This document shows, in pieces, positions 1 through 64,000 of a stretch of 64,000 nt of DNA. Every line of letters begins with the position of its first letter. The stretch's first letter is position 1. The position numbers and the translations under genes are program-made. This DNA is from Fictibacillus solisalsi (lineage in GTDB: Bacteria > Bacillota > Bacilli > Bacillales > Fictibacillaceae): NCBI RefSeq assembly GCF_900103485.1, contig NZ_FNHW01000003.1, positions 124,001 to 188,000 on the forward strand, given 5' to 3'. Under the pieces are notes generated by a model that did not search any database, was not told where the DNA came from, and worked only from the letters and a program-made list of their open reading frames with translations.

Positions 1-5
1 AATGC

Positions 6-1307
6 ATGGACCAGGAGGAAAAGCATAACCTTCAACTCTCAAGGCTGAAAGAAACCGTGGAGAAGGTGTATGAAAGGGTACCGTTTTACAGAAAAGCGTT
101 TGCGGAAAAGGGAATCGCCCCTGAAGATCTTCGCTCTTTGGAAGATATAAAAAAGCTGCCGTTTACGGTAAAAAAAGATCTTAGGGATAATTATCCGTTT
201 GGCCTGTTTGCGGAGGAAACGAAGAGTCTTGTCCGCGTACATGCTTCATCCGGTACAAGCGGCAAACCGACTGTTGTTGGATATACGGCTAAAGATATTG
301 AAAACTGGAGTGAAATGGTGGCCAGGAGCATTGCCATCGGCGGGGGAGAACCCGGGAAGTTTTTGCATAATGCATACGGGTACGGCCTGTTTACCGGGGG
401 ACTCGGCCTTCATTATGGATCTGAGCGGCTCGGAATGGTTACGGTTCCTGTCTCAGGAGGGAACACGGAGCGTCAGATTCTGCTCATTGAAGATTTCAAG
501 CCTGAGGTTATCTGCGGAACGCCTTCTTATGTACTGACCATTGCAGAAAAGATGGAGAAAATGGGCAAAGACCCGCGTTCAACGTCTTTAAAATACGGGA
601 TTTTCGGAGCGGAGCCATGGTCTGAGGAAATGAGGGCAGCACTTGAAGAGAAGCTTGATATTAAGGCAAATGACATTTATGGGCTGAGTGAAGTAATGGG
701 TCCTGGCGTAGCGATGGAATGCCATGAGGCTCAAAATGGTCTGCATATCATGGATGATCATTTTTTTGTCGAAGTAATTGATCCAAAGACACTTAGGCCT
801 CTTCCTGAAGGAGAGCCGGGAGAACTGGTGTTTACCAGTTTAACGAAGGAAGCCTTTCCGGTGATCCGTTACCGTACTGGGGATATTGCATCGCTTCATA
901 AGGGTAAATGCGCGTGCGGCAGAACATCGGTCCGTATGTCCAGGGTAAAAGGACGCATTGATGATATGCTGATTATCCGCGGGGTAAATGTGTTTCCTTC
1001 AGAAATTGAGAACTGTCTTCTTAAGATGGACGAGCTTGTTCCTCATTATCAGCTTCATGTTCATGCCGATGGATTCAAGGAAAAAGTGGAGCTGCATGTT
1101 GAAATGACAGAATCGTACTTCACGTTAATCGGGCAAAATGCAGATCATGCCCAAATGGACAGCTTGAAACATCAAATCAAACAAGCGGTCAAAAGCAGTT
1201 GTCTTGTGAACCTGGACATTCATGTACTTACGCCTGGATCCATTCCGCGTTCGGAAGGAAAAGCTGTCCGGGTTGTGAGGCATAAAACCGCTCAACTGGG
1301 CGTTTAG
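6..1307 (+). CDS. paaK: Phenylacetate-CoA ligase (PaaK)
   Basis: Activates phenylacetate to phenylacetyl-CoA with ATP and CoA in the cytosol, the entry step of the paa pathway. Seen: an ANL-superfamily phosphate-binding loop around residues 80-90 (SSGTSGKPT), a YGLSE motif, a YRTGD motif and a cysteine pair (KCACGR) typical of PaaK. The reading frame is open to the window edge; family members usually begin with a few more residues before the conserved QLSRLK segment, so the true start may lie just upstream of base 1. The paaA gene follows after 71 bases but has its own promoter. Confidence 0.9.
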   Translation: MDQEEKHNLQLSRLKETVEKVYERVPFYRKAFAEKGIAPEDLRSLEDIKKLPFTVKKDLRDNYPFGLFAEETKSLVRVHASSGTSGKPTVVGYTAKDIENWSEMVARSIAIGGGEPGKFLHNAYGYGLFTGGLGLHYGSERLGMVTVPVSGGNTERQILLIEDFKPEVICGTPSYVLTIAEKMEKMGKDPRSTSLKYGIFGAEPWSEEMRAALEEKLDIKANDIYGLSEVMGPGVAMECHEAQNGLHIMDDHFFVEVIDPKTLRPLPEGEPGELVFTSLTKEAFPVIRYRTGDIASLHKGKCACGRTSVRMSRVKGRIDDMLIIRGVNVFPSEIENCLLKMDELVPHYQLHVHADGFKEKVELHVEMTESYFTLIGQNADHAQMDSLKHQIKQAVKSSCLVNLDIHVLTPGSIPRSEGKAVRVVRHKTAQLGV

Positions 1308-1311
1308 GTGG

Positions 1312-1364
1312 TTGTTATTTATATGACGTTATTTTATAATAACGGTAAATAAACGTAATATAAT
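1312..1364 (+). promoter_or_regulatory. paaA promoter with overlapping inverted repeats (candidate operator)
   Basis: A sigma-A promoter is visible: TTGTTA at 1312-1317, 17 bases, TATAAT at 1335-1340. Overlapping it is a perfect inverted repeat CGTTAT / ATAACG (1327-1332 and 1339-1344), and a wider pair ATATGACGTT (1321-1330) and AACGTAATATAAT (1352-1364). The same ATATGACGTT word recurs in the dyad at 16091-16119. Position over the -10 suggests repression. The binding protein is not known from the sequence; PaaX at 8956 is the obvious local candidate. Confidence 0.6.
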
Positions 1365-1378
1365 TAGGAGGGACTATT

Positions 1379-2344
1379 GTGCAGGCAGGTCTCAGGTTTG
1401 AGCAGTTGACCAATGAAGAGAAGCACCAGCATTTTATGGAAAGAATCAACCGCGGTGAAAAGATAGAAGCAGATGACTGGATGCCGGATGATTACCGAAC
1501 CAGCCTGATCCGTCTGATTTCCATGCACGGCATTTCAGAAATTATGGGAGCGCTTCCAGAAAAGGAATGGGTTCCAAAAGCGCCGTCTCTTCACCGTAAA
1601 CTGGCCATCATGGCGAAGGTGCAGGATGAAATGGGCCACGGACAGCTCCTGTTGCGGGTGGCAGAGGATCTCATGGCGCCGCTTGGTAACACAAGAGAAG
1701 ACATCATGCAGGATCTTTTTTCCGGAAAATTAAAGTTTCATAACGTGTTTCACATGGAAGCGCCAACCTGGGGAGATGCCGGAATGATTGCCTGGCTGGT
1801 GGATGGTGCGGCCATTATTTCACAAAGCATGATGCTTGATTCCTCCTATGGCCCTTACGCAAGGGCGTTAAAACGAATTTGTGCCGAAGAGGTCTTTCAT
1901 GCGCAGCACGGAGAGAGCATCATTCTCGCTTTGGCGGAAGGAACACCGGAACAACGCGAGCTTCTGCAGGATGCCCTTAACCGCTGGTGGACATCGCTAA
2001 TCATGTTCTTTGGTCCTAAATCGGCCAAAGAAACCGGCAATTCCAATGCAGACAGAAATATCATGTACAAAATCCGGACCAAGACCAATGAAGAACTGAG
2101 ACAGGAATTCTTCACAAAATATATCCCAAGAATTTGGGCACTCGGTCTTACAATTCCTGATGAGACCATTCACTTTGATGAAGAAACACAGCTGTGGATT
2201 TACCAGGATGTAGATTGGAGCGAGTTTAAGCAAATTGTTTCCGGAAACGGCCCCCGTTCACAGGATCGCCTGGATCTAAGAAGAAGATCCTATGATAACA
2301 ATGGCTGGGTTCGTGAGGCGCTTGCCGCCCAAAAGGCAATCTGA
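1379..2344 (+). CDS. paaA: Phenylacetyl-CoA 1,2-epoxidase, catalytic subunit PaaA
   Basis: Di-iron monooxygenase subunit that forms the ring 1,2-epoxide of phenylacetyl-CoA, working with PaaB, PaaC and PaaD. Seen: 321 residues, and two carboxylate/histidine iron-ligand motifs, DEMGHGQ near residue 87 and EEVFHAQHGE near residue 170. The start is GTG at 1379 behind AGGAGGG (1367-1373). It is the first gene of a tightly packed run paaA-B-C-D. Length and motifs are standard; identification is firm. Confidence 0.95.
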   Translation: MQAGLRFEQLTNEEKHQHFMERINRGEKIEADDWMPDDYRTSLIRLISMHGISEIMGALPEKEWVPKAPSLHRKLAIMAKVQDEMGHGQLLLRVAEDLMAPLGNTREDIMQDLFSGKLKFHNVFHMEAPTWGDAGMIAWLVDGAAIISQSMMLDSSYGPYARALKRICAEEVFHAQHGESIILALAEGTPEQRELLQDALNRWWTSLIMFFGPKSAKETGNSNADRNIMYKIRTKTNEELRQEFFTKYIPRIWALGLTIPDETIHFDEETQLWIYQDVDWSEFKQIVSGNGPRSQDRLDLRRRSYDNNGWVREALAAQKAI

Positions 2345-2359
2345 GGAGAGTGTAAACGG

Positions 2360-2707
2360 ATGAGCGAGCAAGAAAATCAATTTTATAACGTGTATGAAGT
2401 GTTTAGCAAAAAGACGGATAAAGCTTCGTTTCAGCATCAGTTCAGCCTGCTGGCTCCGAATGCTGATATGGCCCTTGTAATGGCGAAAGAGAATTTCTTC
2501 CGAAGGGAAACGGTCGCAGACATTTGGGTAGTCAAACGGGAAAATATTCGCGGCCTGACACAGGGTGAGCGGGAAATGCTGAAGCGGATGGATAAAAACT
2601 ACCGGGAAACAAAAGGATACGGCTATTTAAAGAAAAAGTGGCGCGACTACAACCAAGAACAGTTTACAGAGAAGCACATCATGGGCGGAAGGGAAGAGAG
2701 CCGGTGA
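2360..2707 (+). CDS. paaB: Phenylacetyl-CoA epoxidase subunit PaaB
   Basis: Small structural subunit (115 residues) that bridges PaaA-PaaC heterodimers in the epoxidase. Seen: the conserved N-terminal YEVF...K segment followed by an NFFRRE motif near residue 50 and a VADIWVV strand. ATG at 2360 follows GAGGAGAG. Its stop codon overlaps the GTG start of paaC (GTGA at 2704-2707), which implies translational coupling. The C-terminal extension past residue 95 is rich in Lys and Glu. Confidence 0.93.
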   Translation: MSEQENQFYNVYEVFSKKTDKASFQHQFSLLAPNADMALVMAKENFFRRETVADIWVVKRENIRGLTQGEREMLKRMDKNYRETKGYGYLKKKWRDYNQEQFTEKHIMGGREESR

Positions 2708-3507
2708 ACAAGGCAATGAACGAACAGGAGCAATCAGCGCTAATAGAACTGATCTACCAGCTGGGGGATGATGACTTCATTCTGGCCTACAGAGGTTCTG
2801 AGTGGCTCGGGTTGGCACCTCACATCGAAGAAGATGTGGCCTTCTCATCCATCAGCCAGGATATGATGGGCCATGCCACAATGTATTATCACCTTTTGGA
2901 GGAATTGGGGGAAGGCGATGCCGATGGCTTGGCGCACCTCAGAAAACCGGGAGCCTTCCGCAATGCCATTTTGCTTGAAAAAGTAAATGGCAGCGGTACC
3001 TATCTCGAGAAGCCGGATTATGACTGGGCGTTTACGGTTGTAAGAAACTACTTTTATGCGGTACACAAACAGATTCGTCTGGAATCTCTCAGACTGTCAA
3101 CCTATGAGCCGCTTGGGGATGCGGCAAGAAAGATTATGACCGAGCAGTACTATCATTTAATGCACTGGGAGCTGTGGTTTAAGCAGCTTGTGACAAGTAC
3201 CGATGTGGCCAAAAAGCGTATGCTTTCGGCAGTAGGGAAGGTGTGGAAGGATTTCGGCGGGGTGCTTACGCTCGGCCCTTCCTACAGTGAAATGGTAAAA
3301 GCCGGATTCATAGAGGATGAGAATCTGTTGAAAAAACGCTGGCTGAACCGAATCGATAGGATATTTGAGGAAACAGGGGTTCCGCCGCAAGGTGAGCCGC
3401 TGATCGAAAGCGGAAACGGAAGAAAGGGTGAGCATACGCAGGATCTCGCAGACGCACTTGCCACTCTATCAGAAGTCTATGCAACTAACCCGGCGTCCGG
3501 CTGGTAA
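2704..3507 (+). CDS. paaC: Phenylacetyl-CoA epoxidase subunit PaaC
   Basis: Ferritin-like structural partner of PaaA. Seen: the characteristic opening LIYQLGDDDFILAYRGSEW and the downstream APHIEEDVAF segment, then a long helical body. I place the start at GTG 2704, overlapping the paaB stop, with a purine-rich GGAAGGGAAGAGAG upstream; ATG at 2716 is the alternative. The reading frame stays open back to 2638 inside paaB, but those extra residues do not look like the family. Length 267 residues, normal for PaaC. Confidence 0.93.
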   Translation: MNKAMNEQEQSALIELIYQLGDDDFILAYRGSEWLGLAPHIEEDVAFSSISQDMMGHATMYYHLLEELGEGDADGLAHLRKPGAFRNAILLEKVNGSGTYLEKPDYDWAFTVVRNYFYAVHKQIRLESLRLSTYEPLGDAARKIMTEQYYHLMHWELWFKQLVTSTDVAKKRMLSAVGKVWKDFGGVLTLGPSYSEMVKAGFIEDENLLKKRWLNRIDRIFEETGVPPQGEPLIESGNGRKGEHTQDLADALATLSEVYATNPASGW

Positions 3508-3522
3508 AAAAGGAGAGAGAAC

Positions 3523-4029
3523 ATGGAGGCGGTGTTGCAGTCTATGAATCTCAAAGAAAAAGTCCTCTTGGCGTTAAAGGAAGTCAAGGATCCGGAAATT
3601 CCATCCGTTAGCATTCTTGACCTGGGTATGGTGGAGGATGTGCTGGAAACGGATGGCTCAGTTGTAATCAAGGCGCTTCCAACGTTTATCGGATGCCCGG
3701 CGCTTCATATCATTGAACGGGACATAAAAAAAGCAGCGAGTGAAGTAGCTGGTGCTAATGAGGTAAAGGTAGACTTCGTGTTCTCACCCTCCTGGACAAC
3801 AGATCGTATTACGGAGGAAGGGAAAATCAGGCTTAAGGAATTTGGCATTGCCCCGCCTCCGGCAAATCACGTGATGGGTGAACCATGGAGCATTGACTGT
3901 CCATATTGCGGATCTTCCTATGTCACGATGGAAAACATCTTCGGACCCGCCGCCTGCCGCAGCATTCTTTATTGCAAGTCTTGCAAAAATCCGTTTGAAG
4001 CCATGAAGCCCGTAGCAGATATGAATTAA
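3523..4029 (+). CDS. paaD: Phenylacetate degradation protein PaaD (MIP18/DUF59 family)
   Basis: Thought to help assemble or mature metal centres for the epoxidase system. Seen: an N-terminal MIP18-like domain (about residues 10-95) with DPEIPSVSILDLGM and the cysteine in FIGCPALH, and a C-terminal zinc-ribbon-like part with CPYC near residue 127 and CKSC near residue 151. Length 168 fits PaaD. RBS GGAGAGAG precedes ATG 3523. No paaE reductase follows in this cluster. Confidence 0.92.
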   Translation: MEAVLQSMNLKEKVLLALKEVKDPEIPSVSILDLGMVEDVLETDGSVVIKALPTFIGCPALHIIERDIKKAASEVAGANEVKVDFVFSPSWTTDRITEEGKIRLKEFGIAPPPANHVMGEPWSIDCPYCGSSYVTMENIFGPAACRSILYCKSCKNPFEAMKPVADMN

Positions 4030-4076
4030 AAGAAAGACAGAACACCTAAAATCCATAACATGAGAGGAAGATACAA

Positions 4077-4382
4077 ATGGTCAAATTAATCGCCCTTTAC
4101 AAAACTCCGGAAAACAAGGAAAGCTTTGATGAGCACTATTATGGTACGCATACGGAAGTAACGAAAAAAATTCCGGGTCTTCGCAAGATGGAGGTCACCC
4201 GAATTACAGGCTCGCCAATGGGAGACAGCAAGTACTATTTGCTCTGCGAAATGTATTATGATGACCATGAATCCCTGCAGGCAGGCATGAAGTCTGCGGA
4301 AGGAAAAGCTTCCGGGAAAGATTTAATGTCATTTGCAGGGGACCTGGTCACATTGATGATCGGTGAGGAAGTAAATGGCTGA
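4077..4382 (+). CDS. EthD-family small protein in the paa operon
   Basis: A 101-residue ferredoxin-like-fold protein of the EthD family. Seen: the opening VKLIALYKTPENKESFDEHYYGTHTE pattern (positions 2-27) with a conserved His in the YYGTH segment, then a PGLRKMEV strand, all typical of EthD. The family's biochemical role is not settled; members occur beside oxygenases and catabolic genes. The gene overlaps the next start by eight bases, so it is part of the paa transcript. RBS GAGAGGAAG precedes ATG 4077. Confidence 0.8.
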   Translation: MVKLIALYKTPENKESFDEHYYGTHTEVTKKIPGLRKMEVTRITGSPMGDSKYYLLCEMYYDDHESLQAGMKSAEGKASGKDLMSFAGDLVTLMIGEEVNG

Positions 4383-5151
4383 TTTTCAAAGCATAAAAAC
4401 AAAAGTGGAGGACGGAATAGCGCTCATTGAATTAAACCGTCCCAATGTGCTGAATGCGATCAGCAGAGGCATGGTCACTGAGATCCGCTCCGCCTTTGAA
4501 ACGTTTGACAAAGAGGATGCGGTTAAGGTGATCGTTCTCACTGGAAACGAAAAAGCATTTGCCGCAGGTGCGGATATCGATGAGATGGCGGAGGATGATG
4601 CGGTCACGCTTGAACTGCTTAATCAGTTTAAGGACTGGGATCAACTGCATACTATCAAAAAGCCAGTGATCGGAGCGGTCAGCGGCTATTGCTTTGGAGG
4701 CGGATTTGAGCTCGCCTTATGCTGTGACATCCTGTTTGCCTCTGAAAAGGCTCAGTTTGGCTTTCCAGAAATTAAGCTCGGTGTTATGCCCGGTGCGGGA
4801 GGCACAGTCAAACTGACAAAACTGATGGGACCAAAAATTGCTCTCGAATGGCTGTGGCTCGGTGAACCGATGACAGCGAAGGAAGCGCAAAAACACGGGA
4901 TCATTAACAGAACTGTCGCTCCAGAACTTGTGGTGGAAGAGGCCATGAAGTTTGCCCGTATCCTTGCCTGTAGAGCCCCGCTGTCTCTTCGGCTGATTAA
5001 AGAATCTGTTCAGTATGCGGCCGGTCATTCGGTGCATGACAGCATGCAGTTTGAAAGAAAGAACTTCTATCTGCTGTTTTCTTCTGAAGATCAAAAAGAA
5101 GGAATGAAAGCTTTTACTGAAAAACGGCACCCCCAATTCAAGGGAAAATAA
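4375..5151 (+). CDS. paaF: Enoyl-CoA hydratase (PaaF-like)
   Basis: Crotonase-fold protein of 258 residues, probably the 2,3-dehydroadipyl-CoA hydratase step of the lower paa pathway. Seen: the oxyanion-hole segments FAAGADIDE and [12 protein letters not shown], and the catalytic Glu in FPEIKLGVMPGAGGT. The ATG at 4375 overlaps the EthD-family gene. Three crotonase paralogues lie in this operon, so which one carries the PaaF reaction is inferred from order (F before G) and not proven. Confidence 0.8.
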   Translation: MADFQSIKTKVEDGIALIELNRPNVLNAISRGMVTEIRSAFETFDKEDAVKVIVLTGNEKAFAAGADIDEMAEDDAVTLELLNQFKDWDQLHTIKKPVIGAVSGYCFGGGFELALCCDILFASEKAQFGFPEIKLGVMPGAGGTVKLTKLMGPKIALEWLWLGEPMTAKEAQKHGIINRTVAPELVVEEAMKFARILACRAPLSLRLIKESVQYAAGHSVHDSMQFERKNFYLLFSSEDQKEGMKAFTEKRHPQFKGK

Positions 5152-5164
5152 GGAGGAGCGGTCC

Positions 5165-5935
5165 ATGTTTGAAACGATTAACTATGAATCCAGAGCCGGG
5201 GTGGCCTGGATCACCCTGAACCGGCCGGAGAAGCTTAATGCCTTTACGGCAGTGATGCATAAGGAAATGCTGGCTGCTTTAAAGAATACAGGAAAAGACA
5301 AGGACATTCGCGCCATTGTCATTACAGGAGCCGGCAGGGCTTTTTGTTCCGGCCAGGATCTTGGCGGCAGCGATAATCCGGATTATGGCGAAGTGCTCCG
5401 TAAAGGGTATAACCCAATGATTCAGGAGTTGGTTTCGATCGAGAAGCCTGTCATTGCTGCTGTCAATGGTGTGGCTGCAGGAGCGGGGGTGAGTCTGGCC
5501 CTTGCTTGCGATTTCAGAATCGCTTCGGAAAAAGCAAGCTTTATTGAAGCTTTCATCCACGTGGGTCTCGTACCTGATTCGGGCAACCTATATTTTCTTC
5601 CACGGCTTGTCGGCCATGCGAAAGCGATGGAGCTTGCAGTGCTGGGTGAAAAGATTTCTGCAGACCAGGCGAAGGAATTGGGGCTCGTGACCAAAGTGGC
5701 AGAAGAGGAAGTCTTTATTCAGGAAGTGGAGACCTTTGCTGTCAAGCTTGCCAGCATGCCGACTAAAGCCATCGGGCTGATCAAACGATATATGAATAAA
5801 AGCTGGGAAAGTGATCTGAGCGAGGTTCTGGAATATGAAGCTCTTGCCCAGAAAACGGCAGGCAGCACCGAGGATCATAAAGAAGGGGTTTCGGCATTTA
5901 TGGAAAAACGAAAGCCTGAGTTTACGGGAAGATAA
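5165..5935 (+). CDS. paaG: Ring-1,2-epoxyphenylacetyl-CoA isomerase (PaaG)
   Basis: Crotonase-family isomerase that converts the epoxide to the oxepin form. Seen: AFCSGQDLGG near residues 60-70, VAAGAGVSLALACDF, and GLVPDSG where the Asp replaces the usual crotonase Glu, a hallmark of PaaG. Length 256. RBS AAGGAGGAG sits before ATG 5165. It lies between paaF and paaH as in many paa clusters. Confidence 0.9.
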   Translation: MFETINYESRAGVAWITLNRPEKLNAFTAVMHKEMLAALKNTGKDKDIRAIVITGAGRAFCSGQDLGGSDNPDYGEVLRKGYNPMIQELVSIEKPVIAAVNGVAAGAGVSLALACDFRIASEKASFIEAFIHVGLVPDSGNLYFLPRLVGHAKAMELAVLGEKISADQAKELGLVTKVAEEEVFIQEVETFAVKLASMPTKAIGLIKRYMNKSWESDLSEVLEYEALAQKTAGSTEDHKEGVSAFMEKRKPEFTGR

Positions 5936-5942
5936 TAGACAA

Positions 5943-5968
5943 AAAAGCGGGCTGAACGGCTCGCTTTT
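5943..5968 (+). terminator. Weak intra-operon hairpin
   Basis: AAAAGCG is complementary to CGCTTTT around a GC-containing centre, just after the paaG stop. The U-tract is short (four), so it may act as an attenuator or as an RNA stability element before paaH and not as a full stop. Confidence 0.4.
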
Positions 5969-6002
5969 ACGATATTCTTAGGAAGTGGAGGAGATGGCGT
6001 TG

Positions 6003-6872
6003 ATGGAATCCATCGTTGTTGTGGGGTCAGGTGTAATGGGAAGAGGCATTGCGTATGCCGCGGCGGCAGGAGGTTTTCATGTGCAGCTGGTGGATGTGCA
6101 GGAAGAAGCGCTGCAAAAGGCCCAAGGAGAAATAGAAACGATTTTTTCAAAAGGTGTTCAAAGAGGAAAGCTGACCGAGGAGCAGGCAGAAGATGCCAGA
6201 CAAAGACTTTTTTACTCGAGCTCTCTTTCAGATGCTGTCAGCAGTGCTGATTTGGTCATTGAAGCAGTACCTGAGAATCTTGAGATAAAAAAAGCTGTGT
6301 TTACTGAGCTTGATCACGCTGCGCCGCCGCATTGTTATCTGGCCACCAATACATCGACGATGAGCCCGACAGAAATCGGGTCGTTTACCTCACGTCCGGA
6401 TAAAGTGATTGCCATGCATTTCTTTAATCCGGTACATAAAATGCCTCTGGTTGAAATTGTCCGCGGCCACGAAACAAGTGACGAGACGGCACAGGCTGCC
6501 AAAGAAGCAGCTGAGCAGATGGGAAAAGAAACAGTGGTGGTCAATGAATTTCCGGGCTTTGTAACGAGCCGGATTTCGGCGATGGTCGGAAACGAAGCCT
6601 TCTATATGCTTCAGGAAGGTGTCGGTACACCGGAAGAAATCGATAAAGCGATCAAGCTCGGTCTGAATTATCCGATGGGACCGTTCGAGCTGGGTGATCT
6701 GGTGGGACTGGACACGCGCCTGAATAATTTAAATTATCTTCATCAAACGCTGGGAGAAAAATACCGTCCATGTCCGCTGCTTGTTAAGTATGTGAAAGCA
6801 GGACGGCTTGGCCGGAAGACAGGACGCGGGGTTTATGATTATACAGCGGTGAAGGGCGGCGTGACGAAATGA
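6003..6872 (+). CDS. paaH: 3-hydroxyacyl-CoA dehydrogenase (PaaH)
   Basis: NAD-dependent oxidation of 3-hydroxyadipyl-CoA to 3-oxoadipyl-CoA. Seen: N-terminal Rossmann motif GSGVMG at residues 8-13, the ATNTST and HFFNPVH segments of the 3HCDH family, and the C-terminal domain with LGLNYPMGPFEL. I choose ATG 6003 because GGAGGAG at 5987-5993 is nine bases upstream; in-frame GTG 5985 and ATG 5994 are less well placed. About 289 residues, a single-domain enzyme without a duplicated C-terminal part. It overlaps paaJ by four bases. Confidence 0.92.
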   Translation: MESIVVVGSGVMGRGIAYAAAAGGFHVQLVDVQEEALQKAQGEIETIFSKGVQRGKLTEEQAEDARQRLFYSSSLSDAVSSADLVIEAVPENLEIKKAVFTELDHAAPPHCYLATNTSTMSPTEIGSFTSRPDKVIAMHFFNPVHKMPLVEIVRGHETSDETAQAAKEAAEQMGKETVVVNEFPGFVTSRISAMVGNEAFYMLQEGVGTPEEIDKAIKLGLNYPMGPFELGDLVGLDTRLNNLNYLHQTLGEKYRPCPLLVKYVKAGRLGRKTGRGVYDYTAVKGGVTK

Positions 6873-8074
6873 GAGAGGTCGTAATTGTAGATGCCGTCAG
6901 AACGCCAATCGGCAGGTATAAAGGCATTCTTAAATCTGTCAGGCCGGATGATCTGGCCTGCATCGCCATCAAGGCGTTGCTCGAACGAAATCCGGCTGTG
7001 CCAGTCTCACAGATTGAGGAAGTGATCCTTGGAAACGCCAATGGTGCCGGTGAGGATAACCGGAATGTGGCCCGCATGGCTGCTCTTCTAGCCGGTCTTC
7101 CCGTCGAGGTTGGCGGAACAACGATCAACCGTCTGTGCGGTTCGGGGCTGGATGCGGTCATTTATGGAGCCAGGGCGATAATGGCCAATGAGGGAGATAT
7201 TTTTATTGTTGGCGGAACGGAGAGCATGACAAGAGCTCCTCTTGTGATGGCAAAACCGGATACAGAGTTTCCGCGCGGCGACATGAAAATGTTTGACACG
7301 ACGATCGGGTGGCGGTTCATCAATCCACTGCTCAATGAACGGTATGGTACCGACTCCATGCCGCAGACGGCGGAGAATGTGGCGCAGCGTTACGGCATTA
7401 CCCGTGAGGCGCAGGACCAGTTTGCTGCAGATAGCCAGCGCAAAGCCCAAAAAGCGATAGAAGAAGACCGGTTTAAGGACGAAATTATCCCGGTCAGGAT
7501 TAAAGATAAAAAAGGTAATGTAAGCATTATTTTTGACCAAGACGAGCACCCCCGCCCGGGCACGACCATTGAAAAACTGTCCCAGTTGAAGCCTTTGTTC
7601 CCTGGCGGAACCATTACAGCAGGAAACGCCTCAGGAGTAAATGACGGTGCAGCAGCACTGCTTTTGATGAGTGCGGAAAAAGCGAAGGAGCTTGGTCTTA
7701 CGCCGCTGGTTCGTTATAAGGCGTCGGCAGTTGCGGGACTCGAACCGGCAGTCATGGGTCTCGGACCGATCGAAGCGAGCAGAAAAGCCGTGCAGCGGGC
7801 AGGCCTCAACATGCGAGATGTGGAGCTGGTGGAATTGAACGAAGCCTTTGCATCCCAGTCGCTCGAATGCATGAATCAGCTTGAGCTAGATCCCCAAAAG
7901 GTGAATGTAAACGGTGGTGCCATCGCATTCGGCCATCCGCTCGGTGCGAGCGGGGCCAGAATCATGACCACCCTTATCCACGAAATGAAAAAACGAAAAG
8001 CCAAACACGGGCTGGCAACGATGTGCATTGGTGTTGGCCAGGGCATTGCTGCAGTTGTTGAAAACATAGAATAA
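6869..8074 (+). CDS. paaJ: 3-oxoadipyl-CoA/acetyl-CoA thiolase (PaaJ)
   Basis: Thiolase that should cleave 3-oxoadipyl-CoA to succinyl-CoA and acetyl-CoA. Seen: nucleophile Cys90 in NRLCGSG, the C-terminal GHPLGASG and CIGVGQG motifs carrying the catalytic His and second Cys, and NEAFA. Length 401, the family norm. ATGA overlap with paaH implies coupled translation. In the paa pathway PaaJ also acts on 3-oxo-5,6-dehydrosuberyl-CoA; this cannot be judged from the sequence. Confidence 0.92.
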
Positions 8075-8087
8075 AGGAGAGGACCAC

Positions 8088-8867
8088 ATGCCAGAAACCA
8101 TTCTTTATGAAGTGAAAAATCATATTGCCTATGTCACGCTAAACCGTCCGGAGGTTCTTAACTGTTTCAACTTTCCCACTCTCCAGCGCCTCGCCGAAGT
8201 AGTTGAAGAAATTCATCACAATCAGGACGTGCGTGTTGTTATTTTTACCGGTGCGGGTGAAAAGGCCTTTAGCGCAGGTGCCGACCTGAAAGAGCGGCGC
8301 ACCCTTTCTGAAGCAGATGTAAAGCGGAACGTGCGGAAAATTCGCGATGTTTTTTCCAGCATTGAGGCGCTTCCGCAGCCTACCATTGCAGCCATCAACG
8401 GCCATGCGTTCGGAGGTGGTTTTGAGCTGGCACTGGCTTGCGATATCAGAGTATCGTCGAAAGCAGCTTCCATGGGACTTACCGAGCTGAGCTGGGCAAT
8501 TATTCCGGGTGCAGGGGGCACACAGCGGCTTCCGCGCCTGATCGGCCAGGCAAAAGCGCTTGAGCTGATCCTGACGGCAAAAAAACTCAGCGCTGTTGAA
8601 GCAGAGCAATGCGGCATTCTAAACCGGACTGCATCCAGAGCAGAGTTGATGGCAGTATGCGAGGAGTATGCAGCGGCTATATTAAAGAATGGCCCGGTTG
8701 CTGTACAGCAGGCGAAGTATGCCGTCAAACACGGAATGGAAACCGATCTGCAGACCGGACTGGCCATTGAAGCCAAAGCGTATGAATTGACGATTCCCAC
8801 AAAAGACAGGGTGGAAGCGCTTGAAGCATTTGGTGAAAAAAGAGCGCCTGTTTTTAAGGGAGAATAG
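8088..8867 (+). CDS. Enoyl-CoA hydratase/isomerase, third paralogue
   Basis: Crotonase-fold protein of 259 residues. Seen: [25 protein letters not shown] and a Glu in [20 protein letters not shown], giving the usual oxyanion hole and one catalytic Glu. It is closer in feel to AUH/methylglutaconyl-CoA-hydratase-type sequences than to PaaG. It closes the catabolic gene run, 13 bases after paaJ, behind AAAGGAGAGG. It may serve another acyl-CoA or double the PaaF step. Confidence 0.8.
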
Positions 8868-8955
8868 ATCAGGGGACGCAGATGTCTTGTTCTGGCCCCC
8901 GGGTTTTGGTAGGATAAGAGTCATTAAAAATGGACAGCAAAGCAAATGAGGGAAC

Positions 8956-9846
8956 ATGATGCAAAACAGTTTAAATACACGATCAATGATTTTTACACTT
9001 TATGGGGATTATATCCGGCACTATGGAAATGAAATCTGGATCGGAAGCCTCATCCGGCTCCTCGAAGAATTCGGCCATAATGAGCAGGCGGTAAGAGCCG
9101 CTATTTCACGGATGAACAAACAGGGCTGGATTGTTTCCCGCAAACAGGGGAACAAAAGCTACTATTATTTAACCCCGCGCGGTGTCAGGCGGATGGATGA
9201 GGCGGCCAAACGGATCTTCAAGCTTCAGCCGGAAAAATGGGACGGATCCTGGTATATGTTCACGTACACCATTCCCGAGGAAAAGCGGAGCATCAGGGAT
9301 GAGCTGAGAAAAGAGCTCGTCTGGAGCGGCTTTGGTCTGTTGGCCAACAGCTTTTGGATCTCTCCGAATAACCAGAGGGAACAGATTAAACAGATGATGG
9401 AGAAGTATGAAATACAGGATTTTGTCCATTATTTCACGGCAAAATACGAGGGCCCGCACAAGAACGCGGAGCTCGTCAATGAATGCTGGGATCTGGCGGA
9501 AACGAATAAAAAGTATGATGAATTCATTAAAACGTATTCCCAGAAATATGTGATTGATAAAAATAAAATTGAAAAAGGCGAAATGAGCGATGGAGAATGC
9601 TTTGTGGAGCGCACGAAGCTTGTCCATGAATACCGGAAATTTCTGTTTGTAGATCCCGGCCTTCCGCAGGAACTGCTGCCCTCCGACTGGCTCGGAGATT
9701 ATGCGGCCTCACTTTTCGGCGATTACTACAGGACACTCGCAGTTCCTTCAAGCTCCTTTTTTGAAAAGATCTATCAGGAGGGGAATGAGCTGAAGAAGGA
9801 TAAATCCTATAATGCGCTGAACCATCCGCTCATTCAGGAGCTTTAA
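8956..9846 (+). CDS. paaX: PaaX-family transcriptional regulator
   Basis: Phenylacetyl-CoA-responsive repressor family. Seen: N-terminal winged helix (about residues 10-70) starting with SMIFTLYGDY and containing QAVRAAISRMNKQGWI, a central domain with WDGSWYMFTYTIPEEKR, and a C-terminal helical domain; 296 residues, typical of PaaX. Two adjacent ATGs (8956, 8959) follow GAGGG. It lies 88 bases after the last catabolic gene in the same direction, so it may be co-transcribed. The inverted repeats at 1312-1364 and 16091-16119 are candidate targets. Confidence 0.9.
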   Translation: MMQNSLNTRSMIFTLYGDYIRHYGNEIWIGSLIRLLEEFGHNEQAVRAAISRMNKQGWIVSRKQGNKSYYYLTPRGVRRMDEAAKRIFKLQPEKWDGSWYMFTYTIPEEKRSIRDELRKELVWSGFGLLANSFWISPNNQREQIKQMMEKYEIQDFVHYFTAKYEGPHKNAELVNECWDLAETNKKYDEFIKTYSQKYVIDKNKIEKGEMSDGECFVERTKLVHEYRKFLFVDPGLPQELLPSDWLGDYAASLFGDYYRTLAVPSSSFFEKIYQEGNELKKDKSYNALNHPLIQEL

Positions 9847-9861
9847 GCCTTTTATCTCAAA

Positions 9862-9899
9862 CAAAAAGCACTTCCGGCGCAAGGGAAAGTGCTTTTTTA
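9862..9899. terminator. Bidirectional terminator between paaX and the convergent gene
   Basis: AAAAAGCACTT pairs with AAGTGCTTTTT around a 14-base centre, with U-tracts on both strands. It ends paaX on the plus strand and the gamma-carbonic-anhydrase-like gene on the minus strand. Confidence 0.85.
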
Positions 9900-9904
9900 A
9901 AACG

Positions 9905-10426
9905 TTATTTTAATTCTTGTTTACATTGCTGTCCTTTTTGCCGGTATGTTTCGATGGTTAACGAGATGAGCTCTAAATCCTTGTCAGTGAGCTCTCTGAC
10001 CACCTTGCCTGGGGAGCCCATCACCATCGTCCGGGGAGGTATTTTCTTGCCGGATGGAACGAGAGTGTTCGCGCCAATAAATGCCTGCTCACCAATCTCG
10101 GCTCCATCTAGAATCGTCGCCCCCATTCCGATCAAGGCACCTTTTCGGACAGTACATCCATGCAGGATCACATTGTGTCCGACGGAGACCTCATCTTCAA
10201 GGACAAGGGGAAATTGTTCATAAAGGTGCAGCGTGCAATTGTCCTGTATGTTGCAGCGGTCACCGATGGTAATGGGTCCTTCGTCTCCGCGAAGAACGCT
10301 GTTGAACCAAATACTGGATTCCTTGCCGATGGTCACATCGCCAATAATATGTACGCCTGGCGCTGTAAAAGCGCTTTCATCAATTTGCGGAGTTTTTCCA
10401 TTAAATGGATAGTTCATGTGCAACAT
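9905..10426 (-). CDS. Gamma-carbonic-anhydrase-like hexapeptide protein (PaaY/YtoA type)
   Basis: Left-handed beta-helix protein of 173 residues. Seen: repeated hexapeptides (IGDVTIG, IGDRCNIQDNCTLH, VSVGHNVILHGCTV) and His residues in the LH, GHN and LHGC positions that bind metal in gamma-carbonic anhydrases. PaaY members hydrolyse dead-end CoA products of paa catabolism, and the position beside paaX supports such a role, but YtoA-type housekeeping proteins look alike. Start at 10426 (ATG) or the internal ATG at 10417. Confidence 0.8.
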   Translation of the reverse strand: MLHMNYPFNGKTPQIDESAFTAPGVHIIGDVTIGKESSIWFNSVLRGDEGPITIGDRCNIQDNCTLHLYEQFPLVLEDEVSVGHNVILHGCTVRKGALIGMGATILDGAEIGEQAFIGANTLVPSGKKIPPRTMVMGSPGKVVRELTDKDLELISLTIETYRQKGQQCKQELK

Positions 10427-10477
10427 CCTTCCTTTGTTTTACCTAAGTATAACAGATTCATAGAAAGGTGAGAGAAG

Positions 10478-11446
10478 ATGAACAGAGTTTGCAAGCAATT
10501 GGGAATCAGCTATCCGGTTATTCAGGGAGGGATGGGAAATGCCAGCAATGCCCCTTTGACAGCCGCGATTTCAAATGCAGGAGCTCTCGGCACCATTGGA
10601 GTTGGCACCCGCTCTCCTTCAGAGGTGGAAACGCTTATTGCGGAGACCGCTTCAAAAACAGAAAAACCATTTGCGGTGAACGTCCCTCTCACCGTGGCAT
10701 CCAACCTAAAAGAAATTTTTGAACACATTATTAAATACCGGGTACCGGTGGTTTCCCTATCAGCGGGAAATCCGGCCCCCTACATTTCCCGGCTGCGGGC
10801 GCACGGCACAAAAGTCATATGTGTCGTGGGATCGGTCTATCATGCCAAAAAAGCAGAAGATGCAGGAGCGGACGTAATTGTGGCGGAGGGATATGAAGCA
10901 GCCGGATTAAACTCTCCGTTTGAGACGACAACCATGACCCTGATCCCGCAAGTGGCAGATGCGATAAACATACCGCTGGTGGCTGCCGGCGGAATAGGGG
11001 ACGAAAGAGGTATGGCGGCCGCCATGGTACTGGGAGCGGAAGGTGTCCAGCTCGGAACGCGGTTTATATCGGTAAAGGAAGCGCCGTTTCACCTTCGGTA
11101 CAAAGAAGCTCTCATTAAAGCAGGAGACAGGGATACCCTGGTCGTGGGCCGGTCGGTCGGCCGAATAAGAAGAGTGATGCGTACGCCTTATTCGGAGAAA
11201 TTGCTGTCTCGGGAAGAAAAGGGAATTACGCTTGCGGAATTTAATGAGGAGACAGCTGAAGACCGCCATTTGGCCGGTGCCATGGATGGCGATTTCGAAA
11301 AAGGGTATATCAACAGCGGCCAGGTCGCCGGCCTGATTAAAAACGTGCCCTCTGCAAGTGAACTGATCCAATCGATCATGGAAGGAGCATCTCTAACCCT
11401 CCAAGACCAGTCAGAGAAAACCGCCCAGTGGCAAAACGTGAAATAG
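10478..11446 (+). CDS. Nitronate monooxygenase / FabK-like flavoprotein
   Basis: FMN-dependent TIM-barrel enzyme of the nitronate monooxygenase and enoyl-ACP reductase II superfamily. Seen: IQGGMGNASNAPLTA at the N-terminus, VIVAEGYEAAGLN (the FMN-phosphate and active-site His region reads EGYEAAG, with no His in the EGxxAGGH position), AAGGIGD and GAEGVQLGTRF. 322 residues. Substrate is open. It lies between PaaY-like and ABC transporter genes, so a link to aromatic catabolism is possible only by context. RBS AAAGGTGAGAG. Confidence 0.75.
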   Translation: MNRVCKQLGISYPVIQGGMGNASNAPLTAAISNAGALGTIGVGTRSPSEVETLIAETASKTEKPFAVNVPLTVASNLKEIFEHIIKYRVPVVSLSAGNPAPYISRLRAHGTKVICVVGSVYHAKKAEDAGADVIVAEGYEAAGLNSPFETTTMTLIPQVADAINIPLVAAGGIGDERGMAAAMVLGAEGVQLGTRFISVKEAPFHLRYKEALIKAGDRDTLVVGRSVGRIRRVMRTPYSEKLLSREEKGITLAEFNEETAEDRHLAGAMDGDFEKGYINSGQVAGLIKNVPSASELIQSIMEGASLTLQDQSEKTAQWQNVK

Positions 11447-11580
11447 CCTTTTAAAGGACTGGGATTTATAATATAATAAATTTTGTAAATAGTTCGACAA
11501 ATTACAGGGACATGGCCGTTCAACAAGGACTGCAGCACGATAGGGAGATGTCTGACGGAGTAAAAAGGGGGAAAAAGAGA

Positions 11581-12573
11581 ATGAAAAGGTGGAAAAGCTT
11601 GCTTGGCGTTTCTCTGGCAGGAGTGTTGCTGCTTGGCGGCTGCGGCACAAAGGATGGAAAAGAAGTGAATGGTGAAGCCAAGAATAAAGAGATCAAAATT
11701 GGAGTCACCCAGATTGTGGAGCATCCATCACTTGACGCTGCTTACAAGGGGTTCAAAAAGGCGATTTCAGCCAATGGACTGAAAAATGTGAAGTATGATG
11801 TTCAGCTTGCCCAGGGCGATCCGAACAATTCACAGACCATCGCAAAAAATCTGGTTGGGGACAATGTGGATTTGATTTTTGCCAACTCCACCCCGAGTGC
11901 GCAGCATGCTCTTAATGCGACAAAAGATATTCCTATTGTGTTTACATCCGTTACCGACCCGGTGGGAGCAAAGCTCGTGAAAAGCTTTGACGAGCCGGGA
12001 GACAACATTACGGGAACGACGGACACGCATCCTGATGCCATCCCAAAAACCATTGAATTTATTGATAAAGAAACCGACGCCAAAACCGTTGGCCTTATCT
12101 ATAACAAAGGGGAACAAAATTCTGTCGCTCAGGTGGATCTTGTAAAAGATGCGATGAAAAAATCAGATCTCAAGCCGGTTGAAGTCAGTGTATCCACTTC
12201 AGCGGATGTGAAACAGGCAGCGGAGTCCCTTGTGGGTCGTGCGGATGTTTTCTACATTATCACCGATAACACGGTCGTTTCTGCTCTGGAGTCCGTCATC
12301 AGTGTAGCAGAGGATAAAGATATTCCAATGTTTGCCGGTGAACTGGATTCAGTAAAGCGAGGAGCCTTTGCCGCTTATGGATTTGATTATTATGACATTG
12401 GTTATGAAGCAGGAGAGATGGCGGCTAAAATCCTGAAGGGTGATAAAAAACCAAGCGAACTAAAAGTGCAATATCCTCAAAAGCTTAAACTTGTGATTAA
12501 TAAAAAAGCAGCAGAATCGATGGGTGTCAAACTGAAGCCGGAATGGAAATCCAGAGCTGAATATACCGAGTAA
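11581..12573 (+). CDS. ABC transporter substrate-binding lipoprotein (TrpX-like)
   Basis: Extracellular solute receptor anchored as a lipoprotein. Seen: signal peptide with lipobox LLGGC near residue 20, then a periplasmic-binding-like fold of the ABC_sub_bind family (IKIGVTQIVEHPSLDAA, FANSTPSAQHALNATKDIPIVFTSVTDP). I place the start at ATG 11581 behind AAGGGGG because the signal peptide begins there; the frame extends upstream to 11512. With the permease and ATPase downstream it forms a three-part importer of the type used for tryptophan or other aromatics in Firmicutes; ligand not proven. Confidence 0.82.
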   Translation: MKRWKSLLGVSLAGVLLLGGCGTKDGKEVNGEAKNKEIKIGVTQIVEHPSLDAAYKGFKKAISANGLKNVKYDVQLAQGDPNNSQTIAKNLVGDNVDLIFANSTPSAQHALNATKDIPIVFTSVTDPVGAKLVKSFDEPGDNITGTTDTHPDAIPKTIEFIDKETDAKTVGLIYNKGEQNSVAQVDLVKDAMKKSDLKPVEVSVSTSADVKQAAESLVGRADVFYIITDNTVVSALESVISVAEDKDIPMFAGELDSVKRGAFAAYGFDYYDIGYEAGEMAAKILKGDKKPSELKVQYPQKLKLVINKKAAESMGVKLKPEWKSRAEYTE

Positions 12574-12602
12574 TTATAAAATAATTACCGAGTAATGCAT
12601 AT

Positions 12603-12651
12603 GTGTTGGGTTTGGCACAGAATGTCTTTGGGTCAAATCCGGCACGTTTTT
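12603..12651 (+). terminator. Hairpin with U-tract between receptor and permease genes
   Basis: Twelve bases at 12603-12614 pair fully (three G-U) with 12634-12645, followed by GTTTTTT. It sits inside the importer operon, where partial termination would give more receptor than membrane components. Confidence 0.7.
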
Positions 12652-12719
12652 TATGAGATTTTTGTAATTTTAAAGCTTTTGAGAATATATTAAATGCATT
12701 TTACAGGAGGTATAACATA

Positions 12720-13739
12720 ATGTTTGCACTCTTTAGCGCCTTGGAGTCCGGGGTCATCTACGCCATTATGGCTCTCGGGGTATACCTGTCCTTCCGGATT
12801 CTGGACTTTCCCGATCTGACGGTAGATGGCAGCTTTGTTACAGGAGCAGCCATTTCAGCCACGCTGATTGTGCACGGTCAGAATCCATTTTTGGCCACCA
12901 TAGCAGGCATGCTGGCGGGCTTTATAGCGGGCTGTATCACAGGGATTCTGCATACAAAAGGAAAGATCAATCCGCTTTTGTCAGGTATTCTTATGATGAT
13001 TGCTCTTTATTCCATCAACCTTCGGATCATGGACCAGCGGTCGAATGTTCCGCTTCTCGGTGAAGATACTTCGTTTACACTCATCACGGGTTTTTGGCAG
13101 AAACTCGGAATTGACGGCACGGTCAATAACCTGCTTACAGCCATCGGATTGGGAGAAAGCCTGCCAAAAACGTGGGGGATATTTTTTGTCATGGCTATTG
13201 TTACGTTATTGATCAAGTTTGTCACCGACTGGTTTTTGAGAACGGAGGTCGGCCTGGCAATACGTGCAACAGGCGACAATAAGCGTATGATTCGGAGCTT
13301 TTCCGCAAACACGGACAGCCTGACCGTTTTAGGATTGGGTCTTTCCAACGCATTGGTCGCGTTTGCTGGAGCACTGATTGCTCAATATGGAGGATTTGCT
13401 GATGTAGGAATGGGAATCGGGATGATCATTATAGGACTGGCTTCCGTTATTATTGGTGAAGCACTGTTTGGTACAAAATCGATTGGCCGGGCAACACTTG
13501 CTGTCATCCTGGGAGCGGTTGTCTACCGCATTATCATTGCTTTCGCCCTGCAGATTGAATTTTTTGAAACCGGTGATCTGAAGCTGATTACAGCCCTCAT
13601 TGTAGTTTGTTCACTTGTTCTGCCTAAATTGCTTGATGCACGAAAAGAGCAGGCAAGAAAAGCGAAGAGAAGACAGCTTCACCGTCAGGCTCTGGAAGGA
13701 AAGGGTGAAGAAATTGCTGCAACTAAAATCGGTTCATAA
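12720..13739 (+). CDS. ABC transporter permease (TrpY-like)
   Basis: Integral membrane permease of the BPD_transp_2 family (LivH-like). Seen: about eight to nine hydrophobic segments, an opening LESGVIYAIMALGVYLSFRILDFP pattern (positions 7-30) with a conserved DFPDLTVDG motif typical of this subfamily, and a GLSNALVAFAGAL stretch. 339 residues. RBS AGGAGG before ATG 12720. The C-terminal tail overlaps the ATPase gene by about 35 bases. Confidence 0.82.
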   Translation: MFALFSALESGVIYAIMALGVYLSFRILDFPDLTVDGSFVTGAAISATLIVHGQNPFLATIAGMLAGFIAGCITGILHTKGKINPLLSGILMMIALYSINLRIMDQRSNVPLLGEDTSFTLITGFWQKLGIDGTVNNLLTAIGLGESLPKTWGIFFVMAIVTLLIKFVTDWFLRTEVGLAIRATGDNKRMIRSFSANTDSLTVLGLGLSNALVAFAGALIAQYGGFADVGMGIGMIIIGLASVIIGEALFGTKSIGRATLAVILGAVVYRIIIAFALQIEFFETGDLKLITALIVVCSLVLPKLLDARKEQARKAKRRQLHRQALEGKGEEIAATKIGS

Positions 13740-14508
13740 AATCTTCAACGAGGGTACACCAGATGAAAAAATTGGCCTGTCCAACATCCGGCTGGAACTT
13801 GAACCCGGTGACTTTGTTACCGTCATCGGCAGCAACGGAGCAGGAAAATCCACTCTCATGAACGTGATTTCGGGCGTTCTTTATCCGGATATGGGCGAAC
13901 TGCTAATCAAAGGCAAAAGCGTCCTCAACCTTCCTGAGCATAAACGGTCAAGGTTTATTGGCCGAGTCTTTCAGGACCCCATGGCAGGTACAGCTCCGAC
14001 CATGACCATCGAGGAAAACCTCGCCATGGCTTATGCGAGAAACAAGCGAAGATCGCTGAAGCGGGGCATTACAAAGAAATCAAAGGAGTTTTTCCAGGAA
14101 GCTGTAAAATCATTGCATTTGGGACTGGAAAACCGTTTTACGGCCAAAGTAGGCCTGTTATCCGGTGGTGAGCGCCAGGCGCTTTCCTTGCTGATGGCAA
14201 CATTCACCGAACCGGATATCCTGTTGCTGGATGAGCACACAGCAGCACTGGATCCTTCCCGTGCCGCCCTGATCACGGATTTAACAAAAGAGATCGTTTC
14301 AAAGCACGGCTTAACCACGTTGATGGTCACTCACAATATGCAGCAGGCCATCGATCTTGGAAACCGCTTGATCATGATGGATAAAGGTCAGATCATTTTG
14401 GATGTGGATGAGGAAAGCAAGAAGCAGCTTACTGTGGAACGGCTGCTGGAAGAGTTTCAAAGAATCCGCGGAGAAAAAATGGCTAGCGACAGGGCGTTGC
14501 TTTCATAA
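13705..14508 (+). CDS. ABC transporter ATP-binding protein (TrpZ-like)
   Basis: Energises the importer. Seen: Walker A GSNGAGKST, Q-loop VFQDPMAGTAPTMTIEENL, signature LSGGERQALSL, Walker B ILLLDEHTAALDP and switch His in MVTHN. I place the start at GTG 13705 (GGAAGG upstream), inside the permease 3' end; the frame is open back to 13615 but those residues are unlike ABC proteins. TTG 13714 is an alternative. 268 residues. Confidence 0.85.
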   Translation: MKKLLQLKSVHKIFNEGTPDEKIGLSNIRLELEPGDFVTVIGSNGAGKSTLMNVISGVLYPDMGELLIKGKSVLNLPEHKRSRFIGRVFQDPMAGTAPTMTIEENLAMAYARNKRRSLKRGITKKSKEFFQEAVKSLHLGLENRFTAKVGLLSGGERQALSLLMATFTEPDILLLDEHTAALDPSRAALITDLTKEIVSKHGLTTLMVTHNMQQAIDLGNRLIMMDKGQIILDVDEESKKQLTVERLLEEFQRIRGEKMASDRALLS

Positions 14509-14551
14509 ACGCTCCTGTAACTCTTTATCAGAGGGGAGAACGCTGAGACGC

Positions 14552-14616
14552 CTTGATTTTTCTATCCAAAACAGGTAGACTTTGAGCTTGTATATACGGT
14601 AGGAATCAAAATCAAG
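14552..14616 (+). promoter_or_regulatory. Inverted repeat in the leader of the symporter gene
   Basis: CTTGATTTT (14552-14560) is exactly complementary to AAAATCAAG (14608-14616), which ends two bases before the ribosome binding site of the NSS transporter. This could close a leader hairpin near the Shine-Dalgarno. I do not recognise a riboswitch class in it. Confidence 0.4.
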
Positions 14617-14632
14617 TGGGAGGAAATTTTTA

Positions 14633-15967
14633 TTGAAGCAGCATGAGCAATGGACGTCAAAATTGGCCTTTATCCTGGCAGCAGCAGGTTCTGCGATCGG
14701 GCTGGGGGCGATATGGAAATTTCCTTACGTTGTAGGAACAAGCGGTGGAGGTGCATTCTTTTTACTCTTTTTGCTCTTTACCTTTATTATTGGTTTTCCT
14801 CTCCTGATGGCCGAGTTTGTCATTGGCAGGGGAGCACAAAAGGAAGCCATTACAGCGTACCGGATTCTTGCACCAGGCTCCAAGTGGCCCTGGCTTGGAA
14901 GAATGGGAGTGGCTACAGCCTTCATTCTTTTATCATTTTATAGTGTAATCGGCGGATGGGTGACGCTTTATTTATATAAAAGTGTGACAGGTCAGGTGTT
15001 TGGCCAGGATTACAGCGCTTTGTTCGGAAGCTCCATTTCAAATTCAGCCGCTGTAGTGCTTGCACAGTTTGTATTTATGGCCATCACGATTTTTGTTGTG
15101 TCCAGAGGTGTAAAAAGTGGGATTGAAGTGGCGAACAACATCATGATGCCGGCTCTTTTCGTCATGTTTGTCGTTCTGATCCTCCGCTCTCTGACCCTGG
15201 ATGGGGCAATGAAAGGCGTTGAATTTTTTCTGAAACCGGATTTTTCATCCATCACCGGGGAATCGGTTCTGTTTGCTCTCGGCCAGTCCTTCTTTTCACT
15301 GAGTGTAGGGATTTCCGTGATGGCCACCTACAGCTCTTATCTGTCAAAAGAGGAGAGTCTGCCGAAATCCGCTACGACAATTGTCAGCCTTAACGTTGTG
15401 ATTTCATTACTTGCGGGATTGGCGATTTTTCCTGGTGTCTTCTCGCTTGGCTTAAAACCAACCGAAGGGCCGGGACTGCTGTTTGTCGTTCTGCCGGCGG
15501 TGTTTGAAAAAATCGTTTTTGGCCAGGTTTTCTTTGTGATTTTTCTCGCTTTGTTTTTATTTGCGACACTCACTTCGGCATTTTCCATGCTGGAAATTAT
15601 AGTAGCTTCCATCATTAAGGACGACGTTTCAGAGCGGGCAAAGTGGTCCTGGATTATGGGAATCCTTATTTTCCTTGCAGGAGTTCCTTCAGCACTTTCA
15701 ATGGGCGTATTGGGTGACATTACACTGTTTGGCAAGAATATATTCGATTCACTTGATTATCTTGTCAGCAACATTCTTCTTCCGCTCGGGGCGCTCTTTA
15801 TTGCATTGTTTGTTGGTTTCCGCTATCCCAAAAACAAGCTGTACGATGAGTTTACAAGCGGGGCAACAGTGGGAAGAAAAAGTTTTGCGCTTTGGTTGTT
15901 ATTGATCCGTTATGTTACGCCAATCGTTATCTTAATTGTTTTCTTAAATCAGATCGGGCTGTTTTAA
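14633..15967 (+). CDS. Sodium-dependent symporter, NSS family
   Basis: Na+-coupled amino-acid transporter of the SNF/LeuT fold. Seen: W(T)SKLAFILAAAGSAIGLGAIWKFPY in TM1 (positions 7-31) with the unwound AxGLG Na+/substrate site, a GRGAQKEAI loop, and 11-12 hydrophobic segments; 444 residues as in bacterial NSS proteins. Start is TTG 14633 behind GGGAGGAAA. Bacterial NSS members transport Tyr, Trp, Leu and others; the setting in an aromatic amino-acid cluster suggests Phe or a relative, by inference only. Confidence 0.87.
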   Translation: MKQHEQWTSKLAFILAAAGSAIGLGAIWKFPYVVGTSGGGAFFLLFLLFTFIIGFPLLMAEFVIGRGAQKEAITAYRILAPGSKWPWLGRMGVATAFILLSFYSVIGGWVTLYLYKSVTGQVFGQDYSALFGSSISNSAAVVLAQFVFMAITIFVVSRGVKSGIEVANNIMMPALFVMFVVLILRSLTLDGAMKGVEFFLKPDFSSITGESVLFALGQSFFSLSVGISVMATYSSYLSKEESLPKSATTIVSLNVVISLLAGLAIFPGVFSLGLKPTEGPGLLFVVLPAVFEKIVFGQVFFVIFLALFLFATLTSAFSMLEIIVASIIKDDVSERAKWSWIMGILIFLAGVPSALSMGVLGDITLFGKNIFDSLDYLVSNILLPLGALFIALFVGFRYPKNKLYDEFTSGATVGRKSFALWLLLIRYVTPIVILIVFLNQIGLF

Positions 15968-15990
15968 TACACTTCGATAACTTTTCAAGG

Positions 15991-16025
15991 AAAAGCCGGG
16001 CTTGCACATGGTCCGGCTTTTTTGC
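15991..16025 (+). terminator. Terminator after the NSS symporter
   Basis: AAAAGCCGG pairs with CCGGCTTTT around a 13-base loop and is followed by a run of U. Confidence 0.85.
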
Positions 16026-16065
16026 GCATTTGAGCATGACATAACTTGAAATCAAAGGGTACTCA

Positions 16066-16119
16066 TTGACTGATCATTTAACAAAATGATATTATAACGT
16101 TAAGAAAACGTCATATAAT
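16066..16119 (+). promoter_or_regulatory. Promoter and operator-like dyad before the thioesterase gene
   Basis: TTGACT at 16066-16071 and TATTAT at 16090-16095 (18-base spacing) form a plausible sigma-A promoter. ATTATAACGTT (16091-16101) and AACGTCATATAAT (16107-16119) form an inverted repeat with a five-base centre that overlaps the -10. The word ATATGACGTT on the minus strand here is identical to the one at 1321-1330 in the paaA promoter, pointing to shared control. Confidence 0.6.
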
Positions 16120-16218
16120 TATTGAGTTGAATAGTATGGAGCAGTAGAGGGCATGGACCGGGAATTGGAAAATGTCCTTATTCTTTGCGGTTTAACAATT
16201 TCATAATGAGGTGAAAAG

Positions 16219-16617
16219 ATGAAACCAGGGATGAAGATTGGGAATACGGCAACGATAACAGCCACAGTTACACCCGAAATGTTTGCACAGTTTGAGGGAA
16301 AGCTGGTTCATCCGGCCTATTCTACCGTTTCTATGGTTTACCATATGGAATGGGCGGCAAGGCAAATTATTCTTCCCTTTCTAGAAGAGGAAGAGGAAGG
16401 AATAGGCGGTGGCATAAAAGCAACTCATCTGGCTCCCACACCTGAAGGTATGACCCTATCCATCACCGCAACGCTGACGAAATTGAAAGGAAAGGCTGTG
16501 ATTTGCGAGGTAGAGGTACGTAATGAAAAAGCGGTGGTGGGCCAGGGAGAAGTCACGCAATATATTTTGCCCAGGGAACATATCTCGAAAAAGCTGGAAG
16601 AGATGAAAGTTTTATAG
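16219..16617 (+). CDS. Hot-dog-fold thioesterase, FlK type
   Basis: Likely acyl-CoA thioesterase of 132 residues. Seen: Thr36, Glu44 and His70, spaced as in the Thr42/Glu50/His76 triad of fluoroacetyl-CoA thioesterase FlK, and the family segment THLAPTPEGM (69-78). ATG 16219 follows GAGGTGAAAAG. It precedes the dehydrogenase/oxoacid dehydrogenase genes and has a promoter dyad shared with paaA, so a housekeeping role releasing CoA from blocked aromatic acyl-CoA esters (as PaaI does elsewhere) is a reasonable inference. Confidence 0.75.
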   Translation: MKPGMKIGNTATITATVTPEMFAQFEGKLVHPAYSTVSMVYHMEWAARQIILPFLEEEEEGIGGGIKATHLAPTPEGMTLSITATLTKLKGKAVICEVEVRNEKAVVGQGEVTQYILPREHISKKLEEMKVL

Positions 16618-16624
16618 ATTGAAA

Positions 16625-16638
16625 TGTAAGCGCTTACT
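16625..16638. promoter_or_regulatory. cre site (CcpA box)
   Basis: TGTAAGCGCTTACT matches the Bacillus cre consensus TGWAARCGYTWNCW at every position. It lies eight bases after the thioesterase stop and 44 bases before the amino-acid dehydrogenase start, so CcpA could act as a roadblock or, with an unseen local promoter, as a repressor of the dehydrogenase operon. Confidence 0.75.
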
Positions 16639-16681
16639 TTAAAGCGACAAAGAGTCAAAGGATCATCAGGGGGGAGAAAGC

Positions 16682-17782
16682 ATGTTTGAAAAAATATCGC
16701 AGCATGAACAAGTTGTATTCTGCAATGATCCGGCTAGCGGGTTAAAAGCAATCATCGCCATACATAATACCACGCTTGGGCCGGCTCTGGGGGGGTGCAG
16801 AATGCGGCCGTATAAATCCACAGATGAAGCACTTGAGGATGTACTCCGGCTGTCCCGTGGCATGACCTATAAATGCGCAGGAGCCGACGTCGATTTCGGC
16901 GGAGGAAAGTCGGTCATCATCGGAGATCCTACAACCGATAAATCTCCCGCCCTGTTCCGGGCGTTTGGCCAGTTCGTAGATTCATTGAATGGAAGGTTTT
17001 ATACCGGCACAGATATGGGGACAACGCCGTCGGATTTTGTGCATGCATTAAAGGAAACCGAATGTATTGTCGGAGTGCCGGATGAATACGGGGGAAGCGG
17101 TGATTCTTCTGTTCCGACAGCCCAGGGTGTTATTTACGGATTAAGAGCCACCTTGCAGAGCCTTCTTGGAACCGAGGATCTCTCCGAAATGTCCTACAGT
17201 ATCCAGGGACTGGGAAAGGTTGGATATAAAGTGGCTGAGCAGCTGATAGCGGCAGGCGCCCGGGTCTATGTAACCGACATTAATCCGCAGGCAGAAAAAA
17301 GCATTGTGGAGCGGGCCGAACTTCTTCCCGGAAGCGTGGTAGTGGTTGAGGGGAACGAAATCTACGGAGTGGATGCGGATATTTTTGTTCCCTGTGCGCT
17401 CGGGGGTGTCGTGAATGACGAGACCATTGACAGGCTGAAGGTTAAAGCGGTAGTGGGGAGTGCGAACAACCAGCTGCTTGAAGATAAACACGGAATCTAC
17501 CTCCAGCAAAAAGGGATTCTGTACGGACCGGATTATATCGTGAACGCAGGAGGGCTGATCCAGGTAGCCGATGAACTGTACGGGCCGAACAAAGCGCGCG
17601 TGCTGAATCAGACAAAGGCCATCTATGACTCTCTTCTTGAAATCTATAAACAAAGCAGGGAGCTGAATCTTTCAACCATGGAAGCAGCAAATCGTTTTTG
17701 CGAAGACCGGATCGAGCAGAGAAAGAAGCGAAACAGTTTCTTTTCCCATCATAAGCGGCCAAAGTGGAGTGTCAGGCATTAG
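16682..17782 (+). CDS. Phenylalanine dehydrogenase (Glu/Leu/Phe/Val dehydrogenase family)
   Basis: NAD-dependent oxidative deamination of L-Phe to phenylpyruvate is the likely reaction. Seen: substrate-binding Lys64 (GMTYK), catalytic Lys76 (FGGGK), Asp111, and GLGKVG at 176-181. Two positions that separate PheDH from LeuDH read as in PheDH: Gly109 (YTGTDMGT; LeuDH has Ala) and Leu292 ([10 protein letters not shown]; LeuDH has Val), and [11 protein letters not shown] replaces the LeuDH version. The C-terminus NSFF...KPKW also matches Bacillus PheDH as I recall it. 366 residues. RBS GGGGGGAG. Leu or Val activity cannot be excluded. Confidence 0.8.
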
Positions 17783-17810
17783 AAGATCCTAAAACCGAGG
17801 AGGAGCTAAC

Positions 17811-18872
17811 ATGGAGAACCAATTTCCAAAAAAACAAATTCTGAATGAAGATGGCGTAGTGGTGGACGATGTCTATAAAAGCATGCTGGACGAGAGCCTT
17901 GTAAAAACACTGTATACGAAAATGCTGAGAGCACGGCTGTTCGATCGAAAGGGTGTCAATCTTCAGCGTCAGGGGCGCATCGGCACCTATGTTCCTTTTG
18001 AGGGCCAGGAAGCGGCGCAGATCGGCAGTTCGATGGCAATGGAGGAAGGAGACTGGATGTTTCCGACCTATCGTGATCATGGGGCTACCTTAACGTTTGG
18101 CCATTCGTTAAAGAATGTGCTTTTGTATTGGAAAGGACGCCAGGAAGGCTGTATCCCTCCAGAGGGAAAAAAGATTTTTCCTCCTGCTGTGCCCATCGCT
18201 TCCCAGTTGCTCCACGCTGCAGGAGCGGCATGGGCTGAAAAAATGAAAGGAACGGACCGTGCCTCCATCGTTTATTTTGGGGATGGCGCTACATCTGAGG
18301 GCGACTTTCATGAAGGTTTGAATTTTGCCAGTGTGTTTAACATTCCGGTGGTCTTTTTTAACCAGAATAACGGGTATGCCATATCAATTCCGGTTGAAAA
18401 ACAAATGAAATCCAAAACAATCGCTCAAAAGGCAGTCGGGTATGATATCGAAGGCATCAGGCTGGATGGAAATGATGTGTTTGCGGTTTATTTCCATACG
18501 AAAGCAGCGGTGGAGAAGGCCCGTTCAGGCGGTGGTCCGACGCTGATTGAAGCGGTTACCTGGAGATATGGAGCTCATACAACAGCAGACGATCCGTCCA
18601 AATACAGAGACCAGGATGAAAGTATGATCCGTCGTGAAACCACGGATCCTCTTGCTCGTCTTGAGAAGTATATGCAGCAGGAAGGCATCTGGGATTCTTC
18701 ATGGCAGAAACAGCTGGAACAAGACATTACTCTGGAAATTGAAGCCTCGGTACATGAAATGGAGAACGAACAGCCACCGCATGTGAATGATATGTTTGAC
18801 CATGTGTTTGCCGAAAATCCATGGCCCATTGAGGACCAAAAAGAAGCATATGCACTTGTGAGGGGGGAATAG
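17811..18872 (+). CDS. 2-oxoacid dehydrogenase E1 component, alpha subunit
   Basis: Thiamine-diphosphate-dependent decarboxylase subunit. Seen: the ThDP motif GDGATSEGDFHEGLNFA...NQNN (start near residue 158), FPTYRDHG, and RYGAHTTADDPSKYR with the phospho-loop-like segment. 353 residues. The sequence resembles Gram-positive PDH E1 alpha. Because it directly follows the PheDH-type gene (28 bases) and a housekeeping PDH would be expected elsewhere, phenylpyruvate and branched 2-oxoacids are candidate substrates. RBS GAGGAGG. Confidence 0.82.
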   Translation: MENQFPKKQILNEDGVVVDDVYKSMLDESLVKTLYTKMLRARLFDRKGVNLQRQGRIGTYVPFEGQEAAQIGSSMAMEEGDWMFPTYRDHGATLTFGHSLKNVLLYWKGRQEGCIPPEGKKIFPPAVPIASQLLHAAGAAWAEKMKGTDRASIVYFGDGATSEGDFHEGLNFASVFNIPVVFFNQNNGYAISIPVEKQMKSKTIAQKAVGYDIEGIRLDGNDVFAVYFHTKAAVEKARSGGGPTLIEAVTWRYGAHTTADDPSKYRDQDESMIRRETTDPLARLEKYMQQEGIWDSSWQKQLEQDITLEIEASVHEMENEQPPHVNDMFDHVFAENPWPIEDQKEAYALVRGE

Positions 18873-18873
18873 C

Positions 18874-19872
18874 ATGGCGACAGCAGCAGTTGGCACAAAG
18901 AAACTGACACTTGTTCAAGCAGTTACCGATGGACTGAGAACCATGTTGAGAGAAAGTGAAAATGTGATTGTTCTCGGTGAGGATGTCGGACGAAATGGAG
19001 GAGTATTCCGGGCAACCGACGGTTTGATGGAAGAGTTTGGGGATCAGCGCATTATCGATACGCCGCTCGCCGAGTCTGGCATTATTGGAACCTCGATCGG
19101 CCTTGCCATGAACGGATTCCGGCCGGTTGCCGAAATGCAGTTTCTTGGATTCGTCTATCCGGCATTTAACCAGATTATGACGCATGCATCCAGAATACGC
19201 TCCAGAACGCTCGGAGCATTTACCGTTCCCCTGGTCATCCGTGCGCCATTTGGTGCCGGAGTACGTGCGCCGGAAATTCATTCAGATTCGGTTGAAGCCC
19301 TGTTTACGCACATGCCGGGCATCAAGGTTGTGGTGCCGTCCAATCCATATGACGCGAAAGGGCTGCTCATTGCGAGCATCGAAGACCCTGACCCGGTTCT
19401 TTTTCTGGAGCCGATGAGATGTTACAGAAGTTCAAAGATGGACGTACCCGAAAGCAAATATACCGTTGAAATCGGAAAAGGCCGCGTGATGAAGGAGGGG
19501 GAACACGTCACCCTTTTGACCTATGGCGCCATGGTTGACGCTTCTTTAAAAGCGGCGAACGAAGCTGAAAGCAAAGGGATCAGCGTGGAGGTTATCGATC
19601 TGCGGACACTGTATCCGCTGGACAAAGAATTGATTGCCCGGAGTGTTCAGAAGACGGGGAGAACGGTCATTGTCCATGAAGCCCCATCCACCGGCGGTCT
19701 GGGGGACACTCTCATTTCGCTCATCAATGACACGTCTTTCTTATACATGAAGGCGCCTGTCGAGAGGGTTACCGGGTTCGACACACCTGTGCCGATGTTT
19801 GCACTGGAAGATCATTACCTTCCCAATGCAGCAAGAATTACATCTGCAATTCATAAAGTGATCAACTTTTAG
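18874..19872 (+). CDS. 2-oxoacid dehydrogenase E1 component, beta subunit
   Basis: Partner of the alpha subunit. Seen: transketolase-like pyrimidine-binding domain with VLGEDVGRNGGVFRAT near residue 30 and DTPLAESGIIGTSIG, then a C-terminal domain with HEAPSTGGLG and EDHYLPN. 332 residues, family norm. The gene starts one base after the alpha stop, with GAGGGGG overlapping the end of the alpha gene as RBS. Confidence 0.88.
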   Translation: MATAAVGTKKLTLVQAVTDGLRTMLRESENVIVLGEDVGRNGGVFRATDGLMEEFGDQRIIDTPLAESGIIGTSIGLAMNGFRPVAEMQFLGFVYPAFNQIMTHASRIRSRTLGAFTVPLVIRAPFGAGVRAPEIHSDSVEALFTHMPGIKVVVPSNPYDAKGLLIASIEDPDPVLFLEPMRCYRSSKMDVPESKYTVEIGKGRVMKEGEHVTLLTYGAMVDASLKAANEAESKGISVEVIDLRTLYPLDKELIARSVQKTGRTVIVHEAPSTGGLGDTLISLINDTSFLYMKAPVERVTGFDTPVPMFALEDHYLPNAARITSAIHKVINF

Positions 19873-19884
19873 GAGGGCTTGTTT

Positions 19885-21126
19885 ATGGTGGAAGTAAAGC
19901 TGCACGATATAGGTGAAGGTATGCATGAGGGTGAAATTCTGCACTTTTTTGTCAAAACGGGGGACGTGGTTTCCATTGACCAGCCTCTGGTTGAAGTCCA
20001 GACCGACAAGGTAACCGCAGAGCTTCCATCCCCTGTGGCAGGAAAAGTAACCGACATTTTTGTAAAGGAAGGAGAAACCGTTACTGTTGGAACGGTTCTG
20101 CTCTGTCTTGAAAGTGAAGGAGGATCCGCTGTTCCCCACACGCTGAAATCACAGGAACCTTTAATGGAAGCTGAAGCGGACAGCAGCCCTGCCAATCGGC
20201 AAGCATCTCTGACCATGCTTACCAAACGGGTGCTTGCCGCTCCCTATACCCGAAAAGTGGCAAGGGACCACGGCGTGGACATTGAGCAGATTACCGGAAC
20301 AGGACCAGCAGGGCGGATCACGGAGGAAGATGTTCTCCGTTACGTCAAGGGAACCGGGACTTCCATAAGAAAAGAACAGCCGGTTGCCCAAGCTATAAAG
20401 AAAGAAGGCTCTGCGGGCCAGACGGAAGAGATCCCATTCAGGGGACGCAGGAAGCAAATTGCCAAAAAGATGACGCAGTCCCTGTTTACGATCCCCCATG
20501 TGACGCACTTTGAAGAAGTGGATATGACGAAGGTGCTGGATCTGAAAAAGCAGCTTAAAATGCTGGATCCTGCCAACAGCAAAGGTTTTACGGTTTCTGT
20601 TGCCTCTTTTTTCATAAAGGCAATTCAGCTGGCACTTGCCGACTTCCCAATCTTTAACAGTAAATTGGATGAAGAAAAGGAAGTCATCCGGCTTGAAAAG
20701 CAGGTGAACATCGGAATTGCGACCGATGCAGAAGATGGGCTGATTGTCCCGGTCATTAAAAATGTCGAACGCCGTTCCATAAAGGACATCAACCGTGACA
20801 TGAAAGAGAAAATCACAAAAGCAAAAGAAGGAACGCTAACGAGGGAAGACCTCACAGGCGGGACGTTTACCATTTCCAACGTAGGACCGCTTGGCAGCAT
20901 GGGGGCAACACCGATCATTAACGCTCCGGAGGTCGCTTTAATGGCTTTTCATAAAACAAAGAAAATGCCGGTCGTTATCCAAGATGAAATCCAAATCCGT
21001 TCAGTCATGAATGTGTCCATGTCCTTTGACCACCGTGTGGCCGACGGGGCAACAGCAGTACAATTTACAAACCGGTTCAAGGAACTGATAGAAAATCCTT
21101 CGGTTATGGTATTGGAGCTGATATAA
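19885..21126 (+). CDS. 2-oxoacid dehydrogenase E2 (dihydrolipoamide acyltransferase)
   Basis: Core acyltransferase. Seen in order: one lipoyl domain (about 1-75) with the lipoylated Lys42 in TDKV, a peripheral-subunit-binding domain near 115-150 (TRKVARDHGVDIEQITGTG), and the catalytic domain with the His of DHRVADG near residue 383. ATG 19885 is chosen because AGGAGGG (19871-19877) is seven bases upstream; TTG 19879 is too close. 413 residues. A single lipoyl domain is as in branched-chain-type E2. Confidence 0.88.
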   Translation: MVEVKLHDIGEGMHEGEILHFFVKTGDVVSIDQPLVEVQTDKVTAELPSPVAGKVTDIFVKEGETVTVGTVLLCLESEGGSAVPHTLKSQEPLMEAEADSSPANRQASLTMLTKRVLAAPYTRKVARDHGVDIEQITGTGPAGRITEEDVLRYVKGTGTSIRKEQPVAQAIKKEGSAGQTEEIPFRGRRKQIAKKMTQSLFTIPHVTHFEEVDMTKVLDLKKQLKMLDPANSKGFTVSVASFFIKAIQLALADFPIFNSKLDEEKEVIRLEKQVNIGIATDAEDGLIVPVIKNVERRSIKDINRDMKEKITKAKEGTLTREDLTGGTFTISNVGPLGSMGATPIINAPEVALMAFHKTKKMPVVIQDEIQIRSVMNVSMSFDHRVADGATAVQFTNRFKELIENPSVMVLELI

Positions 21127-21127
21127 G

Positions 21128-22561
21128 ATGGTGGTAGGTGAATTTGTCCAAAAAAGGCAGCTGATTATCGTGGGCGGAGGGCCGGGTGGCTACAACGCGG
21201 CCATCCGTGCTGCACAGTTAGGGCTGGAAGTGACCCTTATTGAAAAAGATGACCTTGGCGGTGTCTGCCTCAATACAGGATGCATTCCTTCCAAGGCTCT
21301 GACTCACGCGGCTGCGCAATATGCCGCCATGCCCCATCTAAAGGAAATGGGGATACAGACAGAGGCAACACGGTTTGAATGGCCGCTGTTTATCAAGTAT
21401 CAAAAGAAAACAGTTGCCGGTCTGCAAAAAGGTGTTGAAGCTCTTTTTAAGGCAAACAAAATCGAAGTGATCAAAGGAACCGCAACGTTTATGTCCGAGA
21501 ATCGGATTGGAGTGGATTCCGGCCATCATTATGAAATGTATCAGTATGAAAATGCCCTTGTTGCAACAGGGGCCAAGCCGGTAATGCCTCCTGGAATCAG
21601 CCGGGCTGAAGGGAAAATCATATACGCGGAGGAACTTAGAAACCTAAACCGGGTTCCAGGGCATCTCGTAGTATGCGGTTCGGATTATATCGCCATAGAG
21701 ACGGCTATGGCTTTCCGTAATTTAGGGGCACACGTATCCCTGATCTGCAGTGATGATACGTTTGGGCTTGATGAATCTATTGCCAGGGAGCTTCAAAGGA
21801 TATACAAAAAAGCGAAAATTAAACTTTTTAAAAATGCTGAGGTGCTTGAGGCTGAGGCAGGCATGGATGCGGTCGCCATCACGCTTCAAAGCGATAAGGA
21901 AAAGGTAACCGTGGATGCCGATGTATTGGTTTTTACCGATCAATATCGGCCGAACACAAATGAACTGGGTCTTGAATTTATCAAGGTTCATATGGATGAT
22001 GAGGGATATATCTTAGTCAATGAATATGGAGAAACCAGTGTCCCCGAAGTTTATGCTGCTGGAGACTGCACCATCGGTATGAGGCTTGCCAGTAAGGCGA
22101 TTAAGCAGGGGAAGGTGGCTGCCGAACATATTGCCGGGTTGAGCTCTGCATACAGCCTGGCCCTTGTCCCGCATGTTATTCACAGCACACCTCCCATCGC
22201 AACTGTTGGATTGACGGAAAAGGAAGCGAGAGAGCAGGGATTTGAGATCAAGACGGGCCAGTTCGCCATGGGTGGCAACGGGTTTGCCAGTCTTAGCGGG
22301 CAAAAGGAGGGACTGGCTAAAATGGTTATAGATGCCAAAACAGACCTATTGCTTGGAGTGCACATGATGGGTGCGGGAGCGGCTGAAATGATCAGCACGG
22401 GTACACTGGCATTGGAAATGGCGGCCCGGGAAGAAGATCTTTCGTATCCCGTCTATGCTCATCCATCATTGAGCGAAACTTGGCTTGAAGCGGTTGAACA
22501 GGCAACGGGGAGAGCCATCCATTTGCCTCCATCACGCAAAAAAGAAACCGCAACGTCTTAA
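21128..22561 (+). CDS. lpdA: Dihydrolipoyl dehydrogenase (E3)
   Basis: Flavoprotein that reoxidises the lipoyl arms of E2. Seen: FAD motif GGGPGGYNAA at 16-25, redox disulfide Cys47/Cys52 in CLNTGCIPSK, a weaker NAD-binding centre (VVCGSDYIAIETA), AAGDC near residue 310 and the C-terminal HPSLSE catalytic motif. 477 residues. Starts one base after E2. Note the usual GxGxxG of the NAD site reads GSDYIA, which is unusual and may affect cofactor binding. Confidence 0.88.
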   Translation: MVVGEFVQKRQLIIVGGGPGGYNAAIRAAQLGLEVTLIEKDDLGGVCLNTGCIPSKALTHAAAQYAAMPHLKEMGIQTEATRFEWPLFIKYQKKTVAGLQKGVEALFKANKIEVIKGTATFMSENRIGVDSGHHYEMYQYENALVATGAKPVMPPGISRAEGKIIYAEELRNLNRVPGHLVVCGSDYIAIETAMAFRNLGAHVSLICSDDTFGLDESIARELQRIYKKAKIKLFKNAEVLEAEAGMDAVAITLQSDKEKVTVDADVLVFTDQYRPNTNELGLEFIKVHMDDEGYILVNEYGETSVPEVYAAGDCTIGMRLASKAIKQGKVAAEHIAGLSSAYSLALVPHVIHSTPPIATVGLTEKEAREQGFEIKTGQFAMGGNGFASLSGQKEGLAKMVIDAKTDLLLGVHMMGAGAAEMISTGTLALEMAAREEDLSYPVYAHPSLSETWLEAVEQATGRAIHLPPSRKKETATS

Positions 22562-22568
22562 AATTTGC

Positions 22569-22620
22569 AACGGCACCCCGAAAGTTAGCATTGCTAACTT
22601 CCGGGGTGCCGTTCCTTTTT
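22569..22620 (+). terminator. Strong terminator after the oxoacid dehydrogenase operon
   Basis: A long stem, AACGGCACCCCG with GAAAGTTAGC and its complement ending GGGGTGCCGTT, around a short loop, then CCTTTTT. It marks the end of the aromatic island. Confidence 0.9.
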
Positions 22621-22660
22621 AGAATGCTTCCTGGCGAAAAGACCGCAGGGCTCTGTACCA

Positions 22661-23221
22661 TTATGCCCTTGGATACGGATAATAGATCATCATGATCAAT
22701 TTGGCAGGGGTGTCGCCATGGTTTTGATAACAGTGCGAGAAGTTGGCGGCGAATCGCAAATTTTCACCGGCTGATAATGTGAAGGTATTTTCGTGAACAG
22801 TCAGTGCAAAGCTGCCTTCTTCGACTAACAGGTATTCTTCCACACCATCTGGGTGAGCTTCAGAAGAATAACTGCAGCCGGGAAGTAGCTCCAATGAGTA
22901 AATTTCAAACGATTTCCCCCGCTCAACAGGGAAAAGTGGACGGACGAGAAAGGTGCCGCTGGCATCGGCAATCGGATCGATTTCGTTCGTAATGACCTTT
23001 TTTATGGAAGGCTGCTCTTCTTCAACAAAGGAGCTGAAAGATACTCCAAACCCATTCGCAATTTTCCATAACGTACTTACTGTCGGGTTGGATTCTCCAC
23101 GTTCGATCTGGCTCAGCATAGGCTTAGATACGCCGGTTGCCTGGGCGGCCTGGTCCAGGCTCCAGCTTCGCTGCCCTCGCATAACTTTTAATCTTTTACC
23201 TATAATTTCAGTTAAATTCAT
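22661..23221 (-). CDS. XRE-family regulator with C-terminal cupin
   Basis: DNA-binding regulator of 187 residues. Seen: HTH_3 domain (about 5-60) with LDQAAQATGVSKPMLSQIE and NPTVSTLWKIA, then a cupin_2 domain (about 105-180) with SSEAHPDGVEEYLLVEEG. I start it at the ATG at 23221 since the residues upstream are not domain-like. It is divergent from azlCD, an arrangement common for XRE-cupin regulators of AzlCD exporters, so it probably controls them. Ligand unknown. Confidence 0.83.
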   Translation of the reverse strand: MNLTEIIGKRLKVMRGQRSWSLDQAAQATGVSKPMLSQIERGESNPTVSTLWKIANGFGVSFSSFVEEEQPSIKKVITNEIDPIADASGTFLVRPLFPVERGKSFEIYSLELLPGCSYSSEAHPDGVEEYLLVEEGSFALTVHENTFTLSAGENLRFAANFSHCYQNHGDTPAKLIMMIYYPYPRA

Positions 23222-23278
23222 ATGAAAAATTGCTCCTTGTGTAATTGTTTTACATAACATACAATGTGTATAATATAA

Positions 23279-23295
23279 CATATTATTCTGAATAA
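23279..23295. promoter_or_regulatory. Palindrome TTATTCTGAATAA in the azlC upstream region
   Basis: TTATTCTGAATAA is a perfect dyad about the central T, in the intergenic space between the regulator and azlC and just upstream of its RBS. It matches 10 of 15 positions of the CodY box, weak but fitting for a branched-chain amino-acid transporter. It could equally be the XRE-cupin operator. Confidence 0.35.
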
Positions 23296-23321
23296 AGTGA
23301 ACAAAAGGAGTGTTCTTCATC

Positions 23322-24041
23322 ATGATCCCGATTCCTGCTATTTCAGCTGCAAATCATGATTTTAAGAGAGGAATCCAAGCGGGACTGTCCATTGCCATCG
23401 GTTATTTGCCTATTGCTTTTACATATGGTCTGCTGGCAAAGTCAAGTGGATTGTCACTGCTTGAAACGGTTGGGATGAGCATAATCGTTTTTGCAGGAGC
23501 ATCCCAATATATTGCTCTTTCCATGATTGCAGCGGGTACAGGTGCTTTTGAAATCATTATCACTGCTTTTATCATGAACATCCGCCACTTGCTGATGAGT
23601 GCTTCGCTGAACGAGAAAATGGAAGAGGATGCGAAGTGGAGAAAAGCCATTTACGGCTTCCTCATTACAGATGAGACCTTTTCTGTCGCAGCAACACGGA
23701 CTGAAAGGAAACTTGCTTCTTCCTTTATGCTGGGTCTCGGATTAACAGCCTATGGAAGCTGGGTAATCAATTCAGGCATCGGATACCTGATCGGAGCAGG
23801 ACTGCCGGAAACCATTCAGGCCGGAATGGCGGTTGCATTATATGCCATGTTTATCGGCCTTCTTGTTCCATCTGCCAAAAAATCCAGCAAGGTCATACTG
23901 CTGGCAGGTACAGCTGCTCTGTTGAATTCGCTGTTTTCACTGTATGAGCCGCTGTCAGGAGGATGGGGAATTATTCTATCCACCATTATTTCGGCAGCCG
24001 GCATTGAGTTTTTGATGAAGGAGGAAGCCCATGGAAACTAA
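23322..24041 (+). CDS. azlC: AzlC-family branched-chain amino-acid exporter, large subunit
   Basis: Membrane protein that with AzlD exports branched-chain amino acids or analogues. Seen: several hydrophobic helices, YLPIAFTYGLLAKSSGLS near the N-terminus and the ASQYIALSMIAAGT segment of the family; 239 residues from ATG 23322, which follows AAAGGAG (23304-23310). The GTG at 23310 overlaps that RBS and is unlikely. Overlaps azlD by 11 bases. Confidence 0.85.
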   Translation: MIPIPAISAANHDFKRGIQAGLSIAIGYLPIAFTYGLLAKSSGLSLLETVGMSIIVFAGASQYIALSMIAAGTGAFEIIITAFIMNIRHLLMSASLNEKMEEDAKWRKAIYGFLITDETFSVAATRTERKLASSFMLGLGLTAYGSWVINSGIGYLIGAGLPETIQAGMAVALYAMFIGLLVPSAKKSSKVILLAGTAALLNSLFSLYEPLSGGWGIILSTIISAAGIEFLMKEEAHGN

Positions 24042-24342
24042 TTTGCTCTGGATGATTGCCGGAATGGGGGTGGTCACCTATCTTCCGCGTGTGCTCCCGC
24101 TTATTTCCCTGGATACGGCCGTTATCCCCCGGAAATGGCAAAGCATCCTGAAGAATGTTCCATTTGCCATTCTTGGGGCCTTGATTTTTCCCGGAATCCT
24201 GCACATCAATGAAGGAAGCGTGTGGTATGGCATTGTAGGAGCCGGTGTAGCGTTGCTTTCTTCATGGCTGAACTGGAACATCATTCTCGTGGTCCTAAGC
24301 TCGGTGTTGGCCGTAAGCCTCTTCTCTTTTTTGGGATTATAA
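24031..24342 (+). CDS. azlD: AzlD-family small membrane subunit
   Basis: 103-residue partner of AzlC. Seen: three to four hydrophobic segments and the family motif TYLPRVLPL near residue 17, with LKNVPFAILGALIFPGIL. ATG 24031 is preceded by AAGGAGGAAG inside azlC, so translation is coupled. Confidence 0.85.
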   Translation: METNLLWMIAGMGVVTYLPRVLPLISLDTAVIPRKWQSILKNVPFAILGALIFPGILHINEGSVWYGIVGAGVALLSSWLNWNIILVVLSSVLAVSLFSFLGL

Positions 24343-24422
24343 CATAAATTTACAGATGGTTAAGGTTTTCTTTCCTCAATCATTATGATAATATTAATGC
24401 CCAAACGATAGAGGGGATTCAA

Positions 24423-24557
24423 ATGTATCTTCATATGATTCGCTTTGCTTTAATCGGTTTGTTTTCAATGACAGCAGCTTCCCTCATGTTGTTTCAGTCT
24501 CTGGAAGTTTTTCACGCCTTCTTGGACATTTTTACAGGTTTTTTTCATAGAGATTAA
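24423..24557 (+). CDS. Small hydrophobic protein, 44 residues, function unknown
   Basis: Short frame starting MYLHMIRFALIGLF and ending in HRD, with one hydrophobic segment of about 20 residues and a Phe-rich tail. Support: GAGGGG eight to nine bases before the ATG, an A/T-rich promoter-like stretch upstream and an intrinsic terminator seven bases after the stop. I do not recognise the family. Likely a single-span membrane peptide. Confidence 0.55.
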   Translation: MYLHMIRFALIGLFSMTAASLMLFQSLEVFHAFLDIFTGFFHRD

Positions 24558-24563
24558 AGGGTA

Positions 24564-24588
24564 AAGAGCTATACTTAGCTCTTTTTTT
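24564..24588 (+). terminator. Terminator after the 44-residue gene
   Basis: AAGAGCT and AGCTCTT flank a six-base loop, followed by TTTTTTT. Confidence 0.85.
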
Positions 24589-24640
24589 ATGAAAAAGGGC
24601 ACACTGAAAAGGAAAGACGGAGATAAAGGATGATTTTTAA

Positions 24641-25516
24641 ATGAAACTTATAGCAATAGATATGGATGGAACACTTGTCAGCAAACAACTGAAGGTTACT
24701 AAAGCAAACAAGGAAGCTATTCAAAAGGCCCGTGAAAAAGGGCATATGGTGGTTATTGCAACGGGGAGATCCTTTGATGAAGCACGTTACACACTGGGTG
24801 AAGCAGAGTTGCATCTTCCGCTGATTTGTGTGAACGGAGCGGAAATTCGTAATGAGAAATGGGAGAAAGTCACCAGTATTCCTATTCCGTTCAGGCAATA
24901 TTTTAATGTGGAAAAAGCGCTGCGCGCAAACAATATTTATTATGAGGTCTATACCAGTGAGGGAACCTATACCGACAACCGTGAGAAGGCCTTTAAAGTG
25001 ATGAAGGATATCGTGCTCACCTCCAATCCGGATGCGACAGAAGACGATGTGCATAAAGCAGCATTGCGCCGTTTTAAGCTTGGGACGGTCAAGTATATCC
25101 GTGATTACGATCTCTTGATGGAAAAAGAAGGCCTTGAAATTTATAAAGTTCTCGCGTTTTCCAGCGAACCGGAAAAAGTGGCCAATTCGGTTGAAAGATT
25201 GAAACAGATTGATCATCTTGCCGTTAGTTCTTCCGCCAACAACAACCTTGAAATTACCAACGCAGATGCGCAAAAAGGAGTTGCACTCGAAAAATTCGCG
25301 AAGCTGAATAACATCAGCCTGGAAGACACAATGGCCATCGGCGATAATTATAATGATGTTTCCATGCTTGAAAAGGTGGGCATCAGCGTTGCCATGGGTA
25401 ATGCCTATGATGAAATCAAGAATATCGCCAAATTCGTGACCAAGACAAATGACGAAAGCGGCGTCGCCTATGCCATTGAAAATTATCTCGAAGAACGGAA
25501 AACGAGCCTGGCTTAA
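24641..25516 (+). CDS. Cof-type HAD-IIB hydrolase
   Basis: Cytosolic sugar-phosphate or flavin-phosphate phosphatase family. Seen: nucleophile motif DMDGTL at residues 7-12, a Cof-type cap domain, and motif IV GDNYNDVSML near residue 235. 291 residues. Substrate cannot be told. RBS AAAGGATG lies before ATG 24641. A 310-codon open frame on the opposite strand is a codon-bias shadow. Confidence 0.85.
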   Translation: MKLIAIDMDGTLVSKQLKVTKANKEAIQKAREKGHMVVIATGRSFDEARYTLGEAELHLPLICVNGAEIRNEKWEKVTSIPIPFRQYFNVEKALRANNIYYEVYTSEGTYTDNREKAFKVMKDIVLTSNPDATEDDVHKAALRRFKLGTVKYIRDYDLLMEKEGLEIYKVLAFSSEPEKVANSVERLKQIDHLAVSSSANNNLEITNADAQKGVALEKFAKLNNISLEDTMAIGDNYNDVSMLEKVGISVAMGNAYDEIKNIAKFVTKTNDESGVAYAIENYLEERKTSLA

Positions 25517-25558
25517 CATGCCGGGTTTTTTTGTGTTGTAATCCGAACGTTACACACT

Positions 25559-25586
25559 TTTACAGTTTATTTACTTCGTCTTCAAT
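25559..25586 (+). promoter_or_regulatory. Possible PhoP box before glpQ
   Basis: TTTACA (25559), TTTACT (25570) and TTCAAT (25581) are spaced 11 bases apart, as in Bacillus Pho boxes (TTHAYA repeats with five-base gaps). GlpQ is a phosphate-scavenging enzyme, so phosphate control is plausible; the third repeat is poor. Confidence 0.35.
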
Positions 25587-25646
25587 CAGGCTTAATACTC
25601 CCTTGATACGCTTTTCTCAGTTGGAAAAGCGGAAGGGGAGAGAAAA

Positions 25647-26531
25647 TTGAACAAAAAAATGAAAACTTTGCTGAGTGCAGCTGTTCTTGGGGCAAGCTTA
25701 TTTGCGGGGACAACGACGGAAGCGGCAAACAATCCGCATGATGACGTGCTCGATATCGCCCACCGGGGAGCGTCAGGCTATGCGCCGGAGCATACGCTCA
25801 CTTCTTATAAAATGGGTGACCGCATGCATGGAGATTACATAGAAATCGATCTTCAAATGACAAAAGATGGCAAGCTGATTGCGATGCATGATGAAACGGT
25901 AGACCGTACGACAGATGGGACAGGAAAGGTCAAAGATTTTACGCTGAAGCAGATTAAACAGCTGGATGCGGGCTCTTGGTTTAACGAGAAATACCCGCAA
26001 TATGCCAATCCACGCTATGAAGGGTTAAAGGTTCCAACGCTTGAAGAAATTTTCAAGACGTTCACAAAAAACAAAAAATATTACATTGAGACCAAATCAC
26101 CTGATGTTTACCCTGGCATGGAAGAGGAGCTTTTGCGGCTGGTAAGAAAGTATCACATCAACAAAGACACACTTCTAGTGCAGTCATTCAGCAAAGAAAG
26201 CCTGATGAAAGTGCATGAGCTTGATCCATCCGTGAAACTGATCCAGTTATTGTCTTACAAGAAGCATGCTGTTCTAACAGATCAGGAAGCAGCAGACATG
26301 AAGAAATATGCTGTCGGAATCGGTCCGAACTTCAATTACCTGGACCAAGCCTATGTGCAAACCGCGCGTCAAGCCGGCTTGGATGTGCATCCTTATACAG
26401 TAAATGAGATAACGGATATGCAAAGGCTGATGGATTGGGGAGTAACCGGAATGTTTACGAACTTCCCGGATAAGCTTCACCGGCTTATAAAAGAAAACCA
26501 ATATCCTCATCATAAAGCAGAAGCTAAATAA
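25647..26531 (+). CDS. glpQ: Secreted glycerophosphodiester phosphodiesterase
   Basis: Hydrolyses glycerophosphodiesters, and in relatives teichoic-acid units, to glycerol-3-phosphate outside the cell. Seen: Sec signal peptide with cleavage likely after TTTEA (about residue 26), the catalytic IAHRGASGYAPEHT motif (39-52), EIDLQMTKDG and HDETVDRTT. 294 residues. Start is TTG 25647 behind GGAAGGGGAGAG. Metal ligands (Glu, Asp of EIDLQ) are present. Confidence 0.9.
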   Translation: MNKKMKTLLSAAVLGASLFAGTTTEAANNPHDDVLDIAHRGASGYAPEHTLTSYKMGDRMHGDYIEIDLQMTKDGKLIAMHDETVDRTTDGTGKVKDFTLKQIKQLDAGSWFNEKYPQYANPRYEGLKVPTLEEIFKTFTKNKKYYIETKSPDVYPGMEEELLRLVRKYHINKDTLLVQSFSKESLMKVHELDPSVKLIQLLSYKKHAVLTDQEAADMKKYAVGIGPNFNYLDQAYVQTARQAGLDVHPYTVNEITDMQRLMDWGVTGMFTNFPDKLHRLIKENQYPHHKAEAK

Positions 26532-26536
26532 AACGC

Positions 26537-26565
26537 GAGGCCGTTCAGATAATGAGCGGCTTTGT
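26537..26565. terminator. Weak hairpin between convergent glpQ and the DUF421 gene
   Basis: GCCGTTC pairs with GAGCGGC (one wobble) around a seven-base loop. The U-tract is broken, so termination efficiency is uncertain. It overlaps the 3' end of the minus-strand gene. Confidence 0.4.
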
Positions 26566-27225
26566 ATTGTCTTTGGGAGCAATATAAAGTGTTCCATCTT
26601 CTTGAAGCTGTGCGAGAAACACGGATTCGCTGGAGGCAATGCCGGCTTTATGAAGCTTGCTCTGTACCCATTTTTCATTTAGTCCGTATTCCTTCAAATT
26701 TCCTCTCATCAGTTTCCCGTCCACAATGAGTTCTGAAGGAAGAAAATAAGTGCCCACCGGAGCGGAATCAGCTGCTTTTTTCATTACGCTGAGCTGACCG
26801 TTAGGCTCAAAAATGGCGTAGTCCACCTCTGCTATGGTAAAAATCTCCTTATTTCGCAGCAACATGCACAAATCATCAATACCAAGATTCAGCTGATTTA
26901 ACGTGTCCTGCATGATCAGTCCTTTTTTTATCACAATCGCAGGCTCGCTTTCCAATGCCAGTTTAGCTTTGGGTGAGCGCTTAACTAGAAATTCAATGCC
27001 CAGGATTAATAGTGCCCAAATGACTACAGCAACAATCCCGTTGGGAAGGGAAACATCCTGATAATGAATGATCATCTCTCCGACGATGTTTCCAAAGGCA
27101 ATGCTTGTTGCATAATTGAAGTATGTAAGTTCACCCAGCTGTTTTTTGCCAAGAACTTTTGTAAACAATAATAAGAAAGCCAGTCCCAACAGGGTCCTGT
27201 ATGCCGTTTCCACCATTCCGTCCAT
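26545..27225 (-). CDS. DUF421 membrane protein (YetF/YrbG-like)
   Basis: 226 residues with three N-terminal hydrophobic helices (about residues 10-80) and a cytosolic C-terminal domain. Seen: the family features KKQLGELTYFNYATSIAFG (positions 27-45) and a DDLCMLLR segment. Function of DUF421 is unclear; B. subtilis paralogues are linked to sporulation and spore germination by others. It is divergent from the HAD hydrolase at 27357. Confidence 0.82.
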   Translation of the reverse strand: MDGMVETAYRTLLGLAFLLLFTKVLGKKQLGELTYFNYATSIAFGNIVGEMIIHYQDVSLPNGIVAVVIWALLILGIEFLVKRSPKAKLALESEPAIVIKKGLIMQDTLNQLNLGIDDLCMLLRNKEIFTIAEVDYAIFEPNGQLSVMKKAADSAPVGTYFLPSELIVDGKLMRGNLKEYGLNEKWVQSKLHKAGIASSESVFLAQLQEDGTLYIAPKDNTKPLII

Positions 27226-27356
27226 GTGCTCACCTCCTTTTCACTAGTCTTATTTTGGCCGGAAAACAGCGATCACAAACAAAGAAAAAGGATCAAGCAT
27301 GTTTTACTTCACCTTTTATTGCGAATACAATAGATGGGGAAAGGAGTGGGGAAGAA

Positions 27357-28184
27357 TTGAGAGATATAGTAGAAAACAGTGAGCTTTTAATCTTTGATCT
27401 GGACGGAACTTTATACGAGGACACGGACCATTTTGACTATTACTGCCGTCTGCTCCAGCAACGGGCAGACCACGGGATTCAGGAGGAATTTTACCGTTCG
27501 TACGAGAAAATGAAGAAGGGGCTGCATCCGGTGGCCGTTGGAAAAGTGTATGACCTGAAATTAGACATGGCAATCACGGTCGATCCTTTAACCCTGCAGG
27601 TAACCGCTGCTCATCACTGGGATGGCTCCTCCATGGAAGAGGATACGTTGAAAAAAGAATATCCCGGTGAGTTAGTCTATGATTTTGAACGGTTTATCGC
27701 CATTGGTGACGGATGGTGGCTGCCTTATGTCACTGCCATGCATTTCGGCCTTACCCAGCAGGATACATGGGATGCCTATAACGCGACAAAGCTTTATATG
27801 GTCAGTGATGAATTTTCACTGTCTAAAACACCTGGTTTAAAAGAAAGCATGAAACGCCTGAAGAAGGACAAGTACCTTGTCTTAATGACAAACAGTGAAG
27901 AAGATGATGTGCTCAGACTCCTCAAAGAACTGGATCTGGACGGACTTTTCCATGCTATTTATCCATCCTCCCAAAAGCCGGTCAAAACAAAAGAAGTCTT
28001 GTCTGAGATCCTGGCGAAATGGAAGATTGCTCCGGAGAAAGCTGTTTCCATAGGTGATAACTTTATCAATGAGATTGCTCCTGCCCTATTAATGGGCCTA
28101 AACACAGTGTACATACAGCCCCACGGCTACCACTTGCAGCATGATAATTTAAGAGTGGTTCCCACGCTGGCCGATGCTTTTTAA
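27357..28184 (+). CDS. HAD-superfamily hydrolase
   Basis: Phosphatase-like protein of about 275 residues. Seen: FDLDGTLYED near residue 14, LMTNSEEDD as motif II region, and GDNFINEIAPALLMG as motif IV. The chosen start is TTG 27357 behind AAAGGAGTGGGG; the frame runs open upstream to 27201 through non-family sequence overlapping the divergent gene. An insertion between residues 30 and 160 is longer than in common HAD-IA enzymes. Substrate unknown. Confidence 0.75.
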   Translation: MRDIVENSELLIFDLDGTLYEDTDHFDYYCRLLQQRADHGIQEEFYRSYEKMKKGLHPVAVGKVYDLKLDMAITVDPLTLQVTAAHHWDGSSMEEDTLKKEYPGELVYDFERFIAIGDGWWLPYVTAMHFGLTQQDTWDAYNATKLYMVSDEFSLSKTPGLKESMKRLKKDKYLVLMTNSEEDDVLRLLKELDLDGLFHAIYPSSQKPVKTKEVLSEILAKWKIAPEKAVSIGDNFINEIAPALLMGLNTVYIQPHGYHLQHDNLRVVPTLADAF

Positions 28185-28220
28185 AGAATGGGCCACCTTA
28201 GCTCTTTTTTGTTCTATTTC

Positions 28221-28255
28221 GGACAAAGTTACCTAAACTAGGTAATAGGATGTCC
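28221..28255. promoter_or_regulatory. Palindromic operator-like site before the M48 protease gene
   Basis: TTACCTA (28229-28235) and TAGGTAA (28239-28245) form a perfect seven-base dyad with a three-base centre, nested in GGACA (28221-28225) and TGTCC (28251-28255). It ends about 16 bases before the GTG start, so a bound protein could block transcription or initiation. The regulator is not identified. Confidence 0.55.
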
Positions 28256-28271
28256 GTAAGGAGGAGAGCGT

Positions 28272-29570
28272 GTGAAAAAGGCACTTTTGTTTGCCGTAGG
28301 CTTTATTTTATATGGTGTGCTGATGTGGTTTTACTTGTTGCATGGAGCTCATACTGAACTGCCGATTCAATACCGTGGTTCGGCCGCTGATCCGACCATG
28401 TTTATGAACGACCGCCAGTTGAAACTGAGCTATGATTTTTCCCGGCTGAAAGACTTGATTTACTTCCTATCCGTTCCATTGGAATGGTTGATTTACCTGC
28501 TTGTTTTGGGATTTGGCCTTTCGAAAAAGATGGGCGGCGCAGTGAAGGGCATCACCCGGTTTTCACTCGTTCATACCGGGCTTTATGTTCTGTTGCTTTC
28601 CTTTGTAAGCTGGCTCTTGACGTTCCCCCTGCGATATTACAGCTATACCGTCTCCAGGGATTATCACATTTCGGTTCAGCTGTTTCAAGGCTGGATGAAG
28701 GACAGCCTCATCGATTTTTGGGTGGGATGGTTATTTACCTTTCTCACCGTTGTTGTGATCTATTTTTTTATCAGGAAAGCCAAAAAGAAATGGTGGTTGT
28801 ATGCCTGGCTGATTTCCATTCCATTTACCATTTTCATGTACTTTATCCAGCCAGTTGTGATTGATCCGCTGTACAACAAATTTTATCCATTGAAGGACCA
28901 GGCGTTAAAAGAGAAGATTTTGACGCTTGCCGACCGGGCAGAGATACCGGCTTCGAATGTTTATGAAGTGAATATGTCAGAAAAGACAAACTCCCTGAAT
29001 GCTTATGTGAATGGAATCGGCTCCAATTTGCGGATTGTGCTGTGGGATACCACACTTGATCGTTTGAATGATAAACAGGTTTTATTCGTCATGGCGCATG
29101 AAATGGGACATTATGTGATGAACCACTTGTACCAGAATTTGATCGGAGCGATTATTCTCACGCTGTTCGGGTTATTTCTGGGAAGCAAAATCTATATGTG
29201 GGCCCTGGCAAAATGGGGGAAACGATGGGGAATTAAAGGACCAGGGGATATTGCTGGACTCCCTGTTCTGCTCTTGATTTTCAGTCTTCTCTCTTTTCTG
29301 GCCGGGCCGGTGGAAAACGCGGTTTCCCGTAAAGCTGAAAAAGATGCAGACCGGTACGCCATTGAAATGACCAAAGAACCGGAAGCAGCTGTAGGAGCTT
29401 TCCAGAAACTGACGATTTCCGGACTCAGTGAGGTGAATCCGCCAAAGCTGGTGAAATTCTTTTTATACGGGCATCCCACTATGCTCGAGAGAATCACCTT
29501 CCTGGATTCCTACAAGGACAAATATAAGCCAGAAGAACTTCAAAAAGCAAAGAAACAAAAGCAGCAGTAA
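28272..29570 (+). CDS. M48 (Ste24/CAAX-protease-1-like) membrane metallopeptidase
   Basis: Zinc metalloprotease embedded in the membrane. Seen: six or so hydrophobic segments before the active site, zinc motif HEMGH at 276-280, and the third-ligand region EKDADRYAIEM near residue 357. 432 residues, the size of Ste24-like bacterial proteins (HtpX is shorter). Start GTG 28272 behind AAGGAGGAG. Possible role in membrane-protein quality control; substrate unknown. Confidence 0.88.
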   Translation: MKKALLFAVGFILYGVLMWFYLLHGAHTELPIQYRGSAADPTMFMNDRQLKLSYDFSRLKDLIYFLSVPLEWLIYLLVLGFGLSKKMGGAVKGITRFSLVHTGLYVLLLSFVSWLLTFPLRYYSYTVSRDYHISVQLFQGWMKDSLIDFWVGWLFTFLTVVVIYFFIRKAKKKWWLYAWLISIPFTIFMYFIQPVVIDPLYNKFYPLKDQALKEKILTLADRAEIPASNVYEVNMSEKTNSLNAYVNGIGSNLRIVLWDTTLDRLNDKQVLFVMAHEMGHYVMNHLYQNLIGAIILTLFGLFLGSKIYMWALAKWGKRWGIKGPGDIAGLPVLLLIFSLLSFLAGPVENAVSRKAEKDADRYAIEMTKEPEAAVGAFQKLTISGLSEVNPPKLVKFFLYGHPTMLERITFLDSYKDKYKPEELQKAKKQKQQ

Positions 29571-29598
29571 AAAAGCGGGGCATATAGCCCCGCTTTTA
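29571..29598. terminator. Bidirectional terminator
   Basis: AAAAGCGGGGC and GCCCCGCTTTT around ATATA, with T-runs on both strands. Shared by the M48 gene (plus) and motB (minus). Confidence 0.9.
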
Positions 29599-30375
29599 TT
29601 TGTCTTTTTCAAGACTGTAGTTTGGAAGGACAAGAACCTCCACCCGCCGGTTTTTCGCTCTATCTTCTGCTGTTTTGTTGCTCGCTCTAGGACGGTATTC
29701 GCCATATCCGCTGGCACTGAGCGTTTTAGGGGAGAGGTTCGGGTTGGTGCGCAAAATCTGCATAAAATTAATGGCGCGCATGGCGCTCAGTTCCCAATTG
29801 GACGTATACTGTGAATTCTGGATCGGTATGTTATCGGTATGCCCTGCAATAATAATGTTTCGCGGCGGATTCGTTACGAGCAGTTTGGATAAATCTTTAC
29901 CTATGCCCACAGATTCCGGTTTGACTTTCGCGCTTCCCGAATCAAACAGTGCATTGTCCAAAATGGTAATTAACAGCCCGTTTTCCGTCAGATTGGTCTG
30001 CAGGCTTTTTGACAGATCTTTGTCTTCGATAAAATTGTCAATGTGTTTTTTTACCTCTTGAAGAGATTCCAGCTCCTTCTTCGCCTTTTCCATGCGTTCT
30101 TTTTCCTGAAGGGACAGTTGAACAAGCTTCTCTTTGTCCGGCAAAGGATCGGTTTCTGGAGAAGAAATGGGTGCCTGTTCCTCCAGCATTCCGGTTCCTC
30201 CTGTAAATTCGTCATTGAACGCACTGGCCATCTGCTTGAATTTGGAGGCATCGACCTCACTCATGGCGAAAAGAACGATGAACAACGCCAGAAGAAGGGT
30301 CAGCATGTCTGAATAGGGAACCAGCCAGGATTCATCCACATGATCATCGTGCTTCTTCTTCTTTCTTCTAGCCAT
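29596..30375 (-). CDS. motB: Flagellar motor stator protein MotB
   Basis: Anchors the stator to peptidoglycan and carries the ion-binding Asp. Seen: short cytosolic Lys-rich N-terminus, a single TM helix with Asp23 in PYSDMLTLLLALF, a plug/linker, and a C-terminal OmpA-like domain with AGHTDNIPI. 259 residues. It overlaps motA by eight bases. The HVDESWLVPYSD opening is like proton-type MotB, not MotS. Confidence 0.92.
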   Translation of the reverse strand: MARRKKKKHDDHVDESWLVPYSDMLTLLLALFIVLFAMSEVDASKFKQMASAFNDEFTGGTGMLEEQAPISSPETDPLPDKEKLVQLSLQEKERMEKAKKELESLQEVKKHIDNFIEDKDLSKSLQTNLTENGLLITILDNALFDSGSAKVKPESVGIGKDLSKLLVTNPPRNIIIAGHTDNIPIQNSQYTSNWELSAMRAINFMQILRTNPNLSPKTLSASGYGEYRPRASNKTAEDRAKNRRVEVLVLPNYSLEKDK

Positions 30376-31153
30376 TATTTACACCTTCCTTAACTTTCTC
30401 TCGTTCACTGGACGGTACATACGTTAATAATTTTTCTTCCAGGATCTTTGGAGAGGTTCCATCTTGTATGGAAAGGATGCCTTCAATCATGATTTCCTTG
30501 ATGAAGATCTCGTGCTGTGATTTTCGCTTCAGTTTATTTGCAAAAGGATGCCATAAAACATATCCCGTAAAAATACCAAACAGGGTGGCAATGAATGCGG
30601 CGGATATCGCATGGCCAAGCGCTTCAATATCGTCCATGTGGCTCAGGGCGGCGACAAGACCCACCACAGCTCCCAGCACTCCCAGTGTCGGCGCGTACGT
30701 TCCTGCTTGGGTAAAAATCGCCGCGTTGCTTAAATGCCTGTCCTCCATGGTCTCGAGATCTTTCAATAAGACATCTTTTATAAATTCGGGGGATTGCCCA
30801 TCCACGATCATTTTAACTCCCTGCTTTAAGAAAGAATCATCAATTTCTTCCGACATCGGCTCAAGAGCAAGCAGGCCTTCTTTTCTTGCAATCGTCGCCC
30901 ACTCGATGAAAAGGCGGATCAGGTCTTCTATGGAAACGATCTTTTGGTCTGTAAACAATAGTTTAAAAAGGCCGGGAAGTTTTTTTACTTCATGCAGCGG
31001 AAAGGCAATCAGTATAGCTGCTGCCGTCCCTGCAAAAATAATCAGTAATGCCGCAGGGTTAAATAGTGAAGAAAGTGCAACCCCTTTTAGAACCATCCCG
31101 GCTCCTATGGCGATGATGCCCATGATGATGCCGATAACTGATGTTTTGTCCAT
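30368..31153 (-). CDS. motA: Flagellar motor stator protein MotA
   Basis: Membrane stator subunit that converts ion flow to torque. Seen: four hydrophobic segments (two near the N-terminus, two in the second half), LGVLGAVVGLVAAL in TM3 and a cytosolic loop between TM2 and TM3 with charged residues. 261 residues. First gene of the motAB pair, read from a sigma-D-type promoter at 31196-31222. Confidence 0.92.
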   Translation of the reverse strand: MDKTSVIGIIMGIIAIGAGMVLKGVALSSLFNPAALLIIFAGTAAAILIAFPLHEVKKLPGLFKLLFTDQKIVSIEDLIRLFIEWATIARKEGLLALEPMSEEIDDSFLKQGVKMIVDGQSPEFIKDVLLKDLETMEDRHLSNAAIFTQAGTYAPTLGVLGAVVGLVAALSHMDDIEALGHAISAAFIATLFGIFTGYVLWHPFANKLKRKSQHEIFIKEIMIEGILSIQDGTSPKILEEKLLTYVPSSEREKVKEGVNNG

Positions 31154-31195
31154 TTTTGTTTCATCCTCGTTTTTTGCTATTTTCGTATGCTATAT

Positions 31196-31222
31196 ATATC
31201 GGCTTGTCCAAACGGATATTTA
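31196..31222 (-). promoter_or_regulatory. Sigma-D (flagellar) promoter of motAB
   Basis: On the minus strand TAAA (31222-31219), 15 bases, then GCCGATAT (31203-31196). This is an exact match to the Bacillus sigma-D consensus TAAA-N15-GCCGATAT, about 43 bases before motA. Confidence 0.9.
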
Positions 31223-31442
31223 TAGGTCCATAGTGGGAGACAGGTGAAAGAATTTATGAAAAAAGGTCATCCAATTCGAAATTTCGTACGTTAGCTTTAT
31301 AACTACTTTCCGATAGGATAAGACAAAGCAAAACTCAATCGGTATAATAGCAGTAAAACCTGCAAACAATGAACAGCCAAAAGGATCCATTGTGCTTCTT
31401 TTTCAAGCTGTAAACAATTCAAAGACAAAAAGAGGCTTTCTC

Positions 31443-32018
31443 ATGAAAACAAAACCATTATTGATAATTTTAGTACTGATTGCACTGATTGGGATTGGTG
31501 TCTGGACGTCCCAAAAGGAATCCAACAGTTCCCGAGAAAATCCAAAGCCGTCAGAAAGCTTTCAACCGGTTAAGGGAAACGGTCAAACAGGCCTGAAGCC
31601 CGGCAATACCCTTCCTGATGCGACTTTGACCTCGTTGGAAGGAAAAACGGTTTCGTTAAAAGAGTTTCGGGGGAAAAAAGTCATTTTGAACTTCTGGGCT
31701 ACATGGTGTCCTCCATGCCGTAAAGAAATGCCGGATATGCAGAAGATGTACAGCCGTCATAAAGATGATCAGCTGGAAATTGTGGCAATCAATCTCTGGT
31801 ATACGGAAAAAAGTACGGAGGCAGTCTCCGATTATGTAGAGAATCGAAAAGCCTCCTTCCCGATTCTGCTTGACCGGGAAGGGAAGATCAGTAAAAAATT
31901 TCAGGCTGTTTCCCTTCCTACCAGTTATTTGATTGATTCCAATGGAGTGGTCCAAAAAAAAATTATTGGTGCGTTATCTCCAAGTCTTATGTCAGAGTTT
32001 ATTAAACGTTCCAAATAA
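31443..32018 (+). CDS. TlpA/ResA-like thiol-disulfide oxidoreductase
   Basis: Membrane-anchored thioredoxin-fold protein facing outside. Seen: one N-terminal hydrophobic anchor (about 5-21), a Ser/Pro-rich linker, and the active site Cys89-Pro-Pro-Cys92 in WATWCPPCRKEMP. 191 residues from ATG 31443 (GAGG upstream). The cis-Pro loop VSLPTSYLID is present. Could act in cytochrome c maturation (ResA) or spore coat/cortex (StoA); no neighbours decide this. Confidence 0.83.
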   Translation: MKTKPLLIILVLIALIGIGVWTSQKESNSSRENPKPSESFQPVKGNGQTGLKPGNTLPDATLTSLEGKTVSLKEFRGKKVILNFWATWCPPCRKEMPDMQKMYSRHKDDQLEIVAINLWYTEKSTEAVSDYVENRKASFPILLDREGKISKKFQAVSLPTSYLIDSNGVVQKKIIGALSPSLMSEFIKRSK

Positions 32019-32091
32019 CCCCCTATTCAATGAGTGTTTTAGTCTTTTTATCCTAAAATTTTACAATGAAAAATTAGGCAATTCGATTACT

Positions 32092-32119
32092 AGGAGTTTT
32101 TGACTTTTTAGCGAAATAG
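32092..32119 (+). promoter_or_regulatory. Possible sigma-H promoter of the sensor kinase
   Basis: AGGAGTT (32092-32098) and GCGAAAT (32111-32117), spaced about 13-14 bases, resemble sigma-H elements (AGGAWWT and GAAT). The -10 has one mismatch. Sporulation kinase genes in Bacillus can be sigma-H dependent, which is why it was noted. Confidence 0.35.
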
Positions 32120-32176
32120 TAAAGGGGGAATGGGAGGCTATATCGATCCAACTATGGAGGAAAAGGGGTTATAACC

Positions 32177-33607
32177 ATGGTTGAACCATCTTTGGTAAAG
32201 ATGATGAAACTGCAGAGGCCGCAAGAACAACCTCTTAGGGAGGATATGCAGATTACTACCTTGGAAATGGATTCCGTCCACTATTTTCGACTAAAACGAA
32301 CAGCTGCCGGAAACTATACAATTACCTTCTCGGAAGGCGTGATAGCCGATGAATTGGGTTTTCACTTTATGGGTTCGGGGGAAATGGCCACCGGTCAGCC
32401 GGCAGAACAATTGAAGCCCTATTTTGAAAAAGCTTTTAATGGGATGCCGTGTTTTTACAAGACTGGTAATGGCAAAAGAATCCTGTATACCTCGCTTACC
32501 CCTGTCTTTTCCAATGGAAAAGTAATCGAAGTAGCAGGGGCTACTGCAGATTATTCCGGGCATATTCATCACGTTGCAGAGCGAAGGCAATCGTCGGAAA
32601 AATATAAAGAAATATTTAATCATAGTATCCATCCTACCCTGCTGTTGGATGATAACCGTGTCATTCTTGATGCCAATCCCGCCGCCCGCCGGTTGCTCGG
32701 TATCAGTCCTTATGATGTCGAACGGAGCAAAATAGATGCATTTATTGATGGGGAGGCTGGATTTGACGTATCCCTGAATTGGGATCTTTTCTTACTTGAC
32801 CCGGCGTACAGGTGGGAGTTTAACCGTGGAAGTGCACATAATAAAAGGCTGATTGAGTTTATGGGGAAAAAGGACATTCTTCCCGGGGTCCATTTGGGCA
32901 TTTTACAGGATGTTACTGAACGGAGACAAACCCAGGAGCGGCTCCGCAAAGCAGAAACATTAAATGTAGTTGGGGAAATGGCTGCTGGTGTTGCCCATGA
33001 AATCCGCAATCCCTTAACAAGCCTGAAGGGTTTTGTACAGCTCATGCAGAACGAGGGACAGGCTCATGAGGCGTATTATTCCATTATTCTGAACGAGGTG
33101 GACAGAATTGACCATATTATTAAAGAATTTCTGCTCCTGGCCAAAACGGACCGCCAAGAGGTACAGAAAATCAGCCTGGTCAATACGCTGAAGGAAACGG
33201 TTTCTCTCCTTGAAACACAGGCGATCTTAAAAAACATCACGCTTGACCTTGTATGTGAAGAAGATCTTCCGGATAGCCATTGTGATCCGTTTCAGATGAA
33301 ACAAGTGTTTATCAACCTGATAAAAAATGCGATTGAAGCAAGTAATACTGGCGGCAAGATTACAATTACAGCCAAACGCAAAGACAGCAAGTATATTCAC
33401 TTTACCTTCACGGATAACGGAACAGGGATGCCTAACAAAGTGTTAAATCGAATTGGAAAACCTTTTTATACCACAAAAGAAGACGGGACCGGTCTCGGAC
33501 TGATGGTCAGTTATAAAATTATTGAAAACCATAAAGGTACCGTGGATGTGTCAAGTGAAGTGGGAAAAGGGACGACCTTTGAAATATCTTTGCCTCTATC
33601 CCCCTAA
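32177..33607 (+). CDS. PAS-domain sensor histidine kinase (sporulation-kinase-like)
   Basis: Soluble-looking kinase of 476 residues without membrane helices. Seen: an N-terminal region of unassigned fold (1-135), a PAS domain (about 140-250), HisKA dimerisation domain with phospho-acceptor His274 in VAHEIRNPLTSLKG, and HATPase_c with N-box INLIKNAIEAS, DNGTGMP and TGLGLMVSYKI. The HEIRNPLTSLKGFVQLM form is typical of KinA/B/E-type kinases feeding Spo0F. No response regulator is adjacent, which fits an orphan phosphorelay kinase. Confidence 0.85.
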   Translation: MVEPSLVKMMKLQRPQEQPLREDMQITTLEMDSVHYFRLKRTAAGNYTITFSEGVIADELGFHFMGSGEMATGQPAEQLKPYFEKAFNGMPCFYKTGNGKRILYTSLTPVFSNGKVIEVAGATADYSGHIHHVAERRQSSEKYKEIFNHSIHPTLLLDDNRVILDANPAARRLLGISPYDVERSKIDAFIDGEAGFDVSLNWDLFLLDPAYRWEFNRGSAHNKRLIEFMGKKDILPGVHLGILQDVTERRQTQERLRKAETLNVVGEMAAGVAHEIRNPLTSLKGFVQLMQNEGQAHEAYYSIILNEVDRIDHIIKEFLLLAKTDRQEVQKISLVNTLKETVSLLETQAILKNITLDLVCEEDLPDSHCDPFQMKQVFINLIKNAIEASNTGGKITITAKRKDSKYIHFTFTDNGTGMPNKVLNRIGKPFYTTKEDGTGLGLMVSYKIIENHKGTVDVSSEVGKGTTFEISLPLSP

Positions 33608-33687
33608 ATGAGCTCGATGGAAAGCTGACTTTAACCATACTGCTTCAGCAGGTGTTTTCGTTGGCTTTTTTTGATTTGGTTGTCATC

Positions 33688-33722
33688 AAAAAAGAGGCAG
33701 CCTTTAAGGCCTGCCCCTTTCA
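33688..33722 (-). terminator. Terminator of the CAP-domain gene
   Basis: AAAGAGGCAG and CTGCCCCTTT (one mismatch) with an inner CC/GG pair; read on the minus strand it is followed by a T-run. Confidence 0.75.
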
Positions 33723-33731
33723 AATCTATTA

Positions 33732-34409
33732 TCATCCGGTAAATTCTTGTACAAACATTTTACCGTATTTTCCACCGTCCACAATTCCGATGCCGACTTT
33801 AGTGTAGTCAGATTTAAGGATGTTTTCACGATGTCCTTGAGAGTTCATAAGTGAAGTATGAGCTCCATCTACTGAAGAGTTTCCAGCAATGTTCTCACCT
33901 GCTGTTTGGTATTGGATGCCAAATTGCTTCATCATATCAAATGGAGAACCGTATTTAGGTGAATTGTGATCGAAATAGTTATTATCGATCATGTCCTGTG
34001 CCTTTACACGGGCCATTTTAGTTAGCTCCATGTCCACTTGAAGTGGTTTTACTCCTGCTTTTTCACGCTCTTGGTTTACTTTATCCACCATTTGTTTTTC
34101 ATCAGCTGTAAGCTGTCCTGCTGCAGCATCAGATTTTGGAGCTTCACTTGTTTTTTGCTGCTCTTGTTTAGGAGCTGCCTGTGTTTTTTCTTTAGCTGGA
34201 GCTTGCTGTTGTTTTTGCTCAACGTTTTGAGCTTGCACATCGAATCCTTGTTTCTTAAGAGATTCGATTAATTTATTGATATCAGCATTGGATTGATCCT
34301 GCTGTACCTGTACGTTTTGTGATTGTGGGCAATCTGCCGCATGTGAAATCCCTGTGTTCACACCAAAAAGAGATGCACCTAGAATTGAAGCTACTACTAC
34401 CTTTTTCAT
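33732..34409 (-). CDS. Secreted CAP-domain (SCP-like) protein, YkwD type
   Basis: Exported protein of 225 residues. Seen: signal peptide with cleavage after SHAA (about residue 24), a Gln/Lys/Ala-rich low-complexity linker (about 35-95), then a CAP domain with VDKVNQEREKAGVKPL, NYFDHNSPKYGSPFDMM, AGENIAGN and GHRENIL. The start at 34409 is set by GGAGGAATTC just upstream and by the signal peptide. The role of bacterial CAP proteins is not settled; extracellular stress or spore-related functions are suggested in Bacillus. Confidence 0.85.
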   Translation of the reverse strand: MKKVVVASILGASLFGVNTGISHAADCPQSQNVQVQQDQSNADINKLIESLKKQGFDVQAQNVEQKQQQAPAKEKTQAAPKQEQQKTSEAPKSDAAAGQLTADEKQMVDKVNQEREKAGVKPLQVDMELTKMARVKAQDMIDNNYFDHNSPKYGSPFDMMKQFGIQYQTAGENIAGNSSVDGAHTSLMNSQGHRENILKSDYTKVGIGIVDGGKYGKMFVQEFTG

Positions 34410-34496
34410 GGATGAATTCCTCCCGTTTTGTATAGTGATGTTAACTACAACACAGGTTTCGGGTGTAGGTGACCCTGGCTGGGGGTCTGGAAACAA

Positions 34497-35039
34497 CTAC
34501 CAGTTTAACGGCCAGATTTTTTGGATACGGCCCTCATCCAGAAAGATTTCATACACATCCGGGTTAGAAAGCTGCTTCCATTCGGAAAAACCGATGCGCT
34601 CATCAAACGTTCTTAACAACAGCGCCAATAAATTTCCATGGGTCACTACAACGGTACATTGATGCGGGGAGGTTTGGATGTCTTGAATTAACTCACTTAC
34701 ACGGTCGGTTGCACGCTGGCTGGACTCGCCACCTTCAAGTACTGCTTCAAAGTTGGTAAACGAATACTCAAGGTGATCGAGCCAGTCTGGCAGATCCTTT
34801 GAAGACAATATCCGTTCACCCAGGCGCTCATCCGTTTCGATGGGCAGGTTTTTGAAGTGTGCCAGCGGCTCGATAGTATCCACAGCACGGACAAAGGGGC
34901 TTGAAATGATCCGTTCAATTGGTTTCATCATTAAAAAGGTCTTCAATTTTTGTGATTGGGATATTCCTTCTTTTGTAAGTACAGCATTTCTTTCCTGACC
35001 AGATGCCTTACAATGCCGAACGGCGATAACTCGTTTCAT
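34497..35039 (-). CDS. Histidine phosphatase family protein
   Basis: Phosphoglycerate-mutase-like phosphatase of 180 residues. Seen: phospho-acceptor His in VRHCKASGQ at residue 8, Arg in SSPFVRAVDT, GGESSQRATDRV and the second catalytic His in VVTHGNLLALLLR. The RHC (not RHG) form occurs in a known branch of the family. It lies upstream of, and 87 bases from, the CAP gene on the same strand and may be co-transcribed. Substrate unknown. Confidence 0.82.
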   Translation of the reverse strand: MKRVIAVRHCKASGQERNAVLTKEGISQSQKLKTFLMMKPIERIISSPFVRAVDTIEPLAHFKNLPIETDERLGERILSSKDLPDWLDHLEYSFTNFEAVLEGGESSQRATDRVSELIQDIQTSPHQCTVVVTHGNLLALLLRTFDERIGFSEWKQLSNPDVYEIFLDEGRIQKIWPLNW

Positions 35040-35173
35040 GACTGATCCTCTTTCTACTATGTATTGTTCATAACTCTGTATGCTTCGAGGCCGCTAAATC
35101 AAAATCCTTTAACGAATACTGTAACAGGAGAATTTTTCCGTTATCGTCGATCCAGATGAAAGGAGCAAAGCGT

Positions 35174-35803
35174 GTGTATCCCGAACTTAAGCAATTCAAT
35201 CAAATGAGCAAGGATTATGAGCAACGTATAAAAGAGGCGCATGAGCGTTGGAAAGTGATTAACAGACAAAAGGAGACAGCGTCAAGAGAATATGAACATC
35301 TACTTGGGCAATACGGCCGAAGAAATTCAAGAGTGGATATGGAAGCTCTCCATGAGAGCAAGGATGAGTATCTTCGTCTACTGGCAAAAGAAAGAGGAGC
35401 AATGGAACATCTCGATGATCTGAAAGAAAGCAAAAATGACAGGATGAAGGAATTTGTTGATACGCTGCTGCAGGCAAGAGACCGGGAAGTTGATGCGGCA
35501 ACAAGGACCATGAAAAAGAAAATTGACGAAATGCAGCGATTAAAAGCTGAATATTTAATGATTGTGCAGCAAATTCATCAGATTCACCAATACGTGAATG
35601 GCGTTGAAGAATCCACACTTCAGGCGTTTCAAACCATGGGAACCCGTTATAATCAGAAATCGGATTTCTCCATTTACCCCGCTTTGTCGAGAATGGAGAT
35701 AACACACCGGGAAATTCAGCAGGTGTTTGCAAAAGGAGATTTGCCGGCTGAACTGTCCAAATTTACAGACGCATACTCATCGTTTCATCTCCCCAAAAAA
35801 TAA
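35174..35803 (+). CDS. Coiled-coil protein of unknown function
   Basis: About 209 residues, highly charged and helical, with predicted coiled coil over roughly residues 5-130 (heptad-like Lys/Glu/Leu spacing) and no signal peptide or membrane helix. I place the start at GTG 35174 because AAAGGAG (35158-35164) is nine bases upstream; the ATG at 35156 would overlap that RBS. I do not recognise the family. It ends beside a hairpin whose T-run is on the opposite strand. Confidence 0.65.
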   Translation: MYPELKQFNQMSKDYEQRIKEAHERWKVINRQKETASREYEHLLGQYGRRNSRVDMEALHESKDEYLRLLAKERGAMEHLDDLKESKNDRMKEFVDTLLQARDREVDAATRTMKKKIDEMQRLKAEYLMIVQQIHQIHQYVNGVEESTLQAFQTMGTRYNQKSDFSIYPALSRMEITHREIQQVFAKGDLPAELSKFTDAYSSFHLPKK

Positions 35804-35833
35804 AAAAAGCCATAATCGTTTTGATTATGGCAA
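35803..35833 (-). terminator. Minus-strand terminator after the 48-codon frame
   Basis: GCCATAATC (35809-35817) and GATTATGGC (35823-35831) form a perfect nine-base stem. Only on the minus strand is it followed by a long T-run (TTTTTTTATTTTTT), so it serves a transcript coming from about 36.1 kb leftwards. Confidence 0.75.
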
Positions 35834-35885
35834 AATGGCACGCATGATGAAGAATTGGGGTGGGGAAGTGCTGTTTTGCCGGTGA

Positions 35886-35955
35886 GACATCTGGCCGGCA
35901 GAGAGAGTGATATTCTCTACATGATTACATTATGCTCGTTTGCCGGCTGATGTCT
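35886..35955. repeat. Imperfect inverted repeat
   Basis: GACATCTGGCCGGCA (35886-35900) and TGCCGGCTGATGTC (about 35941-35954) are complementary apart from a bulge, and enclose a smaller AGAGA/TCTCT dyad. On the minus strand it overlaps the end of a 48-codon frame and precedes the terminator, so it could fold in the 3' part of that RNA. Confidence 0.5.
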
Positions 35956-36076
35956 GGACAAGTGCCATGATGAAACGGCCCATTTTTCTGCTTCGCATTC
36001 CACTTTCCTTTAACTGCCTCCTTTTAGCAAACTTTTCAATCCTCTTCGCCATAAACTTTCCAGTAATCATCATCAT
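35930..36076 (-). CDS. Possible small basic protein, 48 residues
   Basis: Frame beginning with three Met codons (MMMITGKFMAKRIEKFAKRR) and ending SAGKRA; strongly basic (about a third Lys and Arg). Support: a purine-rich AAAGG five to six bases upstream and a strong terminator about 100 bases downstream on the same strand. Against: weak RBS and no recognisable family. The 393-base gap between 35803 and 36196 contains nothing else that I can name. Confidence 0.4.
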   Translation of the reverse strand: MMMITGKFMAKRIEKFAKRRQLKESGMRSRKMGRFIMALVQTSAGKRA

Positions 36077-36195
36077 TTTGCCTTTGTAATGGGTCATTCA
36101 GCCTAGAAAAACCAAATTTTCAAAAAAATAAATTTCCAATGTTTAGATTTTTTAGTATAATGTTATTAGATCATAAAGTTGGGGGACTCTATTCA

Positions 36196-36651
36196 ATGAA
36201 AATAGAAGGACTAAAGGCATATGTAGAAAAGCTGGAAGTGGCTCATTATATCCTGTCAAAAAGTTTGCATCCGGAAACAACAGGTGAAGGAGATTTGACA
36301 CGGACCCAATACATCCTTATGAAAATGCTTTCGGAAAGGGACCGCTGGACAGTTACAGAGTTGGCGGAGGTGCTTGAAGTAAAGCCAAGTGCTGTGACTG
36401 TTGCCGTAGACCGACTGTATAAAAAAAATTATGTACAGCGCTATCGCAGTGAAGCAGACCGCAGGATTGTATACCTTGAATTATCTGAAACCGGCAGTGT
36501 GATATTAAAGGAAGCGGAAGAGCGCCGGCTTGAAAGCATGGAGAATCTGCTGAGCAGAATTTCCAGGGACGACCTTGAAACACTGATTACGATTTATGAT
36601 AAATTCGGAAATGACACTAAACAGCATGAAGCCTTGACCTTGGCCCCTTAA
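36196..36651 (+). CDS. MarR-family transcriptional regulator
   Basis: Winged-helix regulator of 151 residues. Seen: TRTQYILMKMLSERDRWTVTELAEVL (positions 36-61 region) leading into the recognition helix KPSAVTVAVDRLYKK and the wing RSEADRRIVYLELSE, flanked by dimerisation helices. The start is ATG 36196; the frame extends to 36139 but without an RBS. A TATAAT at 36156-36161 gives a likely promoter. Target genes unknown; no divergent target gene except the small basic frame. Confidence 0.85.
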   Translation: MKIEGLKAYVEKLEVAHYILSKSLHPETTGEGDLTRTQYILMKMLSERDRWTVTELAEVLEVKPSAVTVAVDRLYKKNYVQRYRSEADRRIVYLELSETGSVILKEAEERRLESMENLLSRISRDDLETLITIYDKFGNDTKQHEALTLAP

Positions 36652-36652
36652 A

Positions 36653-36682
36653 GCGACGGGAATTTTTCCCGTTGTTTTTTTT
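36653..36682 (+). terminator. Terminator after the marR-type gene
   Basis: CGACGGGAA and TTCCCGTTG around TTT, then a run of T. Confidence 0.8.
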
Positions 36683-36765
36683 GTGTAAAAACCTTCTTTG
36701 TGTATCATACTCCCCGTAAAGTTGAAAATACTAAAGTTATTCCATCTAAAGGAGGTAGTGCTGCT

Positions 36766-36948
36766 ATGCTGAGAAGAGAAGGGATGATCCCAACTGTACT
36801 GGGAACCATTGTGAGTTTGGCCTCTTTTTCGTTTGGAGCATCCACCAGAAAATATTCCGGTCTTTCAAAGGTTCTGCTTGGCTTTGGATTGGCGCACATT
36901 TTACTTGGAGTCATTGATTTATTTGAACATGATCGAGACGAATGGTAA
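36766..36948 (+). CDS. Small membrane protein, 60 residues, unknown function
   Basis: Starts MLRREGMIPTVLG behind a near-perfect AAAGGAGGT (36749-36757). Two hydrophobic stretches (about residues 7-24 and 32-51) and an acidic tail EHDRDEW. It stands alone between two terminators, so it is its own transcription unit. I recall similar short unannotated proteins in Bacillaceae but know no function. Confidence 0.7.
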   Translation: MLRREGMIPTVLGTIVSLASFSFGASTRKYSGLSKVLLGFGLAHILLGVIDLFEHDRDEW

Positions 36949-36976
36949 GAGGGAGAGTTCTTTCTCCCTCTTTCTG
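36949..36976 (+). terminator. Terminator after the 60-residue gene
   Basis: GAGGGAGA and TTCTCCCTC around a short loop, followed by TTTCTGTTT. Confidence 0.8.
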
Positions 36977-37038
36977 TTTAAAGAGAGGTTTTATAGGGAA
37001 TTTTTCATATAAATTCATTAGCAGTAGGAGAATGTGCC

Positions 37039-38541
37039 ATGAAACGGATTATTGAATTTATTTTTGTACTCATAATGATCGCTGCACTATATGTCATTAT
37101 TTTTTCTGACTTGAGCCTTTATTGGAAATGGGGCTTCGCTGCCGTGTATGCTTCCATCGTCCTGATTACATTGTATTCCCTGGTATTGGAAAACAGGACA
37201 GCCCAGCATACTTTGGTTTGGATTTATGCCCTTATTTTCCTGCCGCTTTTAGGCTATATCTTTTATCTGTATTCAGGTCAGCTTTACTTAAAAGGACACC
37301 TGTTCCGGACTAAGCGCAAACATGACCGGGAAGAACTTCAACTGTTGGCGAAAAGGGAGCAAAAGCCCGACTTCTCTGATTTTAATGATCATCAGGCATG
37401 CTTTGCCCGTTTCTCCCACAACGTCACAATGACCTTTCAAAATACAGCAACCCAAACAAACATTTTGAAAAATGGAGACGAAACATTTCCTGAAATAAAA
37501 AAACGTCTTTCAGAAGCGAAGCGCTACATACATATTGAGTATTACATTTTTAGATCGGACCGCCTGGGAAAGGAAATCATTGATATTCTGATTGAAAAAG
37601 CAAAAGAAGGTGTTGAGGTCCGTTTTCTGTATGATGCTGTTGGAAGCTTGTCCCTGTCTGCAACCGAAGTGGACAGGATGGAGAAGGCAGGGATTCATGT
37701 GTATTCCTTTCTTCCTATTAAGTACGGATTTTTCAACCAAAAATTTAATTTTCGAAATCACCGCAAAATCATAGTCATTGATGGTGCGGTAGGCTTTGTT
37801 GGAGGCCTGAATGTAGGGATTGAGTATCTGGGTGAAGATGAACGGATGGGCTTCTGGAGGGATACCCACATGGTAATGGAAGGCGAAGCGGTGCAAACGC
37901 TGCACGCCATATTTTTGCTCGACTGGGATTATGTAAGTGACGAATACCTTTTGGAAACCGAAGAATATTTAACCCCGAAACCAGTGAAGGGGGATGGTGC
38001 CGTTCAGGTGGTGCCAAGCGGTCCGGATACCCAGGAAGGCATCATGAGCGATTTATACTATTCCATGATCTCTTGTGCCACCAAATCGATATGGATTGCC
38101 ACACCCTATTTTGTACCGACAGAGTCTATTCGGACTGCGCTCAGGATCGCATCGAGAAAAGGGATTCAGGTAAGGATTATGGTACCGGAAATTAATGACG
38201 GGTTTCTTACCCAATATGCGACCAGGTCCTACTTTCCGGAATTGCTGCGCAGCGGGATCGAAATATATTCCTATAAAAAAGGATTTTTGCACCAGAAAGT
38301 AATCATTGTGGATGGAGATCTTGCCTCCATCGGCACGGCAAACATGGATATGAGGAGCTTTCATCTGAATTTTGAAGTTAACGTGTTCCTCACGGGGACC
38401 TCCTCCATCAAAGAGCTTGTGGAACATTATGAAGAAGATATAAAAGAAAGTGAAAAAATCAGGCCCGTAGGTTTTTATAAAAGGAGCGTATGGGAAAGGA
38501 CGAAGGAATCCACCGCCAGGCTGTTTTCCGGAGTCCTGTAA
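37039..38541 (+). CDS. cls: Cardiolipin synthase
   Basis: Condenses phosphatidylglycerol to cardiolipin at the membrane. Seen: two N-terminal TM helices (about 5-60), a linker, and two phospholipase-D HKD motifs, HRKIIVIDG near residue 240 and HQKVIIVDG near residue 418. 500 residues. ATG 37039 follows GTAGGAGAATG. Standard length and both catalytic motifs intact. Confidence 0.92.
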   Translation: MKRIIEFIFVLIMIAALYVIIFSDLSLYWKWGFAAVYASIVLITLYSLVLENRTAQHTLVWIYALIFLPLLGYIFYLYSGQLYLKGHLFRTKRKHDREELQLLAKREQKPDFSDFNDHQACFARFSHNVTMTFQNTATQTNILKNGDETFPEIKKRLSEAKRYIHIEYYIFRSDRLGKEIIDILIEKAKEGVEVRFLYDAVGSLSLSATEVDRMEKAGIHVYSFLPIKYGFFNQKFNFRNHRKIIVIDGAVGFVGGLNVGIEYLGEDERMGFWRDTHMVMEGEAVQTLHAIFLLDWDYVSDEYLLETEEYLTPKPVKGDGAVQVVPSGPDTQEGIMSDLYYSMISCATKSIWIATPYFVPTESIRTALRIASRKGIQVRIMVPEINDGFLTQYATRSYFPELLRSGIEIYSYKKGFLHQKVIIVDGDLASIGTANMDMRSFHLNFEVNVFLTGTSSIKELVEHYEEDIKESEKIRPVGFYKRSVWERTKESTARLFSGVL

Positions 38542-38630
38542 AAAGATGTCCCTCAAGGTTCTCGGAAACTGTACTATCCTTGTCCTCATGCGAATAACCT
38601 TTATCATGCTGAGTGATAAGAGGTGATCGC

Positions 38631-39413
38631 ATGGATTGGCTTGAAGCAGTGGTGTTGGGGATCATACAAGGATTAACTGAATTTTTGCCGATCAGCTCCA
38701 CCGGCCACTTGCTGCTGGGAAGGCATTTCTTTCGGCTGGATGAAGCAGGCTTGTTTTTGGACAGCATGCTTCACATTGGAACACTGATTGCGGTAATGAC
38801 TGTTTATTGGAAAGAAATAAAGGAACTGATTCGTCAGCCTTTTAGCCGGCTGTCACTTCTTCTTGTTGCGGGAACTATTCCCACCGTGATTATCGGGCTT
38901 TCGTTTAAGGATTACTTTGAGGAAATCTCAAGAACTGGAATTACAGTAGGCTGGGAGTTTCTTGCCACGGGCTGTATTCTTTGGCTTGCAGATACCATGA
39001 AATCCAGGGGATATAAGGAATTGGAAGACATCACAATAATGGATGCCGTTCTGATCGGCAGCTTTCAGGGAGCTGCCATATTGCCCGCGGTTTCGAGATC
39101 AGGCCTGACCATCGCCGCAGCGCTTTTCAGGAAAATTGACAGGGGGACAGCAGCCTATTTTTCGTTTCTGTTATCCATTCCTGCCATTGCAGGTGGGTGT
39201 CTTTTGCAGATAAAAGATGTACTCGGGGGCCAGGCAGAAAGGCTTTCCTTTTTTTCCTTGTTTCTCGGCACGGTGATGTCCGCGTTTTTTGGTTATTTGG
39301 CGGTTAAGTGGATGATTGCCCTCGTAAAAAAGGGCTCGTTAAAAGGATTTGCCATCTATGTCTGGCTGCTTGGATTCGCCATTCTCGGCATGCAGGCGGC
39401 AGGTCTTTTTTAA
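38631..39413 (+). CDS. uppP: Undecaprenyl-diphosphate phosphatase
   Basis: Recycles the lipid carrier for cell-wall synthesis (BacA type). Seen: the EFLPISSTGH motif at the N-terminus (about residues 17-26), AVSRSGLTIAA with the second catalytic region, and about eight hydrophobic segments. 260 residues from ATG 38631, which follows AGAGGTGAT; the GTG at 38613 adds only six residues. Bacitracin resistance is a known property of the family. Confidence 0.92.
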   Translation: MDWLEAVVLGIIQGLTEFLPISSTGHLLLGRHFFRLDEAGLFLDSMLHIGTLIAVMTVYWKEIKELIRQPFSRLSLLLVAGTIPTVIIGLSFKDYFEEISRTGITVGWEFLATGCILWLADTMKSRGYKELEDITIMDAVLIGSFQGAAILPAVSRSGLTIAAALFRKIDRGTAAYFSFLLSIPAIAGGCLLQIKDVLGGQAERLSFFSLFLGTVMSAFFGYLAVKWMIALVKKGSLKGFAIYVWLLGFAILGMQAAGLF

Positions 39414-39484
39414 CCTTTTATGAAGGAAGGAAAGAAAGGATTGACATTTGATTCCTGCAGGATTACATTATAACTATTCAAAAT

Positions 39485-39630
39485 CGCATAGCCTTTTGAT
39501 CGCTTAATTTTAAGATTTTGTACGACCTTAAAAGCGGGGGAACCAATCATTTGGGGTGAATCTTTTTAAGAAAGAGGGGATACTTCCGATTCCTAATCCG
39601 TCAGCTAACCTCGTAAGCGTTAAACAGGAA
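39485..39630 (+). promoter_or_regulatory. ydaO-yuaA (c-di-AMP) riboswitch
   Basis: Conserved blocks of the ydaO aptamer are readable in order: GATCGCTTAATTT, GGGGGAACCAA, TTGGGGTGAATC, GAGGGGATAC, TCCTAATCCGTCAGCTAACC and CGTAAGCG. It precedes ktrAB, a classic target. High c-di-AMP should favour the terminator at 39655 and lower K+ uptake. Confidence 0.93.
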
Positions 39631-39654
39631 GAAAGGGACAGTTTGGATAGTGGC

Positions 39655-39682
39655 TGACCATTTTTTTTGATGGTCTTTTTTA
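39655..39682 (+). terminator. Riboswitch expression-platform terminator
   Basis: GACCAT and ATGGTC with a T-rich loop, followed by TTTTTTAT, between the ydaO aptamer and ktrA. Confidence 0.85.
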
Positions 39683-39722
39683 TTTGCCAAAAGGGATATC
39701 TGACATACAAGGAGAGAAAAGA

Positions 39723-40379
39723 ATGGACAAGCAGTTTGCGGTCATTGGATTGGGGCGTTTTGGCGGCAGCATATGCAGAGAATTTGCAAAAATGGGCCAT
39801 GAAGTCATGGCGGTGGATAAAGATATCGAACGGGTCAATGAGTTCGCCAATATTGCCACTCAGGCTGTTCAGGCAAACTCGACGGACGAAAAAGCATTGA
39901 AAGCGCTCGGTATCCGTAATTTTAACCATGTCATTGTATCAATCGGTGAAGACATCCAATCCAGTATTATGACGACCCTTCTCTTGAAAGAGGCCGGTGT
40001 TAAAAAGGTATGGGTCAAAGCAACGAATGATTATCACCATAAAGTCCTTGATAAGCTTGGGGCAGACCGGATTATTCATCCGGAAAGGGATATGGCCCTC
40101 CGCGTGGCCCAGTTGATCACCTCCGAAAAAATTATCGATTTTATTGAACTTTCTCATGAGCACAGCATTATCGAGGTAGGAGTAACAGACAAGCTGGCAG
40201 GGAAAACGTTAACCGAGCTTGATATCCGCGCCAAATATGGGTGCAATATTGTGGCCATAAAAAAAGGGGACGATATTCTCGTTTCCCCTATTGCCAATGT
40301 GGTGCTGAGACAAGGAGACGTTCTTGTAGTGATTGGGCAAAACAGAGATCTCAATACATTTGAAAATGAGGGGGTGTAA
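39723..40379 (+). CDS. ktrA: Ktr potassium uptake regulatory subunit KtrA
   Basis: Cytosolic RCK protein that gates KtrB in response to ATP/ADP and c-di-AMP. Seen: RCK_N Rossmann motif GLGRFG at about residues 8-13 with the acidic VDKD at strand 2, and an RCK_C domain from about residue 135 (IIEVGVTDKLAGKTL). 218 residues from ATG 39723 behind AAGGAGAG; the frame is open upstream to 39684 through the terminator. Followed by ktrB after six bases. Confidence 0.93.
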   Translation: MDKQFAVIGLGRFGGSICREFAKMGHEVMAVDKDIERVNEFANIATQAVQANSTDEKALKALGIRNFNHVIVSIGEDIQSSIMTTLLLKEAGVKKVWVKATNDYHHKVLDKLGADRIIHPERDMALRVAQLITSEKIIDFIELSHEHSIIEVGVTDKLAGKTLTELDIRAKYGCNIVAIKKGDDILVSPIANVVLRQGDVLVVIGQNRDLNTFENEGV

Positions 40380-40385
40380 CCCTCT

Positions 40386-41735
40386 GTGGCTCTGAAAGTA
40401 CAAAAGCGGAGGCGCTTCCTGTATGAACCGATTCAGCTCAATCCGCCTCAAATCCTTGCGCTTCTTTTCTTGGTGCTTGTGCTGGCAGGTGCATTGCTGC
40501 TTAAGCTTCCTATAGCATCTGAAAAAGGGGTCAGCTGGATTGATGCATTCTTTACGGCGGTGTCTGCAGCTACAGTGACAGGCCTGGTGACGGTTGATCC
40601 CGGCTCTACCTTTACCTTGTTTGGGGAGATTGTCATTCTCTTTCTGATACAGGTGGGAGGGCTCGGAATCATGTCTTTTGCCGTTCTCGTTGTCATTATG
40701 CTGGGAAAACGAATTGGTATTAAACAGCGGCTGATCATGCAGGAAGCCTTAAATCAGCCATCCATCGGCGGAGTGATCCGCCTGGTCAGAAATCTTCTCA
40801 TCTTTTCCCTGTCGATTGAGGCCATTGCAGTGATTCTCCTTTCCTTTCGCTGGGTGCCGGATCTAGGCTGGGGAAAAGGAATCTACTACAGTATTTTTCA
40901 TACCATAGCCGCCTATAATAATGCAGGCTTTGGGCTGTGGCCCGACAATCTGGTAAGGTATGTGGGTGATCCGATGGTCAACCTAGTTATCACCTTGTTG
41001 ATCATTACCGGAGGGATTGGTTTTACCGTACTGGTTGACCTATGGTACAGCAAAAAGTGGAAAGAATTATCGCTGCACTCTCGAATCATGATTTGGAGCA
41101 CACTGATCGTCAACATTATTTCTATTCTCGTGTTTTACACGTTTGAATACAACAACCCGCATACGCTTGGTCCATTATCATCGGGAGAGAAGATATGGGC
41201 TGCCTATTTTCAGGGGATTTCACCTCGAACGGCAGGATTCAATACGATAGATATTGGTGGCATGAGACAGGATTCACTTCTCTTTATGATCATGCTGATG
41301 TTTATTGGGGCAGGAAGTGCTTCTACGGGTGGAGGAATCAAGCTGACGACGTTTATTGTGATTATTTTTGCAGTGCTTACGTTTTTGCGGGGTAAACAAG
41401 AAGTTACCGTTCTGAAGCGGAGCATAAGAACAGGGATCATTCTTCGTGCACTCGCCATTGCCACCATCAGCATGCTGCTTGTATTTACGGGGGTCATGCT
41501 GTTGGCCATGACGGAGAAAGCTCCATTTTTAACGATTCTGTTTGAAGTGGTTTCTGCATTTGGTACAGTGGGGCTTACCATGGGACTTACCTTTAAATTG
41601 ACCTTGTTTGGAAAGATTATTATTATTTGCGTGATGTTCCTGGGGAAAATCGGGCCGCTTACCCTGGCGTTTTCAATTGCCAGACCCGATAAATCAAATA
41701 TCCGATATCCGGATGGGGATCTGTTTACAGGATAA
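40386..41735 (+). CDS. ktrB: Ktr potassium uptake channel subunit KtrB
   Basis: Membrane K+ channel of the Trk/Ktr/HKT family. Seen: four pore-loop repeats with Gly filters (AATVTGLVTVD, AYNNAGFGLW, SPRTAGFNTID and FGTVGLTMG) and an intramembrane GAGSASTGGGIK loop. 449 residues. Start GTG 40386 with GAGGGGG upstream. The second gene of the riboswitch-controlled pair. Confidence 0.93.
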   Translation: MALKVQKRRRFLYEPIQLNPPQILALLFLVLVLAGALLLKLPIASEKGVSWIDAFFTAVSAATVTGLVTVDPGSTFTLFGEIVILFLIQVGGLGIMSFAVLVVIMLGKRIGIKQRLIMQEALNQPSIGGVIRLVRNLLIFSLSIEAIAVILLSFRWVPDLGWGKGIYYSIFHTIAAYNNAGFGLWPDNLVRYVGDPMVNLVITLLIITGGIGFTVLVDLWYSKKWKELSLHSRIMIWSTLIVNIISILVFYTFEYNNPHTLGPLSSGEKIWAAYFQGISPRTAGFNTIDIGGMRQDSLLFMIMLMFIGAGSASTGGGIKLTTFIVIIFAVLTFLRGKQEVTVLKRSIRTGIILRALAIATISMLLVFTGVMLLAMTEKAPFLTILFEVVSAFGTVGLTMGLTFKLTLFGKIIIICVMFLGKIGPLTLAFSIARPDKSNIRYPDGDLFTG

Positions 41736-41772
41736 AAAGCGTGTGCGGGATAGTTCCGCACACGCTTTTTTT
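41734..41772. terminator. Bidirectional terminator between ktrB and the APC permease gene
   Basis: AAAAAGCGTGTGCGG and CCGCACACGCTTTTT around GATAGTT, T-runs on both strands; a very strong hairpin. Confidence 0.92.
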
Positions 41773-43154
41773 TACTTATTCAGGTTGCTTGACCGGCGGG
41801 CATAAAGGAAATAGATGATGAACCCGATAGAAATCCAAATCACAAAAGAAATCCATGTAATGGCCGGAAGGCTGATCATCAAGTACACACAGAAGATGAC
41901 GGTCAGGACCGGCAGAACTGGCACAAACGGGGCCTTAAACGAACGTTTAAGATCCGGGTGGGTTTTCCTTAATACCAAAACAGCAACAGCGATAAGTGCA
42001 AAAGCAGACAATGTGCCCATGTTCACGAGGTGGGCAAGGGTGGTCAAATCGATAAATCCGGCAATACCTGCTGCTACAAATCCAGTCAGCCATGTGTTTT
42101 TAAACGGTGTTTTAAACCTTTCATGAACTTTTGAAAGGACTGGGGGCAGCAATCCATCCCGGCTCATGGCATAGGAAATACGCACCTGTGCAAAAAGCAT
42201 GACGAGAAGCACTGTGGTAATCCCTGTGATGGCACCCACCGATACAAGACCGGCAATAGAATCCTGTCCTACAAAATGAAGTGCAAAAGAAACCGGGTCT
42301 GCCACATTAAGCTTGGAAAAGGGCACCATCCCCGTTAAAACAAGTGATACGATAATATACAGTGCGGTACAAATTGCAAGTGACCAGATGATTCCCAGCG
42401 GCAAATCACGCTGTGGGCGCTTGACCTCTTCTGCAGCGGTCGCAACCGCATCAAAACCTATATAAGCAAAGAATACGGTAGCGGCACCGGCAACGATACC
42501 CTGGAATCCAAACGGCATAAATGGAGTCCAGTTGTCCGGTTTAACATAACCGATTCCTGCCACGATAAACAAGATAATAACGGCGAGCTTGATGAAAACC
42601 ATGATGTTATTTACACGGGCACTTTCGCGAATACCCCTGCTCAGCAGGGTTGTGATGATCAAGATAATTATAACTGCAGGAAGGTTGATTATACCGCCTT
42701 TTCCTGTTCCGGGAGCGGAGGCCAGTGCTGCAGGCAGGTGAAGACCGAATCCTGCGATCAGTGACTGGAAATAGGCGGACCAGCCGGTGGCAACTGCAGA
42801 AGTCGCCAGCAAGTATTCAAGCATAAGGTCCCAGCCGATTAAAAAGGCAAATACTTCTCCAAGAGTTGCATAGGTGTAAGTGTAAACACTCCCTGCAATG
42901 GGGACCGTTGACGCGAATTCGGCATAACAGAAAGCAGCGAAAGCACAGGCCAGTCCAGAAATAATGAACGAAAGAATCAGGGCCGGTCCGGCATGTTCAG
43001 CAGCAACCACTCCTGTTAAAACAAAGATCCCGGTGCCGATTATAGCGCCAATACCCAGCAAGGTAAGGTCAAAAGCCCCAAGTGAGCGGCTTAGCCCTTT
43101 TTGGTGACTTTGTGCCAACATTTCGGAAATGGACTTTTTTCGAAGTATATTCAT
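41772..43154 (-). CDS. APC-family amino-acid permease
   Basis: Cationic/branched amino-acid transporter-type permease (YfnA/YhdG-like) of 460 residues with 12 hydrophobic segments. Seen: GIGAIIGTGIFVLTG in TM1 (the APC substrate-site motif), FFAYIGFDAVATAAEEVKRP and a late FKTPFKNTW loop. ATG at 43154 follows GGAGG; the more distal ATG at 43166 overlaps it. The hut operon nearby has no hutM, so histidine import by this protein is possible but unproven. Confidence 0.85.
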   Translation of the reverse strand: MNILRKKSISEMLAQSHQKGLSRSLGAFDLTLLGIGAIIGTGIFVLTGVVAAEHAGPALILSFIISGLACAFAAFCYAEFASTVPIAGSVYTYTYATLGEVFAFLIGWDLMLEYLLATSAVATGWSAYFQSLIAGFGLHLPAALASAPGTGKGGIINLPAVIIILIITTLLSRGIRESARVNNIMVFIKLAVIILFIVAGIGYVKPDNWTPFMPFGFQGIVAGAATVFFAYIGFDAVATAAEEVKRPQRDLPLGIIWSLAICTALYIIVSLVLTGMVPFSKLNVADPVSFALHFVGQDSIAGLVSVGAITGITTVLLVMLFAQVRISYAMSRDGLLPPVLSKVHERFKTPFKNTWLTGFVAAGIAGFIDLTTLAHLVNMGTLSAFALIAVAVLVLRKTHPDLKRSFKAPFVPVLPVLTVIFCVYLMISLPAITWISFVIWISIGFIIYFLYARRSSNLNK

Positions 43155-43276
43155 AGATGCCTCCATTCAAAATGATAGAAAATATTGAAAATTTATAATT
43201 TCAAACTATTTGTAGTATATTGTCGATTTACTTGCTTGTCAACAGATTCAAAAGTGAGAAAAGTTACCATCTTATG

Positions 43277-43744
43277 TTAACTGCCGAGAAGCTGGGAGAG
43301 GAGGTCACTATACTTCTTCTTTTCGTCTTCTGTATTCACGGCTCCATATTTCATTAAGGTTTCCCGAATCATTTCTCCTTGTTTTTTCTCACTCCAGCAG
43401 ACGTAAGCCTGATATCCGGGCGCCTGAAGGTAAGCATTGAGCATATTATGGTCAGGACCGAAAAAGAAAGCCAGATGATCAATAAACATCCGGATCTTGT
43501 TCAGATCAACGGGTGCAATATGCGTATCCAGGTGATATTTGTAAGGATTAAACTCATCACGTTGAAAAGATATACCATAGCATTCATCCTCCAGCAATAA
43601 CCCAGGTGCCGTTGGTAGAATAAGAAAAGGTGTATCCTGCTCATCATACCCGATAAAAAAATCAGTGCTGTTCTCATTTTTAACAGGCTGCCGTTTCATG
43701 GTGGCTCGTACGATCTCTTTTTGTGCAGTTATCAACACTACCAC
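43277..43744 (-). CDS. Protein of unknown function, about 155 residues
   Basis: No recognised domain, signal peptide or membrane helix. Seen: mixed alpha/beta composition with aromatic-rich stretches (FFIGYDEQDTPFLILP, RMFIDHLAFFFG) and a charged C-terminal helix ending DLLSQLLGS. Start uncertain: GTG 43744, TTG 43735 or ATG 43699; none has a strong RBS. It lies between the APC permease and hutP, transcribed away from hut. Confidence 0.55.
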   Translation of the reverse strand: MVVLITAQKEIVRATMKRQPVKNENSTDFFIGYDEQDTPFLILPTAPGLLLEDECYGISFQRDEFNPYKYHLDTHIAPVDLNKIRMFIDHLAFFFGPDHNMLNAYLQAPGYQAYVCWSEKKQGEMIRETLMKYGAVNTEDEKKKYSDLLSQLLGS

Positions 43745-43843
43745 TCTCTTTCATGAATTATTACCTACAGCTTGTCCGCTAGATTGCTAGTTTATACATT
43801 GGATTGTGCTGATTCGCTAAAGTGATAAGTTGTTGAAAGGGAA

Positions 43844-43872
43844 TTGACGAACAATTCAGAAACGAATAAACT
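43844..43872 (+). promoter_or_regulatory. hut promoter
   Basis: TTGACG (43844-43849), 17 bases, TAAACT (43867-43872), 48 bases before hutP. A weak CodY-like core (TTCAGAA) sits in the spacer, of interest because hut is CodY-controlled in B. subtilis. Confidence 0.65.
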
Positions 43873-43919
43873 GGGGATAGTACTCAGCTATTAGTGGAAA
43901 GATCGAAAGAAGTGGTAGG

Positions 43920-44354
43920 ATGTCACTGGCAGAACAAAAGCGAATTGGCAAGATTGCCATGCTATATGTGCTGGATGAAGGCCGGCAGGAAAGCGTGGAG
44001 GAACTGGGTTGGATTCATTGCAGCGGCAAGGTAGGCTCTATGGAATCCAATAAAATTGTTGCGGCGATTGAAACAGCGGCCAAGAAGAATGAAGTGATCA
44101 ACGGCAGTGTCTACCGGGAGACCCATGCGCTCTATCATGCGATTATGGAAGCGCTTCATGGTGTAACACGCGGCCAGGTTCAGCTGGGAACTGTTCTTCG
44201 CACCGTCGGTCTGCGATTTACAGTGGTCAGAGGCCAACCGTATGAGCAGCCGGAAGAAGGAGAATGGATTGCTGTAGCATTATATGGAACCATTGGCGCC
44301 CCCGTTAAGGGACTTGAGCATGAAGCCATTGGACTCGGTATTAACCACATATAA
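43920..44354 (+). CDS. hutP: Hut operon antiterminator HutP
   Basis: RNA-binding positive regulator that, with L-histidine and Mg2+, binds NAG triplets in hut mRNA and prevents termination. Seen: the HutP family core [38 protein letters not shown] and the C-terminal [17 protein letters not shown] with histidines used for metal and ligand binding. 144 residues. First gene of hutPHUIG; its targets lie just after its stop codon. Confidence 0.93.
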
Positions 44355-44364
44355 CAAAAGCCCA

Positions 44365-44381
44365 TAGTGATTAGTGATCAG
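44365..44381 (+). promoter_or_regulatory. HutP-binding NAG triplets
   Basis: TAG-TGAT-TAG-TGAT-CAG: three NAG triplets separated by exactly four bases, the spacing recognised by HutP. They start 11 bases after the hutP stop and lie upstream of the terminator at 44391. Confidence 0.8.
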
Positions 44382-44390
44382 GGGGCTGTA

Positions 44391-44423
44391 TTTTAAGAAA
44401 ACAGGTGTGCCTGTTTCTTTAAA
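44391..44423 (+). terminator. hut attenuator terminator
   Basis: TTTAAGAAAACAGG pairs with CCTGTTTCTTTAAA around TGTG, between hutP and hutH. This is the switch that HutP is expected to release when histidine is present. Confidence 0.85.
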
Positions 44424-44476
44424 TGCAGCCTCTTTTTGTTTGCACTTCATTAAAGGGAAAAAGGAGCAGAATCGCC

Positions 44477-46009
44477 ATGGTTATTTTGACAGGAAATACG
44501 CTGACACTTGAGGAAACAAAACGAATCATGAAAGACGGTGAACAGGTTGCTGCCTGTAAAAAAAGTATGGAAAGGGTAGGCAAGAGCCGGAGTGCGGTTG
44601 AGCGGATTGTGGATCAGGGAGAAGTGATTTATGGCATCACCACCGGTTTTGGCAAGCTAAGTGATGTATATATTGCGCCTGAAGATACAGAAAAGCTGCA
44701 AATGAATTTAATCAGAAGTCATGCCTGCGGGGTAGGGGAACCGTTTCCGGAAGAGGTCAGCCGCCTAATGCTGGTCTTGCGTGCTAATGCCTTGCTGAAG
44801 GGCTACTCTGGGATCAGACCAGCTGTGGTTGAAACGTTGCTGAAGCTCGTTAACCATCAGATTCACCCGGTTATCCCCCAGCAGGGATCTCTCGGGGCAA
44901 GCGGCGATTTAGCTCCGCTCTCCCACCTGGCTCTCGTATTGATCGGGGAAGGGGAGGTGTGGTATCACGGAAAGCGAATTCCTGCGATGGACGCTCTGCT
45001 TCAGGAGGAAATTCTGCCGCTTACCCTTACAGCAAAAGAGGGGCTGGCATTGATCAACGGTACGCAGGCCATGACTGCCCAAGGGGTGGCTGCCTATCTG
45101 GAGGCCGAACAGCTGGCCAGCCAGGCGGAATCCATTGCAGCAATGACGATGGAGGGGTTAACGGCCATTACGGATGCTTTTGATAAAGATATCCATCTCG
45201 CCCGTGGCTACAGGGAACAATGTGAGGTTGCAGAGCGGATCCTATCCTACCTGGAAGGGAGCGGGCTGACAACCAGACAGGGAGAAGCAAGGGTACAGGA
45301 TGCCTATTCCATCCGTTGTATTCCTCAAGTACATGGAGCTTCCTGGCAGGCGCTGGGCTATGTAAAGGAAAAACTTGAAATCGAAATCAATGCAGCGACA
45401 GACAACCCCCTTATTTTTGATGAAGGACGGAAGGTCATTTCAGGCGGGAATTTTCATGGCCAGCCAGTAGCGCTGGCGATGGATTTTCTCAGTATCGCCA
45501 TGGCTGAATTTGCCAACATTTCGGAACGGCGCATTGAGCGGATGGTGAATCCGCAGCTTAGTGATCTCCCCGCCTTTTTAAGCCCGAATCCCGGGCTCGA
45601 ATCGGGTGCCATGATTATGCAATATTGTGCAGCCTCTCTTGTTTCTGAGAATAAAACGCTGGCCCATCCAGCCAGTGTCGATTCCATTCCCTCGTCGGCC
45701 AATCAGGAAGACCATGTCAGCATGGGAACGATCGGCGCCAGACATGCTTACCAGATCATCACAAATGTGAGAAGGGTGCTTGCTATCGAACTCATTTGTG
45801 CTCTTCAAGCGGTAAGGTTCAGAGGAATTGACCGGATGGCTCCGATAACGAGAAAAATTTATGAACAGGCCAGTTCGATTTGCCCGCCGATTACTTCGGA
45901 CCGTATGTTTTCAAATGATATCGAAAGAATGAACGAATGGCTCAAACACAATCGATGGGACAGCCTCATTAATGTGTCCGGTGAAAATCCTAAAGAAATG
46001 CAACGATAA
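44477..46009 (+). CDS. hutH: Histidine ammonia-lyase
   Basis: Converts L-histidine to urocanate and ammonia. Seen: the Ala141-Ser142-Gly143 triad ([11 protein letters not shown]) that forms the MIO cofactor, ITTGFG near residue 55 and NFHGQPVA. 510 residues from ATG 44477 behind AAAAAGGAG; the frame runs open upstream into the leader. All catalytic landmarks are intact. Confidence 0.95.
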
Positions 46010-46025
46010 AAGGAGGAAATGTAAC

Positions 46026-49895
<3,870 letters not shown>

Positions 49896-49907
49896 TAAAA
49901 AGGAATA

Positions 49908-49942
49908 AACCATCCAGAAGAATGGCTCTGGATGGTTTTTAT
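49908..49942. terminator. Terminator after the hut operon
   Basis: CCATCCAGA and TCTGGATGG with a nine-base loop followed by TTTTTAT; also serves the convergent acyltransferase gene. Confidence 0.88.
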
Positions 49943-50964
49943 TATGATTTTTCCTCCTTTTTCAGCATCCGGTTCAGCTTGGACCAGCGGAGCTCGATAA
50001 GCGGTTGAGCAAGTGCAATTACAGGCTTGCTGGCCAGGAACATAGTAATGATCACAGCGAGGACAAGGAGCATGACATAATAATTGTTGTCCTCGATTGT
50101 TGAGAACAGATCAGTTGTAAACAGATATTTCAAAACAAAACCGTGCAGCAGATAGATATATAACGTCCGCTCTCCGAATTCGGTAAAGAAAAATCTTCGT
50201 TTCGGTATAATGGCCAGAAAGCTGAACGTTGATAAAAACATTACCGCATACAAGCCGAGCCTGATTAAACCGCCATACCATTCATTATGCCCCAATATAT
50301 CCGCATAGGAAGAAGAAGACAGGAGCCAGTCCTTGGCATGATCAGGAATAAAGAAATGATAAGCCAAAAACATGAGTACGAGAAAAACCCCCGAAACGAT
50401 TCGTATGGATGGCTTAAGAATTTGTTTAAAATCCCGTTTGGTCAAATAGTGGCCCAAGAGAAAAACCGGAAAAAAGACAAACGTTCGCAGAAGGCTTAGG
50501 TAAGTCCCGATTTCTGTAATGTAACCAACCGCAATTCCGATGCCGACCGCGAGGAGCAGCGGGTATTTCATTTTTACAAAGACCTTTAAAAGGATGTTCC
50601 AAAATACAAGGCTTAACAGAAACCATAGCGCCCAATGTGGATCGAAAAAGTTAAGCTTCATTTCACTTTTATTATAAAGATCATAATAAAAAAATGAATA
50701 GATTAACTGGAAAACGATGTACGGGACAAGAATCTTCCTGAAGATTTTGGAAAGATATCCGTCCTTCAGTACTCCTTTGGTGAAAAATCCGGAGATTAAA
50801 ATAAATGCCGGCATGTGGAAGGTATAGATGAAATTATAGATGGTGTAAAGCCAATCACTTTGGCTTTTGATCGGAGAAATAAAGTGTCCGAACACAACCA
50901 AAAAAATTAAAATAAAGCGTGCATTGTCAAAATAATAGTCTCGTTCTTTTACTTGGGTTGCCAT
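49942..50964 (-). CDS. Acyltransferase-3 / fucose-4-O-acetylase-like membrane protein
   Basis: Membrane O-acyltransferase of 340 residues with about ten hydrophobic segments. Seen: YYFDNARFILIFLVVFGHF with the family's Arg and the conserved His, and FHMPAFILISGFF. Start at ATG 50964 behind TTGGAGGAATT; the long upstream extension to 51123 crosses a terminator and is not coding. Its target could be a cell-wall or capsule sugar. Neighbours give no clue. Confidence 0.8.
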   Translation of the reverse strand: MATQVKERDYYFDNARFILIFLVVFGHFISPIKSQSDWLYTIYNFIYTFHMPAFILISGFFTKGVLKDGYLSKIFRKILVPYIVFQLIYSFFYYDLYNKSEMKLNFFDPHWALWFLLSLVFWNILLKVFVKMKYPLLLAVGIGIAVGYITEIGTYLSLLRTFVFFPVFLLGHYLTKRDFKQILKPSIRIVSGVFLVLMFLAYHFFIPDHAKDWLLSSSSYADILGHNEWYGGLIRLGLYAVMFLSTFSFLAIIPKRRFFFTEFGERTLYIYLLHGFVLKYLFTTDLFSTIEDNNYYVMLLVLAVIITMFLASKPVIALAQPLIELRWSKLNRMLKKEEKS

Positions 50965-51090
50965 AATTCCTCCAACGTTTACAAGACGTGCAAATATAGT
51001 TATTCGTTTCTTTTTTTTGAGCAGGGTCCGTTTTTTTGTATCTCTTTCTATAATTCCCATAAATGACTGGTAATCTAACCTATAAATAAA

Positions 51091-51118
51091 AAAAGTACAA
51101 ACGGGAGTTTGTACTTTT
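51091..51118 (-). terminator. Terminator of the AI-2E-family gene
   Basis: AAAAGTACAAAC and GTTTGTACTTTT around GGGA; on the minus strand followed by TTTATTTATAG. Confidence 0.85.
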
Positions 51119-51146
51119 ACCATACCATTCTTTTCTTAAAAAGAGC

Positions 51147-52178
51147 TTAAAAATCAATTTTAATCTTAATAAATCCTGCACTGCGCAGAGCTTCATAGAT
51201 AATGACAAGTGCCGGCCCGACAATTAGTCCGATGAAGCCGAGGAGCTGGAAGCCAAGGTAGAGGCTGATCAGTGCGGCAAGCGCTGAAATTCCAAGGCTG
51301 GAGCCAAGAATCTTGGGCTCGATAATACGGCGGATTACTGTAAGAACAACAAACATGATGATCAAGCCGATCGCAAGGAAGTCATCACCTACTATAAAAT
51401 TGTAGATCGCCCAGGGAACGATAAACGATCCGGTACCCAGTATAGGGAGGATATCGACAAGAATGATGAATAAAGCAATCAGAACGGCGTATTTGACATC
51501 CAGAATCAAGAGGCCGATTAATGCAAGCACATAGGTGATAAAGCTTAAGATCAGCTGGGCACGGATAAATCCTACAGTTGCTCTGGACAGCTGGGTAAAG
51601 ACGAGCTCCACCTTTTCCCTCGCAGAGGTTGTAAACAAATTGAGAAAGTTGGCAAAAAGCCGCGGGAGATCCAGTGAAATTAAAAATAAAGCAACCAGAT
51701 AAATAATAAGGTAGAGCAGCAGCTGAGGAATGGCAGCCGCTACCGCAATGATGCCGTTGGTCAGTTTGGTCGCAAAGCTCCCGGCATAATTCTTAAACCC
51801 GTCCAAGGCATTCTGAACAGTCGAAAGGACTTCAGGAGGAAGGGAGGCATAGAGCTTTTCTACTTTATATAAATCTTTTTCAATCAGACTGAATACTTTT
51901 ACTGCATACTTCGGAACCATCGTAAGAAAATCAATCGTTTGAACAACAAGTGTGGTCGTCAGCCAGTAGGTAAAAATGCCGAATCCGGCAAGAAATAAAA
52001 TAAACACAATCGTTACGGACAGCAGCCTTTTAATCTTAAAGTTGTTTATAAAAAGTTTGATCGCGGGTTCAAGCACCAAAGCGGTCACAAGGGCTAAAAT
52101 CAATGGAATGCTGTAAGGAATAAGAAAAATGGCTGCAGCCAGCAGCACAATAATAATAATTACATTCTTTAGACGCAT
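51147..52178 (-). CDS. AI-2E family transporter
   Basis: Membrane protein of 343 residues with seven to eight hydrophobic segments of the AI-2E (UPF0118) type. Seen: helix pairs at both ends, a central amphipathic part and the LGSSLGISALAALISLYLG-type C-terminal repeat (quoted to 19 residues) followed by GPALVIIYEALR. Members export autoinducer-2 in some species, or act as Na+/H+ antiporters in others. No luxS is nearby. Function here open. Confidence 0.82.
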   Translation of the reverse strand: MRLKNVIIIIVLLAAAIFLIPYSIPLILALVTALVLEPAIKLFINNFKIKRLLSVTIVFILFLAGFGIFTYWLTTTLVVQTIDFLTMVPKYAVKVFSLIEKDLYKVEKLYASLPPEVLSTVQNALDGFKNYAGSFATKLTNGIIAVAAAIPQLLLYLIIYLVALFLISLDLPRLFANFLNLFTTSAREKVELVFTQLSRATVGFIRAQLILSFITYVLALIGLLILDVKYAVLIALFIILVDILPILGTGSFIVPWAIYNFIVGDDFLAIGLIIMFVVLTVIRRIIEPKILGSSLGISALAALISLYLGFQLLGFIGLIVGPALVIIYEALRSAGFIKIKIDF

Positions 52179-52270
52179 TTCTGTACATCATCCTCTATGT
52201 AGAATAACTTTCTCTCTAATTAAATGATTATATGGAACGGATAAAAAGTCAATCTGTAATATTGGTAATC

Positions 52271-53095
52271 TCATGAATTTTGCGAGTTTTTCCTTTGGTG
52301 CATGGTAACCAGGATGGCATTGAGCTGTCCCCCAAGAATAAGAATCATGGCGGACAGGTAGAACCAGATCATCAGCGTCAGCAAAGCACCAAGATTTCCA
52401 TATATCTGACGATAATCAAACAAAGTCACATAGTAGGAAAAACCAAGGGAAATCAGCTGCCATCCGATGGTTGAAAAGAAAGCGCCGGGAAGAACATGTT
52501 TTAATTTCAAGCGAACATTTGGGGCGATAAGGTATAGGGAAATAAACATAACCATGAGGATCACAAAGCCCAATGTCCATCGGGTCGTTGCCCAGAAATG
52601 AAAAGCTGGGTGATTGTATCCAAGGTGATTGGCTAAAAAGATGCCAATCGAGCTCCCAAAGACGGGAAGCAGCAATGATGAAACGATTGCAATAACCAGG
52701 CCGATGGTCAAAAGGATTCCCAGGAGCAGTTCCCTGATAAACGGCCGGTTCTCTTCTACATGATACGCTTGATTGAATACACGGATAATAGCGAGAATGC
52801 CGATTGAGGACAGCCAGAGGGTGACCAGCAGACTGATTGAAAAAATATCCCCGCGGCTTTGATCAAGAACCGAAATCAAGTTGTATTCCAGCAGGTTAAA
52901 TGCCTGAACAGGAGCAAATGGCCGGATAAGCTCCAGTACGGAGGACGACGAAATCGGCAGAAAGCCCAGTATGGAGAACACCAAAAACGAAAACGGAAAT
53001 AGAGAAACCAAAAAATAATAAGCAAGCTGTGCCGACAAATCGAACACTTTATCTTCAAAAAAACGCAATTTCAATTCTTTCAGAAATACAATCAT
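52271..53095 (-). CDS. YihY/virulence factor BrkB family membrane protein
   Basis: 274 residues, six hydrophobic segments. Seen: the family opening FDLSAQLAYYFLVSLFPF-like segment (VFDLSAQLAYYFLVSLFPF) near residue 20 and RTW/VFNQAYHVEENRPF around residue 110, and a YGNLGALLTLMIWFYLSA pattern near the C-terminus. Formerly annotated as ribonuclease BN, now viewed as a membrane protein of unknown function. Confidence 0.85.
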   Translation of the reverse strand: MIVFLKELKLRFFEDKVFDLSAQLAYYFLVSLFPFSFLVFSILGFLPISSSSVLELIRPFAPVQAFNLLEYNLISVLDQSRGDIFSISLLVTLWLSSIGILAIIRVFNQAYHVEENRPFIRELLLGILLTIGLVIAIVSSLLLPVFGSSIGIFLANHLGYNHPAFHFWATTRWTLGFVILMVMFISLYLIAPNVRLKLKHVLPGAFFSTIGWQLISLGFSYYVTLFDYRQIYGNLGALLTLMIWFYLSAMILILGGQLNAILVTMHQRKNSQNS

Positions 53096-53401
53096 AACAA
53101 GCTCCTTTTGCCTCGCTAGCTCCAGTATTCCCCTTGTTTCAGCTAAAGAGACGTGGAGGTCAAATTTTTTCGCCGCCTAAAAAATGATTGAAACCTTATG
53201 CCTGTTGAACCGTATACTTTAACGTGCCAAAATTCTTAAAAAGCAGAATTGAGAGGTGAAGGACAAAGTTGCGATAGGGAAATGGACGATGCATGTCTCC
53301 CCGCTTTTTAAGAGATGATAAAAAAAGAATTTGAAATTATTTTATGTGTTTTTGACTAATCATACGGTGTTTGAGCTGGAAATCAAGGAGGATATTCACT
53401 G
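53096..53401 (+). other. Intergenic region with structured leader before terC
   Basis: A 306-base gap between divergent genes. A possible -10 TATACT (53213-53218) would give a leader of about 180 bases. CTTAAAAAGC (53235-53244) and GCTTTTTAAG (53303-53312) are perfectly complementary over ten bases and enclose smaller pairings (GGGA/TCTCC). I do not see the yybP-ykoY manganese aptamer here, though it precedes many terC genes. Confidence 0.45.
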
Positions 53402-54103
53402 ATGGATTTTTTTTCAACCGAATTTCTGTCTGCGCTCTTATCCATTGTCATTATTGACTTGGTACTCGCAGGCGACAATGCGATTGTCATAGGGCTTGCA
53501 GCAAGAAATTTGAAAAAAGAACAGCAAAAGAAGGTTATCATCTGGGGAACGGTCGGAGCGGTCGTGATTCGTGCATTGGCAACACTGGCCGTTGTATGGC
53601 TGCTTAAAGTTCCTGGCCTGCTTTTGGCAGGTGGCCTGATCTTAATTTACATTGCCTATAAGCTCATGGTAGAGGAAAAAGACCACGACATTAAAGCACA
53701 GGACAGTATTTGGGCGGCTATCCGGACCATTATTATCGCGGATGCGGTTATGGGTCTTGATAATGTGCTGGCTGTGGCAGGAGCAGCGCATGGAGACTTT
53801 TTGCTCGTTGTTCTTGGTTTATTGATTTCTGTTCCGATCGTCGTTTGGGGCAGTACATTGTTCTTAAAATTGATCGACAAGTTTCCATTCATTATTACTA
53901 TCGGGGCTGCTATTCTTGCCTGGACAGCCGCGAAGATGATCGTTGGTGAACCGTTCCTGAAAGAATATTTCAGCAATCCATTCATAAAGTACGGTTTTGA
54001 AATTGTAATCATTGCTGCTGTGGCTCTCGTTGGCTGGCTAAAGAAACGTTCGGGCAGCAGGAAAACTGCAGAACCGGCGAATCAGCGCGAAAGCGGTGTC
54101 TAA
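53402..54103 (+). CDS. TerC-family membrane protein (YjbE/YkoY-like)
   Basis: Integral membrane protein of 233 residues, seven hydrophobic segments. Seen: DLVLAGDNAIVIGLAA near the N-terminus and DAVMGLDNVLAVAGAA in the middle, the two Asp-Asn motifs of TerC. Relatives in B. subtilis take part in manganese export or metallation of secreted proteins. ATG 53402 follows AAGGAGG. Monocistronic, ended by a terminator. Confidence 0.88.
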   Translation: MDFFSTEFLSALLSIVIIDLVLAGDNAIVIGLAARNLKKEQQKKVIIWGTVGAVVIRALATLAVVWLLKVPGLLLAGGLILIYIAYKLMVEEKDHDIKAQDSIWAAIRTIIIADAVMGLDNVLAVAGAAHGDFLLVVLGLLISVPIVVWGSTLFLKLIDKFPFIITIGAAILAWTAAKMIVGEPFLKEYFSNPFIKYGFEIVIIAAVALVGWLKKRSGSRKTAEPANQRESGV

Positions 54104-54109
54104 ACGAAA

Positions 54110-54152
54110 CGAAAAAAGCTGAAGCAGATGCTGTTCTGCTTCAGCTTTTTGT
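54110..54152. terminator. Bidirectional terminator between terC and the ABC permease gene
   Basis: AAAAAAGCTGAAGCAG and CTGCTTCAGCTTTTT around a short loop. Confidence 0.88.
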
Positions 54153-54160
54153 TGATTCAT

Positions 54161-55141
54161 TTAGTACACATCTTTTTTGGTAAATACGGCAAAGGAAACA
54201 ACGAGGCCTCCGATTGCCCATACCAAAAGGACAATCAGTGAAAAGCCGAGGGACATCCCTTCTATTGGTGTGGCCATTCCGCTGATGTAGTCTGTGAGGC
54301 TGAGATTAACCATAAACAAATATTTCGCACTTTCCCATGAAGAAACCATGTTGGAAAGAATCGCTCCGGCAATAAGTGCAGCCAGCATGATTCCCATGAC
54401 AGCAGCTGTGCTTCTTAGCAGAACCGAAAGCATGAAGGTTAAAGTTCCGACTACAAGGCACACAAACCAAACTAAACCAAATTCCATAAGGATATACTGC
54501 CATTGGGGTATGAGGTGAACGGTGTTCGTAACTAATTCCTCTCCGCTTGTGCTAAAACCGGTGAGCAGCGGCATGCCCCATCCCCCATAACCGAACACCA
54601 CGCCGGATATAGCATATGATAACACCGCGGATGCCGTCACAATAAAGGAGACGGACAAGATCAATGCTAAATATTTGCTCAATAATATACGCCATCGCTT
54701 GACTGGCCGGGTAAGCAGAAGCTTGATGGTTCCGCCACTTGCTTCCGATGAAACGAGGTCGGCAGCTACTACCATGACCAGAAGCGGCAGCAGCAAATCA
54801 ATGGAGTTTTCAACAAACACCCTCATGAATGTGGGGGCACCGGGAGCTTGCGGATTAATATTGTGATCCAAATAATACTGCTGCTGTGCCAAACGGATCT
54901 TCAGATATTTTCTCCAATCATCCTGCATCCTGCTAGAGCTCAGCCGGTTTTGTGTATCCACAATTTCCTGCTGAAGCTGTGTTCTCCAATCCACGTTCCC
55001 CAGCTTTTCCCGTGTTGTTTTTACTTCCTGATACTGTGCGTACGTAAAGAGAGGGACAAGAGCAGCGATGATGAGGATGATAACGAACAAACGCTTCTTT
55101 CTGAAAAGCTTCAGCAACTCGTTATGGACAAGTTTATTCAA
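54161..55141 (-). CDS. ABC-2 type transporter permease
   Basis: Exporter membrane subunit of 326 residues. Seen: one N-terminal hydrophobic segment, a large extracellular loop with a Gln-rich helix (about 35-100), then five more hydrophobic segments including ADLVSSEASGGTIKLLLTRP (positions near 125), the conserved ABC-2 coupling segment. Overlaps the ATPase gene by eight bases and is the last gene of a three-gene operon. Substrate unknown. Confidence 0.83.
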   Translation of the reverse strand: MNKLVHNELLKLFRKKRLFVIILIIAALVPLFTYAQYQEVKTTREKLGNVDWRTQLQQEIVDTQNRLSSSRMQDDWRKYLKIRLAQQQYYLDHNINPQAPGAPTFMRVFVENSIDLLLPLLVMVVAADLVSSEASGGTIKLLLTRPVKRWRILLSKYLALILSVSFIVTASAVLSYAISGVVFGYGGWGMPLLTGFSTSGEELVTNTVHLIPQWQYILMEFGLVWFVCLVVGTLTFMLSVLLRSTAAVMGIMLAALIAGAILSNMVSSWESAKYLFMVNLSLTDYISGMATPIEGMSLGFSLIVLLVWAIGGLVVSFAVFTKKDVY

Positions 55142-56045
55142 TATGCTCGCCTCCTGTCAGTTCCAGGAAAAGATCTTCGAGGGCAGGCAGCTTTGTTCGC
55201 ATCTCTTTCACTTCCACTCCTGCAGTAACGAGCATCCGATTCCAATTCCCGATTTGATTTTCATCATATAAGGTAATAAGATGTCCTTCCGATCGTGTGA
55301 CATTCGTGACTTCCCTGAGCAGGGATTCTGCTTTTTCCAGGGGTTCAGCTTTCCATACCACCCGTTCTTGTTCTGCCAGCAAGGCATGTACCGAGTCCAC
55401 ACGGATGATGCTTCCTTTTGAAATAATCGCCACACGGTCGCACATCAGCTGAATTTCACTAAGCAGATGGGAAGAAACCATGACACATAATTTTTCTTTT
55501 TCAGCGAGGAAGCGGATGAACTCTCTCATCTCACGTATGCCAGCAGGGTCCAATCCGTTGGTTGGTTCATCAAGAATCAGCAATTTGGGGTCTCCAAGCA
55601 AGGCCTGGGCAATCCCCAGCCTTTGCCTCATGCCCAGCGAATAGGTTCCGACTCTGTCATGAATCCGGTTTCCCATATCCACAAGTTCAACGACTTCATG
55701 AAGCCTTTTCTGCGGAATGGAGGGATCCATACGGGCAAAATGTTCAAGGTTTTCCCAGCCGGTTAAATAGGAATAAAGTTCCGGATTTTCCACGATGCAG
55801 CCCAAATCCTTCATCGCGTCGCCAAAATGGGTCTGAACGTTTTTTCCTCCGATTAAGACAGTGCCGGAAGACGGCTTAATCAATCCCACGATCATACGGA
55901 TGGTTGTCGTTTTCCCGGCCCCGTTCGGACCCAAAAATCCAAAAACCTCTCCAGGGTACAAGTCAAAGGAGATGCCTTTAATGATATCTTTTTTGCCGAT
56001 CGTCTTTCGCAGGTTATTTACGGATAGAGCAGGTGATTGGCTCAT
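55134..56045 (-). CDS. ABC transporter ATP-binding protein
   Basis: 303 residues. Seen: Walker A GPNGAGKTT, Q-loop region IVENPELYSYLTG, signature YSLGMRQRLGIAQAL (an LSGGQ variant usual in ABC-2 exporters), Walker B LLILDEPTNGLDP and the switch His in SSHLL. A C-terminal extension of about 80 residues is as in bacitracin- or Na+-export ATPases. Starts four bases inside the end of the SGNH gene. Confidence 0.86.
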   Translation of the reverse strand: MSQSPALSVNNLRKTIGKKDIIKGISFDLYPGEVFGFLGPNGAGKTTTIRMIVGLIKPSSGTVLIGGKNVQTHFGDAMKDLGCIVENPELYSYLTGWENLEHFARMDPSIPQKRLHEVVELVDMGNRIHDRVGTYSLGMRQRLGIAQALLGDPKLLILDEPTNGLDPAGIREMREFIRFLAEKEKLCVMVSSHLLSEIQLMCDRVAIISKGSIIRVDSVHALLAEQERVVWKAEPLEKAESLLREVTNVTRSEGHLITLYDENQIGNWNRMLVTAGVEVKEMRTKLPALEDLFLELTGGEHIE

Positions 56046-56854
56046 TTCTGGTCCTCCTCGCGAAAATGGATGAGGGAAGCTGTGCGCTCTCCGATTAATT
56101 GATATCCTTGTTTGTTGGGGTGAAAATGATCACTGTACAAATAATCATTTACATTCAGTTCAAAAAGGTCAAAAGTCGGTACATAAATGATATTTGGCTG
56201 AGCAGCTGCGGCGTTGGCCGAATCATAATTCCACTTTCTGACGATGCTGGAGGTCGTTTTCGAATCCTGCATGTCACTGAAGGGATTATAAAGCCCAACA
56301 TGATAGATAATACCGTTTTTATTCAGCATGCGGATTTTTTTATAAATGGCTTTTAAGTTTGAAAGATAAACGTCTTCTGTTTTATTGATAGTTTTCGATT
56401 CCAGTTCTTCGAGCGCTTGTCCTCCACGGAATAAATCATTGCCGCCAATGGTCAGCAGAATTACATCTGCATTTTTTATTTGCCGCTTAATCTGTGGCTG
56501 CTGGATTTGCTTAAGAAGCTGGACAGAGGTCTGTCCCTTTATGGCAGAATTGGTCAACTCGATTCGCTTTTTTGTTTTCTTTGCTAAATCTTCCTTGAGG
56601 TAACCAATGTATCCCTTGCCATCAGGATCTCCTGTTCCTCTTGTCAATGAATCGCCAATGGCCGCAATTTGAAGGGTTTTCCCTGATGAATCTTCCTTCT
56701 GTTGTTGTGCGGTATCCGGTTTTAGCGTTTCTGCCTGCCGGTTTATATTATCCGCAAAAAATTGATCCTGAAGGACCCAGGCAAGACCCGCCAGCCAGAC
56801 CAATGCGGATAAAATGGAAAGAGCTGTGACGAGAGATAGACCTTTTTTTCTCAC
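56042..56854 (-). CDS. Membrane-anchored SGNH/GDSL hydrolase
   Basis: Extracytoplasmic esterase-like protein of 270 residues with one N-terminal TM helix (about 8-30). Seen: block I GDSLTRG near residue 67, block III IGGND near residue 137 and block V DHFHPN near residue 243, giving Ser, Asn and Asp/His. First gene of an operon with the ABC-2 exporter, by a four-base overlap. It may act on a lipid or cell-envelope ester; the link to export is only contextual. Confidence 0.83.
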   Translation of the reverse strand: MRKKGLSLVTALSILSALVWLAGLAWVLQDQFFADNINRQAETLKPDTAQQQKEDSSGKTLQIAAIGDSLTRGTGDPDGKGYIGYLKEDLAKKTKKRIELTNSAIKGQTSVQLLKQIQQPQIKRQIKNADVILLTIGGNDLFRGGQALEELESKTINKTEDVYLSNLKAIYKKIRMLNKNGIIYHVGLYNPFSDMQDSKTTSSIVRKWNYDSANAAAAQPNIIYVPTFDLFELNVNDYLYSDHFHPNKQGYQLIGERTASLIHFREEDQK

Positions 56855-57047
56855 AAGACCATCCTTTCATACCCTGATTAGTAAAAGCATAGCAGACATT
56901 GGAAAAATCTCTTACTATTTTGCATAGGATTTCCTTCATTTATTTCAAATCTTTGCAAATCTGTCACATTAGGAATTTTGGGATTTTTTTATTGATATTC
57001 ACTGGTAAAGAAAGAGACAATATAGAAAACGGTGGAGGGGCAACAAG

Positions 57048-57452
57048 GTGACCATAAATATGATGAAAAAAATGAGAAGCATGGTGGCCGTATTGGTTAT
57101 AATTGGCGGTTGTGCAGCCTATATGTATAGCAGCCTGATGCCGCCGCTTGAGATACAAACTGAAAGAACATCCGCGGTACAAACATGGCTGTACGCAGAA
57201 AATACCGGCCGCTTTCCTATAAAAATAGAAGCTTTTTATATTAATAATAATGAAGTTCCTCCCGAGGCCTCTATGAAGATGAATACTTCTTGGGCTCCGG
57301 CCCGCGGGCAGAAGATTTCTGCAGGAGGAAAAAAGAAAGTACGTATTCTGCATGACTTTCCGGCTAAGCGCATCGTGATTGTTTATCGATATGGAGGCAT
57401 TCCTTTCACTCGTCTGTTCCCTGTAAAGATGTCGGTTACTAATAAAAGATAG
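57048..57452 (+). CDS. Secreted or membrane-anchored protein of unknown function
   Basis: 134 residues with a hydrophobic N-terminal segment (about 12-30, MVAVLVIIGGCAAYMYS; the GGC could be a weak lipobox) and a basic, beta-rich remainder. GTG 57048 follows GGAGGGG; ATG 57060 is an alternative start. No family recognised. It is monocistronic. Confidence 0.6.
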   Translation: MTINMMKKMRSMVAVLVIIGGCAAYMYSSLMPPLEIQTERTSAVQTWLYAENTGRFPIKIEAFYINNNEVPPEASMKMNTSWAPARGQKISAGGKKKVRILHDFPAKRIVIVYRYGGIPFTRLFPVKMSVTNKR

Positions 57453-57572
57453 TGCTTTTTAAGATTTTGTTTAGTTTTTGTTGAGATTTGCAGAAAAAAG
57501 AAGCAATTTTGTAAAAAAACTCATGTATTGAAGATGAAGCAAGCAAAAACCGTTAATATTAGATAAAATAGA

Positions 57573-57605
57573 TTATTCTGAATATTTTAATTATGTTCAG
57601 AATAA
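57573..57605. promoter_or_regulatory. Inverted repeat at the promoter of the tandem-element RNA
   Basis: TTATTCTGAA (57573-57582) and TTCAGAATAA (57596-57605) are perfect complements with a 13-base spacer, overlapping a likely promoter (TTAATT at about 57587, TATAAA at about 57611). The left arm with its flank matches 12 of 15 positions of the CodY box. It resembles the palindrome at 23279-23295. Confidence 0.5.
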
Positions 57606-57633
57606 AGTATTATAAACGTAACAAAAGAAGGGA

Positions 57634-57706
57634 GTAGATTCCAATGAAGAATGAAAGCGAAGCATGCTGAAGAAGCTGTATCCAGCTTATGCATGTGGGT
57701 CTTCAG
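57634..57706 (+). repeat. Tandem element, copy 1
   Basis: GATTCCAATGA, AGCGAAGCATGC, a short hairpin AAGCTG-TATC-CAGCTT (57673-57688), then GCATGTGGG. CTGAAG (57667) also pairs with CTTCAG (57701). A tiny frame at 57643-57669 reads MKNESEAC and is preceded by GGGAG. This copy lacks the long inner stem of the others. Confidence 0.6.
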
Positions 57707-57741
57707 AGTAGTCTATTTAAGAACACATAATCTGTTAAAGG

Positions 57742-57850
57742 CGTGATTCCAATGAAAAATGTTAGCGAAGCATGTCAGGATCGTATCCACCATAAAACCA
57801 GCCCGTGAAAACTGGTTTTGCGATACGTGGACATGTGGGAAACCAGTGAC
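57742..57850 (+). repeat. Tandem element, copy 2
   Basis: GATTCCAATGA, AGCGAAGCATGTC pairing with GACATGT, stem CGTATC/GATACG (57782 and 57822), inner stem AAAACCAG/CTGGTTTT with loop CCCGTGAAAA, then GTGGGAAACC. A frame at 57752-57808 starts MKNVSEAC and continues for ten more residues (18 in total), preceded by AAAGG. Confidence 0.6.
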
Positions 57851-57872
57851 GGGTACGCATTAACTCAGAGGA

Positions 57873-57974
57873 CGTGGTTCCAATGACATCGGCAAGCGAA
57901 ACATGCTAGAATCATGGCGCAAAGGAAAATAGTCCGTGAAAACTATTTTCGCATCATGTGGGCATGTGGGAATC
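57873..57974 (+). repeat. Tandem element, copy 3
   Basis: GGTTCCAATGA closing with GGAATC, AGCGAAACATGC pairing with GCATGT, inner stem GAAAATAG/CTATTTTC with loop TCCGTGAAAA. A frame at 57883-57909 reads MTSASETC, preceded by GAGG. A degenerate trace with GGCATGTG at 58022 may be a fourth copy. Confidence 0.6.
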
Positions 57975-58074
57975 CAAAGAAGGAAAATAAACTGAAAGAT
58001 GCAAGTCTGCAAGTAATGCAAGGCATGTGTTTTAAGTAAAGAAAGGAAAATCAATAAGTGAATAGCAAGTACAT

Positions 58075-58125
58075 TAAATGAGGCGCACGTTTATGTTCAT
58101 TCACATAAACAGCGCCTTATTTTTA
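58075..58125 (+). terminator. Terminator of the tandem-element RNA
   Basis: AGGCGC and GCGCCT enclose TTTATGT/ACATAAA, followed by TTATTTTTAT. It separates the RNA from the downstream FNT-family gene. Confidence 0.88.
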
Positions 58126-58191
58126 TATTTGTATAAACGTTATAACACACGGGTTTTCAGGGAACGTTATGAACAATTTTATTTCACTTTT

Positions 58192-58217
58192 GTTTGAGGC
58201 TTGAAGCCGCAGGGAAT
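58192..58217 (+). promoter_or_regulatory. Possible sigma-B promoter of the FNT-family gene
   Basis: GTTTGA, 14 bases, GGGAAT resembles sigma-B elements (GTTT and GGGTAT) with one mismatch in the -10. It ends 26 bases before the coding start. Low certainty. Confidence 0.3.
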
Positions 58218-58243
58218 CTTAGCATGGAAATGGAGGGGTATGG

Positions 58244-59179
58244 ATGAGCAAAGGTGCTGAAAACAAAGCTTCAGAAACAACCAAGCACGAGAAACCGGAG
58301 CGGCAATATTATTTCCCTGCTCAAATTGTAGAAAGTTTTATAAAAAAAGGAAAAGAGTCCCTGCAAACGACCTATATGGCCCAATTCATTCTTTCGGTTC
58401 TGGCGGGGGCGTTCATCGCATTTGGAGCACTCGGTTCAGTACTGCTCACAATGGATGTGGACAGCCAGGGGGTCATGAATCTGCTTGCAGGTATCGGCTT
58501 TACCATCGGCTATGCCATGGTTTTCTTATCCGGCTCTATTCTTTTTACCGAAGTAAACATACTCCTTCCAAGCTATATCATGCAAAGCAAATACTGGATC
58601 AGTAAAAAACTGCTCTATTTCTGGCTGATCTGTTACATAGGAAACTTCCTTGGCGCGTTATTTGTCGGATTCCTGCTCAATTTTTCAGGATCGCTGCACG
58701 GGGAATTTTACGATCACCTGCTCACCTTCATGGAAAAGAAAATGGAATTTACGCATCGTGGAACATGGGGTTGGTTTCAGGTGCTTTTCTCAGGCATCCT
58801 CGCCAACTGGCTGATTGGAGCGGCAGCGGTTCTTGCTACGGCGGCAAGGGATGTTGTAGGGAAAATACTTGGTATCATGCTGCCTGTCATTATTTTTGAA
58901 GCCGGCAACTTTCAGCATGCCGTTGCAAATATGGGGTATTTCAGCATATCTGTTCTTGAAGGATTTGATATCAGCTGGTACAAGTTTATCCTTTTAAATT
59001 TATTCCCCGCGACCATTGGGAATTTAATCGGCGGCGGGATTCTCGTGTCTCTGCTGCTGTCCTACGCGTATAAGGAAGAAATTGATGAGGGAGTACTGAA
59101 GGAAGAAGAAGAGGCGATTGATGAAATCGAACACAAGGATCAACATGGGGAAATGAAACCCGGCAGTCATAAGGAATAA
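58244..59179 (+). CDS. Formate/nitrite transporter (FNT) family protein
   Basis: Aquaporin-like pentameric anion channel family. Seen: six hydrophobic segments, AGAFIAFGALGSV near residue 55, GSILFTEVNI, ANWLIGAAAVLATAA and FEAGNFQHAVANM, the FNT signature areas. 311 residues with a charged N-terminus and an acidic C-terminal tail (DEGVLKEEEEAIDEIEH, about 280-297). Anion not determined. ATG 58244 is preceded by GGAGGGG. Confidence 0.83.
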   Translation: MSKGAENKASETTKHEKPERQYYFPAQIVESFIKKGKESLQTTYMAQFILSVLAGAFIAFGALGSVLLTMDVDSQGVMNLLAGIGFTIGYAMVFLSGSILFTEVNILLPSYIMQSKYWISKKLLYFWLICYIGNFLGALFVGFLLNFSGSLHGEFYDHLLTFMEKKMEFTHRGTWGWFQVLFSGILANWLIGAAAVLATAARDVVGKILGIMLPVIIFEAGNFQHAVANMGYFSISVLEGFDISWYKFILLNLFPATIGNLIGGGILVSLLLSYAYKEEIDEGVLKEEEEAIDEIEHKDQHGEMKPGSHKE

Positions 59180-59266
59180 AGATTATGCCTGTTACAGGCT
59201 AAGTGCGTGTTAATTTCAGAAAAACAGGGTAAATAACAATCACTAACAAGTATGAGGAGGCCCATC

Positions 59267-59776
59267 ATGAGCTTAACAAAACAGCAAATCAACGAACTCG
59301 AACAATCATTGCTGAGTATGAAGAAACAGCTTGAGCAGCAGCAGGAATTAAGGGAGAACGAGGAAAGCCTGCAGGAGTCTACAGGGGAAATTAGCTCAGT
59401 TGACAGCCACTTTGGTGATATGGGGAGTGAGTTATATGACCGCGAAATGGCAATGGCGCTTGATGAAAATCAGGAGGAAATTCTTGAAGACATTAACGAA
59501 GCGCTCCAACGTATCGAAGAGGGTACCTACGGGAAATGCGTTGACACGGGAGAGGAAATACCTTTCGAGAGATTAAAAGCTCTTCCTTATGCCAAACGTA
59601 CAGTGGAGGCCCAGGAAGTAGCGGACAGGGAAGGGAAAACGAGTGGCGAGTATGAAATTCAAGAACCGTCATTTGTTCGCCAGGGAGAAAAAAATTTTGA
59701 AGACAGCCGAATGAGAACGGTAGACGAAATTATGGATACACATGGAAATGCATCAAACAAAGGAGAGGACGCGTGA
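59267..59776 (+). CDS. YteA-type TraR/DksA zinc-finger-family protein
   Basis: 169 residues: an N-terminal coiled-coil helix (about 1-45), SSVDSHFGDMGSELYDREM, then the DksA-like finger RIEEGTYGKC with IPFERLKALPYAKRT. Only one of the four finger cysteines is present, so zinc binding is probably lost, as in several YteA/YocK proteins. Start ATG 59267 behind GAGGAGG. A sigma-B-like promoter is faintly visible near 59204-59235; relatives are general-stress genes. Confidence 0.8.
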   Translation: MSLTKQQINELEQSLLSMKKQLEQQQELRENEESLQESTGEISSVDSHFGDMGSELYDREMAMALDENQEEILEDINEALQRIEEGTYGKCVDTGEEIPFERLKALPYAKRTVEAQEVADREGKTSGEYEIQEPSFVRQGEKNFEDSRMRTVDEIMDTHGNASNKGEDA

Positions 59777-59800
59777 GCCGCTCCTTATTTTTTCCAAATA

Positions 59801-59842
59801 AAAAAGCAGCAGTCCCTCTAACGGGGTTCTGCTGCTTTTTTG
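59801..59842. terminator. Bidirectional terminator between the YteA-type and PAP2 genes
   Basis: AAAAAAGCAGCAG and CTGCTGCTTTTTT around a mostly unpaired 16-base centre. Confidence 0.88.
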
Positions 59843-60486
59843 TTTTTGGCGTACTTCTTGCTGCTGGCATATTCCAGAATGGGTTTAAAGTAAAAGATTG
59901 AATTAAACAAAATGTTTCCGAGCAGGATGCCGGCAAATGCATCGAGAATAACGTGCTGTTTAACAAAAAGGGTGGACAAAATGATCAGATATCCGATCAA
60001 TGCCACCGCAGCAACAAAAACGGGAGTCTTCGTTTTACAATGGCGGGAAGCAATTACCATGAGGTAGCTGCTCAGCACATGAATGCTTGGAAAACAATTG
60101 TACGGTTCATCTGCCGAATAAATATAACGGATCATGGATGTAAAGAGACTGTTTCCGTCCAAGGGAGGCCTTGGAACAGTGGTCTGAAAAAAGAAGTAAA
60201 TAACATAACAGATGACCATTCCGGTGGTAAGGCTCAACAAAGTCTTATAGTAGAGAGACCGGTCATAAACAAAAAAGTAAAATAGCATGCCAAAAATGAA
60301 AATATACCAAAAGACATAGGGAATAATAAATGCTTCAATAAAAGGGATCTGCTGGTCAAACGATGTGATAAGGCTCCTGGCTCCACGGTCTCCATTATTC
60401 AGCAACTCATAAAAAGAGTGCAAAAGCGGAATAGAGAGCATTAAGCACAAAGGAAAGAAATGCATTTTTAATTTACTCAAAGTCAC
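59818..60486 (-). CDS. PAP2-superfamily membrane phosphatase
   Basis: Lipid-phosphate phosphatase-like protein of 222 residues with about six hydrophobic segments. Seen: motif 1 region TTVPRPP, motif 2 CFPSIHV with PSxH, and motif 3 region FVKQHVILDAFAG, giving catalytic His residues. GTG 60486 is only two bases from AAAGGAG, so TTG 60480 may be the true start. Possible substrates are undecaprenyl or phosphatidyl phosphates. Confidence 0.8.
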   Translation of the reverse strand: MTLSKLKMHFFPLCLMLSIPLLHSFYELLNNGDRGARSLITSFDQQIPFIEAFIIPYVFWYIFIFGMLFYFFVYDRSLYYKTLLSLTTGMVICYVIYFFFQTTVPRPPLDGNSLFTSMIRYIYSADEPYNCFPSIHVLSSYLMVIASRHCKTKTPVFVAAVALIGYLIILSTLFVKQHVILDAFAGILLGNILFNSIFYFKPILEYASSKKYAKNKKAAEPR

Positions 60487-61058
60487 TACTCCTTTAGCCG
60501 TGATAAAAAGTACTTACTATGTATTACCCTATTTTACCCGAATGAACACTATAAGCCGTCCACAAGTGAATACCACATTATACCATATTTTGGGGCAGTA
60601 CCGGTTTTCCAGTAGAGAAATGGCCATTCCAAAAAACGGAATACGAAGCATAAGATTATGCAGGTTCATGTTCATCATAGCGTAAAAATATGCCAATAGC
60701 ACCCCCTTAAACCCCTTAAAAGGAAGTGTATTGTAGAAATGAATGCTAAATTCACTAAATGTTCCAATATATGATGTTGAAATCTTCAATTATTACATTT
60801 TTGGGTGGGTGAAAAGACCTGCAATTAAAGTTGGGTAGAGCAAATGGCGGAAATTCCTCTCCATATTTTAACTACTATTGACAAAATTTGTGGAAATCTT
60901 TAGGTTTAATGTCACGAAAAAGCGGGAATTATCTCTTTTTGTAATATTACTGTAATCTTCCTAAAACACGGATGTCATATTTTGTTGGTAAAATCTAAGT
61001 AAGTTAGCAAGAAGAAAATACCAACACTGGTAATACAGATTTTAGGGGGATACATACT
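60487..61058 (+). other. Long AT-rich intergenic region
   Basis: A 572-base gap. The left part (60487-60840) shows nothing I can support; an 86-codon minus-strand frame there has no RBS and reads like chance. The right part holds TTGACA at 60878-60883, the WalR box at 60940-60956 and TAAAAT at 60989-60994 before the NlpC/P60 gene. Confidence 0.6.
60940..60956 (+). promoter_or_regulatory. WalR (YycF) binding box
   Basis: TGTAAT-ATTAC-TGTAAT fits the WalR direct-repeat consensus TGTWAH-N5-TGTWAH exactly. A -10-like TAAAAT lies at 60989-60994 with a poor -35, as expected for an activator-dependent promoter. The downstream gene is a wall hydrolase, the usual WalR target class. Confidence 0.75.
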
Positions 61059-61727
61059 TTGAAAAAATTGGTAGCAGCAGCGGCACTAGTAGGAATGATG
61101 GCTTTTAATCCGATCGTAGGTAAAGCAGCTCTTGGCGATCACACTTTAAAACAAGGTATGACCAGTAAAGATGTACAACAATTACAGACCGTCCTAAAGA
61201 AAAAGGGATACTTTACATATAAAAAGACAACGACTTACTATGGTACATATACGAAATCAGCAGTTAAAAAGTTTCAAAAAGCAAAACGTTTAAAGGCGGA
61301 TGGCATTGCTGGCACAAGCACATTTAAAGCACTGGGCGTAAAGAAAGTCGTAAAGAAAAGTTCTTCAAGCAGCTCTGCAAGTGTAGTAACAGTAGCTAAG
61401 CGCTATAGAGGGGTTCCATACCGTTGGGGCGGAACGACACCAAAAGGTTTTGACTGCAGCGGCTACATCAACTATGTGTTTGAAAAAGCCAAGAGAGTAG
61501 ACTTGCCACGCACGGTTTCAGGTATTTATTTGAAAGGTACCCGTGTAAGCAAGCCAAAAGCAGGCGATGTGGTATTTTTCCATACGTATAAGAGCGGTGC
61601 ATCTCATGCAGGGATTTACATTGGCAACAATGAGTTCATTCACAGCTCATCTTCTAAGGGTGTAAGTATTGCTTCAATGAAAAATCCATACTGGGCTCCT
61701 AAATATCTTGGAGCAAAGAAAATATAA
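61059..61727 (+). CDS. Secreted peptidoglycan hydrolase (PG-binding plus NlpC/P60)
   Basis: Cell-wall endopeptidase of 222 residues. Seen: signal peptide (cleavage likely after GKA, about residue 23), a peptidoglycan-binding type 1 domain (about 28-93, GMTSKDVQQLQTVLKKKGY, DGIAGTSTF), a Ser-rich linker (101-108), and an NlpC/P60 domain with Cys133 (FDCSGY), His183 (SHAGIYIG) and His195. Start is TTG 61059 behind AGGGGG. Likely WalRK-controlled. Confidence 0.9.
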   Translation: MKKLVAAAALVGMMAFNPIVGKAALGDHTLKQGMTSKDVQQLQTVLKKKGYFTYKKTTTYYGTYTKSAVKKFQKAKRLKADGIAGTSTFKALGVKKVVKKSSSSSSASVVTVAKRYRGVPYRWGGTTPKGFDCSGYINYVFEKAKRVDLPRTVSGIYLKGTRVSKPKAGDVVFFHTYKSGASHAGIYIGNNEFIHSSSSKGVSIASMKNPYWAPKYLGAKKI

Positions 61728-61732
61728 CAGGA

Positions 61733-61766
61733 AAACAGGCATATTCAATATGTCTGTTTTTTTATT
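61733..61766 (+). terminator. Terminator after the NlpC/P60 gene
   Basis: AACAGGCATAT and ATATGTCTGTT around TCA (one mismatch), then TTTTTTATTT. Confidence 0.82.
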
Positions 61767-61870
61767 TATTCTTCGTTATATTGTTTTACTTTTCTGAATA
61801 CTATAGTATAATTTAAGACATATTGTAGGACCTTAATGCAGTTTACCTTCCTGTGAAAGGAGTGTTAGGC

Positions 61871-62089
61871 ATGTATTTGGGTGGAACTGTCAAAATCGAT
61901 CGATTTGACGGAGAATATTTCGAGGTGAGCCAGAACTGGCTGATGGATATTGTCTGGAACAAATATCACATGCCGCTAAGGGACTTTTTGGCTTCCTATG
62001 ACAGACGAGACAGCGACTATATACTATCACTTGCGAATCAGAACGCGCTAAAGTTTGAATTAAATGATGAAAACCACTTATTTCTGTAA
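61871..62089 (+). CDS. Small protein of unknown function, 72 residues
   Basis: Starts MYLGGTVKIDRFDG behind GAAAGGAG, eight bases away; soluble, acidic, with many aromatic residues and an RRDSDYILSLANQN stretch near the C-terminus. Its stop codon is inside the stem of a terminator. I do not recognise the family. Confidence 0.65.
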   Translation: MYLGGTVKIDRFDGEYFEVSQNWLMDIVWNKYHMPLRDFLASYDRRDSDYILSLANQNALKFELNDENHLFL

Positions 62090-62100
62090 GTGGTTTTTTG
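62070..62100 (+). terminator. Terminator overlapping the stop of the 72-residue gene
   Basis: AAAACCACTTA and TAAGTGGTTTT around TTTCTG, then TTGTTTTT. Confidence 0.85.
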
Positions 62101-62170
62101 TTTTTGCCCAGTGTCATCCTCTTTACCCGTTTCATATCATATGAAAGATGTGAGGCAAGGAGGAAGAACA

Positions 62171-62392
62171 ATGGCGAAAAAACCAGCGAAGAAAACGGCA
62201 AAAAAGACATCCAAATATGATCAGGCGGTCAACAAGTATGCACATACAGTAAAAATGGTTACAAGCTCGACCTGTATTTCATGCAAGACACAGTGTGCGA
62301 GAGGGCTGGCATATATCGATAAAATGAACCATCCGGGAGCAGTGGGCCATGGCGTCCCTTGCCATCTGACCAAAGGAAAAGGAACCAAATAA
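62171..62392 (+). CDS. Small Lys-rich protein with a Cys cluster
   Basis: 73 residues from ATG 62171 (AAGGAGGAAGA upstream). The N-terminus is a Lys/Ala-rich stretch (MAKKPAKKTAKKTSK) like a nucleic-acid-binding tail; the C-terminal half has CISCKTQC and a later PCHL, four Cys and several His that could bind zinc. Function unknown. Confidence 0.65.
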   Translation: MAKKPAKKTAKKTSKYDQAVNKYAHTVKMVTSSTCISCKTQCARGLAYIDKMNHPGAVGHGVPCHLTKGKGTK

Positions 62393-62402
62393 GATGGAAT
62401 TG

Positions 62403-62472
62403 CACGGGTCCCGCTTCATGTCCATTTTAGAGCCAGTTGCATCATGGGTGAAGCGGTGCCTCTTTTTTGATA
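62403..62472 (+). terminator. Long terminator hairpin
   Basis: GGGTCCCGCTTCA and TGAAGCGG...GCC pair (with interior irregularities) around a 30-base centre and are followed by TCTTTTTTG. It precedes the glycoside hydrolase gene. Confidence 0.7.
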
Positions 62473-62607
62473 AATGGAGGATAATGGCAACAAAAGGTGT
62501 TTACACAGAGGCTTACAAGGGAAAGGTTCAGAATAGTGTGAAGTTCTTTGGCTCTGGCCCATAAAATAGAAAACATACACTTATACCCGAAAAGTCAGGT
62601 GATAAAA

Positions 62608-64000
62608 ATGAGCAGAGAGTGCAGAGAAAAACTGAGTTTAAATGGAATTTGGAAATGTGTGCAGGATGAAGATGACCAATTGGAAGGAAACATTCGAAAT
62701 AAGCCGGTTTACCATGCTGAGGAGTTAACATGGACAGATATTCTTGTTCCTGCCCATTGGCAGAAAGCGGGTTATGAAGATTTTCAGGGAGTGATGTGGT
62801 ATAAGGTGACATTCCGTGCACCGCCCCAAAAATCGGATAAGATGTTTTATATTTGTTTTGACGCGGTAGATTATTACTCGGAAGTTTGGCTGAACGGTGT
62901 GTATTTGGGAACGCATGAAGGAGACTTTGATGCATTTGAATTCAATGTTTCCGATTTTCTGCATAATGGCGAAGAAAACATTCTGATCGTCAAAGTTACC
63001 TCTGAATTGGATACGAGACCGGAAAGGAAAAAGATCGCAAAAGGGGGGCTTTATCATTGGGACTGCCTTCCGGTAAACCAGGAAGGGCTTACCGATTGTC
63101 CAGAGGTCCCTTCTTCTGTGAATGCCCACTATCCGAATCCACTCATCAACCCGGGCGGTATTTGGAAGGATGTCTATCTGGAGGAACGAGGAAAGGTACA
63201 TATTGAGCATATCCAGATTACCCCCTACTTAAAGGATGACTATAAGAAAGCCACCATCTACTTGGACGTTGAATTAAACAACAACAACAGCAAGGAAGCA
63301 AAGATTGATGTGGAGGTATCCTTTTTGCCGCATAATTTCAGGGGGAAAATATACAGATGGAAACGGCAGAGTTATTTCCAGAGGCCGGGAACAAGCAGTT
63401 ATTCCATGACCGACCAATTGTCCCAGCCAAAATTGTGGTGGACATGGGAACTTGGCTTTCCCCATCTTTATAAAGCTGTGATTGAGGTTTGGGCAAATGG
63501 GGTATTGGTGGATAAAAAGATTCAAATATTTGGAATTAAAGAAATTAAGATGGATGAAAACTGGATCTTTTATCTCAACGGTACGAGAGTTTTTATCAGA
63601 GGCAACAATTATTTGTCCGATCAGTTCCTTTCCCTAATGACCAAGGAGTCCTACCAGCTCGACGTCCAGATGATGCTGGACGCCAACATGAACACCACCC
63701 GTTTGTTTGCCCATGCGGAACAGGAAGAGTTTTATCAACTGTGCAATGAAAAGGGGATTATGGTGTTTCAGGACCTTCCGTTTCAATGGGGCTATGAATC
63801 GACAGGCCTTTTTATAAAAAGAGCAGAGGATGTCGCCCGGCGTTTTATACGGATGCTGTATAACCACCCGTCCATCATTCTTTGGTCATGCCACAGTGAA
63901 TCCCGCTATCATGATTACAATAAGCTGGATAATATGCTGCTGCGCGTGGTTAAAGAACTCGACAGCCTGCGCCCTGTGATAAAAAATTCAGTCCTTGTCT
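62608..64000 (+). CDS. Glycoside hydrolase family 2 protein, 3' truncated by the window
   Basis: First 464 codons of a large enzyme. Seen: a jelly-roll sugar-binding domain (about 1-200; LNGIWKCVQD, FDAVDYYSEVWLNGVYLGTHEGDF within 90-115), an Ig-like domain (about 210-310), and the start of the TIM barrel with IRGNNYL, NTTRLF, QEEFYQLCNEKGIMVFQDLPF and NHPSIILWSCHSE. The acid/base position is Glu431, but the usual Asn before it is Ser. ATG 62608 follows AGGTGAT. Beta-mannosidase or beta-galactosidase-like; substrate open. Confidence 0.8.
   Translation, partial: MSRECREKLSLNGIWKCVQDEDDQLEGNIRNKPVYHAEELTWTDILVPAHWQKAGYEDFQGVMWYKVTFRAPPQKSDKMFYICFDAVDYYSEVWLNGVYLGTHEGDFDAFEFNVSDFLHNGEENILIVKVTSELDTRPERKKIAKGGLYHWDCLPVNQEGLTDCPEVPSSVNAHYPNPLINPGGIWKDVYLEERGKVHIEHIQITPYLKDDYKKATIYLDVELNNNNSKEAKIDVEVSFLPHNFRGKIYRWKRQSYFQRPGTSSYSMTDQLSQPKLWWTWELGFPHLYKAVIEVWANGVLVDKKIQIFGIKEIKMDENWIFYLNGTRVFIRGNNYLSDQFLSLMTKESYQLDVQMMLDANMNTTRLFAHAEQEEFYQLCNEKGIMVFQDLPFQWGYESTGLFIKRAEDVARRFIRMLYNHPSIILWSCHSESRYHDYNKLDNMLLRVVKELDSLRPVIKNSVLV

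Follow-up and report, generated by a model that had tools for sequence, protein, structure and literature searches.

Organization of the locus

The window, a 64,000-nt stretch of Fictibacillus solisalsi DNA, contains a locus (57573-58125) flanked by a gene for a 134-residue protein and a formate/nitrite transporter gene (PF01226). This locus is 97% identical to that of a relative genome (G004). Three diverged structured copies of one element had been proposed to lie there on a free-standing RNA. Units of 75 to 107 nt, spaced by 108 and 131 nt, were indeed found on one predicted free-standing transcript (Table 1), together with the promoter-proximal dyad and the strong terminator of the original prediction. 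The putative promoter was assigned by eye from the heads of the loci, TTTACA occupying the place of the -35 box in many relatives; it is absent from the list of sites of a simple scan, and the terminator was not picked up by a simple terminator scan.

Table 1. Coordinates of the array, its parts, and the preceding gene in the window.
Feature	Position	Strand	Evidence or remark
Gene for 134-residue protein, preceding the RNA	57048..57452	+	No Pfam match at E 0.001
Promoter-proximal dyad	57564..57614		Overlaps putative -10
Motif TTATTCTGAATATTT ahead of putative promoter	57573..57587	+	Recurrence of GAATATTT in heads of loci
Putative promoter	57585..57613	+	-35 TTTTAA 57585-57590, 17 nt, -10 TATTAT 57608-57613
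Unit 1, short form (P1, P2, small hairpin; without CCNGUGAAAA loop)	57623..57705	+	R1, E 3.9e-7 (unit outside that model); R2, in L001 (unit inside that model)
Unit 1 micro-frame, MKNESEAC then stop	57644..57670	+	SD-like run AGAAGGGAG 57626-57634
Unit 2, long form	57731..57845	+	R1, E 3.8e-33 (unit inside model)
Unit 2 P1	57747-57750/57838-57841	+	Predicted stem
Unit 2 P2	57770-57776/57830-57836	+	Predicted stem
Unit 2 P3	57782-57787/57822-57827	+	Predicted stem
Unit 2 P4	57794-57801/57812-57819; loop 57802-57811	+	Predicted stem
Unit 2 micro-frame, MKNVSEACQDRIHHKTSP then stop	57752..57808	+	SD-like run TAAAGG 57736-57741
Unit 3, long form	57862..57976	+	R1, E 3.6e-30 (unit inside model)
Unit 3 micro-frame, MTSASETC then stop	57883..57909	+	SD-like run CAGAGGAC 57866-57873
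Tail micro-frame (GTG..TGA), MNSKYIK then stop	58058..58081	+	SD-like AGAAAGGA 58040-58047; stop touches terminator stem
Intrinsic terminator	58082..58124	+	Predicted; stem-loop 58082-58116, T run 58117-58124

The blocks described as common to the copies were recovered in part. Sequence TTCCAATGA and the block AGCGAA(G/A)CATG occur in all three copies, but GCATGTGGG is restricted to copies 1 and 3, its place in copy 2 being taken by ACATGTGGG. The hairpin with loop CCNGUGAAAA is likewise present in the long-form copies 2 and 3 but absent from copy 1. The inner stems of copies 2 and 3 differ in sequence and keep their pairing, as had been stated. The three tiny frames are exactly those proposed; a fourth, encoding MNSKYIK and ending at the terminator, had been overlooked.

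Identity and distribution of the units

The covariance search against Rfam suggested with the original prediction left the locus without a family match, so that the view that no named family fits holds within Rfam 15. At gathering scores, the whole window gave only a c-di-AMP riboswitch (RF00379; 39491-39634, + strand, 94.5 bits), which is away from the array. A permissive search of positions 57450-58250 returned four matches, all scoring far under the gathering thresholds (three to microRNAs and one to a worm sRNA), and the loci of 17 relatives gave only RNase P and cspA, again away from the units. Identity with BsrF was rejected since RF01411 matches a separate locus of the same genome (G000:C4:205249-205360) and nothing at the array. 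The string UUCC..AGCGAA..GGGGA resembles what we take to be a stretch of 23S rRNA; the short-form model described below gave no fourth match at E 0.01 in the genome of the window (G000), from whose assembly rRNA may be missing.

Homologs were searched with BLASTN and with two models, R1 for the long form and R2, built from 14 units, for the short form. At E ≤ 0.1, BLASTN matched 40 of 60 genomes, the window's own included; matches at E ≤ 3e-17 came from 26 genomes, all of the same family, and the remaining matches had E ≥ 0.004. At E ≤ 0.01, R1 matched 26 of the 34 genomes of the family, which are all the genomes of three genera, and none of the eight genomes of the fourth genus, g2 of family f1 (G007, G010, G012, G014, G017, G019, G021, and G023). 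Across the order, R1 matched 51 of 397 genomes, weak matches included, some of them short forms lacking P3 and P4, and R2 matched 80 of 397 at E ≤ 0.01, matches weaker than 1e-4 being doubtful. R2 matched 19 of 398 genomes across the class at E ≤ 1e-4 and 18 of 398 across the phylum at E ≤ 0.01; in the latter sample, only two genomes outside the order, from one family of the same class, had matches at E < 1e-6. Among the named genera that carry the RNA are Rossellomorea, Metabacillus, Halalkalibacter, and Paenibacillus.

Scanning named genomes for an exact pattern yielded 78 stretches. R2 units are present in all 53 that come from Bacillales and Paenibacillus-like genera; the other 25 gave eight weak R2 matches (E 0.0012 to 0.54), which were taken as chance. 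Since the exact pattern belongs to the R2 model, this result is not an independent test.

From the first set of loci, 92 of 101 R2 matches were kept, including a weak one (L165 2635) with E 0.26. Those left out were L159, L167, and L170, which as read by eye lie within protein genes or at their start; L171; a partial match (L085 2711-2746); and four matches with E 0.17 to 0.62 (L154 813, L083 2675, L155 4199, and L085 444). From the pattern stretches, 35 of 108 matches were used, the others coming from near relatives or from loci already included. The match in L167 (2547-2607, - strand, MTEFKLSFSGGG...) is to an apparent ordinary protein-gene start, indicating that part of the R2 model is a translation start region.

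Secondary structure of the units

The 553 nt of the locus fold at z = -5.7. Folded singly, the three copies gave z-scores of -2.7, -0.7, and -1.7, copy 2 being matched by 48 of 200 shuffles. Covariation was assessed in an alignment of 45 long-form units from the window and its relatives, two of which are the window's. RNAalifold predicted P2, P3, and P4; of their 21 pairs, 13 had double-sided changes. After addition of P1, 98.4% of 1125 cells paired and 13 of 25 pairs had double-sided changes. The covariation score of this alignment was reached by none of 500 shuffles and was destroyed by sliding the pairing partner. The compensatory pattern first read from the window as a sign of RNA structure is thus borne out by covariation in the long-form units.

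Two other measures were less uniform. For further pair types, 59 of 500 shuffles attained the count seen in the long-form alignment, as did 494 of 500 for another alignment and 4 of 500 for a set of 67 units; the number of doubly changed pairs was reached by 42 of 500 shuffles in that other alignment and by 61 of 500 in the 67-unit set. The homologs keep P2: in the 67-unit alignment, which was fitted to the model, 99.2% of P2 cells were paired, all six pairs had double-sided changes, and the covariation score was reached by none of 500 shuffles. P1 was weak across the same 67 units (84.7% paired), CC/GG being nearly constant and little else kept. The strong conservation of P2 and the restriction of P1 to little beyond CC/GG indicate that the core of the unit consists of P2 and a long 5' internal loop. 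P3 and P4, with the loop CCNGUGAAAA, are an extension found in some lineages. Covariation and the presence of homologs in many genera support the proposal of a multi-domain structured RNA.

Start codons and short frames

The start place of 127 units was occupied by ATG (107 units), GTG (11), TTG (5), or another codon (4). Thus, 123 of 127 have a start codon, and the four units without one all belong to the 9- and 11-copy arrays. The frames are short: 59 have two codons, 35 have eight, nine have nine, and none exceeds 25. Three of the two-codon frames have AAG in place of the start; the other 56 display the arrangement of a two-codon minigene (SD, start codon, one sense codon, stop), and the three units of the window, with frames of 8, 18, and 8 codons, are not among them. 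Two-codon frames occurred in 14 of 17 lineages, binned by hand, and in none of the 20 units of the window's own genus, which have 8, 9, 13, or 18 codons.

Among 121 distinct units, the third codon was TAG in 28, TAA in 23, and TGA in 6. The second codon varied, being mostly AAR or ACN, for which reason part of the short frame may be an RNA constraint. In two-codon frames, the second codons were AAG, AAA, ACN, ATT, GAA, GAC, CAA, and TAC, and all three stops were used. The distribution of stops between codon 3 and codon 9 or 10 was analyzed in 66 of the 121 distinct units, 55 off-register units being set aside. A stop was present at the first position only in 13 units, at the second only in 36, at both in one, and at neither in 16. 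A stop at codon 9 or 10 was therefore found in 36 of 52 units with a sense third codon vs. 1 of 14 with a stop there (Fisher 3e-5, counting units as independent of shared descent). For one slot type of genus g4, the same four classes contained 12, 4, 0, and 3 of 19 units (duplicates included), with TAA..CAA in ten loci and CAA..TAA in four.

The tiny frames had been put forward as possible leader-like peptides ending in Cys. Among 44 frames of 8 or 9 codons, the last residue was Cys in 21, Tyr in 10, and another residue in 13. This distribution and the abundance of two-codon frames speak against that proposal. Products of the form MxxVSEAY/C recur, and the unit and tail peptides are not conserved. 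The frames are nonetheless a feature in their own right, as proposed, because the start codon, the ribosome site, and the early stop are all kept. In units 5, 9, and 10 of the L165 array, the CC of P1 is lost, yet the SD, start, and stop are kept.

Eleven genomes that had first come up in the class-wide R2 search were fetched after this rule had been formed, three of which had already been looked at (L274, L275, and L278). They provided 19 R2 units, none identical to any of the 127; this later set is not independent of the RNA family, eight of the 11 genomes belonging to one family (f48). All 19 units have a start codon (ATG in 13, TTG in 5, GTG in 1) and a frame of at most 18 codons, which has two codons in seven units. 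Pairing to the 16S rRNA tail, measured as described below, was -13.5 or better, with a mean of -16.9.

Pairing with the 16S rRNA tail

Pairing was measured between the 20 nt preceding the start place and the 3' tail of 16S rRNA (GGAUCACCUCCUUUCU), a sequence present in four of six relatives and not found in the window's own assembly. The mean was -15.1 kcal/mol for 99 distinct upstream sequences, vs. -11.8 for 60 genes of the window at their best start, -6.1 for shuffled sequences, and -5.4 for random positions. The runs that the original prediction had noticed ahead of the three tiny frames paired strongly (-17.6, -12.2, and -15.3). It is the extension GUGAU(U)CC that gives the units their advantage over the genes; when pairing was restricted to the 10-nt anti-SD core, the units were weaker (-8.0 vs. 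-9.4 for the window genes at best start). With P2 taken to start at the base following the GCGAA-type motif, 107 of 121 units have this base +19 to +21 from the start codon, and 11 have it at +14. A ribosome engaged in initiation extends to about +15 to +17.

Tails and heads of the loci

A script located the terminator in 39 of 53 distinct tails. A frame of 6 to 9 codons that has an SD and ends at the terminator was present in 38 of these 39, vs. 0.52 expected from shuffled sequences, under a rule (SD ≤ -5.2, end within -3 to +4 of the stem) whose SD limit was set after viewing the tails. The remaining tail (L090) has the frame with a weaker SD, and several of the 14 tails without a located terminator show the same frame by eye. 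The products differ (MNSKYIK, MLEELIR, MNMFDSR, MEEEIV, MDSDLTT), with lengths of 6 to 9, mostly 7, residues.

Several short-form loci have an extra micro-frame ahead of unit 1, such as MKQFFLSGASP in L229 and MKCLFLFGST in L083. The 190 nt preceding unit 1 include GAATATTT in 28 of 47 Bacillales loci and a near variant in 12 more (raw counts), as against none of nine Paenibacillus-like loci. The best match to the CodY box in 56 heads had on average 3.6 mismatches vs. 4.8 after shuffling, a weak measure, since 20 control loci of BsrF, which is activated by CodY in B. subtilis, gave 4.95 vs. 5.39.

Array length, neighbors, and carriage

The 56 loci comprise one unit in 17 cases, two in 24, three in 10, and four in 3, and the longest arrays, of 9 units (L091) and 11 units (L165), were each found at one locus. 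In the latter array (1803-2764, - strand), two unit types mostly alternate. Genome G403 contains several complete paralogous RNA loci (L156-L158).

Neighboring proteins (75 proteins, 38 of the 56 loci) mostly differ from one bacterial family to another, most of the similar pairs coming from near relatives. One exception is a protein of 120 to 153 residues whose gene lies downstream in L085 and in two Fictibacillus loci, L097 and L172, the three loci representing two families; the protein was matched between families at E 7e-7 to 2e-9 and had no Pfam match (L097/L030 copy). The other exception consists of acetyltransferase-like proteins downstream of L165, L094, and L192. Neither type of protein is encoded directly downstream of the array in the window. 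The terminators and the limitation of similar neighbors mostly to near relatives speak against a leader of a particular gene. A riboswitch was rejected on similar grounds: the RNA has its own terminator and no cis place before a shared gene, the two exceptions being weak.

The window locus had no match among plasmid or phage sequences. The L156 array gave matches of 44 to 52 nt to 12 Priestia and Bacillus plasmids, which stem from the stretch ahead of the array.

Interpretation and alternatives

As judged by sequence comparison, the loci share a structure, a start codon, a ribosome site, a short frame, a tail frame, and a free-standing position. Constraints of translation initiation and rapid termination are repeated along a folded, terminated RNA whose products are not conserved, and the RNA thus probably acts by engaging ribosomes. 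We hold, with slightly better than even confidence, that the locus specifies an independently transcribed and terminated RNA made of tandem ribosome-engaging units and not built to make protein. We infer that the array is expressed and loaded by ribosomes, with throttling or sensing of translation as its purpose.

In the proposed mechanism, the purine run of a unit, extended by GUGAU(U)CC, could pair with much of the 16S rRNA 3' tail. In a typical unit, the frame opened by the start codon stops after a single additional codon or after some eight codons. The unit also has the conserved internal loop (..GUNAGCGAA..) and hairpin P2, which begins at about +19 to +21, near the expected end of a ribosome bound at the start codon. 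The 30S subunits would load on the units and open the weak P1 (UUCC/GGRA); initiation would be followed almost immediately by termination, as happens on known two-codon minigenes. The last micro-frame, of 6 to 9 codons, ends at the foot of the terminator. The output would be engagement of the ribosome, and of initiator-tRNA or peptidyl-tRNA, not a peptide. Several observations weigh against this reading: two-codon frames are missing from the window's own genus, four units have lost the start codon, P1 is weak, pairing to the anti-SD core alone is weaker than that of the window genes, the motif lies at +14 in 11 units, and the short frames could merely serve to avoid read-through. Moreover, ribosome loading does not account for the strongly kept AGCGAA loop or the long-form CCNGUGAAAA loop, which point to an additional ligand or protein.

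Two rivals deserve serious attention: mere stabilization of the RNA, and a protein or ligand that binds the near-invariant AGCGAA loop. The general alternative covering both is a structured regulatory RNA whose units bind a protein or small ligand, acting as a sponge or as an array of sensors; start codons and purine runs would then belong to the bound motif or do no more than stabilize the RNA. The very strong conservation of loop letters not needed for translation and a copy number of 1 to 11, as in sponge RNAs, favor it; so does the stabilization of Bacillus RNAs by ribosome sites, described in PMC3997798 for sites near the 5' end of B. subtilis RNAs. The exchange of ATG, GTG, and TTG, the exchange of the three stops, the varied second codon, and the complementary stops are instead constraints of a coding type, and the L165 units that lack the CC of P1 retain SD, start, and stop. 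We regard such an array as rather unlikely. A sponge for CsrA in particular, recognizing GGA-type motifs, would account for the tandem layout and for the GGA that 83 of 121 distinct units have in their run, but the motif is absent from the other 38, although GG is kept in 119 of 121. The rule for CsrA motifs is GGA in hairpin loops, and the run was in a hairpin loop in none of six folds, making this version hardly credible.

A string of functional micro-peptides, acting as signals or leader peptides, would fit the recurring MxxVSEAY/C and the M(N/S/E)EEIV-like tail products. This reading was rejected as very improbable because nearly half of the unit frames have two codons, conserved RNA letters dictate VSEA, and the tail peptides differ between genera with length kept. 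Improbable, to a lesser degree, is a trans-acting base-pairing sRNA in which the units would be stabilizing modules. The RNA is free-standing and has a terminator, and L156-L158 share, by eye, an extra CU-rich stretch (CUCUCUNGCCAUGGGGAGAUCCUCCUAAU) between the last unit and the tail frame that resembles an anti-SD seed and is possibly one; this stretch was noticed only in these three loci.

Returning to ribosome engagement, a further and tentative proposal, which we consider more doubtful than the engagement itself, is that the arrays are the ribosome's counterpart of 6S RNA. As natural minigenes complementary to nearly the whole 16S rRNA tail, they would trap ribosomes at initiation, or use up particular tRNAs as short peptidyl-tRNAs, and in this way set or sense the capacity for translation, array length serving as the gain. 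If the arrays are ribosome-loaded, they offer a direct test of the idea that bacteria regulate the supply of ribosomes or tRNAs through natural minigenes acting in trans, and their two-codon frames, invisible to annotation, would be under selection across bacterial orders.

Comparison with known systems

An RNA composed of structured start-stop micro-genes in repeated copies is not known to us; none was met in Rfam or in searches of open-access literature, and those searches gave no published expression of the array. The nearest known behavior is that of two-codon minigenes, of which lambda bar is an example. The two-codon minigenes of the axe-txe (mg2) and LEE1/ler leaders, as presented in PMC8708949, have the same succession of SD, start, one more codon, and stop, and ACT, reported there as a toxic codon, is also among the second codons of the arrays. 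Very short frames can inhibit translation on expression, but according to that source mg2 acts in cis and an induced minigene did not inhibit growth. The minigenes described there sit in the leaders of protein genes, whereas the arrays contain up to 11 units in a folded, terminated RNA without a protein gene. The STAB-SD and ribosome-site stabilizers of Bacillus (PMC3997798) share with the arrays a ribosome site without a long frame; the arrays differ in that such a site recurs from unit to unit and is combined with conserved folds and with codons for start and stop.

BsrF (RF01411) resembles the arrays in being an sRNA of Bacillales and differs in occupying a separate locus of the same genome. 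The CsrB/RsmZ sponges consist of tandem folded units with purine motifs and variable copy number. The arrays share these traits, but many of their units lack GGA, and their start and stop codons are kept. The 6S RNA is a free-standing RNA that mimics a start site and thereby occupies RNA polymerase. If the decoy reading is right, the arrays would be similar to 6S RNA as free-standing start-site mimics occupying a central machine, with the difference that this machine would be the ribosome instead of RNA polymerase, and that the array locus has no Rfam match of any kind.
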